Below are positions 1 through 64,000 of a stretch of DNA of 64,000 nucleotides, piece by piece. The stretch lies in assembly GCF_007859755.1 (NCBI RefSeq), contig NZ_SJPF01000002.1, positions 639,729 through 703,728 of the forward strand, given 5' to 3'. The stretch is from Blastopirellula retiformator. Lineage in GTDB: Bacteria; Planctomycetota; Planctomycetia; Pirellulales; Pirellulaceae. Within the stretch, counting starts at the first letter, position 1; every line of letters starts with the position of its first letter. Made by a program: the position numbers and the translations under genes. The notes under the pieces are model-generated. The model was not told the origin of the DNA and did not search any database. It saw nothing but the letters and a program-made list of their open reading frames with translations.

Positions 1-902
1 CTGGATCGCCAGCATCGATCGTTCCCGCTGTGTGCCGTCGTAAAAGTGGCAGCTGAGGAGATATAGTCATCCCCTTGCTCCAGGATGTTGGCGTGGCCGG
101 GGCCGATGAAGGGGGCGTTGGTTTCTAGCAGTAATGTGCCGCCTCCTTGTGCCAGGTCAACGCCCTCTTGGTCGAGATAGGGGCTGGTGATCGTGCGACT
201 GCGGCCGACGCGGATGTTGTAGGTACTTTCGACGCCGCGGCAGCATTTGCCCCAATTCACACGCAGGTAGTACCAACCGTCGTGCTGATACAGGTGAGGC
301 GCTTCGATCTCTTTGGTGCTGGCGATGGTGCGCATCGTCTTGTCGCCGTCCAGACGGAGCCCCGTCTGCGGGTCGAGCTGGATCAGCTGAATACCGCTCC
401 AGAACGAACCAAAAGTCATCCACAACTGGCCGTCGTCGGTGCGAATCACCGCCGGGTCGATCGCATTGAAGTTGTCGCCGCGGTGCGACCGGACGACAAT
501 TCCTTCGTCAGTCCAGCGATAGTGGGGATCGTCGGGGTCAAGCGTTGGATTGGAAGCGAGCGCGATCGCCGAGACGGATGACATCGGGCGCCCAATAGTG
601 GCCGCGCTGATCGGGCGCCACGTCGGTCACCCAGGCCGGTATCTCTGGGAAAACGCGTGGCCCTCGCCGCCAGGTCTGTAGGTCGGTCGACCGCCAGGAA
701 GGGACGCCCCGCCCGGTCGAGAAGCACCAATACTCGCCGTTGCAATTTACGATCGAAGAGGGATCGTGGACGCTGATGTTGCGTTTGCCGTGTTGCGTTA
801 GGATCGCGGCGTCTGAGTCATTTGCCGGCGTTTTTTTCCGAGAGTGAACGTGTTGCAGCCGAGTAGTAGGACGAAGGCGGCGAGGATCGTTCTCTTGCGC
901 AT
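1..902 (-). pseudogene. Broken GH43 arabinanase-like lipoprotein gene (3' end outside window)
   Basis: Conceptual translation gives a glycoside hydrolase family 43 protein of the endo-arabinanase type: HDPSSIV, then YWAPDVIRLGDR, later FNAIDPAVIR, WMTFGSFWSGI and KEIEAPHLY. The gene begins at ATG 902 with a lipoprotein signal (MRKRTILAAFVLLLGC, lipobox LLGC), so the ancestor was probably an exported sugar-polymer hydrolase. It is broken twice. A run of seven A on the coding strand (831-837) shifts the signal peptide out of frame with the enzyme; an eighth A would restore it. Near 552-571 the frame shifts again after LGDR, and the roughly 18 residues that normally follow in this family are missing before NPTLDPDDPHYRW. 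The downstream part stays open to the window edge. The family call is firm. Whether the A-run shift is real or a sequencing error cannot be told from here, but the internal deletion argues for real decay. Confidence 0.8.
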
Positions 903-942
903 GATGAAGACTCTTCTTGTCGGTCGCCATGACCGGAGCGTC

Positions 943-1008
943 GTAGGCTGGGTCGAGACCCAGCTCTTCCTTCCAGCCGCAAGTTGCTGGGTCGCGACTC
1001 AGCCTACG
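943..1008. repeat. Dispersed hairpin repeat, copy 1
   Basis: A 66-base imperfect palindrome starting CGTAGGCTGGGTCGAGACCC and ending CTCAGCCTACG. A close copy lies at 2058-2124. Together they bracket the orphan secretin gene at 1201-2046. Each half also carries a smaller GCTGGGTC/GACCCAGC pairing, so the transcript would fold strongly. It is of REP/MITE size and encodes nothing. Confidence 0.85.
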
Positions 1009-1200
1009 CGGACTTGCTATAAATTCGCGACGTTTCGAACAAACGGTGTTGGCGGACCGCATTCATGGCCACTCAAGGCAGTGACCATGGCGCCGCCGAT
1101 TGCTAGCAGCCTCAATTGCCATTCTAACCACGGCGTCGGGCCGGTACACTTCCCCCCGATTCAGCTGTCCTTATTCCCCTGCCAGCGCTGGAGATTTGCG

Positions 1201-2046
1201 ATGTTGGTCCGTCCCCTTTCGTTACTGCTGCTGTTCGGTCTGCCGGCGATCAGCTGGGGTCAAAATCCACGGCCAGAAGTGGACCAAGCGGAGATTTCGC
1301 CGGCGGAAGAGTTGCAGCGATTGGTCACGGCGCGGGATGCGCTGACGGCCAAGATTGATCGCCTGCGAAAGACGGCCGGCCTGCCTCAGCAGGTGTGCGT
1401 CTCGGTGAAATTTCTCGAGTTGTCGCTGAACGAGGCCCGCCGGGCGAACTTACAGATTGAAGGAGTCGATACGAAAACGCTGCAGCCTTTCCGGTTTGCG
1501 AAGCTGCTCTTCCCTGCGGGCCAGGCGCAACAGGTCGGCGGCGACGTATCGACCGGAGCGCACCTTCTCGAAAACGATCAGCGGCTAGACAAGGTTCTCG
1601 CCGATCTCAAGAAGGCAGGCGCCGTTCGACTCATCGCCGAGCCGACGGTAATGTCCCTGAGCGGTCGCCCCGCCGCTTTCCATTCTGGCGGTGAATTTCC
1701 GATTCTCGCCACCCAGGCGGACGGCAAAACGGCGACGCAACATCGCCGCTATGGCACCCACGTCGACATCACCCCGGTAGTGCTCGGCAACGGTAAGATC
1801 AAACTTGATTTGCACCCCGAAGTTAGCGAACTCGATCCCAAACTGAACGTGACGACCAATGGCGTCACCGTACCTGGCCTACGTAGCCGGGGGATCCGCA
1901 CCCACATCGAAATGAAGAGCGGGCAGACCTATCTACTGTCAGGCCTGGTGCAGCAAGGGAAGAACAAGACCGCAGACGGCGAGCCGGAAGAGATCGAGTT
2001 GGTCGTGATCGTGAAGGCGGAGATCGTTGATCCGCTGTTGCGGTAG
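1201..2046 (+). CDS. Orphan secretin-domain (type II/III secretion, CpaC-like C-domain) protein
   Basis: A 281-residue protein with a Sec signal peptide (MLVRPLSLLLLFGLPAISWG, cleavage before QN), a short helical stretch at about residues 35-60, then the C-terminal domain typical of outer-membrane secretins: VCVSVKFLELSL, IAEPTVMSLSGRPAAFHSGGEFPI, GTHVDITPVVLGNGKIKLDLHPEVSELD, RTHIEMKSGQTYLLSGLVQ and the final ELVVIVKAEIVDPL. It lacks the N-terminal domains and the length of a working secretin such as the Tad one at 14830-16689. The open frame extends further upstream, but ATG 1201 is chosen because the signal peptide begins there and the upstream part crosses the hairpin repeat. It stands alone between two repeat copies. 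It could be a regulatory or accessory secretin-like protein or a reduced remnant. The domain call is confident, the role is unknown. Confidence 0.78.
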   Translation: MLVRPLSLLLLFGLPAISWGQNPRPEVDQAEISPAEELQRLVTARDALTAKIDRLRKTAGLPQQVCVSVKFLELSLNEARRANLQIEGVDTKTLQPFRFAKLLFPAGQAQQVGGDVSTGAHLLENDQRLDKVLADLKKAGAVRLIAEPTVMSLSGRPAAFHSGGEFPILATQADGKTATQHRRYGTHVDITPVVLGNGKIKLDLHPEVSELDPKLNVTTNGVTVPGLRSRGIRTHIEMKSGQTYLLSGLVQQGKNKTADGEPEEIELVVIVKAEIVDPLLR

Positions 2047-2057
2047 ACGCGGAGGCA

Positions 2058-2124
2058 CGTAGGCTGGGTCGAGACCCAGCTCTTCGTTCCAGCTGCAAGT
2101 TGCTGGGTCTTGACCCAGCCTACG
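2058..2124. repeat. Dispersed hairpin repeat, copy 2
   Basis: Near-identical to 943-1008 and in the same orientation. It starts 12 bases after the stop codon of the secretin-domain gene and can fold end to end. It could act as a transcript-stabilising or terminating hairpin for that gene, but having two copies shows that it is a dispersed repeat. Confidence 0.85.
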
Positions 2125-2220
2125 GTACTCCTAACACTGAAAAACTTTCGCGGCGTGCTCTCTTGGTGTAGGCTAACGGTACCCACCCACCATTGCTTGC
2201 CTACAGCGAGTAACCATCCC

Positions 2221-2384
2221 GTGAACGCCCCCTTCGATCGATCTTTTTAGCGGCCGCGATTTGCCTGGTTGCCGCTTCTGTTACGTCTGGCGCCAAGCGC
2301 CCCAATGTGCTGTTCATTGCGGCTGACGATATGAACTGCGACCTGGGTGCGTACGGCGATCCCTTGGTCAAGACGTCGAACCTT
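2221..2384 (+). pseudogene. Sulfatase gene stub (N-terminal fragment)
   Basis: The frame through 2304-2384 reads PNVLFIAADDMNCDLGAYGD followed by PLVKTSNL, the opening of a formylglycine-dependent sulfatase; the DD pair would be metal ligands. It is preceded in the same frame by a hydrophobic export signal (FLAAAICLVAASVTSGA). A GTG at 2221 looks like the old start, but the frame breaks at the T run at 2244-2248, and homology stops abruptly at about residue 50, where unrelated repeat and IS sequence begins. The catalytic Cys/Ser-x-Pro-x-Arg segment is absent. This is a truncated relic, of interest because planctomycetes carry many sulfatases for sulfated polysaccharides. Confidence 0.7.
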
Positions 2385-2414
2385 GGGAGCAATCTGAAGG
2401 GACGGGGGTCAAAT

Positions 2415-2743
2415 TCACAACGCGGGCCTTTTCTCTACCGTCCCCTTTTCTCTACCAATCGCCTGCTCGACAATCGCGGCGAGCCCGTCATGACTCTTGC
2501 GAAAATCGACCGGCGCAGACGCGACGAAGATTTTTGACGAGCCAGGCACGCTTAACATGCAGAGCCTCGCAGCAGTTCCCATGTCATCGCGAGCGTCGCG
2601 CGGTCAAAGCCGGGCGGCACTTCCACGCGAACGCCAGCGAAGTGAATCCGCAACGGCTCACCCGCAACGATCAAGTTGTTTGCACACCGCTCGCGGTCAA
2701 CCACCACTTCCACCGCAACATCCCGTCGCGGCCCTTTCGTCAT
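2415..2743 (-). pseudogene. IS66-family relic: tnpA 3' end plus tnpB 5' end
   Basis: Two overlapping fragments lie in the order normal for IS66. Frame one (2743 to 2552) ends LRIHFAGVRVEVPPGFDRAT and resembles the C-terminus of the small IS66 accessory protein TnpA. Its TAA overlaps the ATG of frame two (2558) in ATGTTAA, the coupling seen between tnpA and tnpB. Frame two opens MLSVPGSSKIFVASAPVDFR, with KSHDGLAAIVEQ after it, the conserved start of TnpB. TnpB then runs into unrelated sequence near 2460 and stops at 2415. The large transposase gene tnpC is missing. A dead IS66 remnant adjoins a family-A repeat at 2771. Confidence 0.72.
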
Positions 2744-2770
2744 CGCTTTTTTCTCCCCACTTGAATCTAA

Positions 2771-2888
2771 CTGCCTGTTGAAAAATGCCCTCGTGGCATT
2801 TTTCAACCTCGCCAGGCTCAGAGCGTAGCTCTTCGCGGCTCGCATCCTTGCGATCACGCAGTCCGTCGAGAAAATCAACGGACTGCTA
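2771..2888. repeat. MITE-like repeat family A, copy 1 (short form)
   Basis: About 118 bases from CTGCCTGTTGA to ATCAACGGACTG, containing the hairpin AAAAATGCC/GGCATTTTT near the left end and AGTCCGT/ACGGACT at the right end. The ends are imperfect inverted repeats (8 of 11). It is flanked by CTAA on both sides (2767-2770 and next to 2886), which looks like a 4-base target duplication. Related copies lie at 3480, 25101 and 56528, with a deletion derivative at 63100. Short open frames running through these copies are repeat-derived, not genes. Confidence 0.88.
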
Positions 2889-2969
2889 AACCGCCTGTGA
2901 TGAGATCAGGCTATCATGGGCGGGAAGATGCGGTTGGCCGAACGGTTACCTCCTACCGACATTTCCTTT

Positions 2970-3011
2970 TTGCATTTCTTTTGCACCTGCACTACAATAG
3001 ACATTCTATTG
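2970..3011 (+). promoter_or_regulatory. Promoter with overlapping palindrome for the first Fur-family gene
   Basis: A TTGCAT hexamer at 2970-2975 and TACAAT at 2993-2998, 17 bases apart, form a good sigma70-type promoter. The inverted repeat CAATAG-N5-CTATTG (2995-3011) covers the -10 box and the likely start site. That placement suits repression, most simply by the Fur-type protein encoded 16 bases further on. Confidence 0.6.
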
Positions 3012-3026
3012 CAAAAGGAAACACCC

Positions 3027-3470
3027 ATGACACGGCCCCGCGGATCGGCTTACTCGGTTGAAAACGTCAGGTCTTTGCTGCGCGGCGCCGGAATGCGATG
3101 CACGGCCGCTCGAATCGCAGTCATCCAGTCGTTGAGCGATTCCGAAGCCCCGTTGAGCATGAACAACGTCGTCGACGATCTGGCGGAGTTTGGATTTGAC
3201 AAGTCGACGATCTATCGCACGCTGATCGACCTAGAACAAGCCAGTCTCGTCGCGATGCTCGAATTGGGGAATTCGAGCCGGCGGTTTGAATTAACGCCGT
3301 TCCCGGAGAGCGACGGCGGTACGCATCCTCATTTCCTTTGTACCGAATGCGGAAAACTGATCTGCTTACCTGGTTTTCATGTCAACGTGACGCCTGACGA
3401 CAACCTGCAAGACTTGCCGGGCGAGTTAACCGAGGTTCTGCTGAAAGGTCGTTGCGATTCCTGCAGCTAG
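3027..3470 (+). CDS. Fur-family metal-responsive transcriptional regulator 1
   Basis: A 147-residue Fur superfamily repressor. An N-terminal winged helix (about 10-80, with MRCTAARIAVIQSL and DKSTIYRTLIDLEQASLV) is followed by the dimerisation/metal domain with HPHFLCTECGKLICL and a C-terminal CDSC, giving the two CxxC pairs of the structural zinc site. ATG 3027 is chosen over the longer upstream frame because AAAGGAA lies just ahead of it and the promoter/palindrome at 2970-3011 would otherwise fall inside the gene. Members sense Fe, Zn, Mn or peroxide; the sequence does not say which. A second Fur-family gene lies 1 kb away in the opposite orientation with a histidine-rich exported protein between them, which favours zinc or another divalent transition metal. 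Confidence 0.88.
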   Translation: MTRPRGSAYSVENVRSLLRGAGMRCTAARIAVIQSLSDSEAPLSMNNVVDDLAEFGFDKSTIYRTLIDLEQASLVAMLELGNSSRRFELTPFPESDGGTHPHFLCTECGKLICLPGFHVNVTPDDNLQDLPGELTEVLLKGRCDSCS

Positions 3471-3479
3471 GCGGCTAGA

Positions 3480-3597
3480 TGCCTGTTGAAAAATGCCAGC
3501 GTGGCATTTTCCAACCTCGCCAGGCTCAGAGCATAGCTCTTCGCGGATCGCATCCGTGCGATCACGGAGTCCGTCGAGAAAATCAACGGACTGCTAG
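3480..3597. repeat. MITE-like repeat family A, copy 2 (short form)
   Basis: Same structure as 2771-2888, with the terminal AGTCCGT/ACGGACT hairpin intact and the left hairpin carrying one mismatch. It is flanked by CTAG on both sides. It sits 9 bases after the stop codon of the first Fur-family gene. Confidence 0.88.
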
Positions 3598-3691
3598 AGC
3601 GGTACAGCACAAGAATGGATTCGATCTTCCAAAGTCGGCCAGGGATGGCCTTTTCCCTCCTCATCTTCACGCGATCGAGCGCCAAAGAACG

Positions 3692-3718
3692 AAAAACGCC
3701 CGGCGGTTGGCCGGGCGT
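3692..3718 (-). terminator. Rho-independent terminator of the His-rich gene
   Basis: Read on the minus strand, CGCCCGG / CCGGGCG form a strong GC stem with a short loop, followed directly by a run of five T. It lies 36 bases past the stop codon of the minus-strand histidine-rich gene. Confidence 0.85.
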
Positions 3719-3753
3719 CCTGTTCGTTTTACTCGCCGCTAAATAGCGCGTTG

Positions 3754-4230
3754 CTAGTCGTGCGAATGCTCGTGGAACTTGCTCAGATGCTTTTTCACGA
3801 ACTTCAGCAGGCCGTCGATCAGGTCGTCGTGATCCTTTTCCATTTCGGTCAGCTTCTTGCCGACAGCCGCATGCTCGGCTTGCAATTTCTCGTGCGACTT
3901 TTCGAGCTTGTCGTGCGAATCTTCGTCGTGCGAGTCGAGTTCTTCTTCGTGTTCGGCGATGTGTTCGGCATGAACGCGGATTTCTTCCGCCATTTCTTCC
4001 AGTTCGGCGTCATGGGCGAGGATCTCGGCCTCGAGCATCGCCAAGGCGGCGAGCGCCTCCTTGTGCTGAATCCGCATTTTGCCGATCTGCGTCATCCACT
4101 TTTGATGATCGGCGACATCCTTCTGATGCTCTTCGTGCATCTCTTCATGCTCAGCATCGGCGCCAACCGCGATCCCGGGGGCAAACAATAGAGCGCCCAT
4201 CAACAGCCAGGCATAATGGGAAGTAGTCAT
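3754..4230 (-). CDS. Exported histidine- and glutamate-rich coiled-coil protein
   Basis: 158 residues, starting at ATG 4230 with GGAG eight bases upstream. A signal peptide (MTTSHYAWLLMGALLFAPGIAVG, cleavage near ADA) is followed by an almost wholly helical, highly charged body with about 18 His and many Glu/Asp (EHEEMHEEH, HAEHIAEHEEELDSHDEDSH, FHEHSHD at the end). The heptad-like spacing suggests a coiled coil in the periplasm. The His/Asp clusters suggest metal binding; this is inferred from composition, as I know no named family. It lies between two Fur-type regulators, has palindromes upstream (4344-4384) and its own terminator, so it is probably a single-gene, metal-regulated unit: a buffer or scavenger of zinc or similar. 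Confidence 0.8.
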   Translation of the reverse strand: MTTSHYAWLLMGALLFAPGIAVGADAEHEEMHEEHQKDVADHQKWMTQIGKMRIQHKEALAALAMLEAEILAHDAELEEMAEEIRVHAEHIAEHEEELDSHDEDSHDKLEKSHEKLQAEHAAVGKKLTEMEKDHDDLIDGLLKFVKKHLSKFHEHSHD

Positions 4231-4343
4231 TTTCGATCTCCAATCGAGAGCTTGGGGGGGTAACCAACCGGTGTGAGAATATAGCACGCGTTTGGCGGTT
4301 GGGGCGAAAAAATATTTGCCGCGGATCGTGCGATAATCAGTCC

Positions 4344-4384
4344 GTACACCTGCACAGAACGTGTACAAATCGCAATTGAATTGC
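4344..4384 (-). promoter_or_regulatory. Two palindromes upstream of the His-rich gene (putative Fur-family operators)
   Basis: GTACAC-N11-GTGTAC (4344-4366) is followed five bases on by the perfect 13-base palindrome GCAATTGAATTGC (4372-4384). The second has the same 6-1-6 GCAA...TTGC layout as the palindrome ahead of the neighbouring Fur-family gene (4970-4984). Both lie in the 197-base gap upstream of the His-rich gene. Assigning them to a Fur-type regulator is inference. Confidence 0.5.
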
Positions 4385-4427
4385 ACACAGCCAGAAGCCC
4401 CCGCGACAGGGACATTGCGTTCGCTTG

Positions 4428-4898
4428 TTATGCCTGGGGTCGACAGACTCGGCAACGCCCTTTGATCAGCATGTCGGTCGCCTCGATGTCGCTCGCCCCT
4501 GCGAGAACGGCGACGCTCTGCTGCACCGACACCTCGCGCAAGCAGCGCAATTCGCCGCATTTCACGCAGTAGAAATAGGGATGGCGAACGGCAGGTTCGC
4601 CATCGTACCGAAAGTCGGCGATCTCAAAGAAGCGATCGCTTTCGCCGGTCTCGATTCGCCAGACGATTTCCGCGGCGGCGAACTCCGTGAGCCCGCGAAA
4701 TACGGTTGAAGCGTCATATTGCGGAAGTCGCGCGGCAATCTCGTGGTGCGTCAGCGGTCGATCTGCGGCGACAAGACATGCCAATACGTCCATACGTGCT
4801 TCGGTGACGCGCACCTTCGCCTTTTCAAGCAGCCGAGCGAGGCGCGACGGGGTTAGCAAAACCCGTTCGATAATCTGTCGACCATTGCGGTGCGGCAT
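4428..4898 (-). CDS. Fur-family metal-responsive transcriptional regulator 2
   Basis: A 156-residue Fur superfamily protein with a winged helix (about 15-90: RVTEARMDVLACL, HHEIAARLPQYDASTVFRGL) and a metal/dimer domain with HPYFYCVKCGELRCL plus a C-terminal CRVC, so both CxxC pairs of the structural zinc site are present. It is clearly diverged from the Fur homologue at 3027-3470, with a different recognition helix and FRGL in place of YRTL, so it probably has a different operator or metal. The start at 4898 is forced, since an in-frame TGA lies four codons upstream. A perfect palindrome at 4970-4984 precedes it. The spacing to the divergent flp gene (348 bases) leaves room for separate promoters. 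Confidence 0.87.
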   Translation of the reverse strand: MPHRNGRQIIERVLLTPSRLARLLEKAKVRVTEARMDVLACLVAADRPLTHHEIAARLPQYDASTVFRGLTEFAAAEIVWRIETGESDRFFEIADFRYDGEPAVRHPYFYCVKCGELRCLREVSVQQSVAVLAGASDIEATDMLIKGRCRVCRPQA

Positions 4899-5246
4899 GA
4901 GTTTGGTGAATCAGCGTACTTTAGATCGTGGCCGCGCCGCGGCGGAAACTTGTTTCTCCTTGCCAATATTGCAAAAGTTTTGCATTTTGCAAACCATCCT
5001 CTGTTGACGTGCGTATGCTCTTGAAGAAGAATCAAGGAAATGGAAGTTCGCGACGGCGAGCTCACCAGGGTCGCACTTGCCAAGCTCACGCAAAGCGACC
5101 CGGGATTTGTTCCCTTGATGAGATGCGACTGGTGAGTCGCGACCAGTCAGCGCTACAACCGCGACGCACGCGTTCACACGATTTACAGTTTTGAAATTGG
5201 CCGCCCCTCCCCAAGTTGCGGCCCTATCCCCTCAGGAGAGTTTATT
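4899..5246. other. Divergent intergenic region between Fur-family gene 2 and flp
   Basis: 348 bases without a credible gene. It holds the 15-base palindrome TGCAAAAGTTTTGCA (4970-4984) on the regulator side and the inverted repeat GACTGGT-N8-ACCAGTC (5127-5148) on the pilus side, about 100 bases ahead of flp. A GGAG at 5233-5236 is the flp ribosome-binding site. I could not fix a pilus promoter. Confidence 0.5.
4970..4984 (-). promoter_or_regulatory. Perfect 15-base palindrome upstream of Fur-family gene 2
   Basis: TGCAAAAGTTTTGCA reads the same on both strands around a central base. It lies 72 bases upstream of the start codon, where a promoter would be expected, and has the TGCAA...TTGCA form shared in part by the other palindromes in this regulator cluster. 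Probably an autoregulatory operator. Confidence 0.55.
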
Positions 5247-5597
5247 ATGATTCGCAAGTTCGTACGTAACCGCAAAGGCCAAGGCTTGGTCGAATATGGT
5301 CTGATCATCGCCGGCGTCGCCCTGATCTGCGCCGCCGCCGTCTCGGTCTTTGGTCACAAGACCAGCGATCTGATTTCGGCTGTCGCGACTATCATCCCCG
5401 GCGCTCATGCGGACGACAACGGTCCGATCGTCAGCGGCAAGCTGATCGAAACTGCTCAAGACGGCACGACGAACGCCATCTCGCTGGACGCTGCCACCAT
5501 CGTTACCAACTCTGCAACGGAACGTCTCGGAAACAACGTCGGTGTTGCTTCTGCTTCAACCGGCGGATTCGGCGGTCTGATCCTCGAAGCGGAATAA
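5247..5597 (+). CDS. flp: Flp-type major pilin
   Basis: 116 residues. A short positively charged leader ends in KG, then QGLVEYGLIIAGVALICAA: prepilin peptidase should cut after Gly11, leaving Glu at +5 and Tyr at +6 as in the type IVb Flp family, followed by one hydrophobic helix. The tail of about 75 residues is longer than in most Flp pilins (usually 50-80 residues in all) and rich in small and polar residues, so it may be surface-exposed. The ribosome-binding site CAGGAG precedes the ATG. It is the first gene of the Tad locus and is separated from the rest by a terminator at 5619, the usual arrangement for making pilin in excess of the assembly proteins. Confidence 0.9.
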   Translation: MIRKFVRNRKGQGLVEYGLIIAGVALICAAAVSVFGHKTSDLISAVATIIPGAHADDNGPIVSGKLIETAQDGTTNAISLDAATIVTNSATERLGNNVGVASASTGGFGGLILEAE

Positions 5598-5618
5598 CAT
5601 TTGCTTCTCTGCGATACG

Positions 5619-5654
5619 AACCTCGCCGTCAAAACCTGGCGGCGAGGTTTTCTT
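5619..5654 (+). terminator. Terminator between flp and the Tad assembly genes
   Basis: AACCTCGCCG and CGGCGAGGTT form a perfect 10-base-pair stem with an 11-base loop, followed by a T-rich tail. It starts 22 bases after the flp stop codon. Partial read-through would give high pilin and lower assembly-gene expression. Confidence 0.88.
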
Positions 5655-5692
5655 ATCGTTACTTTTCCCTGCAACCCGATTGCATTTTGCGA

Positions 5693-6121
5693 ATGATTTG
5701 GCTCATTCCAACTATCGTGTTAACTATCGCCACGGCTTGCGATTTGCGGACGCGAGAGATCCCTGACTGGCTATCGCTCGCTCTCCTCTCCTGGGGCGTG
5801 ATCGCGAAGCTCGCGGGGTGGAGCCACATACCCTGGCTCGGGATGTTGGTCGGCGGCGGTATCGGGCTCGGTCTGGGACTGTTGCTTTTTTACCTGGGCG
5901 GACTGGGAGGCGGCGATGGCAAGCTGATCACCGCACTCGGGTTCGCCATTGGGCCGCTTGGATTGATCGTGACGCTGTTCGGCATGGCCCTGGCCGGCGG
6001 CGTGCTGGCGATTGTCGCCAAGTTGCGTGGGCAAGCCGACTACGCCTATGTCCCGGCGATTTTGGCCGGATGGTTCCTGTGCGTCGGCTACGACTGGTTT
6101 GGCGCCCGCTCCTTGCTGTAG
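5693..6121 (+). CDS. cpaA: Prepilin peptidase, TadV/CpaA type
   Basis: A small (142 residues) polytopic membrane aspartyl protease of the type IV prepilin peptidase family, in the short form without the methyltransferase domain. The two catalytic aspartates are visible: CDLRTREIPDW near the N-terminus and GGGDGKLITALG in the middle (GxGD motif). About five membrane segments. It should process Flp and the TadE/TadG pseudopilins, and perhaps the DUF1559 proteins at 56888 and 60119, for which no other peptidase is seen here. ATG 5693 is chosen; a TTG two codons earlier is possible. Confidence 0.9.
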   Translation: MIWLIPTIVLTIATACDLRTREIPDWLSLALLSWGVIAKLAGWSHIPWLGMLVGGGIGLGLGLLLFYLGGLGGGDGKLITALGFAIGPLGLIVTLFGMALAGGVLAIVAKLRGQADYAYVPAILAGWFLCVGYDWFGARSLL

Positions 6122-6145
6122 TCTTTTCACCCCTTCGAATCGATC

Positions 6146-6997
6146 ATGACCCCTCGAATAAAACGCCGCGGACAATCGCTCGTCGAATTCGCCCTGGTCG
6201 CGCTGGTCACCTACATGCTGCTGGCGGCGATTTTGACGTTCGGTCAATTGTTTTTTACGGCGCAGGTGGTGCAGTCGGCGGCGAATACGCTGGCGCGGGA
6301 GATCTCGGTGGCGGAGATCCCAGAGGAGCCGGAAATCGAAGACGTCGAAGATTGGATCTATCCGCGAAACGAGGACAGCGACGACATTGCAGGCAGAAAA
6401 GCCGCGTTCGCTTCCCGCGTCTTCGATCCGGAGTTACTGATTTTTGATGTCGACGCGAATTTGCCAGCGGGAAAAACTCTGCGTCAACACATCGACGAGG
6501 ATTGGCCGACGGTCAACAAGATGCTATCGGTCGTCATGATCAACGATGGAACGTACTTCCGGTTTCCTGGCGCAGTCAGGGATCCAATGGGAGAGTCCCC
6601 CGGTTTCTACATCGCTCAATCCAATGACGGCGAGTCTGTCGAGTGGATACCGGTTGTTGAAGATTTCAGCAGCGGTAAATTTCCATTTTCTCCCGATCCA
6701 GAAACGGGAGGAATCGTCGCCGCACGAATCAACTATCCCTTCCATTCGGCCTCTATGTCGGCGATGCGGAAGCCGGAAGTGTTCGGCGACTCAAACATGG
6801 GCGAATACATCGAAGCGGACGTCACGGAGTTTGACGTCGCTGCTCCGGAACCTCTCGATCCGCGAACCGAACTTTACGGCGGCACCAATGGACTCGGTCG
6901 CCAATATGCCTGGGGTACCCAGGTCCGCCCTTACCGTCACATCCTCTCCGGCCAGGCAGTCTATCGCCGGGAAGTTTTTATCCCCCCGGCTCAATAG
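6146..6997 (+). CDS. tadE: TadE-like pseudopilin
   Basis: 283 residues. The N-terminus KRRGQSLVEFALVALVTYML has the processing site (after Gly9, Glu at +5) and single hydrophobic helix of TadE-type pseudopilins, which help assemble the Flp fibre. The remaining 240 residues, probably periplasmic, are acidic and unusually long for TadE (often 130-200 in all). It lies 24 bases after cpaA and 19 bases before cpaB, so it is in the same operon. Confidence 0.85.
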   Translation: MTPRIKRRGQSLVEFALVALVTYMLLAAILTFGQLFFTAQVVQSAANTLAREISVAEIPEEPEIEDVEDWIYPRNEDSDDIAGRKAAFASRVFDPELLIFDVDANLPAGKTLRQHIDEDWPTVNKMLSVVMINDGTYFRFPGAVRDPMGESPGFYIAQSNDGESVEWIPVVEDFSSGKFPFSPDPETGGIVAARINYPFHSASMSAMRKPEVFGDSNMGEYIEADVTEFDVAAPEPLDPRTELYGGTNGLGRQYAWGTQVRPYRHILSGQAVYRREVFIPPAQ

Positions 6998-7016
6998 CTA
7001 ACTCCTCAAGAGATTC

Positions 7017-8831
7017 ATGGCTCGTAACGCACCACCTGCTCGTCGCTCCATCTGGCTTCCCCTTTTTCTGCTGGGGGGCGTATCGCTGCTGGCCGTCGGC
7101 GGTTCGGTCGCCGCTTTGGCGGCGATGGGGGTGGAGTTGCCCTTCTTGCAGGCGGCCAAGCCGCCGATGATCCGGATTCCGTCGTCGGTACGGCCGATCG
7201 CCGCCTACGAGCGGGTGAGCCGTAACGATTTGATCCATCCCGAGAAAGGGCAAATCCACTACTTGGAGATGCCGGTCAACTCGGCGATCGGCGCCCAGAT
7301 CGTTGGCGCCAATCTTTCCGGTGAGAAGATCACGGGGCGCGTTGCGGGCGTCGAACAGCGCGAATACCAGGGCAACGTCTACCCCTTCTTCGTCTTGGCC
7401 GAAGGTGGCGAGATTCCGCTTCCCAATGCCGACGAAATCGGCGGCGCCTATTTGAATCCACAAGACGTGATCGGCCGAGTCGTCGCCAACGAAAAGTCGC
7501 CCGGCTTTGGCTTCACCGAATCGAACTTTTTGCCGAAGGGAACCCGTCCCGGCCTCGTCGGCGGCGTTCCGCCCGGTATGAAGGCGATCACGCTGCTGGC
7601 GTCGAAGCTGGCTGGCGTCCATAGCTTGAACCTGGGAGATCGGATCGATCTGTTGGCGACGCTTGATGTCGATCGGTTGAGCCCCAACAGTTCGCTCGGC
7701 TCTCGAACTTCGGCCACTTCGCTTCCGCGCAGCAGCGACAAGCGGGGTGCGAAAAAGGATGGGCCGAAAGAGGCCCGCCTGATCGCGGTCGACGCGCAGG
7801 TGATTTCGCCCGTCTTTCGCCGCGCGAAAGTGGTCACATCCTCTTCGCTGACGCAAGGAACGACTGGGCGCAACGTACCGGTGGAAGAAGTGACGCTGGC
7901 GGTGCACGAGGCGGATGTTCCGGCCGTGACCGAAGCAAGCGTCATGGACTGCGAGATCGCCGTGATCGCCCACTCGGCCCGTCCGGAACCGGAGGAAGCG
8001 GCGCCGCCGGAAGGCATGGTAAGCGTTCCGCTGAATCCGCGGCGGGCGATTCCTTACAGCCAAATTCAAGAGGCTGACTTGTGGCCGACCGGCACGCGTA
8101 CTCCCCGCACGATACTCATCGCGCAGGCAGAAGTTGCTCGGATGGGAATTTTGACCGAGCCAAATGAGATCGTTGGTCGCGTATTAAAAGCGGCCAAGCC
8201 GCCGGGTACATTTTTCACCGAAGCCGACTTCTATCCGATCGGCACGACCGCGGGACTGACGGCGGCGGTGCCGACCGGGTATCGCGCGTTTACGCTCGAC
8301 GCCGCGCTCCTCGACGGTATTGCGGCGCTGCAGTTGGGCGATCGCTTCGACCTGATCGCCAGCCGGTCGATCGACTTCCAAAAGGTCGCCCAAAAGATCG
8401 GCGGTAGCGACATCATGCTGGCGACGGCGATTCGAGACGGGGCGCTCAAACTGGATGGCTCGGTGCAGATGGAAACGCTGCTCCGCAATGCGATCGTGAT
8501 CGCTCCACCAGGCTCGACCGCGCTGCGATATCACGGCTCGAAGATCAGCAGCAATGGCAAACAGGCGGCCCAACCGATGGTGATCGCCCTTTCCCCTGCC
8601 GAAACGACAAAACTGACCGAGGCGCTGGCGTCCGAGATGCACCTGACCGCCGTCGCCCGTCGCGACGACGAGAGCGAGATCCCGCCAGCGGCCGACCCAC
8701 TGGACGGCGTACGAACGCTTGACGCGGTCGTCGGCCGCAAACGCCAGACGCTGGTCTTTCTGACCGACGAACAAACCGGCCCCGCCCAACCGCTCGACCT
8801 GCAGGGATTACTGCCGGCGAAGGAGGAGTAG
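7017..8831 (+). CDS. cpaB: CpaB/RcpC-like pilus assembly protein with two tandem SAF units
   Basis: 604 residues, about twice the usual CpaB length (250-300). One membrane helix (about 12-36) is followed by a SAF-type unit (about 55-230: RPIAAYERVSRNDL, GRVVANEKSPGFGFTESNFL, PPGMKAITL, LNLGDRIDLLATLDV) and then by a recognisable second version (about 340-500: NPRRAIPYSQIQEADLW, GRVLKAAKPPGTFFTEADFY, PTGYRAFTLD, LQLGDRFDLIAS). The two halves align segment by segment, so the gene is an internal duplication. CpaB acts in the periplasm and is thought to link the secretin to the inner-membrane machine. The stop is 2 bases before the next start. Confidence 0.87.
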   Translation: MARNAPPARRSIWLPLFLLGGVSLLAVGGSVAALAAMGVELPFLQAAKPPMIRIPSSVRPIAAYERVSRNDLIHPEKGQIHYLEMPVNSAIGAQIVGANLSGEKITGRVAGVEQREYQGNVYPFFVLAEGGEIPLPNADEIGGAYLNPQDVIGRVVANEKSPGFGFTESNFLPKGTRPGLVGGVPPGMKAITLLASKLAGVHSLNLGDRIDLLATLDVDRLSPNSSLGSRTSATSLPRSSDKRGAKKDGPKEARLIAVDAQVISPVFRRAKVVTSSSLTQGTTGRNVPVEEVTLAVHEADVPAVTEASVMDCEIAVIAHSARPEPEEAAPPEGMVSVPLNPRRAIPYSQIQEADLWPTGTRTPRTILIAQAEVARMGILTEPNEIVGRVLKAAKPPGTFFTEADFYPIGTTAGLTAAVPTGYRAFTLDAALLDGIAALQLGDRFDLIASRSIDFQKVAQKIGGSDIMLATAIRDGALKLDGSVQMETLLRNAIVIAPPGSTALRYHGSKISSNGKQAAQPMVIALSPAETTKLTEALASEMHLTAVARRDDESEIPPAADPLDGVRTLDAVVGRKRQTLVFLTDEQTGPAQPLDLQGLLPAKEE

Positions 8832-8833
8832 GG

Positions 8834-9883
8834 ATGCGCCGGAAGAATCGTGGTGGATATACGCTGGTGTTGTTCGTGTTGCTTCTCTGGGCGATGTTCG
8901 GACTGGCGGCGCTCGTCATTGACTTTGGACTAGCCCGGGTAACGCAGCAGCGGATGCAAGATGCGACCGATGCGGCGGCGCTGGAAGGATTGCGCTATGC
9001 GGAATCGGCCCAAGGCAAAGAAAAAGCTCAATCGATCGCGACAGCCAATTTCCTTCACGAGATCGGCGAATCGGTTCCGGAATACAATCAGGCTGAAATC
9101 GTTTTCTCGGGAGGGCTGGGAGGAGAAGACCTGTTGGCGAGCCAGCTGATTGAAGATCCAACGGGGCGTCGCTGGGTTCCCTATCCGCGCACCAACGACA
9201 GTTCGGCCGATCTCTACTACAACGACGAAAAGACGGAGTTTACCGCACACTTGATTCGTGACGGCCAAACCCCAACCGATGCCAACAACTTTGGGCCACG
9301 GTCTCCCTATCTATTTGCCAGAGCGTCCGTCCGCCCCAGCGAGGGCGTGATTGGAATTCCCCTTAGGTCGGAGAGCCAAGCGACCCTGCAACCAGTTACG
9401 ACGCTCGCAAGTTCGACGACGCTGACGGGTAGCCCTGAAGTACGCTACGCCGTTGATATCGCAACGGTTGACGCCGATCCGTCGGCGCCTTGGGTCTACG
9501 AAGAATTGACGGGAAATACGAGCGACTTCACATACCGCATCGCCGACGAATTACCGTTCGAACGGACGCTGATCGATGGGACTCCGGAAGAAGACGGCTA
9601 CGTCGTTTTCTACCAATCGGTTCCTTCCGCGGAAGAAGGTGAGCCGAATGATCAACGCGTCGTCGGGTTCGGATATTGGAGCGACGATTCACAGCAGCAA
9701 CAGGATTCTCTGCGGGGACCGGCACACTTTTCGACGGCAAAACCGCAACCGATTGTGAAGTCTTGGACTCAAGAGGGCGAGGCGGCTCGGAACGCATTTC
9801 AAACGAAGTTCGACTACCTAAAAAGCAACAACTATCTCCTAAAAGCTCCCGTCCTCGCCCCTTCGCCAACTCCCTATCCCTAA
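8834..9883 (+). CDS. tadG: TadG-like pilus assembly protein
   Basis: 349 residues. The N-terminus GGYTLVLFVLLLWAMFGLAALVIDFG followed by QQRMQDATDAAALEGLR is the putative Flp pilus-assembly TadE/G-like helix and the 'DAAALAGA'-type segment typical of TadG. The rest should be periplasmic; no von Willebrand A domain is evident, unlike in longer TadG proteins. It probably joins the minor pseudopilin complex. The start is 2 bases after the cpaB stop, so the pair is likely to be coupled. Confidence 0.83.
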   Translation: MRRKNRGGYTLVLFVLLLWAMFGLAALVIDFGLARVTQQRMQDATDAAALEGLRYAESAQGKEKAQSIATANFLHEIGESVPEYNQAEIVFSGGLGGEDLLASQLIEDPTGRRWVPYPRTNDSSADLYYNDEKTEFTAHLIRDGQTPTDANNFGPRSPYLFARASVRPSEGVIGIPLRSESQATLQPVTTLASSTTLTGSPEVRYAVDIATVDADPSAPWVYEELTGNTSDFTYRIADELPFERTLIDGTPEEDGYVVFYQSVPSAEEGEPNDQRVVGFGYWSDDSQQQQDSLRGPAHFSTAKPQPIVKSWTQEGEAARNAFQTKFDYLKSNNYLLKAPVLAPSPTPYP

Positions 9884-9896
9884 CGCCCCGTCCAAC

Positions 9897-11123
9897 ATGT
9901 CCGAGAAACTCCAAGTCCTTATCGTCACTCCCAGCGAAAGCTTGCGTACCGAGCTGCGCGATTTGCTGAAGTCGATTGACTCAGTCGGGTCGGCGCCGTT
10001 GGTCGCATCGGACAATCGCCAGGGGTTGGAACTGGCCAGGACACGTTCTCCGCAGTTGGCGATCGTGGAGCTTTCGGCCAACACGGTTCCGGCGCAGTCT
10101 TTCGCGCGTGAGATGTCGGCGGTCGCTCCCGATACGATGGTCGTGGGCCTGCTGAAGCCGGAGTTTTTCGCCAGCGCCCCGTCGGAAAGTCGCCTGTTAA
10201 TTGACTCGCTCCGGAGCGGTTTAAAAGACTTTTTGAACTATCCCGTTTCCAAGGGAGAACTGGAAGAACTGATCCGCCGGCTTGGCAACGAGACGCGCCG
10301 CAGTCCCGCCCAGTTGGGCGCGGTTTTCTCCTTCATCAGCAACAAGGGAGGCGTCGGCAAATCAACTCTTTCGGTCAATGCGGCGGCGGCCCTGGCGCAG
10401 CGCCATCCGGATCGCGTGCTGCTGGTCGACGCTTCATTACAATTGGGTGTCGCGGCATCGCTGCTTGATTTGCAACCGACGTCGACGCTGACCGACGCCG
10501 CACGGGAGCAGAACCGACTTGACCAGACGCTGCTGGAACAATTGACGATTCGCCATTCGAGCGGACTTCACTTGCTGGCAGCGCCGAAGAACCCGATCGA
10601 AGCGACCCGCGTTACCGAAGAGATTTTGACGCAGGTGCTGACCCTGGGACGTCGCACTTACGACTATGTCATCGTCGATACTTTTCCGGTTTTCGACGCG
10701 ATCACGGTGGCGCTGCTCGACTTGACGACCCGCGCTTACGTCGTCAGCGAAAACGTGGTGCCAACGCTGCTGGGCGCGGCGAGTTTGATCGAACTGCTCG
10801 ACCAGCTTGCGTTTCCCTCCGACCATGTCGAAGTGATCATCAACCGATTTCAAAACTTGAGCGGCAGTCTGGGGCGTGAAGATATCGCCGCCCGCATCGG
10901 CCGCAACGTCGACTGGGTTCTTCCGTACGACAAGCGGGTGATCTCGGCCGCCAATCTGGGAAGGCCGATCATCGAATACTCGCCAACCTTTTTCAAATTT
11001 CGGCGGACGCTCGCCCAGTTGGTCGACTCGATGGAAGAGGTCGTTGGCCACGCCAATTCGAATGGATCGACGCTGGAACGTTTCCAAGCCGAATTTGTGC
11101 AAACGCTGGGCGAAGGAGAGTAA
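9897..11123 (+). CDS. cpaE: CpaE/TadZ-like ParA-family ATPase
   Basis: 408 residues. Residues 1-125 form a response-regulator-like domain in which the usual phospho-Asp position is Glu (AIVELS), so it is probably not phosphorylated. A MinD/ParA-type ATPase follows, with the deviant Walker A KGGVGKST at 150-157 and Walker B YVIVDTFP near 265. CpaE/TadZ proteins place the Tad machine, often at a cell pole. It lies between tadG and cpaF with 4-14 base gaps. Confidence 0.9.
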   Translation: MSEKLQVLIVTPSESLRTELRDLLKSIDSVGSAPLVASDNRQGLELARTRSPQLAIVELSANTVPAQSFAREMSAVAPDTMVVGLLKPEFFASAPSESRLLIDSLRSGLKDFLNYPVSKGELEELIRRLGNETRRSPAQLGAVFSFISNKGGVGKSTLSVNAAAALAQRHPDRVLLVDASLQLGVAASLLDLQPTSTLTDAAREQNRLDQTLLEQLTIRHSSGLHLLAAPKNPIEATRVTEEILTQVLTLGRRTYDYVIVDTFPVFDAITVALLDLTTRAYVVSENVVPTLLGAASLIELLDQLAFPSDHVEVIINRFQNLSGSLGREDIAARIGRNVDWVLPYDKRVISAANLGRPIIEYSPTFFKFRRTLAQLVDSMEEVVGHANSNGSTLERFQAEFVQTLGEGE

Positions 11124-11127
11124 CGCC

Positions 11128-12513
11128 ATGAAAGACGACGCTCGCCGTCTACTCGGCTCTCAGTCCGCCAACTTACCGCTGGAACGGATCCGCGTTCGTG
11201 AAAAGTTTGGGCAAGAATCCCCTGCCCCGCTAATCGAAGAGCGAGGCGCAGTCAACTACCTGAACGTCAAGTCGAACCTGCACCAATCGTTGCTGGATGA
11301 TCTCGATCGCCGCAACTTGATTGGCGCTGGCGAAGATCAACTTGCCGAGCTTGTGCAAGACTTCGTCGACCAGGCGATCGATTCAGGCGATCTGCCGCTG
11401 AATGATGCTGAACGGGAGCGGCTGACCGCCGACCTGTTGGAAGAGACGCTGGGCGTTGGTCCGCTGGCGGCGCTTATGGCTGATCCAGCCATTACCGATA
11501 TCTTGGTTAATGGTCCCTTTCAGATCTACGTCGAGCGTTTTGGCCTGTTGGAGCTGACCAGCGTCCGCTTTCGCGACGACGATCACTTGATTCGGATCAT
11601 CCAGCGCATCGCCTCGCGCGTGGGCCGACGAATCGATGAAGGTTCGCCGATGGTTGACGCCCGGCTTCCTGATGGGAGTCGTGTGAACGCGACTCTTCCG
11701 CCGGCGACGATCGATGGCCCGACCCTTTCGATTCGGCGCTTTGGCCGTCGCCGACTGCGCTGTCAGGACTTGCTGCAACTCGGCGCCTTTTCGGACGACA
11801 TGTACTCGTTCTTGCAATGGCTGGTGCTAAACCGCCGCAATATTCTCGTCTCAGGCGGTACCGGTTCCGGTAAGTCGACGCTGTTGGGCGCCGTCGCCGA
11901 AGCGATCCCGAGGCGTGAGCGGGTCATCACCATCGAAGACGCGGCGGAACTGGTGCTCGACCAGACGCACGTCGTGCGGATGGAAACGCGGCCCGTCAAT
12001 ATCGAAGGACGAGGCCGAATCTCGGCCCGCGACTTGGTGATCAACGCGCTGCGGATGCGGCCTGACCGGATCATCGTCGGCGAAGTCCGCGGAGCCGAAG
12101 CGCTCGACATGCTGCAGGCGATGAACACTGGCCATGACGGCAGCTTGACGACGATTCACTCCAACAGTCCGCGTGATGCGCTCTCGCGACTGGAAACGAT
12201 GGTGCTAACCGCGGGGATTGAACTTCCTTCCCGCGCGATTCGAGAACAGATCGCGTCGGCGATTCAAGTCGTCGTGCACGTTCGCCGCTACGAAGATGGA
12301 ACGCGGCGGATCGAGTCGATCGCCGAAATCGTCGGGATGGAAGGTGGAGTGTTTCAACTTCAGGAGATCTTCCAGTTCCAACGGACCGGACGAGACGGCA
12401 AACGGATCATCGGTTCGTTTGAGCCGACAGGGATCATTCCCCGCGTCGTCGACCAAATGCGGCGACTTGGCTTGGAAGCGCCCATCGACTTATTTCAAAG
12501 GCGCACACCGTGA
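11128..12513 (+). CDS. cpaF: Tad pilus assembly/retraction ATPase (CpaF/TadA)
   Basis: 461 residues, a GspE-superfamily secretion ATPase. An N-terminal domain runs to about 190, then Walker A GGTGSGKST (243-251), Asp box ITIEDAAEL (267-275), Walker B IIVGEVRG (near 315-322) and His box GHDGSLTTIHSN (335-346), all intact. It powers pilin polymerisation from the cytoplasm and docks on TadB/TadC. ATG 11128 with an upstream GGAGAG is preferred to a longer frame that would overlap cpaE. Its 3' end overlaps tadB by 4 bases. Confidence 0.94.
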   Translation: MKDDARRLLGSQSANLPLERIRVREKFGQESPAPLIEERGAVNYLNVKSNLHQSLLDDLDRRNLIGAGEDQLAELVQDFVDQAIDSGDLPLNDAERERLTADLLEETLGVGPLAALMADPAITDILVNGPFQIYVERFGLLELTSVRFRDDDHLIRIIQRIASRVGRRIDEGSPMVDARLPDGSRVNATLPPATIDGPTLSIRRFGRRRLRCQDLLQLGAFSDDMYSFLQWLVLNRRNILVSGGTGSGKSTLLGAVAEAIPRRERVITIEDAAELVLDQTHVVRMETRPVNIEGRGRISARDLVINALRMRPDRIIVGEVRGAEALDMLQAMNTGHDGSLTTIHSNSPRDALSRLETMVLTAGIELPSRAIREQIASAIQVVVHVRRYEDGTRRIESIAEIVGMEGGVFQLQEIFQFQRTGRDGKRIIGSFEPTGIIPRVVDQMRRLGLEAPIDLFQRRTP

Positions 12514-13367
12514 TACCGTTCGGATTGCTCGTCCTGTTGGTCGGCGCGATCGGCGGCATCGCGTGGCGGTTTCAGTATGCGCGGACGCAGTCGATCGCCA
12601 GGGATCGTTTCGCCGCTCCGCCGGACGATGCCGACGCGGCGCCGATTCGCCGGAGAAACCTGCGGCCTGTCATCGGTCGCTTCTATTGGGTCTCGCTGGT
12701 CGCCGGCATTTTGGCGGCGATCGTCCTCTTTTTTCTGGTCGGCGCCAGTTTGGTCATCTCCAGCACGATCGGCATCATCGCCGCCCTGCTGACGTTCATG
12801 CTGGAAATCCAGATCGCCGAGTTTCGGAGAGCGAAGCTGGAAACCCAATTGGCCGAAGCGATCGACTTGATGGTTGGCGCCCTTGGCGCCGGAGCTGGCG
12901 TCAACACGGCGATGAGCGTCGCTCTCGAAGAAACTCGCGATCCGCTCCGTTCACTCTTGCGGGACGTGATCGAACGAATCCGGTATGGCGACGATCCAGA
13001 AGTCGTTTTTCAAGACGTCAGTGCGCGGGTACCGATGGAGACGTTTCTCCTCTTTTCCTCGGCGCTTTCGGTCCACTGGGATGTCGGCGGAAGTTTGGCG
13101 CCGACGATGGCTTCGGTCGGACGGACAATTCGCGACCGGATCGAGATCGCACGTCAAATTCGCTCAAACATCGCTCAGTCGAACATTTCGACCGTCGCGA
13201 TTATCGGCCTGACTTACTTCATCGCCGCGGTGATGTGGCGCAATAGTCCCGAGCCAACGGTTGAGTTCGTCACCTCCCCAACCGGCGAGTTCTTCGTTGC
13301 CGGGTCGATGCTGCTGCAGGCAGTCGGCATCGTCTGGATGTACTTGATGAGCCGCGCAAAGTTCTGA
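12510..13367 (+). CDS. tadB: Tad pilus inner-membrane platform protein TadB
   Basis: 285 residues. It starts at a GTG overlapping the cpaF stop codon, which implies translational coupling. Two N-terminal membrane helices flank a short Arg-rich loop, followed by a T2SF (GspF-like) domain at about 115-235 (LAEAIDLMVGALGAGAGVNTA; SARVPMETFLLFSSALSVHW) and two C-terminal helices. With TadC it forms the platform that CpaF drives. Confidence 0.9.
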   Translation: MIPFGLLVLLVGAIGGIAWRFQYARTQSIARDRFAAPPDDADAAPIRRRNLRPVIGRFYWVSLVAGILAAIVLFFLVGASLVISSTIGIIAALLTFMLEIQIAEFRRAKLETQLAEAIDLMVGALGAGAGVNTAMSVALEETRDPLRSLLRDVIERIRYGDDPEVVFQDVSARVPMETFLLFSSALSVHWDVGGSLAPTMASVGRTIRDRIEIARQIRSNIAQSNISTVAIIGLTYFIAAVMWRNSPEPTVEFVTSPTGEFFVAGSMLLQAVGIVWMYLMSRAKF

Positions 13368-13376
13368 TAAAAGATC

Positions 13377-14291
13377 ATGGCATATTTCTATCTCTTTACC
13401 ATTTGGATGTTGCTTGCCGGCGGCGGTTGGGTCGTTTGGAGTCGCTTTACGCGATCCGAAACGGCTCGCCAGCGTCTATTCGCCAGCGCCGCCGATTCGC
13501 CGGAAGTCGCCCAGACCGATCTGCGGCAGATGGGCCTGTTTCGTCGCTGGTTGTATCGAGCCGGATTTCGCGGAGCGTCCGATCCAACAATCTTTCTGAC
13601 GGCGACTTCGTTCTCGATCCTGTTTGGCATTGGCGCCGCCACGCTCTTCGTTTTTGCAGGCTTTCAGGAAACGTTTGTCGCCAGCGTTCAGTTGATCCCA
13701 GGCGGAACCGGGGAAGTTTTCCTGCCAGCCGCGTACCTATCCCCTTGGATTTTGGGAATCTCTACCGCTTGCCTACCTTGGCTCTACGTCCGGCGAGCGC
13801 GCCGAACGCGGGTACAAGAATTTGATCAAGATCTGCCGCTCGCTCTCGATCTCTTGTCGACGCTAAGCGAATCGGGGCTTGGGTTTGACGTTGCGATCTC
13901 CCGAATACTCGATACGCGTCTCGGCGATCGCCCACTGGGAAAAGAACTGCGGAGCTACCAGGCGGACCTGCTGGCCGGGCGATCGCGCATCGAGTGCCTG
14001 CGGCGATTGGCCTGGCGAGTCAACGTCAGCGGCGTCACCATCCTGACGTCGGCGCTGGTGCAAGCGGAACAGATTGGCATGGGGATCGCTGAAGTGTTGC
14101 GGCGTCAAGCGCTTGACATGCGCTCGCGACGCCGTGAGAAGGCAAACATGTTCGCGCTCAGCCTAGCGACGAAGCGGATGTTTCCCCTCGTGATTTGCTT
14201 TTTGCCCGGACTTTTTGTTTGGACATTGGGGCCGGTCTTTATTGAGTTAATTCAAATGGCGGACGCCTTCGTACGGGTCCGAGACTTTTAG
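13377..14291 (+). CDS. tadC: Tad pilus inner-membrane platform protein TadC
   Basis: 304 residues. The second T2SF protein of the locus: N-terminal helices, then DLPLALDLLSTLSESGLGFD and the matching second half SGVTILTSALVQAEQIGMGI, and a C-terminal membrane segment (MFPLVICFLPGLFVWTLGPV). It begins 9 bases after tadB. TadB and TadC are both present and full length, consistent with a working machine. Confidence 0.9.
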   Translation: MAYFYLFTIWMLLAGGGWVVWSRFTRSETARQRLFASAADSPEVAQTDLRQMGLFRRWLYRAGFRGASDPTIFLTATSFSILFGIGAATLFVFAGFQETFVASVQLIPGGTGEVFLPAAYLSPWILGISTACLPWLYVRRARRTRVQEFDQDLPLALDLLSTLSESGLGFDVAISRILDTRLGDRPLGKELRSYQADLLAGRSRIECLRRLAWRVNVSGVTILTSALVQAEQIGMGIAEVLRRQALDMRSRRREKANMFALSLATKRMFPLVICFLPGLFVWTLGPVFIELIQMADAFVRVRDF

Positions 14292-14295
14292 CGTC

Positions 14296-14697
14296 ATGGG
14301 ATTCTCCACGGGACAACTCGTTGACGCGGAAGATGGTGAGATCCTGTTGCCGCGGCTCTATCTGGCGGCCGACTTCTGGCATCGCTTTCGCGGCCTGCAA
14401 CTGCATCGTCCCCTCGAAGACGACGAAGGCCTCCTCCTCTATCCATGCCGATCGGTTCACACCTGCTTTCTTCGCTTCTCGCTTGACCTCCATTTCTTTG
14501 CTAGCAATGGCCGCTGGTTGGGAGAACAGCTCAACGTTCGCCCCTTTCGGGCTAGTGCCGGAGTACGGGATGCGGCGATCGTGATCGAGACCAATTCGCG
14601 CTGCCAGCGACGCTTTCATCCCGATCGCCCTGTCCAAGTGGCGTTAAACTCCGCCTATTCCCGCCATCTCCCGGTCGAGCTTCTTCGCTCCTGCTAG
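14296..14697 (+). CDS. DUF192 family protein embedded in the Tad locus
   Basis: 133 residues. The pattern FWHRFRGLQLHRPLEDDEGLL, SVHTCFLRFSLDLHFFASNG and GEQLNVRPFR matches DUF192 proteins, which usually read as 'rGLm-R-L...gmlf-f...f-MkNt-ipLdv-fid'. No signal peptide is seen. It begins 4 bases after tadC and precedes the secretin gene, so it is co-transcribed with pilus genes. DUF192 has no firm function. The cysteines in LYPCRSVHTCF are not general to the family as I recall it. A structural or regulatory role in the pilus is possible but inferred only from position. Confidence 0.68.
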   Translation: MGFSTGQLVDAEDGEILLPRLYLAADFWHRFRGLQLHRPLEDDEGLLLYPCRSVHTCFLRFSLDLHFFASNGRWLGEQLNVRPFRASAGVRDAAIVIETNSRCQRRFHPDRPVQVALNSAYSRHLPVELLRSC

Positions 14698-14829
14698 CAG
14701 GTGACTGCAATTCGTTTGCGGCCATCCAATTGCGTTACTTTCTGCTCCGGTTCGCGCCGATAACTTCTGTAGAAGCGCCACTATCGGTATTACCGGATTC
14801 GTCGGATCACCGCCGGCAATCCTCCTCAG

Positions 14830-16689
14830 TTGGTTCCGCATGCTGGATATCCCTTGATCAATCGCCCAGGACGAAAGAACGGTTTCTTCTTGGCCACGAT
14901 GGTCGGCGCTGCGCTCTTGATCAGCCCGCTCTTCGCCCAATATCCAGCGCAGGCGCCACGGTATCCGGGGAAACTCTATGAGTTTGCTTCCCAGCCGGAT
15001 CAAGAGGTTCGGATCGCACAAGCGACCGGTCCCCAGCGAATTGAGTCAATTCCTCCCCTTCCTGCGGCCGCCGTCAACCAACCGCCGATCGATCGCCTGG
15101 AACAACTCGAAGAACTTCCGCCAGGACTGCGAGCGCCAACCCCCAACGCCGATACGCAACGCCTGTATGGCAACTTCGTCCGGGAGATCATCGATTCTCA
15201 GAACGTTCTCGAGTTAGTGCTTGGGCGTCCGCGAATACTGGTCTTCAACGAAACGCCGATCCGTATCTATTTGCCTGACGAACGGGTCGCCACCTACCAA
15301 GTTATCTCGGATCGGGAGATCTCAATCGTCGGCAATAACGCCGGCACAACGGTCCTGAACATCTGGGTCCCCGACGCCGACGCCCCCGACAAGCAGCGCG
15401 TGCTGAGCTATTTTGTCCGCGTCGCTCCTGAGGTAGCGTCTAGGGAAAGCCTGGAACAAAGGTATAAGCGACTCGAACAGGAAATCAATAAAGGCTTTCC
15501 GGAAAGCTACGTGCAGCTTAGCTTCATCGGCAACCGCCTGATCGTTCGCGGCGAAGCGAAAGACGCGGTCGAGGCGACGCAAATTTTGGAGGTCCTGGCG
15601 GTCAACAGCCCGACGAGCCAAGCCTCCTACGACGAAGCGAACCCCTTGGAAATTCGCGAGCAGTACATCCGCAACGCCACCGATCAGTTGGTACAAGACG
15701 AGATCCAAGATCTCGGTCAGCGTCTACGCCGCGCCAACGTCGTCAATCTGATGAAAATTCCCGGCGAACAGCAGGTAATGCTCCGCGTAACCGTCGCCGA
15801 AGTCAATCGAAACGCGCTACGTCAAATTGGCGCCGATATGCAGATCGGCAATTCAGGAGACGTTAGCTTTCTCTCGCTGCTCCTTCCAGCGACCTTGGGG
15901 TCGATTACCGGCGGCAACCTAGCGGTCGACTCCGCCGACTTCAAACTGGCGCTCAACGCCCTCCGCGACATGGGTTACGCCCGCACGCTGGCCGAGCCGA
16001 ACCTGACGACGCTCAACGGCCAAGCGGCGATGTTCCGGGCTGGCGATACCTTCCCGGTTCCCCTGGCCGAATCGAGCTTTGGCGGAACCGCCCAAGGCGT
16101 CTCGCAGGAATTTGTCGGCGTTGACGTCAACTTCATTCCGTATATCACCGATCGGGATCGCGTTCGCTTAATCATCCAAGGAAGCGTCAGCGCCCGTGAC
16201 GATCAAACGTCGGCCAACGTCGGCGGCACTGACGTACCAGGCACCAACACCCGCGACTTTTCGACGACGGTCGAACTTCGCGATGGGCAGACCCTGGCGA
16301 TCGGCGGGTTGATGCAAACGACGCTGCAAACCAACGATCAGCGAGTCCCTTTCTTGGGCGACATACCGGTTGTCGGCACGCTTTTCTCCAATAAGTCGAC
16401 GTCGGCCCAAGAGCAGGAGCTGGTGATCATCGTCACGCCGCAGTTGGTTCATCCGCTGGAACAGTGCATGACGCCGCCGCTGCCCGGCGCCGACGTGTTT
16501 GAACCGACCGATATCGAATTCTTCCTCGGAAATCGCTTGGAGAGTCATCGAGCCCGCGATTTCCGAAGTTCGGTTCGTACCGATTTCGGCAAACAGCTTG
16601 CCGGAGAGCGATGTCATGAAGCGCAGTTCTTAATCGGCCCGACCGGTCAAAGCTTTAACTGCTGCAATCAACCGATGCTGTTCAAATAG
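14830..16689 (+). CDS. cpaC: Tad pilus outer-membrane secretin (CpaC/RcpA)
   Basis: About 619 residues. The N-terminus contains a signal peptide (NGFFLATMVGAALLISPLFA), then a pilus-type N-terminal domain (about 125-200: VLELVLGRPRILVFNETPIR, SIVGNNAGTTVLNIWVPD), a middle BON-like segment and the secretin core (about 310-550: MLRVTVAEVNRNALRQIGAD, LAEPNLTTLNGQAAMFRAGD, VELRDGQTLAIGGLMQTTLQ, VPFLGDIPVVGTLFSN, QELVIIVTPQLVHPL). It forms the outer-membrane gate for the pilus. The start is uncertain: the open frame begins at TTG 14830 and a second TTG at 14854 would give a tidier signal peptide. A 132-base gap without features separates it from the DUF192 gene. Confidence 0.9.
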   Translation: MVPHAGYPLINRPGRKNGFFLATMVGAALLISPLFAQYPAQAPRYPGKLYEFASQPDQEVRIAQATGPQRIESIPPLPAAAVNQPPIDRLEQLEELPPGLRAPTPNADTQRLYGNFVREIIDSQNVLELVLGRPRILVFNETPIRIYLPDERVATYQVISDREISIVGNNAGTTVLNIWVPDADAPDKQRVLSYFVRVAPEVASRESLEQRYKRLEQEINKGFPESYVQLSFIGNRLIVRGEAKDAVEATQILEVLAVNSPTSQASYDEANPLEIREQYIRNATDQLVQDEIQDLGQRLRRANVVNLMKIPGEQQVMLRVTVAEVNRNALRQIGADMQIGNSGDVSFLSLLLPATLGSITGGNLAVDSADFKLALNALRDMGYARTLAEPNLTTLNGQAAMFRAGDTFPVPLAESSFGGTAQGVSQEFVGVDVNFIPYITDRDRVRLIIQGSVSARDDQTSANVGGTDVPGTNTRDFSTTVELRDGQTLAIGGLMQTTLQTNDQRVPFLGDIPVVGTLFSNKSTSAQEQELVIIVTPQLVHPLEQCMTPPLPGADVFEPTDIEFFLGNRLESHRARDFRSSVRTDFGKQLAGERCHEAQFLIGPTGQSFNCCNQPMLFK

Positions 16690-16712
16690 CGAAGCGACGA
16701 AGGACTAGAAGA

Positions 16713-17315
16713 ATGAACGGAAAGATCTCGCTTTCGCTGTTGGCGGTTCTCGCGCTTTCGCTGGTCGGTTGCTGCTGTGATCGTTGCGGTAAGTGGTCGT
16801 GGGGACATTGCTGCGATGATTTTCCGAGCGGCGCGATCGCCCAACCGCTGGGATCCTACACCTGCAGTTGGCAGAAGTCCCAAGCGGAACTGGCCAACCA
16901 GGAAAACTACGTCATCTTTCGTCGAGAATGGGTCGGCGACTCGCTCGAATTGAGCCAAGGGGGCAAACGTCACCTGGGCGAAGTGTTGCCGGCGGTCATG
17001 GAAGCGGGCCAGGTTCTGGTGGTTGAAGAGACGGCAGACTCGGAGCTGGACGCCCGCCGTCGCGACCACCTGGTGATTGTCTTGGCGAAAATGGAAATCC
17101 CCGAGCCCGACCAGCGCGTCGTGATTGGTTATCCCCTTGGCGAAGGCCTCTATGGATTTAACGCCCCAGCGATCCGCAGCGGCATCCAGGGAGGCCGAGG
17201 AACCGGCGGCTCTCGCTTCGGCGGCGCGAACTCCGGTTTGGGCGGCGGCTTCGGTGGTGGCTTCACCAGCGGCGGCGTGGGGGGCGGATATGGAGGCTTC
17301 GGCGGTTACAACTAA
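16713..17315 (+). CDS. Cys-rich/Gly-rich lipoprotein of the Tad locus
   Basis: 200 residues. A lipoprotein signal (MNGKISLSLLAVLALSLVGC) with the modified Cys followed at once by CC and a CxxC (CCCDRCGKW). A middle part (about 50-145) with mixed strand/helix character follows, then a C-terminal 45-residue tail made almost wholly of Gly, Ser and Phe/Tyr (GGFGGGF-type). It lies 23 bases after cpaC, and its stop codon overlaps the tadD start in TAATG. By position it could replace the small lipoprotein or pilotin (CpaD/RcpB) found beside secretins in other Tad loci, but I see no sequence match. The role is inferred from context. Confidence 0.72.
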   Translation: MNGKISLSLLAVLALSLVGCCCDRCGKWSWGHCCDDFPSGAIAQPLGSYTCSWQKSQAELANQENYVIFRREWVGDSLELSQGGKRHLGEVLPAVMEAGQVLVVEETADSELDARRRDHLVIVLAKMEIPEPDQRVVIGYPLGEGLYGFNAPAIRSGIQGGRGTGGSRFGGANSGLGGGFGGGFTSGGVGGGYGGFGGYN

Positions 17316-18070
17316 TGACGAACCCATTCACCAAACAGACCGTTCTTATCTTCAGCATGTTGGCTATTTGTAGCGTTGGCTGTTCCGCCATTCCGCTGAA
17401 GTCGCCGCTGTCAGGTAAGACGTCAACCGCGCTGGGCGATTCAACTTTGCCGCCGAAGGACGCCGCCAAAGTTTGCGTTTCGACTGCCAAACAGCTGCAC
17501 CAGCGGGGTGAATTTGCCCAAGCCGCGGCGATGCTAGAACGAGGACGAACGCTGGCGCCCAAGGGTTACGACTATTCGCGTCATCTGGCGGCGCTTTATA
17601 GCAACCTGGAGATTGCCGAAAAGGCGGAAGCGGAGTACCAACTGGCGCTGTCCGCATCGCCCCAAGACGCGGATCTCTGGAACGACTACGGCTATTTTCA
17701 ATATCGCCAGAATCAATTCGCCGCAGCCGAAAAGTCATTCCGCCAAGCGCTGAGCATCGATCCACAGCACGAGAAGGCCAGTATGAATCTCTCGGTCGCG
17801 TTGGTCAGCATGGACCGTCTGCCGGAAGCGTACGAGCGCTTCGAGAAAATTGTCGGTCCCGCCGCCGCGCATCAGAACATTGGCGTTTTGCTCGCCAAGC
17901 AAGGTCGAACGACCGAGGCGGAAACCGCCTTCAATCACGCGATTCGACTAGAGCCAAACACGAAGATTGCCCACGCGTTTCTGAACAGCTTGGAAAAACA
18001 AAAGTTAGACGCCGCTCGCGCACAGCAAAGACTGGCGACCAGTGAAGATGGCATGGCGGTCTATCGCTAG
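17315..18070 (+). CDS. tadD: TadD-like TPR lipoprotein
   Basis: 251 residues. A lipoprotein signal (FSMLAICSVGC) precedes about five tetratricopeptide repeats from residue 55 to 230 (for example SRHLAALYSNLEIAEKAEAEYQLAL and LWNDYGYFQYRQNQFAAAEKSF). TadD proteins are periplasm-facing TPR lipoproteins that support secretin assembly. The ATG shares a base with the stop of the preceding lipoprotein gene. It is the last gene of the Tad operon. No compact terminator follows; a hairpin with a T-rich tail lies about 290 bases on, at 18364-18408. Confidence 0.87.
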   Translation: MTNPFTKQTVLIFSMLAICSVGCSAIPLKSPLSGKTSTALGDSTLPPKDAAKVCVSTAKQLHQRGEFAQAAAMLERGRTLAPKGYDYSRHLAALYSNLEIAEKAEAEYQLALSASPQDADLWNDYGYFQYRQNQFAAAEKSFRQALSIDPQHEKASMNLSVALVSMDRLPEAYERFEKIVGPAAAHQNIGVLLAKQGRTTEAETAFNHAIRLEPNTKIAHAFLNSLEKQKLDAARAQQRLATSEDGMAVYR

Positions 18071-18077
18071 AAATTAT

Positions 18078-18267
18078 GGTCCTTCAGGGTTTCTTGTGGG
18101 TCGCCGCAATAAGCGGGGATCTCACCAACAAAGGCAGGGCTGCCTTCATCTGCGCCGAAGGCAGCAACCACCGTTATTTTCCGAGTAAATTCAAGAGCCC
18201 AGCCACTTACTGGCGAAAGCTTCAGGCAAGCGATGGCGACGAAAATGCCTCCCATGCTTGATCGAAA
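18078..18267. repeat. Repeat family C, copy 1 (3' truncated)
   Basis: Matches the reverse complement of 25449-25716 almost base for base, apart from a roughly 50-base stretch present only in the other copy. It contains one terminal inverted repeat, TTGTGGGTCGCC, at 18094-18105. The opposite end is cut off at about 18267, where an IS5-type transposase fragment begins. The similarity extends some 16 bases outside the terminal repeat (GGTCCTTC...), so the element or its old target was longer. Confidence 0.85.
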
Positions 18268-18362
18268 TGGCCCGCCCCCTTTGATTTCTCCGGCAGCAGT
18301 TGCCGGATCAATTGCCGTTGCCGATTTGTCAAATCACTGGAATACTTGACTTCCGTTTTCAT
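18222..18362 (-). pseudogene. IS5-family transposase N-terminal fragment fused to repeat C
   Basis: From ATG 18362 the minus strand reads MKTEVKYSSDLTNRQRQLIR followed by QLLPEKSKG, the conserved opening of IS5-group transposases (typically '...SDLTDxQWxLIxxLLPxxK'). It then runs into repeat C and stops. Only about 30 of the expected 260-plus residues remain and the DDE core is absent. Confidence 0.75.
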
Positions 18363-18363
18363 G

Positions 18364-18408
18364 CTACAGCTCCTTCCTCAGGCCGTGAACCCAAAGAGGG
18401 AGCTGTAG
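18364..18408. terminator. Hairpin CTACAGCTCC/GGAGCTGTAG with T-rich tail
   Basis: A perfect 10-base-pair stem with a 25-base loop, followed on + by CTGTTTTTCTTT. It lies immediately upstream of the IS5 fragment's start codon, so it may be a piece of the IS end. It could also terminate transcripts leaving the Tad operon. The long loop makes it a weak terminator. Confidence 0.45.
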
Positions 18409-18444
18409 CTGTTTTTCTTTAATCAGGCAATTTCAAAACACGTT

Positions 18445-18824
18445 CTAAGAGTCATCAGTTGCCAAAGAGTCGCCATCTGATCCCGCGAAGCGTTGATTCG
18501 CCAGTCTTTCCAAAGCTTCCCAGGTGCGGTCGGCCCGCTGATCCGTGAATCCCCAGTTGTCGATGGCTCGGTAAACCAGGTTCGCCATCTCTGCGCGAAA
18601 TTGTTGTTCGCCTTCGATCGGCAACGTCGCTTGCAACAAGAGGATTGGCTGAGCCCGCTGCGTACGGTCTCGTTGTCCAACCTAGTGTCAGCAGCAATCG
18701 CTGTCTCAAAATCAATCAAGAATTCACGCACGGAAGCGTCAGCGGTTTCGTACCGTGTGTCGGAGTTGTCACTCGCCGAGCCATCGACAGTTTCTTCGCT
18801 TGTTACATCGCCATCAACGGGCGT
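18445..18824 (-). pseudogene. Decayed third C-terminal module of the beta-helix/SGNH gene
   Basis: Directly after the TAA of the large gene (18825-18827) the same frame continues as TPVDGDVTSEETVDGS and then VREFLIDFETAIAADT, matching the start of the gene's two 99-residue C-terminal modules (AGFRDYLLTLENAIAEGT). After one frameshift near 18640-18665 the match resumes with LLQATLPIEGEQQFRAEMAN and IDNWGFTDQRADRTWEALERL, ending at 18445. An ancestral protein with three modules has therefore lost the last one to a nonsense codon and a frameshift. Alternatively, the third module was always the diverged end and the stop is recent. Confidence 0.72.
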
Positions 18825-21800
18825 TTAATCGACGGTATCTTCACTTCCGTTGTACACGGTTTCGCCAGTCAGGTACTGATTGCCAATCAAGTCATGCTGT
18901 TCCCAGACAATGTCGACTTCAGCATCCGTCAGACCCAAGGTGTCGATCGTGCGACCAACCACATCGCCCATGTCGCTCCAGAATCGATCGGCACTGATGG
19001 GCAGAGTTGCTTCGGCCAGCAATGCTTCCAACGCCGCCCGGACACTGGCTTGATCCGCAGAAGTTCCTTCGGCAATCGCGTTCTCAAGCGTCAACAAGTA
19101 GTCTCGGAAACCAGCGTCCACGGCGGGATACGGGTCTTCCGTCGCATCGGAAAGATCTTCGCCCGTCAAATACTGATTGCCAATCAAGTCATGCTGTTCC
19201 CAAACGATGTCGGCTTCAGCGTCCGGCAAACCCAAGGTGTCGATCGCGCGACCAACCACATCGCCCATGTCGCTCCAGAATCGATCGGCACTGATGGGCA
19301 GAGTTACTTCGGCCAGCGATGCTTCCAACGCCGCCCGGACACTGGCTTGATCCGCAGAAGTTCCTTCGGCAATCGCGTTCTCAAGCGTCAACAAGTAATC
19401 TCCGAAACCAGCGTCCACGGCGGGATCGCCTGTTCCCGGATCATCGGACGGATCGCCAATTCCTGTTGATGAGCCATCCGTGACGGTTTGGAAAATGAAC
19501 TCACTGATGTCGGCAAGGTTCGCCCGGACCAGCGGGTGGATGCTTTCGGGTGCTACATAGTCCGCAGGAATCGGCTGGCCGAAGTTCTCGCTGTACGTCG
19601 CGATCGCAGCCAAGAAGTAAGTCGTTTCCGTTCCATGTGGCGCGTCGTCGGAGAACAAGTCGGTCTGAGTTACGCCGGACAGACGTCCTTGCAAGCCAAG
19701 CTCGCTATCGTTCAGCAATCCGATCAGTGCTTCGTTTACTTCGATCGGACGGAATGTCACATCGGGGCGGGCCGCGCGAAGCGAATCGATCAGGGTATCG
19801 AACCACGCTTGATAATCGCCCAGCGAGTATTCAGCGTAGTTGGCGAATTCGGCATCGGTCGCCGGGAAGGCTGTGAGGAATGGCGACATGTCAGGCCAGC
19901 CTTCATAGATCTGAACTTCAATACCCGGCTCAGCTGCCGTCAAGTAATCGATCAGCGGCAAGTACTCGCTTACGTCGTCAGCCGGCGCGTGCTGCTGGAT
20001 GTAGTTGTACGGCGAGAGCACAACGGATTGGAAATCTGCGGCGCCCAGTGGCGTTTCAGAATCCCAGACGCCTTCGGCTCCGCCTTGGAATCCCCACTGA
20101 ACCGACAATTCTTGGCCGCTATTAAAGGACTCCGCCGAGTACCATTGGCCATCGACTAAATAAGTGTTGTCGCCGGCCGATGCGAATTGGTGAATCCAAT
20201 ACGGCACAGCAGTGCCACCCATGTTTTGCGGGTCGTCGCCATCGACAAAGTGATTGATCAGGCTATGCCCAAGAATCAGTTGCCGAATGGTTTGCGGTGA
20301 TGAATCGTCAGTGTTTGAACCTGGATCCGTGTTACCAGAACCAGGATCAGCCAGCGTCGCACCAGCCAAGATCTCATTCGCCGGACTTCCATCTTGGAAC
20401 GCAAAGTTGCCTGCTGCCACGTCAACGAACAGCGGATCGACCGACAGATAGTTGTTCTGTGTGAAGCCAGGGACGGCGTCGTCTTCGATGTATTGGATCA
20501 ACCACGCAGGCATGGATTGAATCAAGTTGTTTTCGATCGTCCGGTCGATCCGTTCTGGAACGATCAGCTCGAAATCGGTTTCTGCGTTCGCCGCCATGAT
20601 GTTATTGCGAATCACGATCGAACCGACCGCATACTCGGTCGAAAAGTCATCGCCCGTATCGGGAATCCAACTGGAAAACACCCCGGCGTTATGTCCAGCA
20701 ATCACGTTGCCGATGACTTGATTGCTTTGGCCACCGTTGATTTCCAAGCCAGCCGATTGGATCGTCACGTCAGGCGTCGCGTCGCCGCGATTGTTGGCGA
20801 CGATCATGTTGCTGACGAACGCAACGTTAGAACTGTTGTAGACGTCGACCCCCCAGGTGTAGTTTCCTTGGATGACGTTTCCGGCAACGAAACCGCCTTG
20901 AATGTGCTGCAGCAGAACGCCACCATGATGATACAGGCCGCCAACCCATGACGAAGTTTCCGAACCGTTGTCGGTGATCAGCGAATCAACGAGCGCGAAG
21001 TTGCTTGTGTCGATGCGGCCACTGGGACGAGTGCTGAGTGACCCGTTCTCGGCCGAAATGCGGATGCCGTATCGAAGGTGGTCGTGAACGTTAATCTCTT
21101 CCAGTCGTATGTCGGACATCGGCAGTTGGTCTTCGATGTATGTCGGCGTTCCGTTGACGAGTTGAACGTTCCCGGTATTGTCCGCCACGATTCCGTAGTA
21201 CTGAAAGTTGCCTTCGCCAGAATCAGACGTCCCGGTGTTGTAGAATTCGGTGCCGCGAACCGTGATGTGATTGCCACCCCCCAACGCAAGTCCGGCGTAC
21301 GAATTGTTGTAGGCTACGCCTCCCTGAATCAAGACGTTCGATGCCGACTCGAGCGTTTGGAAACCAGCTGTGCCGTTGTTGTTCGCATTCACGTCGATCA
21401 AGCGAATGTCTTGACCAGCAATCACGACACCGCTAGCTCCATAGCCATTCGTCCCTTCGCTCAAGACTCCGGACACTGTGACGCCGTTGATTTCGATCCG
21501 CGATCCACCAACGTAGATCCCGTGGCCCGCGCCGCCGTCGGTGATCGTCACATTTCCTTCTCCCACGACGGTGAGGTCGTTACCGTTGATCGTCAAAGCC
21601 TCGGCGTAGGTACCTTCGGCGATGGTGATGGTGTCACCGGCCGACGCAGCATCAATTGCTTCCTGGATGGAGGCGAATTCTGCCGATCCGTCCGCTGCAA
21701 CTCGCAAGGATGCTCCGCCGGACGCAGGTGTCGCTGGAAGGTTGGGAGCGTTAAGCGAGAGTTGGCTGCCATCGATGGACGTGCCCTCTGTTTGCGTTGC

Positions 21801-21998
21801 CCCCGAGCCGGAGTCACCAGCACTCGTATCACCGGCAATCGGCGAGCCGACTTCGGCTGCTTGATCTTCCATGGGCGAATCAGGATACGCATCCCCCGCA
21901 AGCAACTGGCGATCCTCCAGTTTCTGAAGAATTCCCAGTCTTCGGTTTCTTGAGGATGGGGCATTGTTTTTTGTTTTTCGCGAGCGTGAAAAGAGCAT
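18825..21998 (-). CDS. Secreted LEPR-anchor / right-handed beta-helix / SGNH-hydrolase-like protein with tandem C-terminal modules
   Basis: 1057 residues from ATG 21998, which has a good GGAG eight bases upstream; the open frame continues a further 95 codons, to 22283, without such a site. The domains in order are: a planctomycete LEPR-type N-terminal motif (KLEDRQLLAGD, about 26-36); a right-handed parallel beta-helix (about 97-560; ADGSAEFASIQEAIDAASAG, then many N/G/V-rich rungs), as in polysaccharide lyases and related surface proteins; an SGNH/GDSL-like domain (about 572-830) with LILGHSLINHF (putative Ser579) and DDAPHGT (putative Asp785/His788); and two nearly identical 99-residue modules (860-958 and 959-1057). 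It is probably an extracellular polysaccharide-binding or -modifying enzyme, for example a deacetylase. It is the last gene of the sigma-kinase cassette. Confidence 0.82.
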   Translation of the reverse strand: MLFSRSRKTKNNAPSSRNRRLGILQKLEDRQLLAGDAYPDSPMEDQAAEVGSPIAGDTSAGDSGSGATQTEGTSIDGSQLSLNAPNLPATPASGGASLRVAADGSAEFASIQEAIDAASAGDTITIAEGTYAEALTINGNDLTVVGEGNVTITDGGAGHGIYVGGSRIEINGVTVSGVLSEGTNGYGASGVVIAGQDIRLIDVNANNNGTAGFQTLESASNVLIQGGVAYNNSYAGLALGGGNHITVRGTEFYNTGTSDSGEGNFQYYGIVADNTGNVQLVNGTPTYIEDQLPMSDIRLEEINVHDHLRYGIRISAENGSLSTRPSGRIDTSNFALVDSLITDNGSETSSWVGGLYHHGGVLLQHIQGGFVAGNVIQGNYTWGVDVYNSSNVAFVSNMIVANNRGDATPDVTIQSAGLEINGGQSNQVIGNVIAGHNAGVFSSWIPDTGDDFSTEYAVGSIVIRNNIMAANAETDFELIVPERIDRTIENNLIQSMPAWLIQYIEDDAVPGFTQNNYLSVDPLFVDVAAGNFAFQDGSPANEILAGATLADPGSGNTDPGSNTDDSSPQTIRQLILGHSLINHFVDGDDPQNMGGTAVPYWIHQFASAGDNTYLVDGQWYSAESFNSGQELSVQWGFQGGAEGVWDSETPLGAADFQSVVLSPYNYIQQHAPADDVSEYLPLIDYLTAAEPGIEVQIYEGWPDMSPFLTAFPATDAEFANYAEYSLGDYQAWFDTLIDSLRAARPDVTFRPIEVNEALIGLLNDSELGLQGRLSGVTQTDLFSDDAPHGTETTYFLAAIATYSENFGQPIPADYVAPESIHPLVRANLADISEFIFQTVTDGSSTGIGDPSDDPGTGDPAVDAGFGDYLLTLENAIAEGTSADQASVRAALEASLAEVTLPISADRFWSDMGDVVGRAIDTLGLPDAEADIVWEQHDLIGNQYLTGEDLSDATEDPYPAVDAGFRDYLLTLENAIAEGTSADQASVRAALEALLAEATLPISADRFWSDMGDVVGRTIDTLGLTDAEVDIVWEQHDLIGNQYLTGETVYNGSEDTVD

Positions 21999-22310
21999 CG
22001 TAGACTCCGATTGTGACGGGAAGATAAAAGCGGAAAGTTGCCGTGAATCATCGCGCTGGGCCCGCCATACGCAGGTGCACAGCGACATCAGTCCTAGGCT
22101 CAACAGCGATATCGAAACGCGCCGTCGCAGCCGAAATCGGCGCATTGGTTTGCTCCGTGCTTTAGTCTCGTTTGAGAGCGCGCTGACTGGCGTCGCTCTT
22201 TGAATCAATCTCTTGCGGAACAGGAGGCCGTGCAGAAAAGTGGTCAGGCTACTCTTCCGCAAAACGTACTGCCGGCTTGTCAATTCAAAATATTAGGCTT
22301 GGCATTTTTT

Positions 22311-22360
22311 GTAGCACGGCTCTCCGAGTCGTGAAGTCTCGGCTCGGAGAGCCGAGCTAC
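22311..22360. repeat. 50-base hairpin between the kinase and beta-helix genes
   Basis: GTAGCACGGCTCTCCGAG pairs with CTCGGAGAGCCGAGCTAC around a short loop, a stem of about 18 bases with one mismatch. It lies 36 bases past the kinase stop codon. It resembles dispersed hairpins of planctomycete genomes, but no second copy occurs in this window. Read on the minus strand it is followed by an A/T-rich stretch and could end or protect the kinase transcript. Confidence 0.65.
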
Positions 22361-22396
22361 TTTCGTCGCGACCCCAAAATTGAGATAGATGCAGCA

Positions 22397-24247
22397 CTAG
22401 TCAGCTGTGTTACTCTTCGATTGGGACCCACCCATACTGCGGACCAGTTCGCCCGCAAATCGATCTACCCATTCGGGATCAGTCGCTGTGACAACGCCTC
22501 GGTCGGCAACAACCTGTTTGCGGAAGTCTGCGATGGTTCGAGCGGCCTCGAGATCAGGTACTTCCGGTAATCTGTTACCCGCGACTCGGAATCCAGTCAG
22601 TTCATCAAGCTGGCCCAGCACGTGGACTCCTCCGCAGATGCCTGCGACGATACCTTGCTTGCGGCGGATCGCTCCGACAATTCGTTCGACTTGGGACCGC
22701 ACTGATTCGTCAACCAGTAACGTCTTGATGTCGCCTCCAATAAACACGACCGCATCGAATTGCTGAGCGTCGACTTGGGCGAGCGTTAAGTCGGCTTGAA
22801 CCGAAATCAGCTGAGCGTTATCGCCTTCCGCTTCAAAATTCAGTTCGTCGGACGCCGTCACCACTTCGATATTCGGAAAGTCTGCGAGGGCTTCTTTTAC
22901 CGAGGTATAGTCAGGCAAGTAAGTCAGCATGGGCGCGACGACCAAAACGCGTTGCGTCGCGGTGGGCGAAGCGGGAACACCGAGTGCGTTAGGATCTGAA
23001 CGGAAGTTGTTCACCAGCAATCCAACTGATCCGAGCGCGACAAGTGCCAGGATCCCAGCCAATACAGATTGCACAAGTGGCTTGGGTACACGGGCCGCTC
23101 TGATTGGTTTGCTAGGAATCGGCGCCGCTGAGAGTTGATCGAGTGCCTGCAATAGCTGTGATGGCGTTTGGTATCGCTGTTCGGGCGACTTCGCCAACAT
23201 TCTTCGTAAGACGTCGGCGATATGGCTCGGAAGGCTTTCCGGAATCGTTGGCTCCACAAGCAGATGCGACGACAATTTCTCGATCGCGGTCGCTTCGTCA
23301 AACGGCGGCTTACCGAACAGCAGAAAGAAGAACGTACAACCCAAACTGTAAATGTCCGACCGAATATCGGCGCTGCGCGGGTCCTTTGCCTGCTCGGGCG
23401 ACATGTAATCGGGCGTGCCCATCCGCATCATCGAAGACGTCAGCCCGACGGATGCTTGCGGTAGCTCGCCGCTGCCATCGAGATCTTGCCGAACCGTCGC
23501 GAGCCCAAAATCGAGGATTCTCGCTCGACCATCGCGATCCAGCAGCACATTCATCGGCTTCAAATCGCGGTGCGCCATCTGATGCGAATGCGCGTGATCC
23601 AGTCCGCTCGCGATTTGACGGATCATGTCGACGGCCTTATCGACATCAAGAGGCCCGTTTTCCGCGACAACTTCGGCGAGGTTCGATCCGTTGACCAACT
23701 CCATCGCCAAAACATGACTTTGCCCGATTCTCTCGGCATCCAGCGCGGTGACGATGTTCGGGTGCGACAACATCGAAGCCGCACGAACTTCGTTGCGAAA
23801 TCGCGAGATCGCTTCGGGGCTGGAAACCAAATCCTTTCGCACGACCTTCAAAGCCACTTCACGATTCATGACTCGATGTTCGGCACGATAGACTTCGCCC
23901 ATGCCTCCAAAACCGATCAGCTGGATCAGTCGGTAACGCGGATGGTCGATTAGCTCAGCGGGAAACTGATTCGGTTGCTGCGCGCCGGCCTTGGCTGCGA
24001 TCGTTCCGCCCAATGCGTCAGTGTCGCCACTGCAGTTGTGCAGCGTCTCGACATCGACTTGCGTGGCTCGGCGCGCAAGTGACGCCAGGTGATCATCGGG
24101 GATTTGCTCGAGCGCCTTGCAACATACATCGCATTGATCGATGTGCTGGGAGATCAACGATGATTCTTCATCACTCAACAACCCCAGCAAAAAGTCACTC
24201 AACTTTCTCGCATCGGGGCAATCTGTCGTGATGTCTTCAGCCAACAT
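22397..24247 (-). CDS. Membrane Ser/Thr protein kinase with N-terminal zinc anti-sigma motif and C-terminal DJ-1/PfpI domain
   Basis: 616 residues from ATG 24247 (GGAG upstream). Residues 1-50 carry the anti-sigma-type zinc motif H35-x3-C39-x2-C42. A Hanks-type kinase domain spans about 105-372: P-loop GFGGMGEVY (112-120), Lys134, catalytic HRD (226-228), DFG (246-248) and GTPDYMSPEQ. One membrane helix lies at about 392-413. Residues 433-608 form a DJ-1/PfpI (class I glutamine amidotransferase-like) domain with FDAVVFIGGD, the nucleophile elbow AGICGGVHVLG (Cys538) and VVADRGVVTATDP. By topology this domain should face the periplasm. It sits between an ECF sigma gene and a secreted effector gene, so the likely role is to sense a signal, phosphorylate and/or hold the sigma factor. 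The DJ-1 fusion is unusual; a sensory or deglycase-like role is speculative. Confidence 0.88.
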   Translation of the reverse strand: MLAEDITTDCPDARKLSDFLLGLLSDEESSLISQHIDQCDVCCKALEQIPDDHLASLARRATQVDVETLHNCSGDTDALGGTIAAKAGAQQPNQFPAELIDHPRYRLIQLIGFGGMGEVYRAEHRVMNREVALKVVRKDLVSSPEAISRFRNEVRAASMLSHPNIVTALDAERIGQSHVLAMELVNGSNLAEVVAENGPLDVDKAVDMIRQIASGLDHAHSHQMAHRDLKPMNVLLDRDGRARILDFGLATVRQDLDGSGELPQASVGLTSSMMRMGTPDYMSPEQAKDPRSADIRSDIYSLGCTFFFLLFGKPPFDEATAIEKLSSHLLVEPTIPESLPSHIADVLRRMLAKSPEQRYQTPSQLLQALDQLSAAPIPSKPIRAARVPKPLVQSVLAGILALVALGSVGLLVNNFRSDPNALGVPASPTATQRVLVVAPMLTYLPDYTSVKEALADFPNIEVVTASDELNFEAEGDNAQLISVQADLTLAQVDAQQFDAVVFIGGDIKTLLVDESVRSQVERIVGAIRRKQGIVAGICGGVHVLGQLDELTGFRVAGNRLPEVPDLEAARTIADFRKQVVADRGVVTATDPEWVDRFAGELVRSMGGSQSKSNTAD

Positions 24248-24418
24248 GCGGTTTCTCCGTTCCGAGCGAAGTCGATTCGGGAAGTGTTTCGAGCCTATTC
24301 GACCGGCTTGCACCCATAGATGGAAGCAAGCGAAAAAGTCTGACAGCAATATTCAAAGTATTTTGCGGGTCAGCAAAGAAATGCTTGCGAAGCGGAGCGG
24401 GGATTTGCGGTGAATTCT

Positions 24419-25000
24419 CTACTCTTCAAGCAAATCGCCAGCGGATTGGCGGAGCCGGGAAAGCACGCGAGACTTGGCTTGGTAAACGCTGGCGACAGAG
24501 ATCGACAGCCGCATTGCAACCTCTTTTGCCGGGAGTTCTTCACGAGTCAGAAGGTCGAACGCCTCCCAGGTCTTCGGTTCGAAAGACGTTTTCAGCTGGT
24601 CAAGCATCCGCCGGGTGACTTCCAAATCGTGCTCACGACCCCATTGTTGGCTGATCGAACTGGATTCATCTTCGAGTTCACTAAGAAGATGCGAAACGCC
24701 TTCATGTGAACTCACTTGAACTCGTTTCTTTTTGATCGAATCCCGCACAACATTCACGACGATCAAACGCAACCAGCGGCGAAATGCGCCGGAGCGGCCA
24801 TTGTGTTGAAATGCGGGCAACTTGCGCAGGACAACGATCAGAACATCCTGCGTCAAATCATCTGCATCGCTGCCAAAAACGTTTTGCCGCGACAACCAAT
24901 TTCGGATCAGCGGCGCGTAGACATCATGAAAACGCTGCCAAGATTCGCCATCGCCATGAAGAGTGGCTCTCGCTAACAGACTGGTAGACGTCGAATCCAA
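24419..25000 (-). CDS. ECF RNA polymerase sigma factor (kinase-associated type)
   Basis: 193 residues. Sigma region 2 (about 25-90: FHDVYAPLIRNWLSRQNVFG, DADDLTQDVLIVVLRKLPAF, FRRWLRLIVVNVVRD) and region 4 (about 130-190: LPAKEVAMRLSISVASVYQA, KSRVLSRLRQ) are both intact. The long acidic linker between them (SELEDESSSISQQWGREHDLE) is typical of planctomycete ECF factors encoded next to Ser/Thr kinases. The start is TTG 25000: an in-frame TAG lies four codons upstream and there is no closer ATG that keeps region 2. The kinase follows after 171 bases, and the pair probably controls the secreted protein downstream. Confidence 0.9.
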   Translation of the reverse strand: MDSTSTSLLARATLHGDGESWQRFHDVYAPLIRNWLSRQNVFGSDADDLTQDVLIVVLRKLPAFQHNGRSGAFRRWLRLIVVNVVRDSIKKKRVQVSSHEGVSHLLSELEDESSSISQQWGREHDLEVTRRMLDQLKTSFEPKTWEAFDLLTREELPAKEVAMRLSISVASVYQAKSRVLSRLRQSAGDLLEE

Positions 25001-25100
25001 AATGGTAGCACCCTATTGACGCTCTCTTGACGCTATCGACTGGCACAAATCGAATGTCGGAAAGTTGCGATCCGTTTCTTGGCAGAATCGATACTCTAGG

Positions 25101-25253
25101 CTGCCTGTTGAAAAATGCCATCGTGGCATTTTTCAACCTCGCCAGGCTCAGAGCATAGCTCTTCGCGGCTCGCAAAATAACGACTTACGTCGTTATTTTG
25201 CGAGCGCATCCGTGCGATCAAGCAGTCCGTCGAGAAAATCAACGGACTGCTAG
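25101..25253. repeat. MITE-like repeat family A, copy 3 (long form)
   Basis: Same ends as the short copies, but with an extra central palindrome of 14-base arms (CGCAAAATAACGAC / GTCGTTATTTTGCG, 25171-25202, perfect). It is flanked by CTAG on both sides, plus one extra G at the left junction. It lies 100 bases upstream of the sigma gene start, so it may affect that promoter. Confidence 0.9.
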
Positions 25254-25448
25254 CCGTAAATCGCGAGTGGTTCACCCGTGAGTCTGTCGCAATAATAACG
25301 TGTAGTAGCCAGTATTAGATCCGACAGATTTTACCCAGATTACGCGTCTGAGTGTACGAGTTGGTCGAGCTTTTTTTGGCCCATCCGGCTTCTTCATGGG
25401 CAAAGTTGCAGTCCGCCGCAGTGGAAAAAAGAGGTCCATCCGACTTTA

Positions 25449-25700
25449 TTGTGGGTCGCCAGTCTGAACAGATGACCAGTTTCGATCAAGCATGGGAGGC
25501 ATTTTCGTCGCCATCGCTTGCCTGAAGCTTTCGCCAGTAAGTGGCTGGGCTCTTGAATTTACTCGGAAAATAACGGTGGTTGCCGCCTTCGTCGGAGCCG
25601 ACCGTCGATCGCTCGCCCTCACAGGCGATTGATGGTCGGCGCAGATGAAGGTAGCCCTGCCTTTGTTGATGAGATCCCCACTTTTTGCGGCGACCCACAA
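25449..25700. repeat. Repeat family C, copy 2 (complete, MITE-like)
   Basis: 252 bases with perfect 12-base terminal inverted repeats TTGTGGGTCGCC (25449-25460) and GGCGACCCACAA (25689-25700) and no coding capacity. It is inverted relative to copy 1 at 18078-18267. It carries an internal GC-rich palindrome of about 50 bases missing from copy 1. It interrupts an ISL3-type transposase relic on its right side. The 25254-25448 stretch to its left holds nothing I can name. Confidence 0.88.
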
Positions 25701-25716
25701 GAAACCCCGAAGGACC

Positions 25717-25935
25717 TTAGTTTGGTGTGGATCACGCGGCGATACCAGTCTTCGAAGTAGGCGGTCGCCGAGGTAGCGTCGGCGTGATGCCATAGATCGC
25801 GGAGCATTTCTTTGTACGCCTAGGCCTTGCCCCAGGCTGAATGCTTCGTCCAACTGCGACTGCTGTTTCTCGGTGAGATTCTCTTGGCTCTTTAGCCAGG
25901 CGTATTTCGTCGTCGCGAGTCGCTCGTCGAAACGC
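25717..25935 (-). pseudogene. ISL3-family (IS204/IS1001/IS1165) transposase fragment
   Basis: The minus strand reads TTKYAWLKSQENLTEKQQSQ then LDEAFSLGQGL, and after a frameshift and stop AYKEMLRDLWHHADATSATA then YFEDWYRRVIHTKL. These are the adjoining 'xLLKnxenLtxxqxxxLxxL...aYxlKExlRdLWxx...A...l..Wy..a..sgl' segments of ISL3-type transposases. Only about 70 residues survive, cut off by repeat C. The 190 bases to the right, up to the Wza-like gene, hold no further recognisable feature. Confidence 0.72.
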
Positions 25936-26127
25936 CGTCGGGTTACTCCCTGCCGCTAGCAGCCAAAAGATCCACCCAGCAGGCGCCTGTTAAACCTTGC
26001 CGACTGCGCAATCTTTTCCCATTTCGTCGCCCGTAACGAACAATTCAACTAAAGGGCCTGCGCCGAGTTTGCCGAATACTAGTGATGCCGTTACTAGCAC
26101 ATCCGCTGGCCAGCATCGATTCGGACT

Positions 26128-27261
26128 ATGAACAACACCAATTCGACCCCTCGATACGCCAACATACCAATCGCGTGGGGACTCGCGCTAGCATTGCTAT
26201 CGACTTCTGTGGGTTGCACCTCTTTCGCTCACCACTCGCATCCCAGCGATCCGCTGTTGGATGTGCCGCGAGAGCTGGAGATGACGACCCACCCAGAATA
26301 CCGCGTCGCGGCGCCCGATATCTTGTTGATCGAGGCGGTTAACAACATTCGTCCGCCCGGCAGCACGCTACAGGCTGGCGATCAAATCTTGGTTCAAATC
26401 GCCCGCGGTCTGCCGCTGGAGCCCGATGTCGAGCAAGAGACGAGCCCGCTGGAATACCAAGCCGCCGTCGAGTTTGAGCAGGCCTTCAAGACGATCAACG
26501 CCATCTACCTGGTTGGCGCCAACGGCGCCGTCGACCTGGGCCCCTACTACGGCGCCTATGAAGTTGCCGGCCGAACCGTCGACGAAGCCCAGCAATTGGT
26601 GCAACAGGCGCTTAAAGATCGGTTTGGTCTGCGAGAGCCGCAAGTCACGTTGATCTTGCCCGACGTCGCCGGCAAACAGGCGATCAATGGCGAGCATCTG
26701 GTTCGCCCCGATGGTACCGTTTCGCTGGGCGTCTATGGCAGCGTCTACGTCGCCGGGATGACCCTGGAAGAGATCAAATCACTGATTGAAGCGCACCTGT
26801 CGCGTTACATTCATCAGCCAGAACTCTACGTCGACGTTCTCTCGTACAACAGCAAGACCTTTTACGTCGTCATGGACGGCGGCGGCTACGGCGAACGTGT
26901 CGTTCGCTTGCCCTGTACCGGCAATGAGACGGTCTTGGATGCGATCGCCCAGGTGCAGGGACTGTCTGAGGTGTCGTCACGCGATATCTGGGTCGTCCGC
27001 CCTGCCCCGGCCGGTACTCAGTGCGCCCAGGTGTTGGACGTCCACTGGAGCGAGATCGTCGCCGAAGGGATCACCACGACCAACTACCAGATTTTGCCCG
27101 GCGACCGCATCTATGTCGAAGCGGATCGAATGATCTCGGTCGACAACGCGTTGGCGAAACTGATCTCGCCGGTGGAACGCGTGCTGGGGGTCGTGCTGCT
27201 AGGAACCCGCACGGTTCAGCAGATCGACAATCCTAACTCGAACAATGGATTTGGCTTCTAG
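26128..27261 (+). CDS. Wza-like polysaccharide export lipoprotein
   Basis: 377 residues. A lipoprotein signal (WGLALALLSTSVGC) is followed by a polysaccharide export (Poly_export) domain (about 75-165: LQAGDQILVQIARGL, YLVGANGAVDLGPYYGAYEV, GRTVDEAQQLVQQALKD) and SLBB-type repeats (about 190-240: VRPDGTVSLGVYGSVYVAGM; about 250-330). It is the outer-membrane exit for an exported polysaccharide and would pair with the Wzc-like kinase at 46587. It stands on the opposite strand to the main EPS operon but borders it, with only small secreted proteins and an acyltransferase between. Confidence 0.87.
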   Translation: MNNTNSTPRYANIPIAWGLALALLSTSVGCTSFAHHSHPSDPLLDVPRELEMTTHPEYRVAAPDILLIEAVNNIRPPGSTLQAGDQILVQIARGLPLEPDVEQETSPLEYQAAVEFEQAFKTINAIYLVGANGAVDLGPYYGAYEVAGRTVDEAQQLVQQALKDRFGLREPQVTLILPDVAGKQAINGEHLVRPDGTVSLGVYGSVYVAGMTLEEIKSLIEAHLSRYIHQPELYVDVLSYNSKTFYVVMDGGGYGERVVRLPCTGNETVLDAIAQVQGLSEVSSRDIWVVRPAPAGTQCAQVLDVHWSEIVAEGITTTNYQILPGDRIYVEADRMISVDNALAKLISPVERVLGVVLLGTRTVQQIDNPNSNNGFGF

Positions 27262-27274
27262 GAAATCAAGGATA

Positions 27275-27685
27275 ATGATGAATCGAATTGTTCCTGCGAT
27301 CGGCTTTGCCATCCTGCTTGGTACGGCGAGCCTCGTCCAAGCTCAACAGCCTGGCGGGCAACGCCTGGTTATTGCATCAGAACCGGCCGCTCCGTCCCTG
27401 CTGACCTGCGGCGCCGATTGTGCGTCGTGCGGATCGAGCGGGTATAATTGCGACGGCCCGCACCACCCCAATTACTTGCTGAAATACGCCAAGCACGCAA
27501 CGCGATTTATTATGCGTTGGCCGAAACATTGTTTTGCGCACCCGATCGGTCCGCCGCATGGCGGCACGGGCTATGGTTACTATGAGCCGCAATGGCGGCC
27601 CTTCCAAGCTTCGTACGTCCAGCCGATACCGGCCGAAACGATCGAAATGGATGTCGAGATCATCCAGACGCCGATCGCACCGTAG
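27275..27685 (+). CDS. Small secreted Cys/His/Pro-containing protein
   Basis: 136 residues. A signal peptide (MMNRIVPAIGFAILLGTASLVQA, cleavage before QQP) is followed by a segment with four Cys and several His (CGADCASCGSSGYNCDGPHH, then KHATRFIMRWPKHCFAHP) and a Pro/Tyr-rich tail. AAGGA lies just before ATG 27275, 13 bases after the Wza-like gene, so it is probably in the same transcript. I recognise no family. The paired Cys/His suggest metal or disulfide structure. It probably acts in the envelope alongside polysaccharide export. Confidence 0.65.
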   Translation: MMNRIVPAIGFAILLGTASLVQAQQPGGQRLVIASEPAAPSLLTCGADCASCGSSGYNCDGPHHPNYLLKYAKHATRFIMRWPKHCFAHPIGPPHGGTGYGYYEPQWRPFQASYVQPIPAETIEMDVEIIQTPIAP

Positions 27686-27739
27686 CGACGCCCCTCGAAT
27701 TCCCGAATCTCCTTCGCCCCACGGAAAGGAACGACTCGC

Positions 27740-28138
27740 ATGAATCGCAACGTCCTAGTCCTGGCGCCGATCGCGTCACTGTTGTTGCTGGTCGCCGCCC
27801 AGGCGTCCTTTGGGCAAGACGTGATGCAACCGGCACGCCTTCAACCGAGTCGGCTGCCGACGACCAGCCCGTACCTGCTGTTGGGCAGCTCGCGGTACGA
27901 TCCGGCGCTCAGCTATTACCGCATCGTCCGTCCCGAAAATCAGATCCGGCAAGCCTACAACAACCAATCGCGACGCATCACGCAACTACGCGACGAAGTC
28001 AACAAGCAGCAGCGTGAAATCAACCAGGCCGAAAGCTCGCTGCTGAGTCCCACCGGACATCGCTCGATGTTCCAAAATCTGGGGGGGTATTTTGGCGGTG
28101 GCAACTTGCAAGGAGGTGGGTTGGGGATTGGCCGGTAG
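27740..28138 (+). CDS. Small secreted protein with coiled-coil segment
   Basis: 132 residues. A signal peptide (MNRNVLVLAPIASLLLLVAAQASFG, cleavage before QD), a Pro/Arg/Leu-rich part, a helix likely to form a coiled coil at about 70-100 (NNQSRRITQLRDEVNKQQRE), and a Gly-rich end (GGYFGGGNLQGGGLGIGR). It has a good GGAAAGGA upstream. It lies 54 bases after the previous secreted protein in the same direction. No family recognised. The Gly-rich tail recalls that of the Tad-locus lipoprotein at 16713, perhaps by chance. Confidence 0.62.
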   Translation: MNRNVLVLAPIASLLLLVAAQASFGQDVMQPARLQPSRLPTTSPYLLLGSSRYDPALSYYRIVRPENQIRQAYNNQSRRITQLRDEVNKQQREINQAESSLLSPTGHRSMFQNLGGYFGGGNLQGGGLGIGR

Positions 28139-28223
28139 GCATCCCAATCCGCGACTACTTGCATACGCCTGCCAGGCCACGAAACTGCCAGTCAATTACT
28201 AGAAGGACCATGGGCTAAGCGGC

Positions 28224-28257
28224 TACAATACTCAATTCGTAAACCACCGAATTGAGG
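28224..28257 (+). promoter_or_regulatory. TACAAT box and hairpin covering the acyltransferase ribosome-binding site
   Basis: TACAAT (28224-28229) is a fair -10 box, though no convincing -35 is seen. It is followed by the perfect inverted repeat CTCAATTCG-N8-CGAATTGAG (28231-28256). The GAGG at 28254-28257, the only ribosome-binding-like site before ATG 28274, is largely in the right arm, so the folded RNA would hide it. It could be an operator or a translational control hairpin. Confidence 0.45.
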
Positions 28258-28273
28258 CGATCAGCAGCAAACC

Positions 28274-30316
28274 ATGGCGACGACGGCACCCCATACCACG
28301 GCTGCGGATTCAGCACCGCAGTCCGATCGCACTGACGCCGCCACGCGAGATTTCAAATATCGCCCCGATGTCGACGGGTTACGGGCGCTTGCCGTCACGC
28401 TGGTCTTGCTGTTTCACGCGGGGCTCGGTTTCTCGGGCGGCTTTATTGGCGTCGACGTCTTCTTTGTGATCTCCGGTTTTCTGATCACCGGGCTCGTGCT
28501 AAAGCAGCTGGACGCTGGAACCTTCAGCCTGAAGAATTTTTGGGTTCGGCGGATTCGCCGAATTTTGCCTGCTTCGACCGTGATGGTCGTGTTGGTCTTG
28601 GCGGCCGGTTATTTTCTGCTTTTATCGCCTGAATTTAAGCAACTGGCCGAATCGGCGATCGCCCAGCAGTTGATGCTGTCGAACGTCTACTTCTGGCGGA
28701 ACACCGGCTACTTCGCCGGCCCAGCGGATGTCAAGCCTCTGCTCCACACCTGGTCGCTGGGCGTGGAAGAGCAGTTCTACATCGGCTATCCAATCCTGCT
28801 GATGCTGCTGCATCGTTTCTTCCGCAAAGGCGCCTTTGCGGTTTTGGTCTTGATCGCGGTCGTCTCGTTGGCGCTCAGCCAATATTTCGTCAATCGTTCG
28901 CCGGCGGCGACGTTCTATCTGTTGCCGACTCGGGCTTGGGAAATGCTACTCGGCGGCCTGATCTGCTTTTTGCCGCGACTTTCTGCGGTCAGTCCGCGGG
29001 TGCTATCCGCATGCAGTTGGATCTCGTTAGGAGCGATTCTAGGAACCGGTTGGTTCTACACGGCGGAGATGCCCTTCCCCGGCCTTACGGCGATCGTCCC
29101 TTGTCTGGCGGCCGCGGCGCTGATCTACGTGAACTCCGAACAGCTCACTTGGCCAGCCAAAGCGATGGCGACCCGACCACTGGTGTTCGTCGGCTTGATC
29201 AGTTACTCGCTCTACCTTTGGCATTGGCCGCTGTTTGCGTTTTACCGGTATTGGTTGGGCGACCCAGGAATTGTTGTGGCGGTCGCGGTGCTGGCCGCCA
29301 GCTTCGCCCTCGCGGTTCTCTCGTGGAGATTTGTCGAAACGCCCATTCGCCAACTGAAGCCGGGGATTCCCGCATATGGGTATTTCATGGGCGCCGCAAC
29401 TTCGATCGGCGCGATCGTGATCGTTGCGAGTTTCGTAATTATGTCCCAAGGCTTTCCGGGTAAATTTCCGGAAGCAGGTTTCGCCAGCACCGATATCCCC
29501 ATCAATCTTGACTCGACGACGGCGGAGGCCGAGAGCGGGAAACTGCCGATCATAGGCGACCGCACAAGTGGAGCCCCAAAAATCGTCTTCTGCGGAGATA
29601 GCCACCTAGGCGCAGTCCTGGGCGTCTTGGATGACGCGTTCAAAACAAATGGCATGTCCGCCGCAATCGCTGCACGGGGGGGAACGCCTCTTATGATCAA
29701 CTCGTGGAGCCAAGGAAATTCGGAAACCGAGCGACAAAACAGAGAACAGTGGAAGCAAGCGGTCGTTCGCTATGTTCAAGAACACGACATTTCCGACGTG
29801 GTTTTGATCGGGAGATGGACCCTCTATATCAAAGGCGAATTAACCGGCGAAACGGGTCATCTTCTTCACGACGGTCAATCCCTGCCAGGTGAAGCGAATT
29901 TGTCCGAGAAAGCCGTAGAGCGGAGCTTGACGCGGACGGTCGAAGAATTGAAGATCGCCGGCGTCCGAGTCTGGATCATGAAACAGGTGCCGTTACAACC
30001 GCACGATACGAACCGGCAAATTGTGTTGGCGAAAGCATTTGGAATCGGTGACGCAAGAGGCACGTCAAGAGAATGGAATCGTGAACGACACGCTAACGCG
30101 AACCGAATTATCGAGCATCTTCAATCGGAAGGAGTCAACGTGCTCGATCCCAATCCATATTGCTTTGACGACAACGGATTCTCGAAGATATTTGATGGCT
30201 CCACGTCACTCTATCACGATGAGGATCATCTCTCGGTTTACGGTTCGCGATATCTGTTGACCGACTTTTTTGACCAATTTGCAAAACAGCTGAAGGAATC
30301 GCCAAGGGCGAATTAG
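28274..30316 (+). CDS. Membrane O-acyltransferase with C-terminal SGNH domain (OatA/OafA type)
   Basis: 680 residues. An acyltransferase-3 domain with about ten membrane helices (about 30-400; YRPDVDGLRALAVTLVLLFH, GGFIGVDVFFVISGFLITGL, LLHTWSLGVEEQFYIGYPIL, SYSLYLWHWPLFAFYRYW) is joined to a periplasmic SGNH domain (about 430-670) with the serine block VFCGDSHLGA and the DEDH block YHDEDHLSVYGSRYL. Such proteins move acetyl or other acyl groups to exported sugars, either peptidoglycan or polysaccharide. Its place at the edge of the EPS locus suggests decoration of the exopolysaccharide. Its 3' end overlaps by 4 bases the 3' end of the convergent glycosyltransferase gene. Confidence 0.88.
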   Translation: MATTAPHTTAADSAPQSDRTDAATRDFKYRPDVDGLRALAVTLVLLFHAGLGFSGGFIGVDVFFVISGFLITGLVLKQLDAGTFSLKNFWVRRIRRILPASTVMVVLVLAAGYFLLLSPEFKQLAESAIAQQLMLSNVYFWRNTGYFAGPADVKPLLHTWSLGVEEQFYIGYPILLMLLHRFFRKGAFAVLVLIAVVSLALSQYFVNRSPAATFYLLPTRAWEMLLGGLICFLPRLSAVSPRVLSACSWISLGAILGTGWFYTAEMPFPGLTAIVPCLAAAALIYVNSEQLTWPAKAMATRPLVFVGLISYSLYLWHWPLFAFYRYWLGDPGIVVAVAVLAASFALAVLSWRFVETPIRQLKPGIPAYGYFMGAATSIGAIVIVASFVIMSQGFPGKFPEAGFASTDIPINLDSTTAEAESGKLPIIGDRTSGAPKIVFCGDSHLGAVLGVLDDAFKTNGMSAAIAARGGTPLMINSWSQGNSETERQNREQWKQAVVRYVQEHDISDVVLIGRWTLYIKGELTGETGHLLHDGQSLPGEANLSEKAVERSLTRTVEELKIAGVRVWIMKQVPLQPHDTNRQIVLAKAFGIGDARGTSREWNRERHANANRIIEHLQSEGVNVLDPNPYCFDDNGFSKIFDGSTSLYHDEDHLSVYGSRYLLTDFFDQFAKQLKESPRAN

Positions 30317-31476
30317 CGCTGGCCACCGACATCACTTGCTAGTCGATCACAAGCGCCCACAATGATCTCCGCCTGGGCTTGCCAAGTAAACTTCTCGGCC
30401 TGCGACTGTCGTTGAGACCTGCCGGCGCATTGACCGTTCTTCACGTTCATCAACGCGCGGCCCCATTCCTCTACGTCACCAACCGGCGCGTAAGTCACGG
30501 CCTCCCCTCCCACCTCGCGCAGCACCGGTATGTCACTGGCGACCACCAGTGCGCCGCAAGCGATCGCTTCGACGATCGGCAGGCCGAAGCCTTCCGCCTC
30601 GGTTGGCTGGACGACGATTGCCGCCTGGCGATAGTATTCGGCGAGCTGTTCGCGCGTCATCCCACGCAATTGCGTCACGTGGGGGCGAATCTGTAGTTCA
30701 TCGAGCAGCGTCTCGTGCTCCACCGTCCATTGGCCACCGATTTGAAGGAGACGCAAACCGGGCCACGTCGGCTGAACGTGCGCGAATATTCGCAGCAGGA
30801 GATCGATTCGCTTCCGGGGTATACAGCTACCGACGTTTAGCAAGTAAGGGGATTCGGCCTGCAGAAGTTCGCCGTCCTCCTTTCGTCCCTCTGCGTTGAA
30901 TTCGCTGGCGACTCCGTTGGGCGCAAAGACGAGCTTTTCGGCAGGAACCAGCCCATGCTCGAGAATTTCACGCCTTGTCTGCATGGTGGGATGAAACACA
31001 ACCGCCGCTTTCCGCATCCCGTCGAGAATCGATTGGGTCATGCGGCGAAACCACCACGGGCGCGGGTCTCGATCTGGCTGAATCAGGCAACGGAATGTGT
31101 CGAGATCGTGACAAAACACGCCCGCTTTGCCGGCCGGTAGCCCGTGCAACAGGTGGGCGTAGCTGTGGTCACAAACATGATAAAACGAGTAAGGACGTAG
31201 TTTCGCCAGCTGTCGCGGATAAACCCGCATGCGGTTATAGAGCCGATCAATGTTCCTGGCTCGTTTTTCGCCGACGAGAGATTTCGCCCACGTAAACCGA
31301 GGCTGATATTTCGGCACGATCCGCTCAGGCCGCCAATCGCAATTCGGGAGGTTGCCGACTTCCTGGTCAAGCATTTCCGCCGCCAGGTCCATGCTCGCCC
31401 ATTTTTCTTCTCGAAAGTCGCAGAGGATGCCAAGGTCAAGGCAAGCCGACTCGGTACTGGACGTAGACAAGATCAC
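30313..31476 (-). CDS. Glycosyltransferase family 4-like protein (last gene of the EPS operon)
   Basis: 387 residues, GT-B fold. A less conserved acceptor half is followed by the donor half with LLNVGSCIPRKRIDLLLRIF, VTQLRGMTREQLAEYYRQAA and the E-x7-E region PTEAEGFGLPIVEAIACG. It probably adds one sugar of the repeat unit on the cytoplasmic face. Its start overlaps the stop of the upstream glycosyltransferase gene (ATGA), and its stop codon overlaps the convergent acyltransferase gene. Donor and acceptor sugars cannot be told from sequence. Confidence 0.85.
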   Translation of the reverse strand: MILSTSSTESACLDLGILCDFREEKWASMDLAAEMLDQEVGNLPNCDWRPERIVPKYQPRFTWAKSLVGEKRARNIDRLYNRMRVYPRQLAKLRPYSFYHVCDHSYAHLLHGLPAGKAGVFCHDLDTFRCLIQPDRDPRPWWFRRMTQSILDGMRKAAVVFHPTMQTRREILEHGLVPAEKLVFAPNGVASEFNAEGRKEDGELLQAESPYLLNVGSCIPRKRIDLLLRIFAHVQPTWPGLRLLQIGGQWTVEHETLLDELQIRPHVTQLRGMTREQLAEYYRQAAIVVQPTEAEGFGLPIVEAIACGALVVASDIPVLREVGGEAVTYAPVGDVEEWGRALMNVKNGQCAGRSQRQSQAEKFTWQAQAEIIVGACDRLASDVGGQR

Positions 31477-32627
31477 ACCTTCTCCCGGCTGGCTAGTTCG
31501 CGATAGAACTGCTTGTAGCGTTCGGCGGTTTGGTTGACGCTGAAATGATCTGCCCGTTTTAGACCATTGTCGATCAGCGTCTGACGTTGCTGATCGTCGT
31601 CTAACAAGCGCTGGATCGCGGCGGCGTACCCATCGACATCTTTCTCAGACACGATGATCCCCGCGTCACCGACAGTAAATGGGATCTCTCCGCTATCGCT
31701 GGCGATCACCGGAACGCCGGCGGCGAACGCTTCGATCAACATCCGGCCAAACTGCTCTTTCCAATTCGGCATGGTCTGGCTCGGCGCGACCATGATGTCC
31801 ATCGCGCCTTGATAGTCGGGAACTTCGGAATGTGGAATCAACTTGATGGCGATCCGCTTGGTCAGTTCATGCGTTTCCGCCCATTGGCGAATCATCCCCT
31901 CCAAGCGTCCGCTTCCCATGAAGAAGCAAGACCACGTCCGGTGCTTGATTTTTTCGAGCGCCGCCAGCAAGATCTCGATCCCTTTGTCGGTTTCGAGTCG
32001 GCCGTTGAATCCTATTACCGGCCCCTGCAGTCCAAGCGCCTGTTGGACCTGACATTTGTGCTCGGGGGCGAGAGGTCGAAAAGCGGTGGTGTCGACCGCC
32101 AGGTTTAAGATCGTACCGGTCGATTCTGAAAATCCGCGCTCCAGCATCTGCTGGTGCACCAGACTGGCGCCGGCGATCCAGCCGCTGGCGTGCCGCAAGA
32201 CCGATTTTTCAAACCAATTGAAAGGCGGCGGATATCGTTTATTCAAGCTTTGGGCGGTCCGAAAACAATAGCGGGCCGGCTGATCGCGACAACTTTGCGA
32301 AACTTGATACCCGGCGTAGATATACGGCTCTTCCCAGGCGTGCACGACGTCGAAATCGTTGCTACGCACCAACTGCCGCAGCGTCTTTCCCTGATACCAA
32401 AACAGATGGATGTATTTGGACAGGCGCGTCGGGATTGCGACCGTCTTTAACTGCGAACCTTCGGGCTCCGGCTCAAACTCGATCGGCCGCAAGTCGCCAT
32501 GAAAATAGGCGGGCCCGCCGACGGTGACCTCAAAGTCCGGATCTTCGGCGATCTTGCGGAGAATGCCTCGGTTCATCGCTACGCAGTAGGAATGACCGAT
32601 GGAAAGGACTTTAAATGGAGAGGACAT
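31473..32627 (-). CDS. Glycosyltransferase family 4-like protein
   Basis: 384 residues, GT-B fold. The N-terminal half begins KVLSIGHSYCVAMNRGILRK. The C-terminal GT4 half has VIGFNGRLETDKGIEILLAA, CFFMGSGRLEG and the donor site PNWKEQFGRMLIEAFAAGVP (E-x7-E). One of nine such transferases in the operon. It is coupled to the next gene by a 4-base overlap. A 55-base gap separates it from the transferase upstream, which is wide for this operon. Confidence 0.86.
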   Translation of the reverse strand: MSSPFKVLSIGHSYCVAMNRGILRKIAEDPDFEVTVGGPAYFHGDLRPIEFEPEPEGSQLKTVAIPTRLSKYIHLFWYQGKTLRQLVRSNDFDVVHAWEEPYIYAGYQVSQSCRDQPARYCFRTAQSLNKRYPPPFNWFEKSVLRHASGWIAGASLVHQQMLERGFSESTGTILNLAVDTTAFRPLAPEHKCQVQQALGLQGPVIGFNGRLETDKGIEILLAALEKIKHRTWSCFFMGSGRLEGMIRQWAETHELTKRIAIKLIPHSEVPDYQGAMDIMVAPSQTMPNWKEQFGRMLIEAFAAGVPVIASDSGEIPFTVGDAGIIVSEKDVDGYAAAIQRLLDDDQQRQTLIDNGLKRADHFSVNQTAERYKQFYRELASREKV

Positions 32628-32682
32628 GGATTAGCTCAATATCGCGCGGACGTTGCGTCCTAGTGACAAAAGTAAAGTTGGT

Positions 32683-33846
32683 CTAAACGTAACGTTCCGT
32701 TGTGTGCTTCAACGAGAAATTCTTACCGTAGAAGCGTCTTGCCTGCTTGCAGAGACGGGCTCGCGAGTCGGTATCGGAGAGGAGCGTGCGAAGAGTGTTC
32801 ACATATTGAACGGAATCTGGTTTTTCGACCAAGACTAGCGCATCCTGCTCTCGCCAGAAACCTTCCGTGAGCGGCCCATCATTGGTAATGACGCAACAAC
32901 CATGTTGAAGACTGGCCATCGTTGTGCCGCGTCGCGTCGTTACGCCATCCGGATAGGGCAGCACCATGACGTCGCACGCCTGCAGCCACAAGGATATCTC
33001 GCGCTCGGGCAACTCCCCCAAACCGACGATTCGCTTGCGTGACGCTTGATCGCCTAAACTTAACTGGCTCGCCCAGCGATCGCTGTTCCTTCCGAACAAC
33101 AAAAACACAGCATCCGGAAATTCGGCCAAACCGGATTGAATGATTGGCTCCAGATGTTCGGCGATCAGATCTCCGCACGTACCGAAGTGTCCGATGATTT
33201 GTTGGCCTTGAAAGGTGGATCGTCGCCGATTCACCTCATCGCTATCTTGAACAAGCTCAATATTTGAGGGAATCGGCAGCGTTGTGACGTTGATCGGCCG
33301 TCCAACAAGGTACCGCTTGATCCCCGGCGTCCAGGCGGAAGTGCTTGTACAAACGCTTGAAACGCCCTGTAGCATCATCAGCACCATAAGCCGCTGTACA
33401 ATCGCAGCAACACGTTGTTTGAGCGAACCGACAAGCGGCAGGAAAAGTTCGTGCACCATCACTTCGACTTCATCGCGATAGACGCGTCCGCGAACCAAAA
33501 CCCAGAGGCAAAAGAGCACGTTCATGCTTCGCCAGCCATAGAGCTGAGGCGTCCACTGAACAAGCAGGCGGCGAGGTCGATCGAACTTCGCAAGCGCCCG
33601 ATTGAGTTTGAGAATTCCGCAAAAGCCGAACGAAGCGGCGGGACGACAAACCCGAAGAGACTTGCCTGCAGGCGTTTCCGAAACGCTCGCATTGCAACAC
33701 CATACGATCGCGTCGCCACCGGACTCCGACACCCCGAATGCGAGCCTCTGTGTATAGTCCGCCAAGCCGCCTGACGCCGGGGGATATTGACCAGTGATGA
33801 TGTGCAGCGGCACGTTCAAATTGTTTTGCTCGGTAGCGCGTTTCAT
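32683..33846 (-). CDS. Glycosyltransferase-like protein, divergent donor site
   Basis: 387 residues. The N-terminus HIITGQYPPASGGLADYTQR is typical of GT4 enzymes (the GG that binds the donor phosphate), and IIGHFGTCGDLIAEHLEPII and RKRIVGLGELPEREISLWLQ fit the donor half. The normal E-x7-E stretch is replaced by YPDGVTTRRGTTMASLQHGC, so the catalysis or sugar specificity is likely to differ. ATG 33846 starts 1 base after the flippase stop; a TTG nine bases earlier would overlap it. Confidence 0.8.
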   Translation of the reverse strand: MKRATEQNNLNVPLHIITGQYPPASGGLADYTQRLAFGVSESGGDAIVWCCNASVSETPAGKSLRVCRPAASFGFCGILKLNRALAKFDRPRRLLVQWTPQLYGWRSMNVLFCLWVLVRGRVYRDEVEVMVHELFLPLVGSLKQRVAAIVQRLMVLMMLQGVSSVCTSTSAWTPGIKRYLVGRPINVTTLPIPSNIELVQDSDEVNRRRSTFQGQQIIGHFGTCGDLIAEHLEPIIQSGLAEFPDAVFLLFGRNSDRWASQLSLGDQASRKRIVGLGELPEREISLWLQACDVMVLPYPDGVTTRRGTTMASLQHGCCVITNDGPLTEGFWREQDALVLVEKPDSVQYVNTLRTLLSDTDSRARLCKQARRFYGKNFSLKHTTERYV

Positions 33847-33847
33847 G

Positions 33848-35383
33848 CTACTCAACGGCTGTTTGTTTTCGGATGATAAGACCGCGAAGTCGGCTCCTCC
33901 AGATCTCGCGGATCTCTGCGTCCCAGATCAGGAACCAGCAGGCCAACAGATAGAGGCTGGCCGTCGCCGCCATCGATACGGCGAGTTCAATCCAACCGGG
34001 GTCGGGGCGAAATTGTGCGAGCCACCAGATGATCGCCGCATAGGGAATGCCGAGGAGCAATGGTTTCGCCGCCGCCCAAACGATCGCGTCGTGCGGCGTC
34101 TGAAACTCCGATTTGAGGAGGAACGGCAATCCCAGAAAATAGACGAACGTGTTAGCGACGGCGGTTCCGATCAACGGTCCGGCCAGGCCGAAAGAATAGG
34201 TCAGCGAAATGCTGAGCGTTACGTTTACGACCAGCCAAGTCAGACTCATTCTTACTAACAGGGGCGTCTTGCCGGTGGCCGCGAAAGCCCACTTCCACTG
34301 AGCAACGACGGGCTGAAAGAATGCGATGGTGGCGGCCGCAACGACCACGCTCCAACCAGCGAACTGCTCTTCGCCAACCCATAGGGCTACAAACTCGTGG
34401 GAGAAGACGCCGATAGAAATACAAAAAGCCAGCGCAAGGACCGCCGTAAAACTGGTCAACTCAATCAATCGCTGATTAAATCGAAGTCGCTCGCCCTGAT
34501 GGTGAAGCTCCGCAAGCGCCGCCCAACTCGAGGAGCCCAACATCAACACTTGGTGCTGCGCCACTTGCAGAAGTCGCTGGGTTGCGAAAAACGGCACGAT
34601 GGCCGTCGCCCCTAGCAAAAACCCGACCAGTATCCGGTCTGACTCCATGCCTAGCTTGCCGCTAAATTGCATCAACATGGACGCCGTATTGAGTTCCCGC
34701 AGCTTGCTTCGGACCAACTCTCGGGACTCTGGATTCGATACCGAGGTGCATGACGTCTCTTGAAGTTTTCGCCGAAAGGTACGCCAAATGGCGATCGGCA
34801 ATACCATATGACCGATCGTGAACGCCAGACACTGTCCAACGATTCCGTAGTCAAAATACGCAAACGTCAGCGACAAGGCAGTGATCAGCAACAGTTGGAA
34901 TGTGAGCCCAAAATTGATTAGGTAACCATGCTGTCGCGAATCTGCAAAATACAAATAGAGCGCCAACGGGGTAATGAATGCCAGAGGGAGAAACGAGAGT
35001 ACGCCAAGGCGCAGATCCCAGATGTATTCGGGCGAAACGATAACCAGATAGGGAATCGCTGCGGCAAGAACGAGGACCGCAATGAACAGTACGACCGAAA
35101 GACGATAGTAAATCCACCTTCCGTATTCCATTACATCTTGCGCATCGTATTTAGAATCCTCGCCAGCAGCTTCCGCAAACATTGCGCGAACTGATTGAGC
35201 GAATCCTAGCTCCAAGAATCCCAACATCATCTGCCAATCAGCGACGGCGCGGAACGCGCCGAACTGCTCATCCCCCAACAGCCAAATCAACAACGGCACT
35301 GAGACAAAACCGACCAGCATCGTCAAAACGCTGGAGCCGACGCCGGTGACGAAATTCCAAATTGACCGCTGCGTACGACTCAT
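33848..35383 (-). CDS. Wzx-type polysaccharide flippase (MATE/MOP superfamily)
   Basis: 511 residues with about 12-14 membrane helices across its length, beginning SIWNFVTGVGSSVLTMLVGF and VSVPLLIWLLGDEQFGAFRA, the usual start of the polysaccharide transporter family. It should flip the lipid-linked repeat unit across the inner membrane. ATG 35383 is chosen because it overlaps the stop of the preceding transferase (ATGA); the 89 codons of open frame further upstream are a shadow of that gene. The locus also has a Wzy candidate at 38976, so the pathway is Wzx/Wzy-dependent. Confidence 0.87.
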   Translation of the reverse strand: MSRTQRSIWNFVTGVGSSVLTMLVGFVSVPLLIWLLGDEQFGAFRAVADWQMMLGFLELGFAQSVRAMFAEAAGEDSKYDAQDVMEYGRWIYYRLSVVLFIAVLVLAAAIPYLVIVSPEYIWDLRLGVLSFLPLAFITPLALYLYFADSRQHGYLINFGLTFQLLLITALSLTFAYFDYGIVGQCLAFTIGHMVLPIAIWRTFRRKLQETSCTSVSNPESRELVRSKLRELNTASMLMQFSGKLGMESDRILVGFLLGATAIVPFFATQRLLQVAQHQVLMLGSSSWAALAELHHQGERLRFNQRLIELTSFTAVLALAFCISIGVFSHEFVALWVGEEQFAGWSVVVAAATIAFFQPVVAQWKWAFAATGKTPLLVRMSLTWLVVNVTLSISLTYSFGLAGPLIGTAVANTFVYFLGLPFLLKSEFQTPHDAIVWAAAKPLLLGIPYAAIIWWLAQFRPDPGWIELAVSMAATASLYLLACWFLIWDAEIREIWRSRLRGLIIRKQTAVE

Positions 35384-36558
35384 CGCGCGCCTCCGGCCGA
35401 AGCGACGATCGATCGATAGACCGATGCGGTTTCTCGCGCGGTCTGTCGCCACGAGAAATCTGCGCCTCGCGAGCGCGACTTCGCGGCAAGTTCCTTCCTC
35501 AGCACCGGATCCGTAGCCGTCCGGCGCAGCCAATCTCGCAGCTGATCTAGCTGCGTCGGATCGAATAGGGCGCCCCCGTCTCCCAAGACCTCCGGCAGAC
35601 TTGTCGCGTTCGAAGCTAAAATCGGACTTTCCATCGCCATCGCTTCGCACAACTGCAGCCCGAACCCCTCTTCCCTACTTGGGTAGACGAACGCCAACGC
35701 GTCTCGGTAGAGAGCCGGCAAATCGGTATCATCGACGCGTCCGATAAAGCGGACTTGATGCGATACATCCAACTGGTCGGACAGGTCGCGCAGCTCTTCC
35801 TGACGTGTAGTGTCGCCACCGGCCAGAACCAGGTCGACGCCCGACATCTCAGCGGCCGCAAACGCACGAATCAAAAAAGGAAGATTCTTGCGGGCGTCAA
35901 ATCCGCCAATGTAGAAGAAGTAGGGCTTGGGGAGCTCAAACTTCTGCAGCGTTGACTTGACCAACTCTTCGCTTGGGATCGCGGCGAAGGTTGGATCCGC
36001 CGCCTCCGGAATCACAATGATCTTGGCGGCGTCGATGCCTAAGCGGCGAACCAATTCTTGCTGCGAAAAGCGGCTAACCGTGATGACCTTCGTCGATTTA
36101 CGACGTGCAATTTCGTGGGAGCCGAAATTGAGCCATTGTCGCACGTTCGCGAGGCCTCGCCATCCGCCAATGGCTGGCCACCGCCGCTGGCCGATCGCGT
36201 CATGCAACGTCACCACGCAGGGGCAAGGACTAAGCAACGGCACGCCGAAATGAAACGGGGAGTGAAACGCGTCGATCCCGTCGCGACGCAATTGACGCGG
36301 CAACCAGCGTTGCTCCCAACCGAAATAGCTCATCTTCCCGGAAACGGAGAATGCGATGGCATCGCTCTCGAGCCGGCTGCGAAATGCCCCGGCGATCGGC
36401 TCCATCGAATAGAGTACAAGCTCGACGCCAGCGCCGGGTAGGTTCTCCAACAGGTTGACGGCATAGCGATTCCACCCGCGCATCGACGGATGGACGAGCA
36501 AATTCGCATTGAATCCGACTCGGATTACTTCGGCAGCTGATTGGGTCGTCGGTACCAT
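35380..36558 (-). CDS. Glycosyltransferase family 4-like protein
   Basis: 392 residues from ATG 36558 (a TTG 19 codons earlier is possible). The GT-B enzyme starts VGFNANLLVHPSMRGWNRYA; the donor half has YFFYIGGFDARKNLPFLIRA, VRFIGRVDDTDLPALYRDAL and YPSREEGFGLQLCEAMAMESP with E-x7-E intact. This class, with 'GIDAFHSP...VVTLHDAI', resembles mannosyl- or rhamnosyl-type transferases, but the sugar is not fixed by sequence. It overlaps the flippase gene by 4 bases. Confidence 0.86.
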   Translation of the reverse strand: MVPTTQSAAEVIRVGFNANLLVHPSMRGWNRYAVNLLENLPGAGVELVLYSMEPIAGAFRSRLESDAIAFSVSGKMSYFGWEQRWLPRQLRRDGIDAFHSPFHFGVPLLSPCPCVVTLHDAIGQRRWPAIGGWRGLANVRQWLNFGSHEIARRKSTKVITVSRFSQQELVRRLGIDAAKIIVIPEAADPTFAAIPSEELVKSTLQKFELPKPYFFYIGGFDARKNLPFLIRAFAAAEMSGVDLVLAGGDTTRQEELRDLSDQLDVSHQVRFIGRVDDTDLPALYRDALAFVYPSREEGFGLQLCEAMAMESPILASNATSLPEVLGDGGALFDPTQLDQLRDWLRRTATDPVLRKELAAKSRSRGADFSWRQTARETASVYRSIVASAGGAR

Positions 36559-36643
36559 GAACTCAGTGAGCCGTGCGATCTTTCCTGGGGAGCAATGATG
36601 TCTAACTTGTTGCAAAATCTGTAGCTGCGACCGGCGATGGAAG

Positions 36644-37852
36644 CTACGCAGGCGTAGCTATCAAGCGGGCGTACGCCGCTTCCAAACAATCGAGCGCCGC
36701 CGAGTCGCTGCAGCGTTCTTCTAGCAGTTGCCGGGCCGCTTGGCGGTGGCGGTTTTGCAGTTCGACGCTCTGCAGCAACTGCACCGTTCGCTCGACCATC
36801 GCTTCTTCGTCATCGTCGCCGGTCACAAACGCGTGGACGCCGTCTTCGACGGGAATACCCTCTACCCCTTCCGACGTCGTCACCACCGGAACGCCCAGCG
36901 CAAACGATTCCAAGACCTTCACCTTCATCCCACTCCCCCGCCCAGGCGCGTAGAGCAGCACGGCCGTGTGACGAAAATAGGGAAGAATCTCCGGCACGTT
37001 CTCATGAATTTCAACGTCGGGCATGTCGAGATACTCCGCCAAGGCGCTGCGGGCTTCCCAACCAACGATCTGCACCTTGGCATTGGGAACGCGCTCTTTG
37101 ATCCGCGGCCAGAGGTCGCGGAGCAAGCGTTCGGCCGCTGAGCGCGAAGGATACCACCCCATCGAGCCGATCACGCTGATGACCGGCTGGGCCGTTCGCT
37201 CCTCGTCCGCGATGTAATCGTACTTGTCGAGATCCATCCCTAACGGCACAACGTCGACGCTGGCCGCCGGGTAACGATCACGAATCGCGCCGGCGATCCG
37301 ATCGGAGAGAGCCAAGAACTTTGCAGGCCCCTGCAGCAGCATTCGTTCGCCACGCAACATCAATTGATGGTCGATCCACTGCCGCCAACCTTGTCGCGGT
37401 ATCTCCGCCAAGTCGATCGAAAAGAGATAGTGAATGTTAATCAGAGTTTTGGCGGCGTCCTCCGGCGTCAGCCATCCGCACCAGAGGTGCTCCATATGCA
37501 AGACGTCGTATCCCTCGGCCAGCCGCTGCCGCAAGTTGGCGATCAGCTCGTCCGAGAACATGTACGAATAGGGCCGGCGAATCGTCATCATCTTCGTCGC
37601 CAGGCCGCGTCGGTGCGGAAATCGAAAGAGCCGCAGATCGTACTTAGGCGCCGGAAACAATTCCCGCGAACGCTCGATGTCGTCCGGATTGCTGCAGGCC
37701 GCAAGCGCCGTGACGTGGTGACCACGCTCGACCAATCCCTTCAGCAGCGCGTAGAACCAGCGGCCGGCGGCGTTTCCGAAAGGAAGCGGCGGCTCAATCA
37801 TCACCAGCACGATTCGCAGGCGACTTCGGTTTTCTCCATCAACGTTTAACAT
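36644..37852 (-). CDS. Glycosyltransferase family 1/4-like protein
   Basis: 402 residues. The N-terminus RIVLVMIEPPLPFGNAAGRW resembles GT4 proteins of the TIGR03087 (PEP-CTERM/XrtA stp1) kind that occur in exosortase-linked polysaccharide loci. The donor half has VISVIGSMGWYPSRSAAERL, VQIVGWEARSALAEYLD and APGRGSGMKVKVLESFALGVP, where the first Glu of E-x7-E is replaced within GRGSGMK. The stp1 similarity is from memory and not verified. Its 5' end overlaps the upstream gene by 7 bases. Confidence 0.82.
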   Translation of the reverse strand: MLNVDGENRSRLRIVLVMIEPPLPFGNAAGRWFYALLKGLVERGHHVTALAACSNPDDIERSRELFPAPKYDLRLFRFPHRRGLATKMMTIRRPYSYMFSDELIANLRQRLAEGYDVLHMEHLWCGWLTPEDAAKTLINIHYLFSIDLAEIPRQGWRQWIDHQLMLRGERMLLQGPAKFLALSDRIAGAIRDRYPAASVDVVPLGMDLDKYDYIADEERTAQPVISVIGSMGWYPSRSAAERLLRDLWPRIKERVPNAKVQIVGWEARSALAEYLDMPDVEIHENVPEILPYFRHTAVLLYAPGRGSGMKVKVLESFALGVPVVTTSEGVEGIPVEDGVHAFVTGDDDEEAMVERTVQLLQSVELQNRHRQAARQLLEERCSDSAALDCLEAAYARLIATPA

Positions 37853-38979
37853 AGCGACTGCGAGTATTCCAGAATGATCCGCGAGGCGTCGTCCCAGCTA
37901 TAGCTCCGCAGCGTATTGGCCAAACCGAGCCACTCGCTGCGATTCGCCTCGGGGACGGCATGCCATTGTTGCAGTTTACGCGTCAACTCCACCGCGTCGG
38001 CGGGGTTGGATAAGAGAAACTCGCTAAGCGATTCTGGATAGCGCTCAGCCACCCCGGCGTCAGACGACACGAACGCCGGCAATCCGCAGCAAAGCGCTTC
38101 GTGCACCCCAAGGCCGTACGCTTCGTAGCGAGTCGGCGACACGAGCGCGTCACTCGCCCGCAGGATGCGCCCGAGATCGGACCGGAGACCATAAAACTGA
38201 ATGCTGCTTCCCAGCCCCGCCGCGTTGATCTCTTGCTCCAGTTTTGGCTCAAATCGCCCGAACACCGCCAGCGTCAATTCGTCGTGAGCCTTGGAGTCCA
38301 ACGACCTCCAGGCCTCGAGCACCGTCTCGAACCCTTTGCGAGGATCGCTCGGCGAACCGACGAACAAGACGTACTTTCTGTCGCTGGACCATTGTAATTC
38401 TTCCCGCGTCGCGGCGCGTTCGCCTACGTCGGCTGGATAGAAGGCGTCCAGGTCGACCGAGTAGTAGACCAATCGGATCCGATCCTCGGGGATGTCGAGC
38501 CGCTGAATCAGATCGGTCTTCGTCCGCTCGGAGTTAACGATGATCAGCTTGCTCATCGCCAGCGCGTTTCGCTCGGTCCGTTCGTTCTTACGAATCTTCC
38601 AGCGTTGCAGCAGCCGGCGAGGGAACGAACCGCGCCGCTTGGGCGTGTAGGCGGCGTGAACGTAATGCACCCAGTTGACGGCCGGCAACAGACAGTTGCC
38701 GCCGTTGACCAGCGTCAACCCCTCTCTGGCTCCCAAGCGTCGCGACCAGTCTTGTCCATAACGATTCAAGAGCGGAGCGCTAAGAAAATAGGACCCGGCA
38801 ACCTTCGGTACGCGATGAAACTCCACGTTGGGGCGCTCTTCCAACGTAGGATCGACGCGATGTCCGATCAAATGCACAACGTCGTCGGTGCGAGAAAGAT
38901 AGTCGGCCAACGCATAGTTGGCGCGATCCATTCCTCCAGTCCGCACAAAGTCTCCGGTGACGATCAAATGTGAGTTCAT
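37846..38979 (-). CDS. Glycosyltransferase family 4-like protein
   Basis: 377 residues from ATG 38979, which overlaps the stop of the polymerase gene (ATGA). The GT-B fold has LIVTGDFVRTGGMDRANYAL (donor-site GG), KYVLFVGSPSDPRKGFETVL, IQFYGLRSDLGRILRASDAL and PTRYEAYGLGVHEALCCGLP (E-x7-E intact). Cytoplasmic; adds a sugar to the lipid-linked repeat unit. Confidence 0.86.
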   Translation of the reverse strand: MNSHLIVTGDFVRTGGMDRANYALADYLSRTDDVVHLIGHRVDPTLEERPNVEFHRVPKVAGSYFLSAPLLNRYGQDWSRRLGAREGLTLVNGGNCLLPAVNWVHYVHAAYTPKRRGSFPRRLLQRWKIRKNERTERNALAMSKLIIVNSERTKTDLIQRLDIPEDRIRLVYYSVDLDAFYPADVGERAATREELQWSSDRKYVLFVGSPSDPRKGFETVLEAWRSLDSKAHDELTLAVFGRFEPKLEQEINAAGLGSSIQFYGLRSDLGRILRASDALVSPTRYEAYGLGVHEALCCGLPAFVSSDAGVAERYPESLSEFLLSNPADAVELTRKLQQWHAVPEANRSEWLGLANTLRSYSWDDASRIILEYSQSLC

Positions 38980-40361
38980 GACGCTAGATACGCCTCCCAA
39001 GCGGCCCGCTTTTTTGCATGTTGGACCGCTCCGAATAGGGCTGCGTTGAGCAGCCAGAACTCGAGGCCTCCTTGTCCAATGAAGTAGGGATAGTTAAACG
39101 TGATTGCAATTGCGCCGACATTGTAGGCCAAAATAGCGGCGGCTTGCGTCGACAACTGTCCAGACGCCGAGAAGATCGCCGTCCGCCATGCGAACCAGCA
39201 GGCAATCGCGATCGCCGCAGGATAGGCCAGCAGCAGCGGTATTCCTCCGTCAAGCAGCCAGCCAGTCCACATGATTTCCGCCCAGAGAGGAGGCGAGTTC
39301 GGGTCGTAGGAATTGCCGAAATAGCGGTGCATCATCCCCCATCGCCCCAAGCCGGCGCCCAGTGGATACTGCGGCAACAGATCATTCACCGTCGTCTCTA
39401 AAAAACGGCCTCGATTCGAGTAGTAGACCTCTCCCATATCGGCCTCGACCAAGGTCGATAGCCGATCGGTGACCGCCTCGCCCCCCACGGCGACCGCCCA
39501 AGCAAAGCTGGAAAGCAAAACGGCGACGAACATGCCGCCGGCGAATAACGCTTTTCGCCAATCCCCGCGATACGCGATGCATGCCAGAAAGACGCAGCAA
39601 CAAATGCCGGTCATGATCAGAACCGATCGGACCTGGCTCAGATAGATGCAGAACAGGCCGATCGCAACTCCCCCAAGTGCGACGCCACGAACCCAAGTAC
39701 TTTTCCCGGTCAAGAAAAAAACAAGTCCGAATATCGTCGAATACATGCCTGCAGTCGCAGCGCCCCCTGGCATATCAGTTAGTCCCATCGGACGAAAAAC
39801 GTCGGCGCCGCTATTCAGCGAAATCTTCAACGAGTCGTGGTACAGTTCACCAATCACCTGCGAGACCGGGGGCTGAAATCTTCCCGGAAAATAGACCTGC
39901 AGAAGTCCGACAAACGCACTGAGGCAGTGAAAGGCCCAAAATGCACCGATTAGCTTGGTGAAAGTCTGTTCCCGAATTGGGAGTCGCGCAACCCACAATA
40001 ACGGCGCCAAAATAGCAAAGTTGATTCCGATCTGGGCCAGGGCCGAGGTAATCGTGTTGGTATTGGGATGGAACAGTTGGAGGCCCAGGATCACCAGAAT
40101 GACCGGTACCATTACCGCCGCTGGATGCCATCGGCCGTTCCCAGGAAGTCCGATCAGCAGCAAGCTCGCCCCAAATACGGCTGAGCGAAAAATAATGCGT
40201 CCTGCTCCGAGCGCGGGAAGCAAAAGAGCCAGTTGGCAGACAATCGTCAAAGCGAGAAAGCCAAGCAACCAGCGCAGCGCCCGATCCTTCGACGCTAGGC
40301 CAACAGGCGCGACGAGCTTCGTATCCGAGTTTTCTCTGCGTATCGTCAGACTATTTTCCAT
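38976..40361 (-). CDS. O-antigen ligase/polymerase-like (Wzy) membrane protein
   Basis: 461 residues with about 11-12 hydrophobic helices. The long loop before the last helices holds EVYYSNRGRFLETTVNDLLP and then YPLGAGLGRWGMMHRYFGNS, like the large periplasmic loop of the Wzy_C/O-antigen ligase family (the 'N-R...W...P..G.G.G' pattern). It would polymerise repeat units after flipping. The start is uncertain: ATG 40361 is used, but the frame is open to GTG 40403. Among so many transferases it is the only polymerase candidate. Confidence 0.82.
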   Translation of the reverse strand: MENSLTIRRENSDTKLVAPVGLASKDRALRWLLGFLALTIVCQLALLLPALGAGRIIFRSAVFGASLLLIGLPGNGRWHPAAVMVPVILVILGLQLFHPNTNTITSALAQIGINFAILAPLLWVARLPIREQTFTKLIGAFWAFHCLSAFVGLLQVYFPGRFQPPVSQVIGELYHDSLKISLNSGADVFRPMGLTDMPGGAATAGMYSTIFGLVFFLTGKSTWVRGVALGGVAIGLFCIYLSQVRSVLIMTGICCCVFLACIAYRGDWRKALFAGGMFVAVLLSSFAWAVAVGGEAVTDRLSTLVEADMGEVYYSNRGRFLETTVNDLLPQYPLGAGLGRWGMMHRYFGNSYDPNSPPLWAEIMWTGWLLDGGIPLLLAYPAAIAIACWFAWRTAIFSASGQLSTQAAAILAYNVGAIAITFNYPYFIGQGGLEFWLLNAALFGAVQHAKKRAAWEAYLAS

Positions 40362-40418
40362 TGCCCAAATTTGATTACCGGAGAGTATCTCCGTAAGGCG
40401 CACGTCGCCACGATCGGC

Positions 40419-41609
40419 TTACGGAGCGCCGGTCACCGCCGCCGGCGCGCGACGCAGGCCGTCTTGTTCTAAACTCGCCGCCGACCGAAGAACCTTCTCA
40501 AGTTTCAATATCTGCGCGCCAACATCGCACAACTCCGTCGCCCGATTCGGGCCGTTGACGCCAAGCGACTTGCGGAGTGCCAGATCTTGCACCAGTTCGT
40601 TCAGCGCTTTTGCCAGAGCATTAACGTCGTTTGGAGCGACCAATTGGCCGCAGTTGTCCGTCACGATCTCCTTGGCGCCACCGATGTTGGTCGCCACCAC
40701 CGGCAGGCCGGCGAAAAGCGCTTCGATGAAAACGACGCCGAATGGCTCTGCCCGTACGTTGGGATGGCAAAACAGATCGGCGGCACGCAAGATTCGTGCG
40801 ACGTCCGATCGCTGTCCCAAGAACCGGACGCGATTGGTCAGGCCATGACCTTCCACGATGGCTTTTAGCTTCGACAGATACTCGTGATCTTCCGCCTTCT
40901 GCGGACCTCCCACGACCCACGACTCCCAGGGCTCATCTGCCGGCAGCTGACCCAACGCTTCTAGGTGAATATGCAACCCCTTGTACGACTCAAGACGCCC
41001 CACTTGAATGATCACCGGCGTCTCGTCGTCCAAGTCGAACTCTTTGCGAATCGCTTTGCGATCATCCGCGCCAAATCCATCGGAACGCAGAACGGGGTAG
41101 CGTGCGATACTGGCTGGGGTGCCTGGATACAGGCGTTTCTCGATCGACTCGCGCGTCGCTTCGCTGTTGGCGATCACGTAAGTCGGGCGGCAGCGAGCTG
41201 CCCATTTCTCGAGCCAATGCTCGCCATAGCTAATGTCGTGTCCCCAATAGACTACCGGACTTAGTCGCCGCGCCGTCGCGCCAAGAAGCGCCTGAACCCA
41301 ACAGGCGTGCATAACCACCACGTCGTACTCTCCTTGTCGCAGCAATCGCACCAACCGACGTCGGGCGCGCAGCAACGTCCAGGGACGACTGATGCGGATC
41401 GGGCCAAGATCATGGACGACGCAATCAGCCTCCTCCAATTCCTCCCGCAGTCGTCCGGAAAAGCACAACCCGAACTCTGGTTTCATCTGCGGAGCGGCAA
41501 CGCGATTTTGGGCCAACGTACTAAGAACCGTCTCGATCCCGCCGTACATATTACCGGAGTAAACGTGCAAGACCTTCAGCGGTTGCGTCTCGTGTTGCGG
41601 GTGGTCCAT
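40419..41609 (-). CDS. Glycosyltransferase family 4-like protein
   Basis: 396 residues from ATG 41609, preceded by GTGAGGA. The GT4 fold has VLHVYSGNMYGGIETVLSTL (GG loop), VIIQVGRLESYKGLHIHLEA, VRFLGQRSDVARILRAADLF and HPNVRAEPFGVVFIEALFAG (E-x7-E). It starts 8 bases after the preceding transferase. A 57-base gap before the polymerase gene may allow a weak internal promoter. Confidence 0.87.
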   Translation of the reverse strand: MDHPQHETQPLKVLHVYSGNMYGGIETVLSTLAQNRVAAPQMKPEFGLCFSGRLREELEEADCVVHDLGPIRISRPWTLLRARRRLVRLLRQGEYDVVVMHACWVQALLGATARRLSPVVYWGHDISYGEHWLEKWAARCRPTYVIANSEATRESIEKRLYPGTPASIARYPVLRSDGFGADDRKAIRKEFDLDDETPVIIQVGRLESYKGLHIHLEALGQLPADEPWESWVVGGPQKAEDHEYLSKLKAIVEGHGLTNRVRFLGQRSDVARILRAADLFCHPNVRAEPFGVVFIEALFAGLPVVATNIGGAKEIVTDNCGQLVAPNDVNALAKALNELVQDLALRKSLGVNGPNRATELCDVGAQILKLEKVLRSAASLEQDGLRRAPAAVTGAP

Positions 41610-41617
41610 GGTCGTCC

Positions 41618-42943
41618 TCACTCTCCCTGAGTCGCGCTGCAGTAGTCAAGTTCGGAAGAAGATAAATCCCCCGCGACAAGAAGTCTCGTATAGGTCGCGA
41701 GAAGTCTTACGGGCAGTTGTCGTTGGTCGAACCGCTCAACGACGGCCCCCCGGGCATTCTTCCCAAGATCGGCTCGCAGCTTCGAATCGCCAACGACCTT
41801 TTCCAGCGCCGCTGCCAATGCATTGACGTCGCAGGAAGACAATGCGATACCCTCCACGCCGTCCTCAAAGATCTCCGCCGCTCCGCCCAGTGCCGTCGAG
41901 ATGACTCCCTTGCCGCAAGCCATCCCTTCGACAATCGCCAGGCCAAACGGCTCCGGCCGAATGCTCGCATGCACGACCACGTCTAGTCCCGCGTAGACGT
42001 CCGGCATCGCATCCTGAAACGGAACGAAATTTACCTTATCCTGGATCCCCAGCGCCGCCGCATGTTGGTGCAACTCCTCACGTGTTACTTGCGAGTTCTC
42101 GGTGCGATAAATCGGCCCGCCAATGATGAAATAGCAGGCATTCTGTTCCGGGGCTCGATGCTGACATTGGGCGATCGCGTCGAGAAAAAGGAAGTGCCCT
42201 TTCCAATTGGCGTAGGTGGCGATCAAACCGACGAAGACCACGGAGTCATCCGCCGGGCCCTCTGCCCCGGAGAGTTCAACCAAGCGTGTTCGCACTTCGT
42301 CCCCGCCTTGCGGAACAAACCTCTCAGTATCGACCGTGTTGAAGAGAACCTCGACACGTTGTTTGCCGATCGACTGCTCGAAATCGGCCTTTACCGCTTC
42401 GGAGATCGCCAATCCCAGGGTGAGCCGCTTCGCCGCGACTTGCAACAATCGCTTTGCCAATCGACGCTCGCCGACAAAGTCGTGCAGATGCCAAACCAGC
42501 GAACACCCGCGGGGACGCGCGAGCGACGTCAGCAGATGCGCCTTGATGCCGTTGGAGTGTAATATCTCTGGCCGCAGCTTCGCGACTCTCCTGCGAAAGT
42601 CGCGGCCCCACTTCCACAGAGAGAACGTCCCCGAGGAGAACTGTCGCGTCCAAAAAGAGACTCGCGACATCCAGGAACTTCCTGAGCGTCCCCCATCGCC
42701 CAACTGCGCCCAACGCTCGGGCAGAGGTACGATGATAACCTCGCCTACCAGCGGCTCGGCAAGTTCCCTGAGGGGACCATCTTCGAATAGGATCAGCGTG
42801 ATTTCCGCATCCGGGAACGCCGATCCGCAGGCTTTGAGCAGCCCGAGCAGGACGCGCTCGGCGCCCCCTAGTCCTGCGGACGCATTGACGTAAAGGACTC
42901 GGGGCGAAGGGTTGCGGGAAACGCTGGACATGTGCGGACTCAC
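41618..42943 (-). CDS. Glycosyltransferase family 4-like protein
   Basis: 441 residues from GTG 42943, which overlaps the upstream stop (GTGA), so translation is coupled. It is a GT4 enzyme with RVLYVNASAGLGGAERVLLG (GG loop), VVFVGLIATYANWKGHFLFL, VNFVPFQDAMPDVYAGLDVV and HASIRPEPFGLAIVEGMACG (E-x7-E). One of a run of three transferases next to the initiating enzyme, so it probably acts early in repeat-unit assembly. Confidence 0.87.
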   Translation of the reverse strand: MSPHMSSVSRNPSPRVLYVNASAGLGGAERVLLGLLKACGSAFPDAEITLILFEDGPLRELAEPLVGEVIIVPLPERWAQLGDGGRSGSSWMSRVSFWTRQFSSGTFSLWKWGRDFRRRVAKLRPEILHSNGIKAHLLTSLARPRGCSLVWHLHDFVGERRLAKRLLQVAAKRLTLGLAISEAVKADFEQSIGKQRVEVLFNTVDTERFVPQGGDEVRTRLVELSGAEGPADDSVVFVGLIATYANWKGHFLFLDAIAQCQHRAPEQNACYFIIGGPIYRTENSQVTREELHQHAAALGIQDKVNFVPFQDAMPDVYAGLDVVVHASIRPEPFGLAIVEGMACGKGVISTALGGAAEIFEDGVEGIALSSCDVNALAAALEKVVGDSKLRADLGKNARGAVVERFDQRQLPVRLLATYTRLLVAGDLSSSELDYCSATQGE

Positions 42944-44214
42944 GATCGTTTCCTAAGCAGCGTCTCGTACTCACGACCAGTGCGATCGACCATCGCCTGC
43001 AGATTGAAGAGTTCCTCGGCGCGGCGTCGGGCGCCGCTCGACAACTCGGCACGTAGCGTCTCGGAACTATGAATCTGATTCGCGGCCGCGGCGAATTGCT
43101 CAGCCGATTCGACCGGCACGGTCAGCCCCGACTCGCCATGGGCGCTAACCCAGGGAACGCCGGAGTGCTGGATCTCGCAATTGATGACCGGGCATCCCGA
43201 CGCCATCGCTTCGACTTGCGCCAGCCCAAACGCTTCGCTCCGGGCAATGCTGGGGAACCATAGCGCCGTCGCGATTTGGTAAAGGGCCTGCAGCGTCTGG
43301 TCATCGGCGTTGCCCATCCAGACGATCCGATCCTGCACGCCCTGTTTCTCGGCCAACGCACGTAGTTCCGCTTCTTTCGACCCCGAGCCAACGATCACCA
43401 GCGTCCCAGGTACATCGCGCAGCGCCTCGATCGCGACATGCATCCCCTTGTAATAGACGAGTCGTCCGACCGACAGCCATATGGGGCCCGGCCATTGTGC
43501 CCGCAACTGATCGGCACGCGACAGGACTTCGGGCGAAGGGGAAAGGTACCGCTCGAGCGGCATGCCAAAGGGGACCACCTTCAATTTGTCGGCATAGGGT
43601 CGAAGCGACTCCGAACCTTCCGCATACCGCGGGTTGGAAACCAGAATTTGACGGCAGTTTCTTAAGGTCCACGACTCTAGCGGATACAAAATTTTCGCCG
43701 CAATTCGCTGCCGGACGATGTCGCTATGCCACGTCACGACGACCGGTACCTGAGGACGAAGCCTGGCCAAGGCGATCATCATGGTTGGATTAGGAAGATG
43801 CAGATGAATCAGATCGCAACCTTCGATCTCTTGACGGAGAGCCCACGTCAACCGCGGACAAACGTCGAGCCGCATGACGTTCGCAATTCGTCCGGCGCGA
43901 AATATCGATACCCCTTCATCCTCGGTCCGGGCGTCAGGCGTTCTCGTAATTACGCCGAAGCGACGCCGCGGATCAGCCGACTGATCATTGATGCACACCA
44001 CTTTCGTCGCGTAACCGTTGCGAACCAATCCTCGGGCCAGATCGCGGACATGCGTTTCGATGCCGCCTCGCGAAGGATGATAATACTTGCCCAAGTGAAC
44101 GACGGTGGGTCGTCGCGCAGAATGGACAGTTCCTTCCTCGGCGATCTCCTGTGTGGGCGCGGGACTCCCAACGGTCGGAAGGGCGCTATTCGATTGAAAC
44201 GACAAAGCGGTCAC
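42940..44214 (-). CDS. Glycosyltransferase family 4-like protein
   Basis: 424 residues with a GTG start 8 bases after the WecA-like gene. An extra N-terminal 35 residues are polar. The GT4 fold follows: VVHLGKYYHPSRGGIETHVR (GG loop), IWLSVGRLVYYKGMHVAIEA, IVWMGNADDQTLQALYQIAT and FPSIARSEAFGLAQVEAMAS (E-x7-E). By position directly after the initiating transferase it is the best candidate for the enzyme that adds the second sugar. Confidence 0.87.
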   Translation of the reverse strand: MTALSFQSNSALPTVGSPAPTQEIAEEGTVHSARRPTVVHLGKYYHPSRGGIETHVRDLARGLVRNGYATKVVCINDQSADPRRRFGVITRTPDARTEDEGVSIFRAGRIANVMRLDVCPRLTWALRQEIEGCDLIHLHLPNPTMMIALARLRPQVPVVVTWHSDIVRQRIAAKILYPLESWTLRNCRQILVSNPRYAEGSESLRPYADKLKVVPFGMPLERYLSPSPEVLSRADQLRAQWPGPIWLSVGRLVYYKGMHVAIEALRDVPGTLVIVGSGSKEAELRALAEKQGVQDRIVWMGNADDQTLQALYQIATALWFPSIARSEAFGLAQVEAMASGCPVINCEIQHSGVPWVSAHGESGLTVPVESAEQFAAAANQIHSSETLRAELSSGARRRAEELFNLQAMVDRTGREYETLLRKRS

Positions 44215-44222
44215 CGGTTGTC

Positions 44223-45755
44223 CTAGACAGGAGTCGTCGATTGGCTGTTGGACCGCACCAGCGGGGGCGAAGCGGACGTCTCCGTCTCCGGTCCATCGAA
44301 TCGATCCATCTCTAGCAGGTCGCGCATCTGCATCTCAAACGGCCGCAGCCCTTCCAGCAGTTCGCTCAACCATTGGAATGTCGCTCCATCTAAGGCTTGT
44401 CCGGTCAGGACCAACTGGCCGACGTTGATATCGTCTGCGAACAATGGGATTTCGGTTCGCCATTGACGCTGATCGGCCGCCAGCTTGTGGGGACTCTCCC
44501 AACTGGCGTGGTACTCTTCGCCTATTGAAGGAGAGCTGACGTTAAACTGGATCGTCTGAATGCCGCAAACCTGCGAGAACTCAACCAGGGCGTACCACAG
44601 TCGTTCCCACTCGAGTCGGCCATTCATCTGCGTGACGATCGGCGTGGCCACCGGCGGCTTCGACGAACCGAACGCCAGCAACGATCCGCCCGCACGACCA
44701 AAACGCGTCAGCAGCAACTTGCACTCATGGAAACCAAAGGTGCGGGACAAAACGAGTCCCGCCAGGATGCCCAACATGACGGCCGCCGCCAGCCACTCGT
44801 TATGCATCAAGACGCTGACGACCGCAGCTAGCGAGCAAATTGCCGCCAAGCCGCCGACAAACAGCACCGTTTTGCGCGGTCCAAAGTTAAGCCGCTGCAG
44901 GACGTGGTGCAGGTGTCCGCGATCAGTCGCATAGATGCTGCGGCCAGTCAGTTTGCGGCGCAAGACCGCCATGCAAACGTCGAACGCCGGAATCGCCAAC
45001 ACCAGGCAAGGAGCAACCATCGCAAAGCTGGTCGGCCCCTTCAGACTGCTACGAATCGACAAGATGCCGAGTGTGAAACCGATCAGCATGCTGCCAGCGT
45101 CTCCCAAGAAGATGCGAGCAGGCGGCAGATTGAAAACGCCAAAACCGGCCAGGCTTCCCGCCAGCGCCAGACCGCAGCAGGCGTCAAATACGTTGCCTGT
45201 CAGCCAGGCCATCGCGGCGAAGGCGAGACAGTAAACGATGCCTAACGTCGTTGCGAGTCCGTCGACGCCGTCGATCAAATTCAACGCGTTCGTCGTGACG
45301 ACCAGCCATCCGACCGTAAATGGAATCGCGAGAATCCCCAGTTCGACCGGAATCCCAAACAGCTGGACCGATTGAATGTTCAAGCCGAATGCGACGGCCA
45401 CCAGCGACGCCATGATTTGTCCCGCCAATTTCTGGCGTCCGCGAATTCCCCATTTGTCGTCGACGACGCCGATCACCGCGATCGCCATGGTGGCGACGAT
45501 CAAGCCGATGAACGATTTGACGTCGAACCCTGCGACTCCATCGGCGACGCAGTAGTAAAAAATCAATCCCAAGGCGGCGCCGTAGCCAAGCAGCACGGCA
45601 ATCCCCCCGCCAAGCGGCGTCACCTTACTATGCAGTTTGCGGTGGCCGTCCGGTCGATCTAGCAAATCAAAACGAAATGCCAACTTTGCGACCAGCGGCG
45701 TCGCCAACATTGCGACCAACAGCGATATGGTCACGATCGAGATGGCGATGCTCAT
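44223..45755 (-). CDS. Undecaprenyl-phosphate sugar-1-phosphate transferase (WecA/MraY family) with C-terminal extension
   Basis: 510 residues. Residues 1-350 form the polytopic transferase with DRPDGHRKLH near the start, VIGVVDDKWGIRGRQKL (DD Mg2+ site), NALNLIDGVDGLATTLG, ARIFLGDAGSMLIGFTLG and TDRGHLHHVLQRL, all the expected catalytic blocks. It starts the repeat unit by moving a sugar-1-phosphate, probably an N-acetylhexosamine, to undecaprenyl phosphate. About 140 extra residues follow the last helix (WERLWYALVEFSQVCGIQTI and beyond) and look soluble; the family is normally about 350 residues. The role of the tail is unknown. Confidence 0.9.
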   Translation of the reverse strand: MSIAISIVTISLLVAMLATPLVAKLAFRFDLLDRPDGHRKLHSKVTPLGGGIAVLLGYGAALGLIFYYCVADGVAGFDVKSFIGLIVATMAIAVIGVVDDKWGIRGRQKLAGQIMASLVAVAFGLNIQSVQLFGIPVELGILAIPFTVGWLVVTTNALNLIDGVDGLATTLGIVYCLAFAAMAWLTGNVFDACCGLALAGSLAGFGVFNLPPARIFLGDAGSMLIGFTLGILSIRSSLKGPTSFAMVAPCLVLAIPAFDVCMAVLRRKLTGRSIYATDRGHLHHVLQRLNFGPRKTVLFVGGLAAICSLAAVVSVLMHNEWLAAAVMLGILAGLVLSRTFGFHECKLLLTRFGRAGGSLLAFGSSKPPVATPIVTQMNGRLEWERLWYALVEFSQVCGIQTIQFNVSSPSIGEEYHASWESPHKLAADQRQWRTEIPLFADDINVGQLVLTGQALDGATFQWLSELLEGLRPFEMQMRDLLEMDRFDGPETETSASPPLVRSNSQSTTPV

Positions 45756-45767
45756 GGCTCATTCTCC

Positions 45768-46571
45768 CTAATTACAAATCCATTCGTGGTATGGGACCAT
45801 CGCAAAATGCGACGCACCAAGACCAGCTTCTCTTGCGACAACAACAGGGGCGTCGGTGGGTGGGTTTGAGCGGGAATGCCCACCCGGCATGAGAGAGCGG
45901 CGGACCGTCAGCGCGTCGCCAGACGACATTGCGGGAGACGATCCATGATCTTTAATCCATTGCCGGATAGTTCCGGACAGCTTCAGCAAATTCTCTTTCC
46001 CCTTTTCGCCGGCTCGACCATCCGTCTGTAGAATGACTTTCACCAACGGAGGACAAGTCTCTAGTCCCCAAATATTTTGACGCGAGTCCCGGGCGCCTTC
46101 CCGGGTGAAGTAAACGTCTTCGCCGCGCTGATACCAATACAAGACTTGCACCGAACCCGTTTCGTTGCCGAACTCGACCCAATGCATCGCTTGCTCGGGA
46201 TTCGTTTCGTCACGGACGACTGCATCTCGCTTTAAGCGCCAACCGGCGCCGGGATAACACTCTAGCGGCGTATGCGGCATCCAGTGGTCGAGCGAGTAAA
46301 ACGTCGCGCAGTGCAGCGCGATCGGCCACTCGATATCCTTCTGATACCGGCGATTGATCAAATCGTCGGCGTCGATCGCCCGCAACAGATTCGGATCGCT
46401 CTCGGCCGATTCTCCCGACCAACCGTCCAAAACGTCGGGCAATCCTTCCAACGATTGCGTCAGAGGTCGGACGCTCACTTGCGAATACTGCCGGTACATT
46501 AAGACCGACACTAGTTGGACCGCTACCAACAGGATCAGCAGACCAGGTATTCGATATTGCAAGATTTTCAT
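45768..46571 (-). CDS. epsI: EpsI family (DUF3485) exosortase-associated protein with unusual tail
   Basis: 267 residues. One N-terminal membrane helix (ILLVAVQLVSVLMY) is followed by the periplasmic EpsI domain: LPDVLDGWSGE, LHCATFYSLDHWMPHTPLEC, YPGAGWRLKRDAV and VQVLYWYQRGEDVYFT. EpsI proteins accompany exosortases in EPS loci and are sometimes fused to them; their action is not settled. The last 50 residues (SSPAMSSGDALTVRRSLMPG onward) do not look like the family end and may be a tail gained by frameshift or stop loss. It lies between the WecA-like and Wzc-like genes, 12-15 bases from each. Confidence 0.83.
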   Translation of the reverse strand: MKILQYRIPGLLILLVAVQLVSVLMYRQYSQVSVRPLTQSLEGLPDVLDGWSGESAESDPNLLRAIDADDLINRRYQKDIEWPIALHCATFYSLDHWMPHTPLECYPGAGWRLKRDAVVRDETNPEQAMHWVEFGNETGSVQVLYWYQRGEDVYFTREGARDSRQNIWGLETCPPLVKVILQTDGRAGEKGKENLLKLSGTIRQWIKDHGSSPAMSSGDALTVRRSLMPGGHSRSNPPTDAPVVVAREAGLGASHFAMVPYHEWICN

Positions 46572-46586
46572 AAGTGGGGTCGCCTC

Positions 46587-49013
46587 TTACTTCCCTGCTC
46601 GCGGCTGACTAGGTTTTTCGCTCCGTGCCGCATCAACTCGACGCGTCTTGGCGCGGTAGGTCTCGGTTTCGATGCCCGTCAGCACGGCGCCCAACACCGG
46701 AACGTTGTACGACTCCAGGATTTCGCAGGCCGATTCCAGTAGCGGCAAGCGACTGACGTCTCGCATCAGCGACAACAACGCGCCATCGGCATGCTGCGCG
46801 ACCAAGCGGGCGTCGACGACCGGCACTACCGGGCTGGTGTCGACCAGCACAAAGTCGTACTGGCTGCGAAATTCATCAAACAGTTTTTGGATGCGATGCG
46901 AAGCGAGCTCTTCCAGAACATGCCCTCGCCAATGTCCGGCCGGCAGCAGAAAGACGCCAGCCGCCTCGGTAGGTTTGACTGCGTCGGTCCAGGCGACTTC
47001 GCCTCGCAGCGTTTCGCAAATGCCGGGCGTCGCGTCGACCTCGAACAGCTCGTCCAACGAGGGTCGCCGCAGGTCAAAGTCGATCAACAACACGCGGTTG
47101 CCGCCGGCGGCAAGCGACATCGAAAGATGACTTGCGAGCGTCGTCTTCCCTTCGCCCTCTACGGCGCTGGTTACCACCACCGTCTTCAGACCTTCTCGAT
47201 GCTGTTTGCGAATCAGCGTCGCCGCGATCGAACTAATCGAGTCGTTCAGTTTTTCCCGCCAAATGATCTCGGATTGACGACGCAGGGCGCCAATCCGCGG
47301 CGTCGGCGGCACGGCCCCCAGAATCGAGACGCCCGTTCTTTGGCTCAAATCTTTGATGCAACCGATTCGCTGCTTGCGAACGTCGAGCCACACCAGCCCG
47401 CAGACCGGCAACAGGAAAAAGAAGGCGCCGGCCGCCATCGCCTTGGGCATTTTCGACTGGTGCTCAAAGCTCTTCGGCTCGACCGCGGCGCTCAGCGAGC
47501 GGATCCGCGGATCGGCGTTGATTTCGACTTGCAGTTGCAAGATTTCTTCGGTCAGACGCTCACTGATCCGCTTGTGAGCCGATAGTTTGGACCGCTCCAT
47601 TTCCAGCACGATCGACTTGCGTCCGAAGTTGCGAACCTCGCCATCCAGCTTATCAAGCGACTTCTGCAGTTCTTTCTCTTGCTCATCGGCCAGCACGATC
47701 TGCAGCGTCAGCAACTCCATCCGCTCTTCGGTCGATTGAGGCATTTCGCCACTGCGCATGGCCCGCAGCTCTTCGCGAAGTTCCGCCTTGCGCGCTTCCA
47801 GCTTTTCTTGCAGTTCGGCCAACTCAGCGCGAATTTCCGGCAACTCGGCCTTGGCGGTCTCTTCGTCGAACCGCGTTTCGACCATGGCCGCCTTCGCATC
47901 CAGGCGATCGATTTTATTGAGCAACGGCGACGCTTCGGGATCGGTCGCCATCGCTTGAATCACGTAGGTGTCGGGATAGTCGCGCAGCTTCGTCGCAACG
48001 CCATCCGCCTGCTCCGTAATTTCCGCCAGCTCGACGTCGCCGTCGGTCGCTTCGTCTCCGTCCTCTTTCACGTCGGCCGGATCAAACGCAACCGCTTCGG
48101 CCGCCTCTTCGATGAGCGGCGTTTCCGCCTCGGCCTGCAAACGCGATTGCAGCAATCCGAGTTCGGCGCTGGCGGCGATCCGCGCCAGTCGCACCTTGGT
48201 CAACTGATTGCGGGTCATGTTGAGGTCCGCGATGACGCCTTGCTGGGCGATCGTCAGTTGATCCTCATCGCTGGTGCCGAGCGCTTCGACCAATTTCGAA
48301 ATTGACTCCCCCGACTTGCGGATCAAGTCTTCCTGGGCGCCCTGTTGCTTCTCAAGGTCGGCGAGACGATCGAGCCGCCGGTTGCGATCGGCCATAACGA
48401 CTTCGTCTAAGTAAGAGTCGACGACGCTGTTGACCAGTTTGGCCAAGACCGCCGGATCTCCCCCTTGAATCGAAACCTGCATGATTTCGGCTTCTCCGGG
48501 AAACGAGATCTGCAACTGACCGCCGAGCCACTTCACCGGGTCGACCTGACTGCGAACCACCGGCATTTCGGCGATCTCCGGTTGCGAGAGCGCGTTGTTG
48601 AGCACAAACCGGGTGGTGATCATCTGCTGCTGCGTGCTCTTGAACACTTCATACGGATTGCGACCGGCGCGATCGACCGTATTGAAGACCAGCGGCGTAT
48701 GATCGGAGGCGATATGCACCAGCGCCGAGGTCCGATAGACGTTGCGCTGCATGTTCCAAACGTAACTGCTGGCCAACACCGCCAGGATCATGCCGATCCC
48801 GGTCGCCAGCGGCCAGCGTCGCCGCAAAGAGTGCATCACCGCGGCATACGTGCGATCCTCGGGCTCTTCTCCCATCGGCATCGTCTGGCGTCGCATATAC
48901 GCAGCGACCGGTTCCGGCGAGACGTCATAGGCGCGATCCGTATAGGCGCGATCCGTTCGACGAACTGGTTCGTCCGAATCGCCCGCTCGATCTGAATTGG
49001 GTTCTATCGCCAT
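46587..49013 (-). CDS. Wzc-like polysaccharide co-polymerase / bacterial tyrosine kinase fusion
   Basis: 808 residues. A polar N-terminus with a tandem TDRAY-TDRAY repeat precedes membrane helix 1 (about 70-90). A Wzz-type periplasmic domain with long coiled coils follows (about 95-540; acidic stretch at about 300-345), then membrane helix 2 (AMAAGAFFFLLPVCGLVWLD) and a cytoplasmic BY-kinase domain with Walker A VTSAVEGEGKTTLASH, Walker A' VLLIDFDLRRPS and Walker B YDFVLVDTSPV. The C-terminus has a single Tyr (ETETYRAK) where most Wzc kinases have a cluster, so autophosphorylation may be limited or this may be mainly a length regulator. It would work with the Wza-like protein at 26128. ATG 49013 is used; no strong ribosome-binding site is visible. 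Confidence 0.88.
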   Translation of the reverse strand: MAIEPNSDRAGDSDEPVRRTDRAYTDRAYDVSPEPVAAYMRRQTMPMGEEPEDRTYAAVMHSLRRRWPLATGIGMILAVLASSYVWNMQRNVYRTSALVHIASDHTPLVFNTVDRAGRNPYEVFKSTQQQMITTRFVLNNALSQPEIAEMPVVRSQVDPVKWLGGQLQISFPGEAEIMQVSIQGGDPAVLAKLVNSVVDSYLDEVVMADRNRRLDRLADLEKQQGAQEDLIRKSGESISKLVEALGTSDEDQLTIAQQGVIADLNMTRNQLTKVRLARIAASAELGLLQSRLQAEAETPLIEEAAEAVAFDPADVKEDGDEATDGDVELAEITEQADGVATKLRDYPDTYVIQAMATDPEASPLLNKIDRLDAKAAMVETRFDEETAKAELPEIRAELAELQEKLEARKAELREELRAMRSGEMPQSTEERMELLTLQIVLADEQEKELQKSLDKLDGEVRNFGRKSIVLEMERSKLSAHKRISERLTEEILQLQVEINADPRIRSLSAAVEPKSFEHQSKMPKAMAAGAFFFLLPVCGLVWLDVRKQRIGCIKDLSQRTGVSILGAVPPTPRIGALRRQSEIIWREKLNDSISSIAATLIRKQHREGLKTVVVTSAVEGEGKTTLASHLSMSLAAGGNRVLLIDFDLRRPSLDELFEVDATPGICETLRGEVAWTDAVKPTEAAGVFLLPAGHWRGHVLEELASHRIQKLFDEFRSQYDFVLVDTSPVVPVVDARLVAQHADGALLSLMRDVSRLPLLESACEILESYNVPVLGAVLTGIETETYRAKTRRVDAARSEKPSQPRAGK

Positions 49014-49062
49014 GATTTTCGACAACGTATTAGTATCGAAAGTTGATTAAATGCATTCCGCG

Positions 49063-50058
49063 TCAGGTCGCTTCGCTCGCGTGTAGTCGTTTACGATCGC
49101 CAAACCCTAAATCGACCTTGGCATCCACCTCTTCCTCAAGCCAGAGTCGCTTGAGCAGCCAAGCTTCGACGATCAACAGGCCGATGGCGATTGGCATCAT
49201 CAGCAGGCCGGCCAGATCATGAAACAAGTGGTCGGCCAACTCGCGACTGAAAAATTCATGGGCAATGCCGGTGATCGTGATGCGCATCACGTTGGTGACG
49301 ACTCCGATCAAAGGAGCGCTCAACACGAGCACCGCTCTTTCCCACAGCGGACGCTTCAGAATAAGGGAAGCCCCGATCGTTATCGCGAAGAAGACGTTAA
49401 GCATTCGCAAACCGCTGCAAGCTTCGACCACGCCGATCCGCGCTTCGGTCAAGTAAATGACGTTGCCGCGGGCAATGGCGGGGATGCCTAGCGTCTGCAA
49501 AGAGAACGTGCTGAGTATCGTGCCGATGCGCTGCAACGGATGACTGAGCTGGCCAGAAATGAAACCTGGCAGCGGAATCATGAACAGCAGAAAGAAAACC
49601 GCCGGCCAACACCATTTGCCCCAAGACCACCCGCCGATCACCAGGCAGACGCCCATCAGCGCCGGCAACAGCGAAGCGGGACCAAGCAAGTCAAACTGTT
49701 GATAGATGCCGACCCATCGCATCAGCCCAGCGAGCACCACCAACAGGCATCCGGTCAGCACGGCGCTCGGCGAAACGGTAGGCGTCAGCGTCAGCAATTC
49801 TTTACGACGCCACAGCAAGAAAATCGAAAAGAGGGGGACGACGAAACCGTGCGAATAATCGGGCTCGCTCAGCCAGCGTTGGCCCAAGCTGTAAAAAGAT
49901 CCTGCATAAGACCAAAGCAGAACGACTGCGATACCGATAATTACCGATAGAAACGCCGGACCTTCCAACCTCGCTTGCACGCCGCCCGGCGGTCGCACAT
50001 CGTGATCGGAATCTCGAAAACGCTCGACTCTTGCGAGCGGTTTTAACAGTCTATTCAT
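49063..50058 (-). CDS. Exosortase (PEP-CTERM protein sorting transpeptidase-like enzyme)
   Basis: 331 residues with about eight membrane helices (about 38-305). The three catalytic signatures are present: Cys214 in VVEACSGLRML, Arg259 in VTNVMRIT and His280 in LFHDLAG. Exosortases are thought to cut PEP-CTERM tails in the inner membrane and pass the proteins to the cell surface. Four candidate substrates are encoded nearby (55727, 58726, 61251 and 62030). It is the first gene of the EPS operon, the usual genetic link between exosortase and polysaccharide. The subtype is not assigned. Confidence 0.92.
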   Translation of the reverse strand: MNRLLKPLARVERFRDSDHDVRPPGGVQARLEGPAFLSVIIGIAVVLLWSYAGSFYSLGQRWLSEPDYSHGFVVPLFSIFLLWRRKELLTLTPTVSPSAVLTGCLLVVLAGLMRWVGIYQQFDLLGPASLLPALMGVCLVIGGWSWGKWCWPAVFFLLFMIPLPGFISGQLSHPLQRIGTILSTFSLQTLGIPAIARGNVIYLTEARIGVVEACSGLRMLNVFFAITIGASLILKRPLWERAVLVLSAPLIGVVTNVMRITITGIAHEFFSRELADHLFHDLAGLLMMPIAIGLLIVEAWLLKRLWLEEEVDAKVDLGFGDRKRLHASEAT

Positions 50059-51107
50059 CTATATCCCGGCGCCGCACGTTTCAAAGCGAAACGAGCGACC
50101 CTGACAAAGTCCGTTGGTGGGGGAACAACCGACAATTCGCAGGGAAACTCAGCAGGTTCGAATATCGGCGATAATCAACCTACCTGCCCTGCACAACAAG
50201 TGCTCCTGCAGTTAGCTTGCAAAACCAAGTGACCGACGCTAAGGGTCAAACGCGTCAACGAGCAATTTGCGAAGTGAAATATCCCTGTTCCGATTCGCCA
50301 CGGCGGATTATCATCCGCATCACCATCCTAGTGCGATTGACGAATCTCCCTTCGCTAGTTGACGTGATTGGAAGTTCAAATTCTTCCCCACCATAGTTGC
50401 CCAAACAACAGATCCAACGAGCGCTAGGGCGGGTGTCACGATAGCTTGATGATAGAGGCTGGCTAATGCGCCTGGGGCTACTGAGACACGGCTTTAGGCT
50501 TTGAGGATAAGCACTAAACGGATAAAGTCAATGTGCTAGGGAAGAGTATTGCGCGAAATTAAATGCCGTCGTTACTTGCACCACCTCTTATGTTTGTAGT
50601 CGCCCCCGACTACAGCATGAATCAAGAACATCCGATGTGGGGAATCGCTCGCTGCCCCGATTCGTTTCGCCGCTCTGCTCTTTTCGGAAGATCCATGCAA
50701 ACCGCCCGCCGAGCTACCGCGTCGTGCAGCGGATGAAACGCTCCACCCGCAAACCGAAATCCGCCTGGTCGCATTTCTCACGGCGCATCTCGAGCGAGAA
50801 ATTGCCGGCGCCCAACGCAGCAGGTTCGACTTCGTCTCTTGAAAAACATGAATCCGGATCCGGCTTTCTCGCCTCGCTTTCCTTGTCTTGGAAAACTGTG
50901 ACTACAATGCGTCTGCGAGAATCGAGAGGATATCGCGGCGCTACGAAGTTTTCGGATCAATCGATCTCGCACTAGATATCCGCCCCGCAACCCCCTAAAC
51001 TGCCCACACCTCCAATCCGGGAGGTAATTCGTCCATCTCCAATTGGAGGGGAAACAGCTTCTACCGTCACCGACGCGTCGCCCTCTATTATCGAGCCGTT
51101 ACCCTAC
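50059..51107. other. 1-kb intergenic region between divergent exosortase and TPR genes
   Basis: No supported gene. Both flanking operons start here and point away from each other, so it should hold their promoters. Visible items: a small hairpin GTAGTCG-CCCC-CGACTAC (50596-50613); an open stretch at about 50621-50839 ending in TGA with plausible codon use but no start and no recognised match; and just upstream of the TPR gene, CCTCCAAT (51009-51016) paired with ATTGGAGG (51042-51049), the latter overlapping the perfect palindrome CTCCAATTGGAG (51037-51048). The last could be an operator for the TPR gene. Confidence 0.45.
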
Positions 51108-54100
51108 ATGCGTTCTATTAACTATCGACTTCTCTTGATCTTGCTGGCGGGACTCGCAGTCGCATCGCTGGCCGTTTATGGTTTAAACGCGTACCAGGTC
51201 GCGCGTCAATCCGACGCTTATCTGCAGCATGCCAAAGATGCTCAGGACGCTGGCAATTCAGCCGAGGCGATCGATCACCTCTCCCGGTATCTCGAGGTTG
51301 CGCCGGACGACACCGAGGCGATGCAGAAACTGGGAGAGTTGCTCGCCCAATCAGGTCGCTGGAACGAAGCTTTTGGGGTCTTGGAGCAAACGCTGCGTCG
51401 CGACCCCGATCGGATTTCCGCCCGCCAACATCTGGCCGAAGCGTCACTCGCCCTGGGGCGGTTTTCGGATGCGAAGGAACAACTCGAACAGATCATCGCC
51501 GCTTCCGCCGACGATTCGGAAACGCATTTGCTGCTCTCGGCCTGTTACAGCGCCAATGGGGAATGGCGATCCGCCGCGGCGGCCTGCGAAGATGCGATTC
51601 AGATCGACGGGGCCAACGTCGTCGCCTATCAACAACTCGCTGCCCTGCAGCGTTTGCGGCTCGACGATCCAGCCGGCAGCGAATCGACCATCGATCGGGT
51701 CGTCGCCGACAATCCCGAAAACGCGGACGCCCTGGTGCTGCGCGGCTCTTGGCGGTTGCAGTATCGTGAATCCGAGGCGACGCAGGCGGCGGTGACGAAG
51801 ACCGCGGCGGAGGGAGCCGTTGGCGCCGACGCGGTGCTGACCCAGGCGAGCGCCGACGCCCAACAGGCGACCCAACGAGATCCCAACAACGTCGACGCCA
51901 TTCGCCTGGCCGCCTCGGTGGCGCTGGCAAGACGTGATTTTAAAGCGGCCCGAAAATTGGCCGATCAGGCGATCAAAGTCGCCCCGCTCTCGGCCGGTTC
52001 GTATCTGCTGTTGGCTCAGATCGAGGCCGCCGCCGAAAACCCCGCCGAGGCCTCGAAGTGGCTGAAAAAAGCGATCCAGTGCGACGCAGGCAACCCGGCC
52101 CTGGTTTGGGCGCTGGGCAACTCGCTGCTCGACCACGAAGCGATTGCAGAAGCCGAAAAAGTGATTCAGTCGCTGCATGACGCCGATTACGAACCGGCTC
52201 GCACCCGCTTCTTGGATGCGCGGGTTGCGATCGCGAAGCGACAATGGCGCGACGCGGTGAACATCCTCGACCAGTGCCTGCCGGGGCTGATCGAATCGCC
52301 CGAGATCGCCAAACAGGGCTACCATCTGCAGGCCAACGGCTACCGCCAGTTGCGCCGCGCTGAACTGGAAGTCACCGCCCTCAAGAAGGTGATCTCCATC
52401 GACCCGAACTGGCTACAGCCGCGCCGAGAACTGGCCGTCGCCCTTGCCAAGCTGGGGCGTTCGGACGAAGCGGCCGATCACATGCGGCGGATCGCCTCGG
52501 CGCCAGGCTCTGAACAAGACCAGGCGACCGCCCAGATCCGCCAACAGATCGACGACCTGGCGCAGCGGAGCGCTGGTGACGAACAATGGGAGGCCCTACA
52601 TCGCAAATTGGACCAGCAAATCAAGGAAGCGGACGCCCCGATTCTGCGCATTTTGAAAGCGCAAGCCTGTTTGCGACGCAACGATCTGAATGCGGCGGAG
52701 CAGGTCTTGCAGCAAGCTCAAGTCGATTTCCCACAGCACCAAGAGCTGTGGCTTAGTTCGCTGCTGTTGGCGATGCAAACCGAGCAATGGGAAGAGGTCG
52801 ATCGCTTGCTGATCGCCGCCCGTCAGGCGATCGGAACCCCCTTGCCATTGCGATTAATGCACGCGCGAGCGATCGCCCGACGTGACCAGTTGGAAGGACG
52901 TGAAGAGTTGCTCGAACTGGCCGTGGCGCCAGATGAATACAAACCGCAGGAAAAGCTCGCGCTGTTGGTCGGCGTCAGCGAAATGCTGCGGCAGGTTGGC
53001 GGAACCGACGAAGCGCGGCGTCTGCTGGAAGCGGCCGGTCAACTGGCGCCAACCAACCTGTCGATTCGACTGTCGCTGTTCGATCTCGCCTTTCGACAAA
53101 AGGATCTCAGCGCCATGGAATCGGCGCTGCAAGACGTCAAGAAGATCGATGGGGACGGCCCCTATTGGAAGTATGGCGAGGCGCTCCGCCTGTCGATGAT
53201 GTCGAGCTTGGAGAAACAGCCGGAACGGTTGGACGAGGCGGAGACGCTGCTCTTGCAAGCCCGCGAACAGCTGTCGACCCTGCGTCAAATTCCGCTGCTG
53301 CTGGCTCGAATTGCCGAAAGCAAAGGAAAGTCGTCGGCCGCCGCCAACTACTATCTGGAGGCCTTCGAGGCCGGAGAGCGTGAACCCAACGTCATCGAAC
53401 GCCTGTTGGCCACACTGTCGCAGTCGCCACGAAGTGGGGAGTTTGAAAACGTTGTCGGCAAACTGCAGCAAGAAGGAGTCCCCCTGACCGAGGCGATGAA
53501 CCGAATCATCGCCGAAAACAGCTTGCTTCGCGGCGATCTTGCTGACGCGATTCAGCGTGCTCGCGTCTTGGCGAAAACGACCGACGGCTTCCGAGAGCAT
53601 CTCTGGCTCGGTCAAGCTCTTGCCCGCAACGGCCAAGTCGACGAAGCGCTTGCCGCCGTCGATCGGGCGATCGAACTGGCTCCGCAAGAGCCGGAAGCGC
53701 GGGTCGCAAAAATTAAACTGTTGCAAGCTGCCGGTCGCAAGGAAGCGTTTCTTAAGGCGGTCGCGGATCGGGATTCCGCCGAAGCCTCGCTGGCAGAGTC
53801 GATCGCCATTGCCCAGGCTTATTTCACGCTGGAAGGCCCCGAGGCGGCCAAACAAGAGTTCGCAAAACTCCTGCAGGATCACCCCAACAGCGCCGAAACG
53901 CTCCAGGCCGCGATTCAATTTCAGCTCCAAGTTGGCGATCGCGACCAGGCGAAGACCCAGCTTCAGAAATTGGTGAGCCTTGATTCGCCCCCGCTCGAAC
54001 TACAGCTTTGGGGACGACGAAACCTCGCATCGCTGGCCGCCGCGAGCGGAACGCGGGATGGCGTGGAAGAAGCGAAGGCCTTGTTGCAGGAGAACCTACG

Positions 54101-55367
54101 CAACAGCGCTGATCCGGCGGACAAGTTCGCCATGGCACACGTGCTCGCCGCGGCACAGGATCCTCAGTCGCGGACCGAGGCGATCTCCACCTTGACCTCG
54201 GCCGCGCTACAAAGTCCCTTGCCGCCGGAAGAGCGATATCTGCTGGCGAACCTTTATTTCGCCGACGCCCAGTTGGAAGAAGGCGCCGAACTCATGCGGG
54301 CCTTGATTGCTGACGCGCCGGAAAACCCCGAGTTTATTCGCCGTTTCGTCCAAGAGCTGATTCTGCAGGATCAAACGAGCGAAGCGGAACTTTGGCTGAA
54401 CCGACTGATCCATTTGGCGCCGGGCCATCTGGCGACGGTCCGTTTGGAGGCCTCTTTGCTGGCCAAGCGAAAGGCGCCGACCGACCTGACGTCACGCCTG
54501 GTCGAATTTGCGTCCAACCCGCCTCCACAACTTCCCAACAAAGAGGTGGAGCGGCGGTGGAATATCGGCGCCGGGTCGCTCCTCGACGAGTACATCGCGA
54601 AAATGCGGCTTCAAAATGCAGACGCCGAGTTAACGGATCGCTTAGCCGACCTCTCGCGACAAATTTGGCGAGATACGCTCGGAGAAAACGCAGAGAGCGA
54701 TCTCATGTGGGGCCTGCAAGAGGCCCGCCGCGGCGATGTCGGCGCCGCTATCCGCTGGTTGCAAACTGCGCCCGACAACACGCCCGCCGGCCAGCTGGCG
54801 GTAATTGGCAGCACCATCACCTCGTCAGGCCTGGCCACCGATGCGCAATTGCGCCAGTTAGATGCAGCGACGCAGCAGGCCAACGCCGCCGAGACAACTT
54901 CGATCGAATTAGCGATTCTGCAAGCTGACCTGAAAGGACGCCTGGGTCAAACTGCGTCGGCGATTGACATTTATCGCCAGGTGTTGGCCGCAGACGGGAA
55001 GAACGTCGTTGCGCTGAACAACTTGGCGGCGCTGCTCGCCATGCAAGGCGAGCATGGTAAAGAAGCGCTGCAGCATATCGACAAGGCAATCGAACTCTCG
55101 GGGCCGAACGTCAATTTCCTCGATACCCGGGCGATGGCGCTGATTGCTCTGGAGCAGTACCAAGACGCAGCCGCCGAGGCGAGCCGATCGATCGCCTACC
55201 GCCCTTCCGCCGCTAACTTGTTCCACCTGGCTTGGGCCCAGTTGGAACTGGAGCAAGGGGAAAAGGCGAAGCAAACGTTTGCGGAAGCGATCCAGCGAGG
55301 ACTGTCGCCAGCGCAATTGCATCCTCTCGAGATCCCCGCATTCAACCGTCTGCAGGAAGCTGAGTAG
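51108..55367 (+). CDS. Giant membrane-anchored TPR-repeat protein
   Basis: 1419 residues. One N-terminal membrane helix (LLLILLAGLAVASLAVYGL, about 7-26), then tetratricopeptide-like repeats almost to the end: clear ones at about 35-135 (AKDAQDAGNSAEAIDHLSRY, LGELLAQSGRWNEAFGVLEQ), many through the middle, and a well-kept set at 1290-1410 (IDIYRQVLAADGKNVVALNN). It probably faces the periplasm as a scaffold. Very long TPR proteins accompany exosortase/EPS loci elsewhere (the PrsT-like group) and this gene starts 1 kb from the exosortase, divergently, so a role in polysaccharide or PEP-CTERM protein assembly is likely but inferred. A palindrome lies about 60 bases upstream. Confidence 0.85.
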   Translation: MRSINYRLLLILLAGLAVASLAVYGLNAYQVARQSDAYLQHAKDAQDAGNSAEAIDHLSRYLEVAPDDTEAMQKLGELLAQSGRWNEAFGVLEQTLRRDPDRISARQHLAEASLALGRFSDAKEQLEQIIAASADDSETHLLLSACYSANGEWRSAAAACEDAIQIDGANVVAYQQLAALQRLRLDDPAGSESTIDRVVADNPENADALVLRGSWRLQYRESEATQAAVTKTAAEGAVGADAVLTQASADAQQATQRDPNNVDAIRLAASVALARRDFKAARKLADQAIKVAPLSAGSYLLLAQIEAAAENPAEASKWLKKAIQCDAGNPALVWALGNSLLDHEAIAEAEKVIQSLHDADYEPARTRFLDARVAIAKRQWRDAVNILDQCLPGLIESPEIAKQGYHLQANGYRQLRRAELEVTALKKVISIDPNWLQPRRELAVALAKLGRSDEAADHMRRIASAPGSEQDQATAQIRQQIDDLAQRSAGDEQWEALHRKLDQQIKEADAPILRILKAQACLRRNDLNAAEQVLQQAQVDFPQHQELWLSSLLLAMQTEQWEEVDRLLIAARQAIGTPLPLRLMHARAIARRDQLEGREELLELAVAPDEYKPQEKLALLVGVSEMLRQVGGTDEARRLLEAAGQLAPTNLSIRLSLFDLAFRQKDLSAMESALQDVKKIDGDGPYWKYGEALRLSMMSSLEKQPERLDEAETLLLQAREQLSTLRQIPLLLARIAESKGKSSAAANYYLEAFEAGEREPNVIERLLATLSQSPRSGEFENVVGKLQQEGVPLTEAMNRIIAENSLLRGDLADAIQRARVLAKTTDGFREHLWLGQALARNGQVDEALAAVDRAIELAPQEPEARVAKIKLLQAAGRKEAFLKAVADRDSAEASLAESIAIAQAYFTLEGPEAAKQEFAKLLQDHPNSAETLQAAIQFQLQVGDRDQAKTQLQKLVSLDSPPLELQLWGRRNLASLAAASGTRDGVEEAKALLQENLRNSADPADKFAMAHVLAAAQDPQSRTEAISTLTSAALQSPLPPEERYLLANLYFADAQLEEGAELMRALIADAPENPEFIRRFVQELILQDQTSEAELWLNRLIHLAPGHLATVRLEASLLAKRKAPTDLTSRLVEFASNPPPQLPNKEVERRWNIGAGSLLDEYIAKMRLQNADAELTDRLADLSRQIWRDTLGENAESDLMWGLQEARRGDVGAAIRWLQTAPDNTPAGQLAVIGSTITSSGLATDAQLRQLDAATQQANAAETTSIELAILQADLKGRLGQTASAIDIYRQVLAADGKNVVALNNLAALLAMQGEHGKEALQHIDKAIELSGPNVNFLDTRAMALIALEQYQDAAAEASRSIAYRPSAANLFHLAWAQLELEQGEKAKQTFAEAIQRGLSPAQLHPLEIPAFNRLQEAE

Positions 55368-55417
55368 CGGCTCTATCTGCCTGATCCGCAACAGCCATGA
55401 TTTTTGCAGGGGATCCC

Positions 55418-55471
55418 TTGCAAGTCGGCGTAACGCCCCCTACAATTGAATCCTAATGAGACAGCGTCTCA
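55418..55471 (+). promoter_or_regulatory. Sigma70-type promoter followed by a perfect palindrome, upstream of a PEP-CTERM gene
   Basis: TTGCAA (55418-55423), 17 bases, TACAAT (55441-55446): a strong-looking promoter. The start site would fall near 55453, and TGAGAC-AGC-GTCTCA (55457-55471) sits just inside the transcript, where a bound repressor would block it. The message would have a leader of about 270 bases before ATG 55727, in which I see no gene. Confidence 0.6.
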
Positions 55472-55726
55472 ACCCGATTCACGGTGTCCCACGCTCCGTC
55501 GACGATCATCGATTCGCGAAGAATCTTCCCTCGTCGCCAAACTCTCCTTCAAACGTCGTTCAACGTTTCGAGGGAACGTAGCTCTCTTTGCCAGCTCGCC
55601 AATCGTTCTGCCGATTGGGCCAGCCAGCCTCTGTGTTGCAACGGATCACTCCGTACTTTTCCGAGCCCATTCCGCTGAGGCGATGTGCGTCGCCAGCGAT
55701 TCGCTCGCTTTCCACCGAGGTGTTTC

Positions 55727-56527
55727 ATGATGATTCGAAATGTGTGCTGGCTGCCATTCGCTAGCGCTGTTCTCTGCTTTTTGGCGGCAGCGCCAGTCTC
55801 CGCTGCGCCAATGTCCCTGATCGATCCAGGCCTTTCTGGTTCGACGCAATACGATGAGTGGACGAATACGGGTTTGATTGGCGCTTCCAATCCGGGATTC
55901 CCGGGTTTCCCTGGCAGCGGCGCCTGGCCCAGTCCGATTGGCTCCGACGCCGTCGGCTCTGGCGATGCAACGCTCAACAAAACCGCCAATGGCTCTGGCG
56001 GCGGTCCCTTTCCCTCAGGCAGCAGCATGTATTTCGGCGGCTTCAGTTCCGCGATCAACAACGATGGGGGAACCTTGCAAGTCGCCGATGCGACTCCTGT
56101 CGCCAATCTGCAGACCGTTAGCTTTCAGGTTCAGATCGGCGAAGCCTGGACTTACGACTTCTTTGACGACATCCTTCCGACGTTGAGCTACAACGGCGGA
56201 TCACAGGATTTGGCCGCGACGACATCGCTATTGCTGGAGCAATACGACAACGGAACTGTCACCATGCCCTCAGGCGAAGAGACGGTGTATATCAACACCT
56301 ATCTACTGACGTGGGACCTCAGTTCGATCATTGGCACGATTTCTGATTTCGCCATCGACTTTACCGGCGTTCAGCACGCAACGCTCTTCACGCTTCGCTT
56401 GGATCAGTCGGATCAACCGGTTGCAACGCCAGAACCAGGAAGTCTCGCTCTTCTGTTGGGCGGGATTCCGGCAGCCATTTGGTGCCTGCGTCGTCGCCGC
56501 AATGCAAACGCCGAACTTGCGGCCTAG
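55727..56527 (+). CDS. PEP-CTERM secreted protein 1
   Basis: 266 residues from ATG 55727 (GAGG upstream). Signal peptide (CWLPFASAVLCFLAAAPVSA), a Gly/Ser/Pro-rich N-terminal part (SNPGFPGFPGSGAWPSPIGS), a beta-rich middle, and a C-terminal sorting signal ATPEPGSLALLLGGIPAAIW followed by CLRRRR. The body matches no family I know. It should be handled by the exosortase at 49063. Its TAG stop codon is the left end of a family-A repeat (56528), which supplies everything downstream. Confidence 0.85.
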   Translation: MMIRNVCWLPFASAVLCFLAAAPVSAAPMSLIDPGLSGSTQYDEWTNTGLIGASNPGFPGFPGSGAWPSPIGSDAVGSGDATLNKTANGSGGGPFPSGSSMYFGGFSSAINNDGGTLQVADATPVANLQTVSFQVQIGEAWTYDFFDDILPTLSYNGGSQDLAATTSLLLEQYDNGTVTMPSGEETVYINTYLLTWDLSSIIGTISDFAIDFTGVQHATLFTLRLDQSDQPVATPEPGSLALLLGGIPAAIWCLRRRRNANAELAA

Positions 56528-56680
56528 CTGCCTGTTGAAAAATGCCATCGTGGCATTTTTCAACCTCGCCAGGCTCAGAGCATAGCTCTTCGCGGCTCGC
56601 AAAATAACGACTTACGTCGCTATTTTGGGATCGCATCCGTGCGATCACGCAGTCCGTCGAGAAAATCAACGGACTGCTAG
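56528..56680. repeat. MITE-like repeat family A, copy 4 (long form)
   Basis: Like copy 3 (25101-25253), but its central palindrome has decayed on the right arm (GTCGCTATTTTGGG). It is flanked by CTAG on both sides; the left CTAG includes the TAG stop codon of the PEP-CTERM gene. The 207 bases that follow, to 56887, hold nothing recognisable beyond the start region of the next gene. Confidence 0.9.
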
Positions 56681-56887
56681 TATCGTCGCGCTCGTTGGAT
56701 AACGTATTTGGATAGCTGATTTCTCGCCCAGCGGCGGCTGGGCGAGATCAAGCATGGAAACCAAGCCAGGCAGGAACGCCGAACTTTCTGATTCGGCGAA
56801 TTCCGGGCGGCTGATAGCGGCAAGTTCGCCGCCGTCGGATCGCCGCCAGATTCGATTTTTGCCCACTCCCGCTTCAGGATCACCGGT

Positions 56888-57883
56888 ATGACCTCTCCTA
56901 CCCGACGAATTCGCACCGGCTTCACGCTGGTGGAATTGTTGGTCGTCATTGCGATCATCGGCATTTTGCTGGGCCTGCTATTGCCGGCCGTACAGCAGGC
57001 CCGCGAAGCGGCGCGCCAGGTTCAATGCCGAAACAATTTGAAGCAAATGGGACTGGCACTCCATAATTTTCACGATACGTATGGCATGCTGCCGCATATG
57101 TACAAGTTCGGCCCGTCCAGCGGAACGCCTGGATGTACTGCCGCGCGATCGCCTTTGGCGCTACTGTTGCCATTCTTAGAGCAGCCCGGCTACGACGAGA
57201 ATCCGGACATTCGGACTCAGTCGATCGCCGCCTACCTCTGCGCTTCCGACACGCCGCCCCAAGGGGCCGCGGCCACCTATTGTTCCTATGGAATCAACTG
57301 CGGGAGCAATAACTACGCTTGGAGCTGGAACTGCGACGGCGCCGACGCGTCGTCCTACTACTGCGTCTATTTTCCGGCGGACCACCTGCAGTTTGACGGC
57401 ATCGTTGATCCAGCCAGCGGTTGCTCGATGCGCGGCGGGGGTCGGACCATTCGCTTCGCCGATATCACCGACGGACTTTCAAATACGTTAGCGCTGGGCG
57501 AACGGTGGGGCCAGGTAATCGACGCCGACACGAAGGAGCCAATCACGACCGGCGTTGGCTACGCGACATGGCCCGACACCTACGCGACCTATGCGACGCT
57601 GGCGACCAATCGTCTTAACAATCACTACGGCGGCGATGATTTGCCGATATGGGCTAGCTACCTCGCCTCGTTTCGCTCGGATCATCCGGGCGGAGCGATG
57701 TTTGCCTTGGCCGATGGTTCGGTCCGTTTCATCACCGAGGAAATCAATCGTGATGCGACTTCGGGCTTCCAATATCCAGTCGGAACGGGCGCCGGATCAC
57801 GTGGGGCGGTAAATCCCAACCAAGCCGGTTTGCTGTTGAAGTCGTTGGCGACGAGATCTGGGGGGGAAGTCGTTGAGTTCTAA
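56888..57883 (+). CDS. DUF1559 pseudopilin-like protein
   Basis: 331 residues. The type IV pilin-like leader [21 protein letters not shown] (cut after Gly11, Glu at +5) and helix, then [20 protein letters not shown], the C-terminal [20 protein letters not shown] and [10 protein letters not shown]-type ending that define the DUF1559 family, found in great numbers in planctomycetes. The body is Cys-rich ([20 protein letters not shown]). It is probably inserted in the envelope after prepilin peptidase cleavage; the function of the family is unknown. It overlaps the next small gene by 11 bases. Confidence 0.9.
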
Positions 57884-58094
57884 TCGTACGCACCTATCGC
57901 TGAAATCGGTGGTGATCTTGTTGCTGTTGGGACTCGGTCTGCTTGGCTTTTGGCGACTGGGCGCATCCCTCTCTCCTCAACAGCAGAAAGCAGCGACCCC
58001 AGAACAAATGAAACAGATGCTACAACGGTCGGAGGCGCGAGATCGTGAAAACTGGAAAAAGATGCAGGCGGACGCCCGAAAACCGTCGCGTTAG
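57873..58094 (+). CDS. Small single-helix membrane protein overlapping the DUF1559 gene
   Basis: 73 residues from TTG 57873, inside the last codons of the DUF1559 gene in another frame. One hydrophobic helix ([16 protein letters not shown], about 12-27) is followed by a charged Gln/Lys/Arg-rich helical tail ([20 protein letters not shown]). No family recognised. The overlap implies translational coupling, so it may be a partner of the DUF1559 protein. The TTG start is inferred. Its stop lies in the end of a family-B repeat. Confidence 0.6.
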
Positions 58095-58252
58095 AGCGTT
58101 TTTCTGATAGCAGTAGCGTTTCTGGCGCCGGTGAGGCAAGCTGGTCAAGGCGACCGAAGCAGGCGAATCCTCAAGATTCGTCGATGCAGGTCAACGCCGA
58201 CCAGCGCGGCCGCAACCAGCCACAACGATACAGATGGAGGAAAACCGCTCTA
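58092..58252. repeat. MITE-like repeat family B, copy 1
   Basis: 161 bases with terminal inverted repeats TAGAGCGTTTTTC and GAAAACCGCTCTA (12 of 13 pairs) and an interior closely matching 62861-63021. The outer TA at each end may be a target-site dinucleotide, as left by Tc1/mariner-IS630-type elements. It supplies the last bases of the small membrane-protein gene, including its stop. Confidence 0.87.
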
Positions 58253-58725
58253 GCGGTTGACGCGATGGCAGCGCGGAGCATCTTGCATCGACGGCCCGCG
58301 AAACCATGAGGCTGGCCCACCAGCGAATCCAGCCGAAGGATGCGACGCATCGATCTGGCTCGCTGGCATTTTTTTTCTCTGAGCGGTTCCTGCTTGCCTC
58401 TGTCCTCGCCGCTTCGATCGCATCAACAGCCCTTGTTGTTTCTATGGGTAGGGAAATCAAAGGACTATTATTGGCGTTTTCCGGGGCCGCCCTTGACGAT
58501 TCGAGACAATATCGAGCGATCGAAAAATCGTCGCCTCCGGCATTCGTAAGGGAAAACATTAAGAAAACCCATCAACCTGACAGTACCGGTTAGAGAATTA
58601 GCGAAATCAGGAACGGATCAGGTTGACTTTTCAGTCGAAAAGCGGTCCACTGTTAGTCGTTGGGCTTCCACCCTATCGCGGGTGAACAGTCCTCGTAAAT
58701 CATCCAGCTTAAAAAGGCCATAGTA
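58253..58725. other. Intergenic region upstream of PEP-CTERM protein 2
   Basis: 473 bases without a credible gene. Open frames here have no ribosome-binding site or family signature. Just after repeat B the phrase GCGGTTGACGCGATGGCAGC may be an extension of that repeat. A short inverted repeat CTTTTC-AGTC-GAAAAG (58627-58642) lies about 85 bases before the next start and could be an operator. AAAAAGG at about 58712 is the next gene's ribosome-binding site. Confidence 0.4.
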
Positions 58726-59496
58726 ATGGAACTGCAGCGACCGTTTTTTGCTTGGGTATCGATGGCGGTTATCGCCGTGGCAATGAGTGCGACCGCTCAT
58801 GCCGACACGATGCCAGTCCCGTTGTCGATCGTTTCGGGCGCCGACCTGACCTCCGGCGTTACGATGACCGGAAGCAATGGCAACTCGTTGGCCGTTGCGA
58901 AACTCGGTTCCACGATGGACAGCGACTTCTACATGAGCTTCACGTTGGATGCGTCCTACTTGGGAACGATGGGCGACAATGACTTCGTCACCCTGTGGAT
59001 GAACAACACCGGAACCTTCAACCCTGGCTTTACCGATCCGACCATCGGCCTGAAGGGAAACGAAGGGGGCTCGGGAACAAATGACCTGATGCTTCGCCTA
59101 TCAGGCACCGGTGGAACCTTCGCCAACTACGATCTCGACACCGAAGGGGGTACGGTCACGATCCTCAGCAAGCTCTCCAAGACCGGCGGCACGCTGTTCG
59201 ACCAGATGGAGATGTGGGTCTTCGGCGGCATCAACACCAGCCCGTTGGCCGACCTGGTCACTTTGGCCGGTACGGCCGACGCTTACGCCAGCACCAGCGT
59301 GGGCGGCAGCCTCAGCGAAATCGGCTATGTCGGTCTTCGCAGTGCGAACCTGTCGGGCGGCGACATGGTCACCGTCGACAATGTGCAGTTCGCCGCTGTC
59401 GTGCCGGAACCCGGTACCTGGGCGATGTTGGGCATGGGTAGCCTGGTTGGCTTGGCCCTGTTCTTCCGCAAGCGTCAGACGGCGCTGGCCGCCTAG
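58726..59496 (+). CDS. PEP-CTERM secreted protein 2
   Basis: 256 residues. Signal peptide (AWVSMAVIAVAMSATAHA, cleavage before DT), a beta-rich Gly/Thr/Ser domain of about 200 residues (DFYMSFTLDASYLGTMGDND, FVTLWMNNTGTFNPGFTDPT), likely a jelly-roll or similar fold, then the sorting signal VPEPGTWAMLGMGSLVGLAL with FFRKRQ. The PEP motif, helix and basic end are all canonical. A terminator follows at 59562, so it is probably a single-gene unit. Confidence 0.87.
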   Translation: MELQRPFFAWVSMAVIAVAMSATAHADTMPVPLSIVSGADLTSGVTMTGSNGNSLAVAKLGSTMDSDFYMSFTLDASYLGTMGDNDFVTLWMNNTGTFNPGFTDPTIGLKGNEGGSGTNDLMLRLSGTGGTFANYDLDTEGGTVTILSKLSKTGGTLFDQMEMWVFGGINTSPLADLVTLAGTADAYASTSVGGSLSEIGYVGLRSANLSGGDMVTVDNVQFAAVVPEPGTWAMLGMGSLVGLALFFRKRQTALAA

Positions 59497-59561
59497 GACG
59501 CTGGCAATTGCTGGACATTAAGGGCGCGTTGAGCCATGGCTCGGCGCCCAAGTGAAAATTG

Positions 59562-59589
59562 ACGGCCTCCATTTCACGATGGAGGCCGT
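59562..59589 (+). terminator. Terminator after PEP-CTERM protein 2
   Basis: ACGGCCTCCAT and ATGGAGGCCGT form a perfect 11-base-pair stem with a six-base loop, followed by GTTATTTC. It lies 66 bases past the stop codon and insulates the riboswitch unit downstream. Confidence 0.85.
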
Positions 59590-59712
59590 GTTATTTCGAA
59601 GAGGCTGTTTCAACGGCCTTGGTTGGCCGACGGATGTTTCGGTCCGCCCAGTAGATTGAGTGCTCGTCTATCGCCGCGGCCGCTCTCTAGGCATCCGCTG
59701 GCATGCGTCTGG

Positions 59713-59740
59713 TTGACGCGATCTGCTGGTTGGTTAAACT
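59713..59740 (+). promoter_or_regulatory. Promoter of the cobalamin-riboswitch unit
   Basis: TTGACG (59713-59718), 16 bases, TAAACT (59735-59740). Transcription would start near 59747, two bases before the first paired base of the aptamer, a fit that strongly supports both calls. Confidence 0.7.
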
Positions 59741-59748
59741 CTGTCGGT

Positions 59749-59963
59749 CCTCGGTGGCCTTTTCACTCGCTAGTGAAAATGGTGAACAGGGAACTCCGGT
59801 GAAATTCCGGGACGGTCCGGCCGCTGTGTGCCCCCGCGATCTTGAGTGATCGCACCCGTCGCTCCATACGTTGATAGACCATTGTTCGCGTCGCCCGGTA
59901 AAGGGTTTGCGGATGAGAAGGTAGTGAGCGCGGAACAGGGGTAAGTCAGAAGACCTACCGAGG
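59749..59963 (+). promoter_or_regulatory. Cobalamin (vitamin B12) riboswitch
   Basis: About 215 bases. Closing helix P1 is perfect: CCTCGGT (59749-59755) with ACCGAGG (59957-59963). The conserved core GAACAGGGAAC, then CCGGTGAAATTCCGGGAC, CCGCTGTGTG and the B12 box AAGTCAGAAGACCTACC are all recognisable and in order. In this class adenosyl- or methylcobalamin binding normally switches the downstream gene off. The region after P1 (59964-60118) has no good terminator, so control is probably at translation. TTCCCTGTTC (60081-60090) is exactly complementary to GAACAGGGAA (59784-59793) in the core, a likely switching pair. Confidence 0.93.
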
Positions 59964-60118
59964 AACAGACGATTTGGCGCCCTCTTGGATTGGGGCGGTC
60001 GTTGAGATGTTTGCGATCAAGCCGCGGGAGTCGCTCCTTCGCGCGCTCGTATTCATTGATTCCTGCAGGATTGGGTCCCCTTCCCTGTTCGCTCCACGAG
60101 TGTCTGTGGTATTCACTC

Positions 60119-61204
60119 ATGGCTGCAAGTCATTCCGATTGCGATCTGCATGTAGTCGAGAGTTCGCCCCTCTCTCCGTGCACTGGCGTATGCCGATTGC
60201 GCACGCCGGAGAACGATTGCGTCGGATGTGGACGAACGATCCAGGAAATCGCTCGTTGGCCGCTTGCCGACGACGAGGATAAGCGGCGTATTCTTCGTTT
60301 GTCTCGCGAGCGGCGAAACGATCCGAACCTGACCAACCGCTCTCGTCGCGATGGCTTCACGCTGGTCGAACTGCTGGTGGTGATCGCCATTATCGGCGTG
60401 CTAATCGCATTGCTGCTGTCGGCGGTCCAAGCCGCTCGCGAGGCGGCGCGAAAAACGACCTGCAAGAATCATCTGCGGCAAGTCGGCCTGGCGATTCATC
60501 TCCATGAATCGGCTCTCAAGAAATTTCCGGTCGGCTGCATTGGCTGTCGGTTCCAAGCGCCGGCGGCAGGCCAGCCGTTCGTGCCGCAACGATTTCTGTC
60601 GTGGAACATCCAGATCCTTCCCTACCTGGAGCAAGACGCCCTGTACCAGCAGTTCGATCTGTCGGTCCCTTCCTACCAGTCGCCCAACAGGGAAGCCGGC
60701 GCCAATCTGCTGACGGTCTTCCTTTGCCCTAGCACGCCTGATCCGACCGAGCTCAACACGACAGGCCTGTGGAAAGACATGGCGTTTACCGACTACTGCG
60801 GCGTCTATGGGGTCGAAGGGTCAGGTCGAGAAGCGACCGATCCCAACAGCAAACACAACCTGGCGCCTCAGTACCTGGGGGTGATGCTGTACGAAGAAGC
60901 GATGAAACACCGCGATGTCGCCGATGGACTATCGCACACCGCGCTAGTCGCCGAGACCATTCGCCGCCGCGTGACCGAAAACGAATGGGCCAACGGGAAC
61001 AATCTGTTCGCCCAAGAAGGATCAACGCCGATCAACGCGGTCTCGGGCCTGGGCAACGACATCGGCAGTCCCCATCCAGGCGGCGCCCATCTCGTCTTTT
61101 GCGACGGACATGTTCAATTTCTGGCCGAGACGGTCGATCAGGAAGCGCTGAACGGCATTCTCACCAAGTCGGGCGGCGAAGTTCCCTCGGATCAAATTCA
61201 ATAA
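60119..61204 (+). CDS. DUF1289 / DUF1559 fusion: four-Cys domain ahead of a pilin-like leader
   Basis: 361 residues from ATG 60119. Residues 18-60 match DUF1289: SPC21TGVC25...C34VGC37GRTIQEIARWPLADDED, a small four-cysteine domain thought to bind a metal or Fe-S centre. It is followed by a pilin-like site SRRDG79/[16 protein letters not shown] with Glu at +5, then the DUF1559 body (AAREAARKTTCKNHLRQVGL; HPGGAHLVFCDGHVQFLAET). If prepilin peptidase cuts at Gly79, the DUF1289 part would be freed in the cytoplasm; pilin leaders are usually under 30 residues. It is the first gene under the cobalamin riboswitch and probably heads a unit with the two PEP-CTERM genes. The ribosome-binding site is weak. 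The start could lie further upstream, since the frame is open to 59990, but that would run into the riboswitch platform. Confidence 0.82.
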   Translation: MAASHSDCDLHVVESSPLSPCTGVCRLRTPENDCVGCGRTIQEIARWPLADDEDKRRILRLSRERRNDPNLTNRSRRDGFTLVELLVVIAIIGVLIALLLSAVQAAREAARKTTCKNHLRQVGLAIHLHESALKKFPVGCIGCRFQAPAAGQPFVPQRFLSWNIQILPYLEQDALYQQFDLSVPSYQSPNREAGANLLTVFLCPSTPDPTELNTTGLWKDMAFTDYCGVYGVEGSGREATDPNSKHNLAPQYLGVMLYEEAMKHRDVADGLSHTALVAETIRRRVTENEWANGNNLFAQEGSTPINAVSGLGNDIGSPHPGGAHLVFCDGHVQFLAETVDQEALNGILTKSGGEVPSDQIQ

Positions 61205-61250
61205 CATTCACAACTACACCTGTATTCAAATCATTTGCGGAGAGAGACGG

Positions 61251-61982
61251 ATGCGACTTTTCACGGCCCTTCTACTGGCGCTGCTGCCGGCGACGTGCTT
61301 TGCGGACGCCGTTACTGATTTCGACGACATCGACTATTGGGTCGGATCGGGATCCAACCAGGCGGCGATGGTGATCGACTGGGGCGAAGGTAGCGACACC
61401 CCGCCAGCGCTCACTTGGGGCTATCGCTGGGACGGAACCGCCACCGGCGAAGACATGTTCCGCGCGATCGTCGCCGCGGACGAGCGTTTGTACGCGAAGA
61501 TCGATGCTGTGGTCGGTCCGTACGGCGTCTCGTTGTATGGCATCGGCTATGACTACAACGACGACGGCATGTTTGGCCTGGACGATGGAAGCGTCTTTGA
61601 CGCCAACGGCATCGCAGGGGTTGCGGCTCCTGCCGATGGCGGCATGGCGCTCGATTCCGGCGATCTCTATCACGAAGGCTGGTTCACCGGCTTTTGGATC
61701 TATGGCGTCGCTGGACTGGATGGCCTCGGCGATCCGACGAATCCGTACGATGGCGGTTCTTGGACCGGGGCCGTGAGCGGGATGTCAGGTCGCGAACTCG
61801 CCAACAACGATTGGGACAGCTACGCCTTTTCGCCGACGTTCAACTTCAGCAACTTTGCGACCAACCCGGTCGCGGCCGAAGTGAACGCCGTGCCCGAGCC
61901 GAGCAGCTTGGCTTTGTTGGGAATCGCCGGCGTCAGCCTAGCGCTGCTTCGCCGTCGTCGCCGGTCCGCCAACAACTCCTAG
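61251..61982 (+). CDS. PEP-CTERM secreted protein 3 (riboswitch unit)
   Basis: 243 residues with GGAGAGAG before the ATG. Signal peptide (MRLFTALLLALLPATCFA), then an Asp/Gly/Trp-rich domain (YWVGSGSNQAAMVIDWGEGS, LTWGYRWDGTATGEDMFRAI, YDYNDDGMFGLDDGSVFDAN) with several Ca-loop-like acidic stretches, and the sorting end VPEPSSLALLGIAGVSLALL with RRRRR. I cannot name the family. It starts 46 bases after the fusion gene, so it is very probably controlled by the same riboswitch. It may be a surface receptor or capture protein for corrinoid, an inference from regulation only. Confidence 0.85.
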   Translation: MRLFTALLLALLPATCFADAVTDFDDIDYWVGSGSNQAAMVIDWGEGSDTPPALTWGYRWDGTATGEDMFRAIVAADERLYAKIDAVVGPYGVSLYGIGYDYNDDGMFGLDDGSVFDANGIAGVAAPADGGMALDSGDLYHEGWFTGFWIYGVAGLDGLGDPTNPYDGGSWTGAVSGMSGRELANNDWDSYAFSPTFNFSNFATNPVAAEVNAVPEPSSLALLGIAGVSLALLRRRRRSANNS

Positions 61983-62029
61983 ATCGCATGCGCGTTCATC
62001 TTTGAAAACGTACTCCACTTAGGAATCTC

Positions 62030-62854
62030 ATGTGCATCCATCTGCGCCTGCTCGGTCTGATCGCGGCGATTTTGGCGACCTGCCATCTCGCCTCGCGGCA
62101 TGCCATGGCGGACTTCGCCAATGCAATCGTCGACTACGATCCGGGTTACGCGGCGAGCAGCGGCTACACTTCGGCCGGAGGGACGCAAGCCCTCGGCGCG
62201 CCAACTCGCGATACTGGTTTCGGCAGCCAAGTCGGCGTCTTCTACTCTCCGTACCAAAGCAGTGAGATCGCCCAGATCGGTCCTGGCGGTCATTTGACCG
62301 TCAGTTTCGCAGACCCCGTGATCAACGATATCGCGAATCCCTTTGGGATTGACCTGCTAGTTTTCGGCAACGCCTTCTACTTAAATTCTGGCGGCGTCGC
62401 CGGCGCCGTCGCCGCCGAGCCAGGCGTCATCTCGGTCAGCCAAGATAACGTGACGTACTACGAGATCTCGGGCGTTTTCGCCGACACCGCCTTTCCGACG
62501 CTCGGCTACCAGGACACCGCGTATAGCGGCAGCGGCAATTCGGGCGGCACGATTCTGACCGACTTTACGAAACCGGTCGATCCGTCGTTTGACGCCACCG
62601 GGCTGACCGAGGCCGCGATCAACGCCGCCTACAACGGCTCGGGCGGCGGAACCGGCGTCGATATTGGCAGCGTCGGGCTCGAATGGATTCAGTACGTTCG
62701 CGTCAGCCTCGCCGGCGGCAGCGCGATTGAAATCGACGCGTTCGCTGATGTTGCGGCTGCGGCCGCCCCCGAGCCCAGCAGTTTGGCGCTATTAGGAATT
62801 GCCGGCGTCAGCTTGGCGCTGCTCCGTCGTCGCCGCGGCGCGAGAGTCTCGTAG
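62030..62854 (+). CDS. PEP-CTERM secreted protein 4 (riboswitch unit)
   Basis: 274 residues. Signal peptide (LRLLGLIAAILATCHLASRHAMA), a beta-rich domain (VVDYDPG-like start, GGHLTVSFADPVINDIANPF, GIDLLVFGNAFYLNSGGVAG, GVDIGSVGLEWIQYVRVSLA) and the sorting end APEPSSLALLGIAGVSLALL with RRRR. This end is nearly identical to that of the preceding protein, so the pair are probably sorted together or the tails share a recent origin. No catalytic motif seen and family not recognised. It follows the previous gene by 47 bases with AGGA upstream. A family-B repeat begins 6 bases after its stop. Confidence 0.85.
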   Translation: MCIHLRLLGLIAAILATCHLASRHAMADFANAIVDYDPGYAASSGYTSAGGTQALGAPTRDTGFGSQVGVFYSPYQSSEIAQIGPGGHLTVSFADPVINDIANPFGIDLLVFGNAFYLNSGGVAGAVAAEPGVISVSQDNVTYYEISGVFADTAFPTLGYQDTAYSGSGNSGGTILTDFTKPVDPSFDATGLTEAAINAAYNGSGGGTGVDIGSVGLEWIQYVRVSLAGGSAIEIDAFADVAAAAAPEPSSLALLGIAGVSLALLRRRRGARVS

Positions 62855-62860
62855 CTTTCC

Positions 62861-63021
62861 TAGCGCGTTTTTCTGATAGCTGTAGCGTTTCTGGCGTTGG
62901 TGAGGCAAGCTGCTCAAGGCGACCGAAGCAGGCGAATCCTCAAGATTCGTCGATGCAGGTCAACGCCGACCAGCGCGGCCACAACCAGCCAAAACGCTAA
63001 AGCTGGAAGAAAACCGCTCTA
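62861..63021. repeat. MITE-like repeat family B, copy 2
   Basis: 161 bases, the same length as copy 1 and nearly identical through the interior (GAGGCAAGCT...GACCGAAGCAGGCGAATCC...). The left terminal repeat has diverged (TAGCGCG) while the right one (AAAACCGCTCTA) is intact. It ends the riboswitch unit. Confidence 0.87.
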
Positions 63022-63099
63022 AAGGCGACAATCCGACGACCGCACTAGGCGATCGTCGGATTGCGTTCCCCTCCCGAGATTTGTCCACGGCCCCGTTAG

Positions 63100-63130
63100 C
63101 TGCCTGTTGAGAAAATCGACGGACTGTTAG
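63100..63130. repeat. Deletion derivative of repeat family A
   Basis: Only the two ends remain, CTGCCTGTTGA joined directly to GAAAATCGACGGACTG, with the whole interior gone. It is flanked on both sides by TTAG, where other copies have CTAG or CTAA, as expected for a 4-base target duplication. The right-hand TTAG contains the stop codon (minus-strand TAA) of the histidine kinase gene. Confidence 0.8.
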
Positions 63131-64000
63131 CTGAACTCTCTGGCCAGGCATTCTTCGAGCGTTGCGCGCAACTTGCCGATCTCCATCGGGATCGACGCCA
63201 ACGCGTCGATGTTTTCGTAGTCGGCGAGATCCGCCCCCTCAAGCGTCATTCGATCGGACATGGCGATGATCTTGGGAGGCTGCTCATTATCCGTTTGACT
63301 GACCAGTTGGGTGACGCGACCGGCGATCGAAAACACATCGTACGTCGGCAACTTGCAGTCGACCATCAGAATGTCGAACTCCTTCCGTCGCAGCATCGCC
63401 AGCACTTCGTTCCCATCCTTGGCGACGTCAGACGTATAGCCCAACTGATGCAGCTGCTCGGTCAGATAGAGTTGGAGCGGGCGATTGGGATGAGCGACCA
63501 AGACGTGCCGTTTCGTCGACGTCACTGGGGTATCTTCGCCGTTGCCAACCAGCTTCAGGAAATGGGGGCGTTTGATTTGGGGGCGCCGTGGCGGATTCAA
63601 CCGGCGATGCGAATCGTTCGGCAGGTCGTGTACCGGAATGTCGCACCAGAAGTGCGAGCCCTTCCAACGCACGCTCTCCACTCCCATTTCTCCTCCGAGC
63701 AATCGCACCAACTGAAAAGCGAGCGACAGCCCCAGGCTCGACTTCATGTGCGTTGGCAGACCGCTCAGCCTTCCTTGCGCGAATGCCGCCTGTAACTCTT
63801 CGAGCAATTCGGCGGGCACACCGACTCCGGTATCGAGAACGGAGATCCGGATCCGTCCACCGTTACAATCCCGCGCCATCGTCGTACCGCGAATGTCGAT
63901 ACGGCCCTGAGTCGTAAACTTGATCGCATTGGACAGCAGCTGCACCAAGATCTGCCGAACGATCTGTCCATCGCACTGAACGACTTGGGCGAATCGATCG
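63127..64000 (-). CDS. Hybrid sensor histidine kinase, C-terminal part (5' end outside window)
   Basis: At least 290 residues and open to the window edge. The visible part starts inside the ATP-binding domain: VRQILVQLLSNAIKFT (N box), ISVLDTGVGVP (G1), GLSLAFQLVRLLGG (G2) and ESVRWKGSHFWCDIPV. A receiver-like domain follows (about the last 125 residues: RHVLVAHPNRPLQLYLTEQL, FDILMVDCKLP). The phospho-accepting Asp is present, but the acidic pair normally at the end of strand 1 is replaced (VAHPN) and the conserved Lys near the end is not evident (ALASIPM), so this receiver may not be a normal phosphorylation switch. The input domains are not visible. Confidence 0.87.
   Translation of the reverse strand, partial: DRFAQVVQCDGQIVRQILVQLLSNAIKFTTQGRIDIRGTTMARDCNGGRIRISVLDTGVGVPAELLEELQAAFAQGRLSGLPTHMKSSLGLSLAFQLVRLLGGEMGVESVRWKGSHFWCDIPVHDLPNDSHRRLNPPRRPQIKRPHFLKLVGNGEDTPVTSTKRHVLVAHPNRPLQLYLTEQLHQLGYTSDVAKDGNEVLAMLRRKEFDILMVDCKLPTYDVFSIAGRVTQLVSQTDNEQPPKIIAMSDRMTLEGADLADYENIDALASIPMEIGKLRATLEECLAREFS

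Follow-up and report, generated by a model that had tools for sequence, protein, structure and literature searches.

Vitamin B12 is shared and contested in many microbial communities, and its uptake by Gram-negative bacteria is known mainly through the TonB-dependent receptor BtuB. Two planctomycetes are of concern here, Blastopirellula retiformator, the source of the DNA, and Mucisphaera calidilacus. In the btuBGH operons of Bacteroides, as described in the available part of the source, a cobalamin riboswitch precedes genes for surface B12-binding proteins (PMC10404256). The BtuH proteins of this genus are surface B12-binding lipoproteins (PDB 7biz; available part of PMC8941943). The DUF4465 family is also reported as B12-binding in the accessible part of a further paper, in which a protein of M. 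calidilacus is among those taken forward for binding tests (PMC13398666). A cobalamin riboswitch likewise precedes surface protein genes in the window, i.e., the whole stretch of 64,000 nucleotides that was analysed. In contrast to the btuBGH operons, BtuB is absent and a pseudopilin is present, and the operon could represent another route by which the vitamin is gathered. Its features are as follows:

59713..59740, forward strand: promoter-like site TTGACG-16-TAAACT, 9 of 12 consensus bases (weak evidence)
59735..59976, forward strand: cobalamin riboswitch aptamer RF00174 (Rfam covariance model)
59977..60118, forward strand: leader from the aptamer to gene 1, without a listed intrinsic terminator or unusual fold
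60119..61204, forward strand: gene 1, 361 aa, fusion of DUF1289 (60173-60316) with a prepilin-like DUF1559 protein (60338-61144) (Pfam)
61251..61982, forward strand: gene 2, 243 aa, core similar to the transcobalamin beta-domain (61305-61883) and PEP-CTERM signal (61887-61961) (Pfam; structure model)
62030..62854, forward strand: gene 3, 274 aa, BtuH-like core (62108-62755) and PEP-CTERM signal (62762-62836) (Pfam; profile chain; fold)

Very probably, this operon is a planctomycete cassette for B12 capture that is repressed by B12 and combines exosortase-anchored binders with a pseudopilin dedicated to it. At the level of sequence, the aptamer is established, as are the sorting signals of the pilin and exosortase types, the way in which the operon is laid out and the recurrence of this layout across genera. 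A literature search on cobalamin riboswitches with PEP-CTERM, pilin, DUF1559 and planctomycete B12, with most subscription journals outside its coverage, did not find the cassette described in any title or opening of an abstract. PMC12530212 was considered and rejected as such a description. In the available part of that paper, PEP-CTERM genes adjoin c-di-GMP riboswitches, and the cobalamin riboswitches adjoin synthesis genes.

An earlier note on this DNA had recognised a textbook cobalamin aptamer followed by three closely spaced genes in one direction, the first joining DUF1289 to a pilin-like DUF1559 protein and the other two encoding PEP-CTERM proteins with nearly the same C-terminal signal. 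All of this was borne out. The Rfam check proposed there gave a full-model match (positions 1-189) with E 4.6e-16. Its 72.9 bits exceed the gathering score of 31.5, and no other Rfam match in the window is above its gathering score. The genes lie on the aptamer's strand, 46 and 47 nt apart. They were called by a simple in-house script, and the start codons are uncertain; for instance, an in-frame TTG at 60299 could place the start of gene 1 after DUF1289. The promoter fared less well. A site does exist, but it shares six bases with the aptamer model and so does not stop two bases short of it, and the scanned region contained two such sites against a shuffle mean of 0.8. A weak promoter-like site is also present at 61207-61234, ahead of gene 2. 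Since the site listing contains no terminator-like site between aptamer and gene 1, and the 164-nt leader stretch 59977-60140 folds no better than its shuffles (z-score 0.58), the operon is more likely to be controlled at translation than by intrinsic termination.

In gene 1, Pfam places DUF1289 at residues 19-66 (1.1e-13; 51.2 bits against a cut-off of 27), a prepilin N-methylation motif above cut-off at residues 74-100 and DUF1559 at residues 104-342 (1.4e-53). The protein also has the H-X9-DG C-terminal motif, and it thus shares all three pilin-type features with the DUF1559 prepilin-like proteins of planctomycetes. It is closer to the 14 cassette members compared (43-64% identity) than to its own DUF1559 paralogue 2.2 kb upstream (30%). 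Fused DUF1289 is also present in other DUF1559 proteins elsewhere. The domain was therefore rejected as an accident of this genome, as the fusion recurs in others. In the same window, a DUF1559-type pilin stands beside PEP-CTERM gene(s) at 55685-57883, without a riboswitch.

The PEP-CTERM signals of genes 2 and 3 score 26.2 and 21.2 bits, respectively (Pfam cut-off 20.7), and the peptide PEPSSLALLGIAGVSLALLRRRR is common to both. These sorting signals were assigned by Pfam, and the N-terminal signal peptides were judged by eye only. No other family exceeded the Pfam cut-off in either protein, and relaxed cut-offs gave nothing useful.

The core of gene 2 resembles the beta-domain of transcobalamin and intrinsic factor. 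When its structure model was compared, the top 12 rows were all transcobalamin or intrinsic factor, with a mean pLDDT of only 69 for the model (helix 48-58, strands 62-67 and 76-82). Foldseek alone found no significant match for this model (best E 1.1, streptokinase; best B12 carrier E 1.8), and the family profile retrieved no PDB chain and no relevant Pfam match. None of the 30 family members examined matches a transcobalamin-like SLBB Pfam family, although divergence may hide a relation. Compared with the transcobalamin-like clade of SLBB beta-grasp domains, as presented in the available part of PMC1796856, gene 2 has no sequence-level match, lacks the alpha-toroid partner domain and has an exosortase-type anchor signal. 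In some Bacteroidota, the gene 2-like domain shares one ORF with a DUF5074 propeller. The likeness would make this a bacterial surface family similar to the B12-carrying domain of animals.

Gene 3 is a distant relative of BtuH. The profile chain and the fold show homology with the B12-binding C-terminal domain of BtuH, the model being modest (mean pLDDT 60). As far as the available part of PMC8941943 describes BtuH, gene 3 has in common with it the B12-binding-domain fold, the region of GGxGG..F and GNAF, its place in a locus with a cobalamin riboswitch and its predicted export to the surface. Gene 3 differs in carrying PEP-CTERM instead of a lipid anchor, in lacking PKD domains and in having no adjoining BtuB or BtuG. 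Among the contact residues reported for BtuH2 in that available part, only the Asn of GNAF is clearly kept; the Gln of PAPGQF is changed, and the remainder cannot be aligned with confidence. Because the protein is of the PEP-CTERM type, and no TonB gene lies in the operon or was detected in the genome, it is called BtuH-like, not BtuH. Several other sequence searches were of no help: phmmer against PDB sequences, with genes 2 and 3 and a protein from a related locus (L108) as queries, gave nothing useful, nor did PDB sequence searches with profiles A4 and A6. In NCBIfam, gene 3 weakly matched the LIC_13355 lipoprotein, and the viral contigs scanned contained no gene 3 relatives. The earlier note had counted none of the genes as a known gene of B12 biosynthesis or transport. 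For genes 2 and 3, the resemblances above show a relation to known B12 transport. They would extend BtuH-like capture beyond Bacteroidota.

Within the family set of 149 genomes (probably Pirellulaceae), the cassette is patchy. Full-length relatives of gene 2 occur in six genomes including its own, and those of gene 3 in four; three genomes of the same genus have no full-length gene 2. Counting all 47 matching family genomes as carriers was rejected, as nearly all rows outside the six cover only the C-terminus, where the common PEP-CTERM tail lies; the remaining gene 3 rows are likewise mostly matches to the PEP-CTERM end. All six other family loci have RF00174, and a DUF1559 gene comes first in five; the sixth (G054:C213) has gene 3 and no DUF1559 gene. 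Over 294 genomes of the phylum, the gene 3 profile matched in 20 including its own, with RF00174 upstream on the same strand in 15 of the 19 other loci. The remaining four are L077, at a contig end, L082, and the weak matches L085 and L088.

The gene 2 scan of a named genome collection gave 80 loci from 86 relatives. The RF00174 search covered 48 of them in 47 genomes, the other 32, all Chryseobacterium, being left out, and the riboswitch was found in 46 of the 47 genomes. Among the planctomycete loci, a motif-checked riboswitch lies within 1600 nt upstream of gene 2 in 16 of 17, and cmscan confirmed one at the seventeenth, L124. Three of these loci (L117, L120 and L123) are the same as G054:C140, G065:C363 and G136:C222 of the family set. 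Counting the window and the other family loci, there are 20 distinct planctomycete gene 2 loci, and all 20 have the riboswitch. In Bacteroidota, it was motif-checked upstream in 20 of the 24 loci submitted. The script confirmed it at none of three Verrucomicrobiota loci, one of three deltaproteobacterial loci and the single Kiritimatiellae locus; cmscan confirmed RF00174 at the Verrucomicrobiota locus L119. As the 16 planctomycete genomes in the RF00174 search have one or two cobalamin riboswitches apiece, chance linkage to the cassette is negligible. The reading of the earlier note would have been refuted by homologues that never sit behind such a riboswitch. The opposite was found across the family, phylum and named-collection loci, and the comparative evidence supports, as a prediction, its idea of a B12-responsive surface apparatus for corrinoid capture.

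The weak promoter-like site before gene 2 could be read to mean that the riboswitch concerns gene 1 alone, or is a relic. Such a coincidence is highly improbable, given that the linkage recurs in many genera and that, at the two Chryseobacterium loci checked, gene 2 follows the riboswitch by 130-133 nt with no other marked gene nearby.

Alternatively, the operon could encode adhesion or matrix proteins for which B12 is a switching signal and not a ligand. As a rule, PEP-CTERM proteins associate with the matrix, and two deltaproteobacterial gene 2/gene 3 loci have c-di-GMP riboswitches. BtuL, a lipoprotein of cobamide operons in B. thetaiotaomicron, did not bind B12 according to the accessible part of PMC12751083. 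Such surface remodelling is nevertheless unlikely, since the gene 2 and gene 3 proteins both resemble B12-binding domains and sister cassettes have in their place DUF4465, the binder reported in the part of PMC13398666 that is accessible.

These sister cassettes lie behind a cobalamin riboswitch and carry a DUF4465 protein with a PEP-CTERM-like end, its gene adjoining a DUF1289-DUF1559 gene; the present operon has no counterpart of these BtuJ/DUF4465 proteins, as characterised in the accessible parts of PMC12751083 and PMC13398666, and no DUF4465 match was found in its genome. DUF1289 occurs in 38 of the 149 family genomes. Frames of at least 338 aa account for 15 rows, i.e., gene 1 itself, 12 that were read and two that were not (G109, G103). 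The 12 comprise ten DUF1289-DUF1559 fusions, four of them checked in Pfam and the others assigned by DUF1289 search rows and our own DUF1559 HMM, and two DUF1289-CobT fusions, one by Pfam (L205, DBI_PRT, 4e-108) and one by likeness (L206). RF00174 is present at all 12 loci, as it is at L217 of G086, the only short-frame row searched for it. A DUF4465 gene adjoins seven of the ten DUF1559 fusions (L216, L218, L219, L222, L223, L224, L225), that of L222 being truncated at the end of its contig and identified by visual inspection. In the phylum, DUF4465 was found in 6 of 294 genomes at seven loci. RF00174 accompanies L192, L194, L195, L198 and the L193 site (L087/L108), and was not found within the stretch examined at L196 and L197. 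At L194, a second, divergent riboswitch precedes a DUF1559 gene.

The pilin is a regular part of these loci. A pilin-type ORF lies within 2.6 kb in 43 of 49 listed planctomycete riboswitch cassettes, three times on the opposite strand, and is lacking nearby in six. Without the nine loci found through their pilin, the count is 34 of 40. The control loci with PEP-CTERM only have one in 5 of 24, over a span smaller than in the cassette count, and the density of pilin-type ORFs elsewhere (2 in 260,572 bases) predicts about 5%.

The genome of B. retiformator (6.2 Mb, 97.3% complete) has two RF00174 matches, and the second precedes the gene for the B12-independent methionine synthase, metE. The genome also has MetH (E 2.1e-123). 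CbiC, a marker of corrin synthesis that neither of the known routes can do without, was not found in the assembly. The TonB-receptor plug domain had no match in the genome, the control being positive in E. coli, Caulobacter and Bacteroides. The only FecCD match was rejected as BtuC, since Pfam assigns it to the ABC-3 metal permeases. Together, these results indicate that the organism appears to use imported B12 without a standard BtuB and BtuC-type importer, as judged from an incomplete assembly. A B12-capture cassette fits an organism with MetH, a switch-controlled metE as backup, no CbiC and no detected TonB-dependent receptor. The plug domain was also sought in 34 planctomycete genomes that carry loci of gene 2 or gene 3. 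It has matches above the cut-off in 12 of them, a match that stays below it in one more and none in the other 21; four Bacteroidota genomes searched have 34-82 matches each.

In the proposed mechanism, low cellular B12 would leave the aptamer unliganded and the operon expressed. The products of genes 2 and 3 would be exported, sorted by exosortase and held at the surface, binding cobamides with high affinity. Gene 1 would be made as a prepilin, and a machine like those of type II secretion or type IV pili would insert or assemble its pseudopilin portion. The four-Cys DUF1289 domain at its N-terminus would remain cytoplasmic and might serve as a metal or redox module. The pseudopilin may then cooperate with the binders as a scaffold, or as a device that brings B12 to the outer membrane or through it. 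A B12-using planctomycete genome in which no TonB receptor was detected has a riboswitch operon that combines a pseudopilin with two surface proteins predicted to bind B12, which gives part of the large, unexplained DUF1559 family a testable function.

It is quite conceivable, if short of probable, that the surface proteins only concentrate B12, which enters via porins or an unseen transporter, and that the pilin displays, anchors or helps secrete the binders. Since DUF1559-type pilins also stand beside riboswitch-free PEP-CTERM genes (55685-57883), display may be their general role, and the 12 of 34 cassette genomes above the plug cut-off keep TonB receptors. Porins, however, usually exclude molecules of the size of B12, and the pilin is kept in the cassette though the binder family changes. 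At L220, CobT-CobS lie on one strand, and a riboswitch, DUF1559, a CobQ-like gene and a probable CobO start on the other. The pilin is the first gene behind this riboswitch, before the CobQ gene, and no PEP-CTERM binder gene was noticed in 7 kb, which also argues against capture alone.

As a tentative extension of the capture cassette to the Planctomycetota, uptake could be TonB-independent, a DUF1559 pseudopilus made only at B12 shortage pulling cobamides from exosortase-anchored binders across the outer membrane. The binders feeding it would be BtuH-like, transcobalamin beta-domain-like or DUF4465 proteins, and the process may be likened to DNA uptake by competence pili. If this is true, part of the phylum's numerous DUF1559 pilin-like proteins would gain a first substrate and regulator. 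In cassettes of another family of the phylum (f5), a separate four-Cys gene lies near the pilin. It is BFD-like, below the Pfam cut-off, and may have the role that DUF1289 has here.

Just upstream of the window's operon, a gene for a DUF1559 pilin is grouped with a PEP-CTERM-like gene and with another PEP-CTERM gene. The PEP-CTERM-like gene scored 16.9 bits in Pfam, below the cut-off, and Rfam models run on the 64-kb window placed no riboswitch with these DUF1559/PEP-CTERM genes. The pairing of a DUF1559 pilin with a PEP-CTERM protein may be a general module.

Window 55685-57883 and 58726-59496, PEP-CTERM-like/DUF1559/PEP-CTERM gene group

Additional genes were found beside the cassette relatives in other genomes (loci designated L). 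Five cassettes from other families encode, downstream of gene 3, a PQQ-type beta-propeller whose end is dockerin-like and which is perhaps an analogue of BtuG. In the cassettes from family f5 of the Planctomycetota, small BFD-like four-Cys protein genes adjoin the pilin gene; their products fell below the Pfam cut-off in both cases checked.

L095 8116-9543, PQQ-type beta-propeller gene
L096 10675-12216, PQQ-type beta-propeller gene
L091-L093, further PQQ-type beta-propeller genes
L091 6461-6778, BFD-like four-Cys gene
L092 6172-6486, BFD-like four-Cys gene
L093 12314-12607, BFD-like four-Cys gene
L095 6940-7260, BFD-like four-Cys gene
L105 7911-8177, BFD-like four-Cys gene

Many cassettes also carry a methyltransferase-like gene downstream of gene 2/gene 3; none was seen downstream of the window's operon. 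Its NCBIfam matches are weak and far below the cut-off, one being to a corrinoid protein-associated methyltransferase.

L062 13120-13962, methyltransferase-like gene
L067 656-1459, methyltransferase-like gene
L110, L111, L112, L114, L115, L118, L122, further methyltransferase-like genes

Surface life and B12 capture may be linked in two deltaproteobacterial loci. In a metagenome-assembled genome (L128), cobalamin and c-di-GMP-I riboswitches precede gene 3/gene 2 relatives in tandem, and in Desulfobulbus elongatus (L130) a c-di-GMP-I aptamer (1-59), partial as the contig ends within it, precedes a gene 2 relative.

L128 4139-4364 and 4476-4588, tandem cobalamin and c-di-GMP-I riboswitches

DUF1289 is fused to CobT, the lower-ligand phosphoribosyltransferase, in the L205/L206/L220 group (genomes G127 and G138). 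The opposite strand carries a riboswitch and a DUF1559 gene, followed in L220 by a CobQ-like gene.

L205 466-1650, DUF1289-CobT
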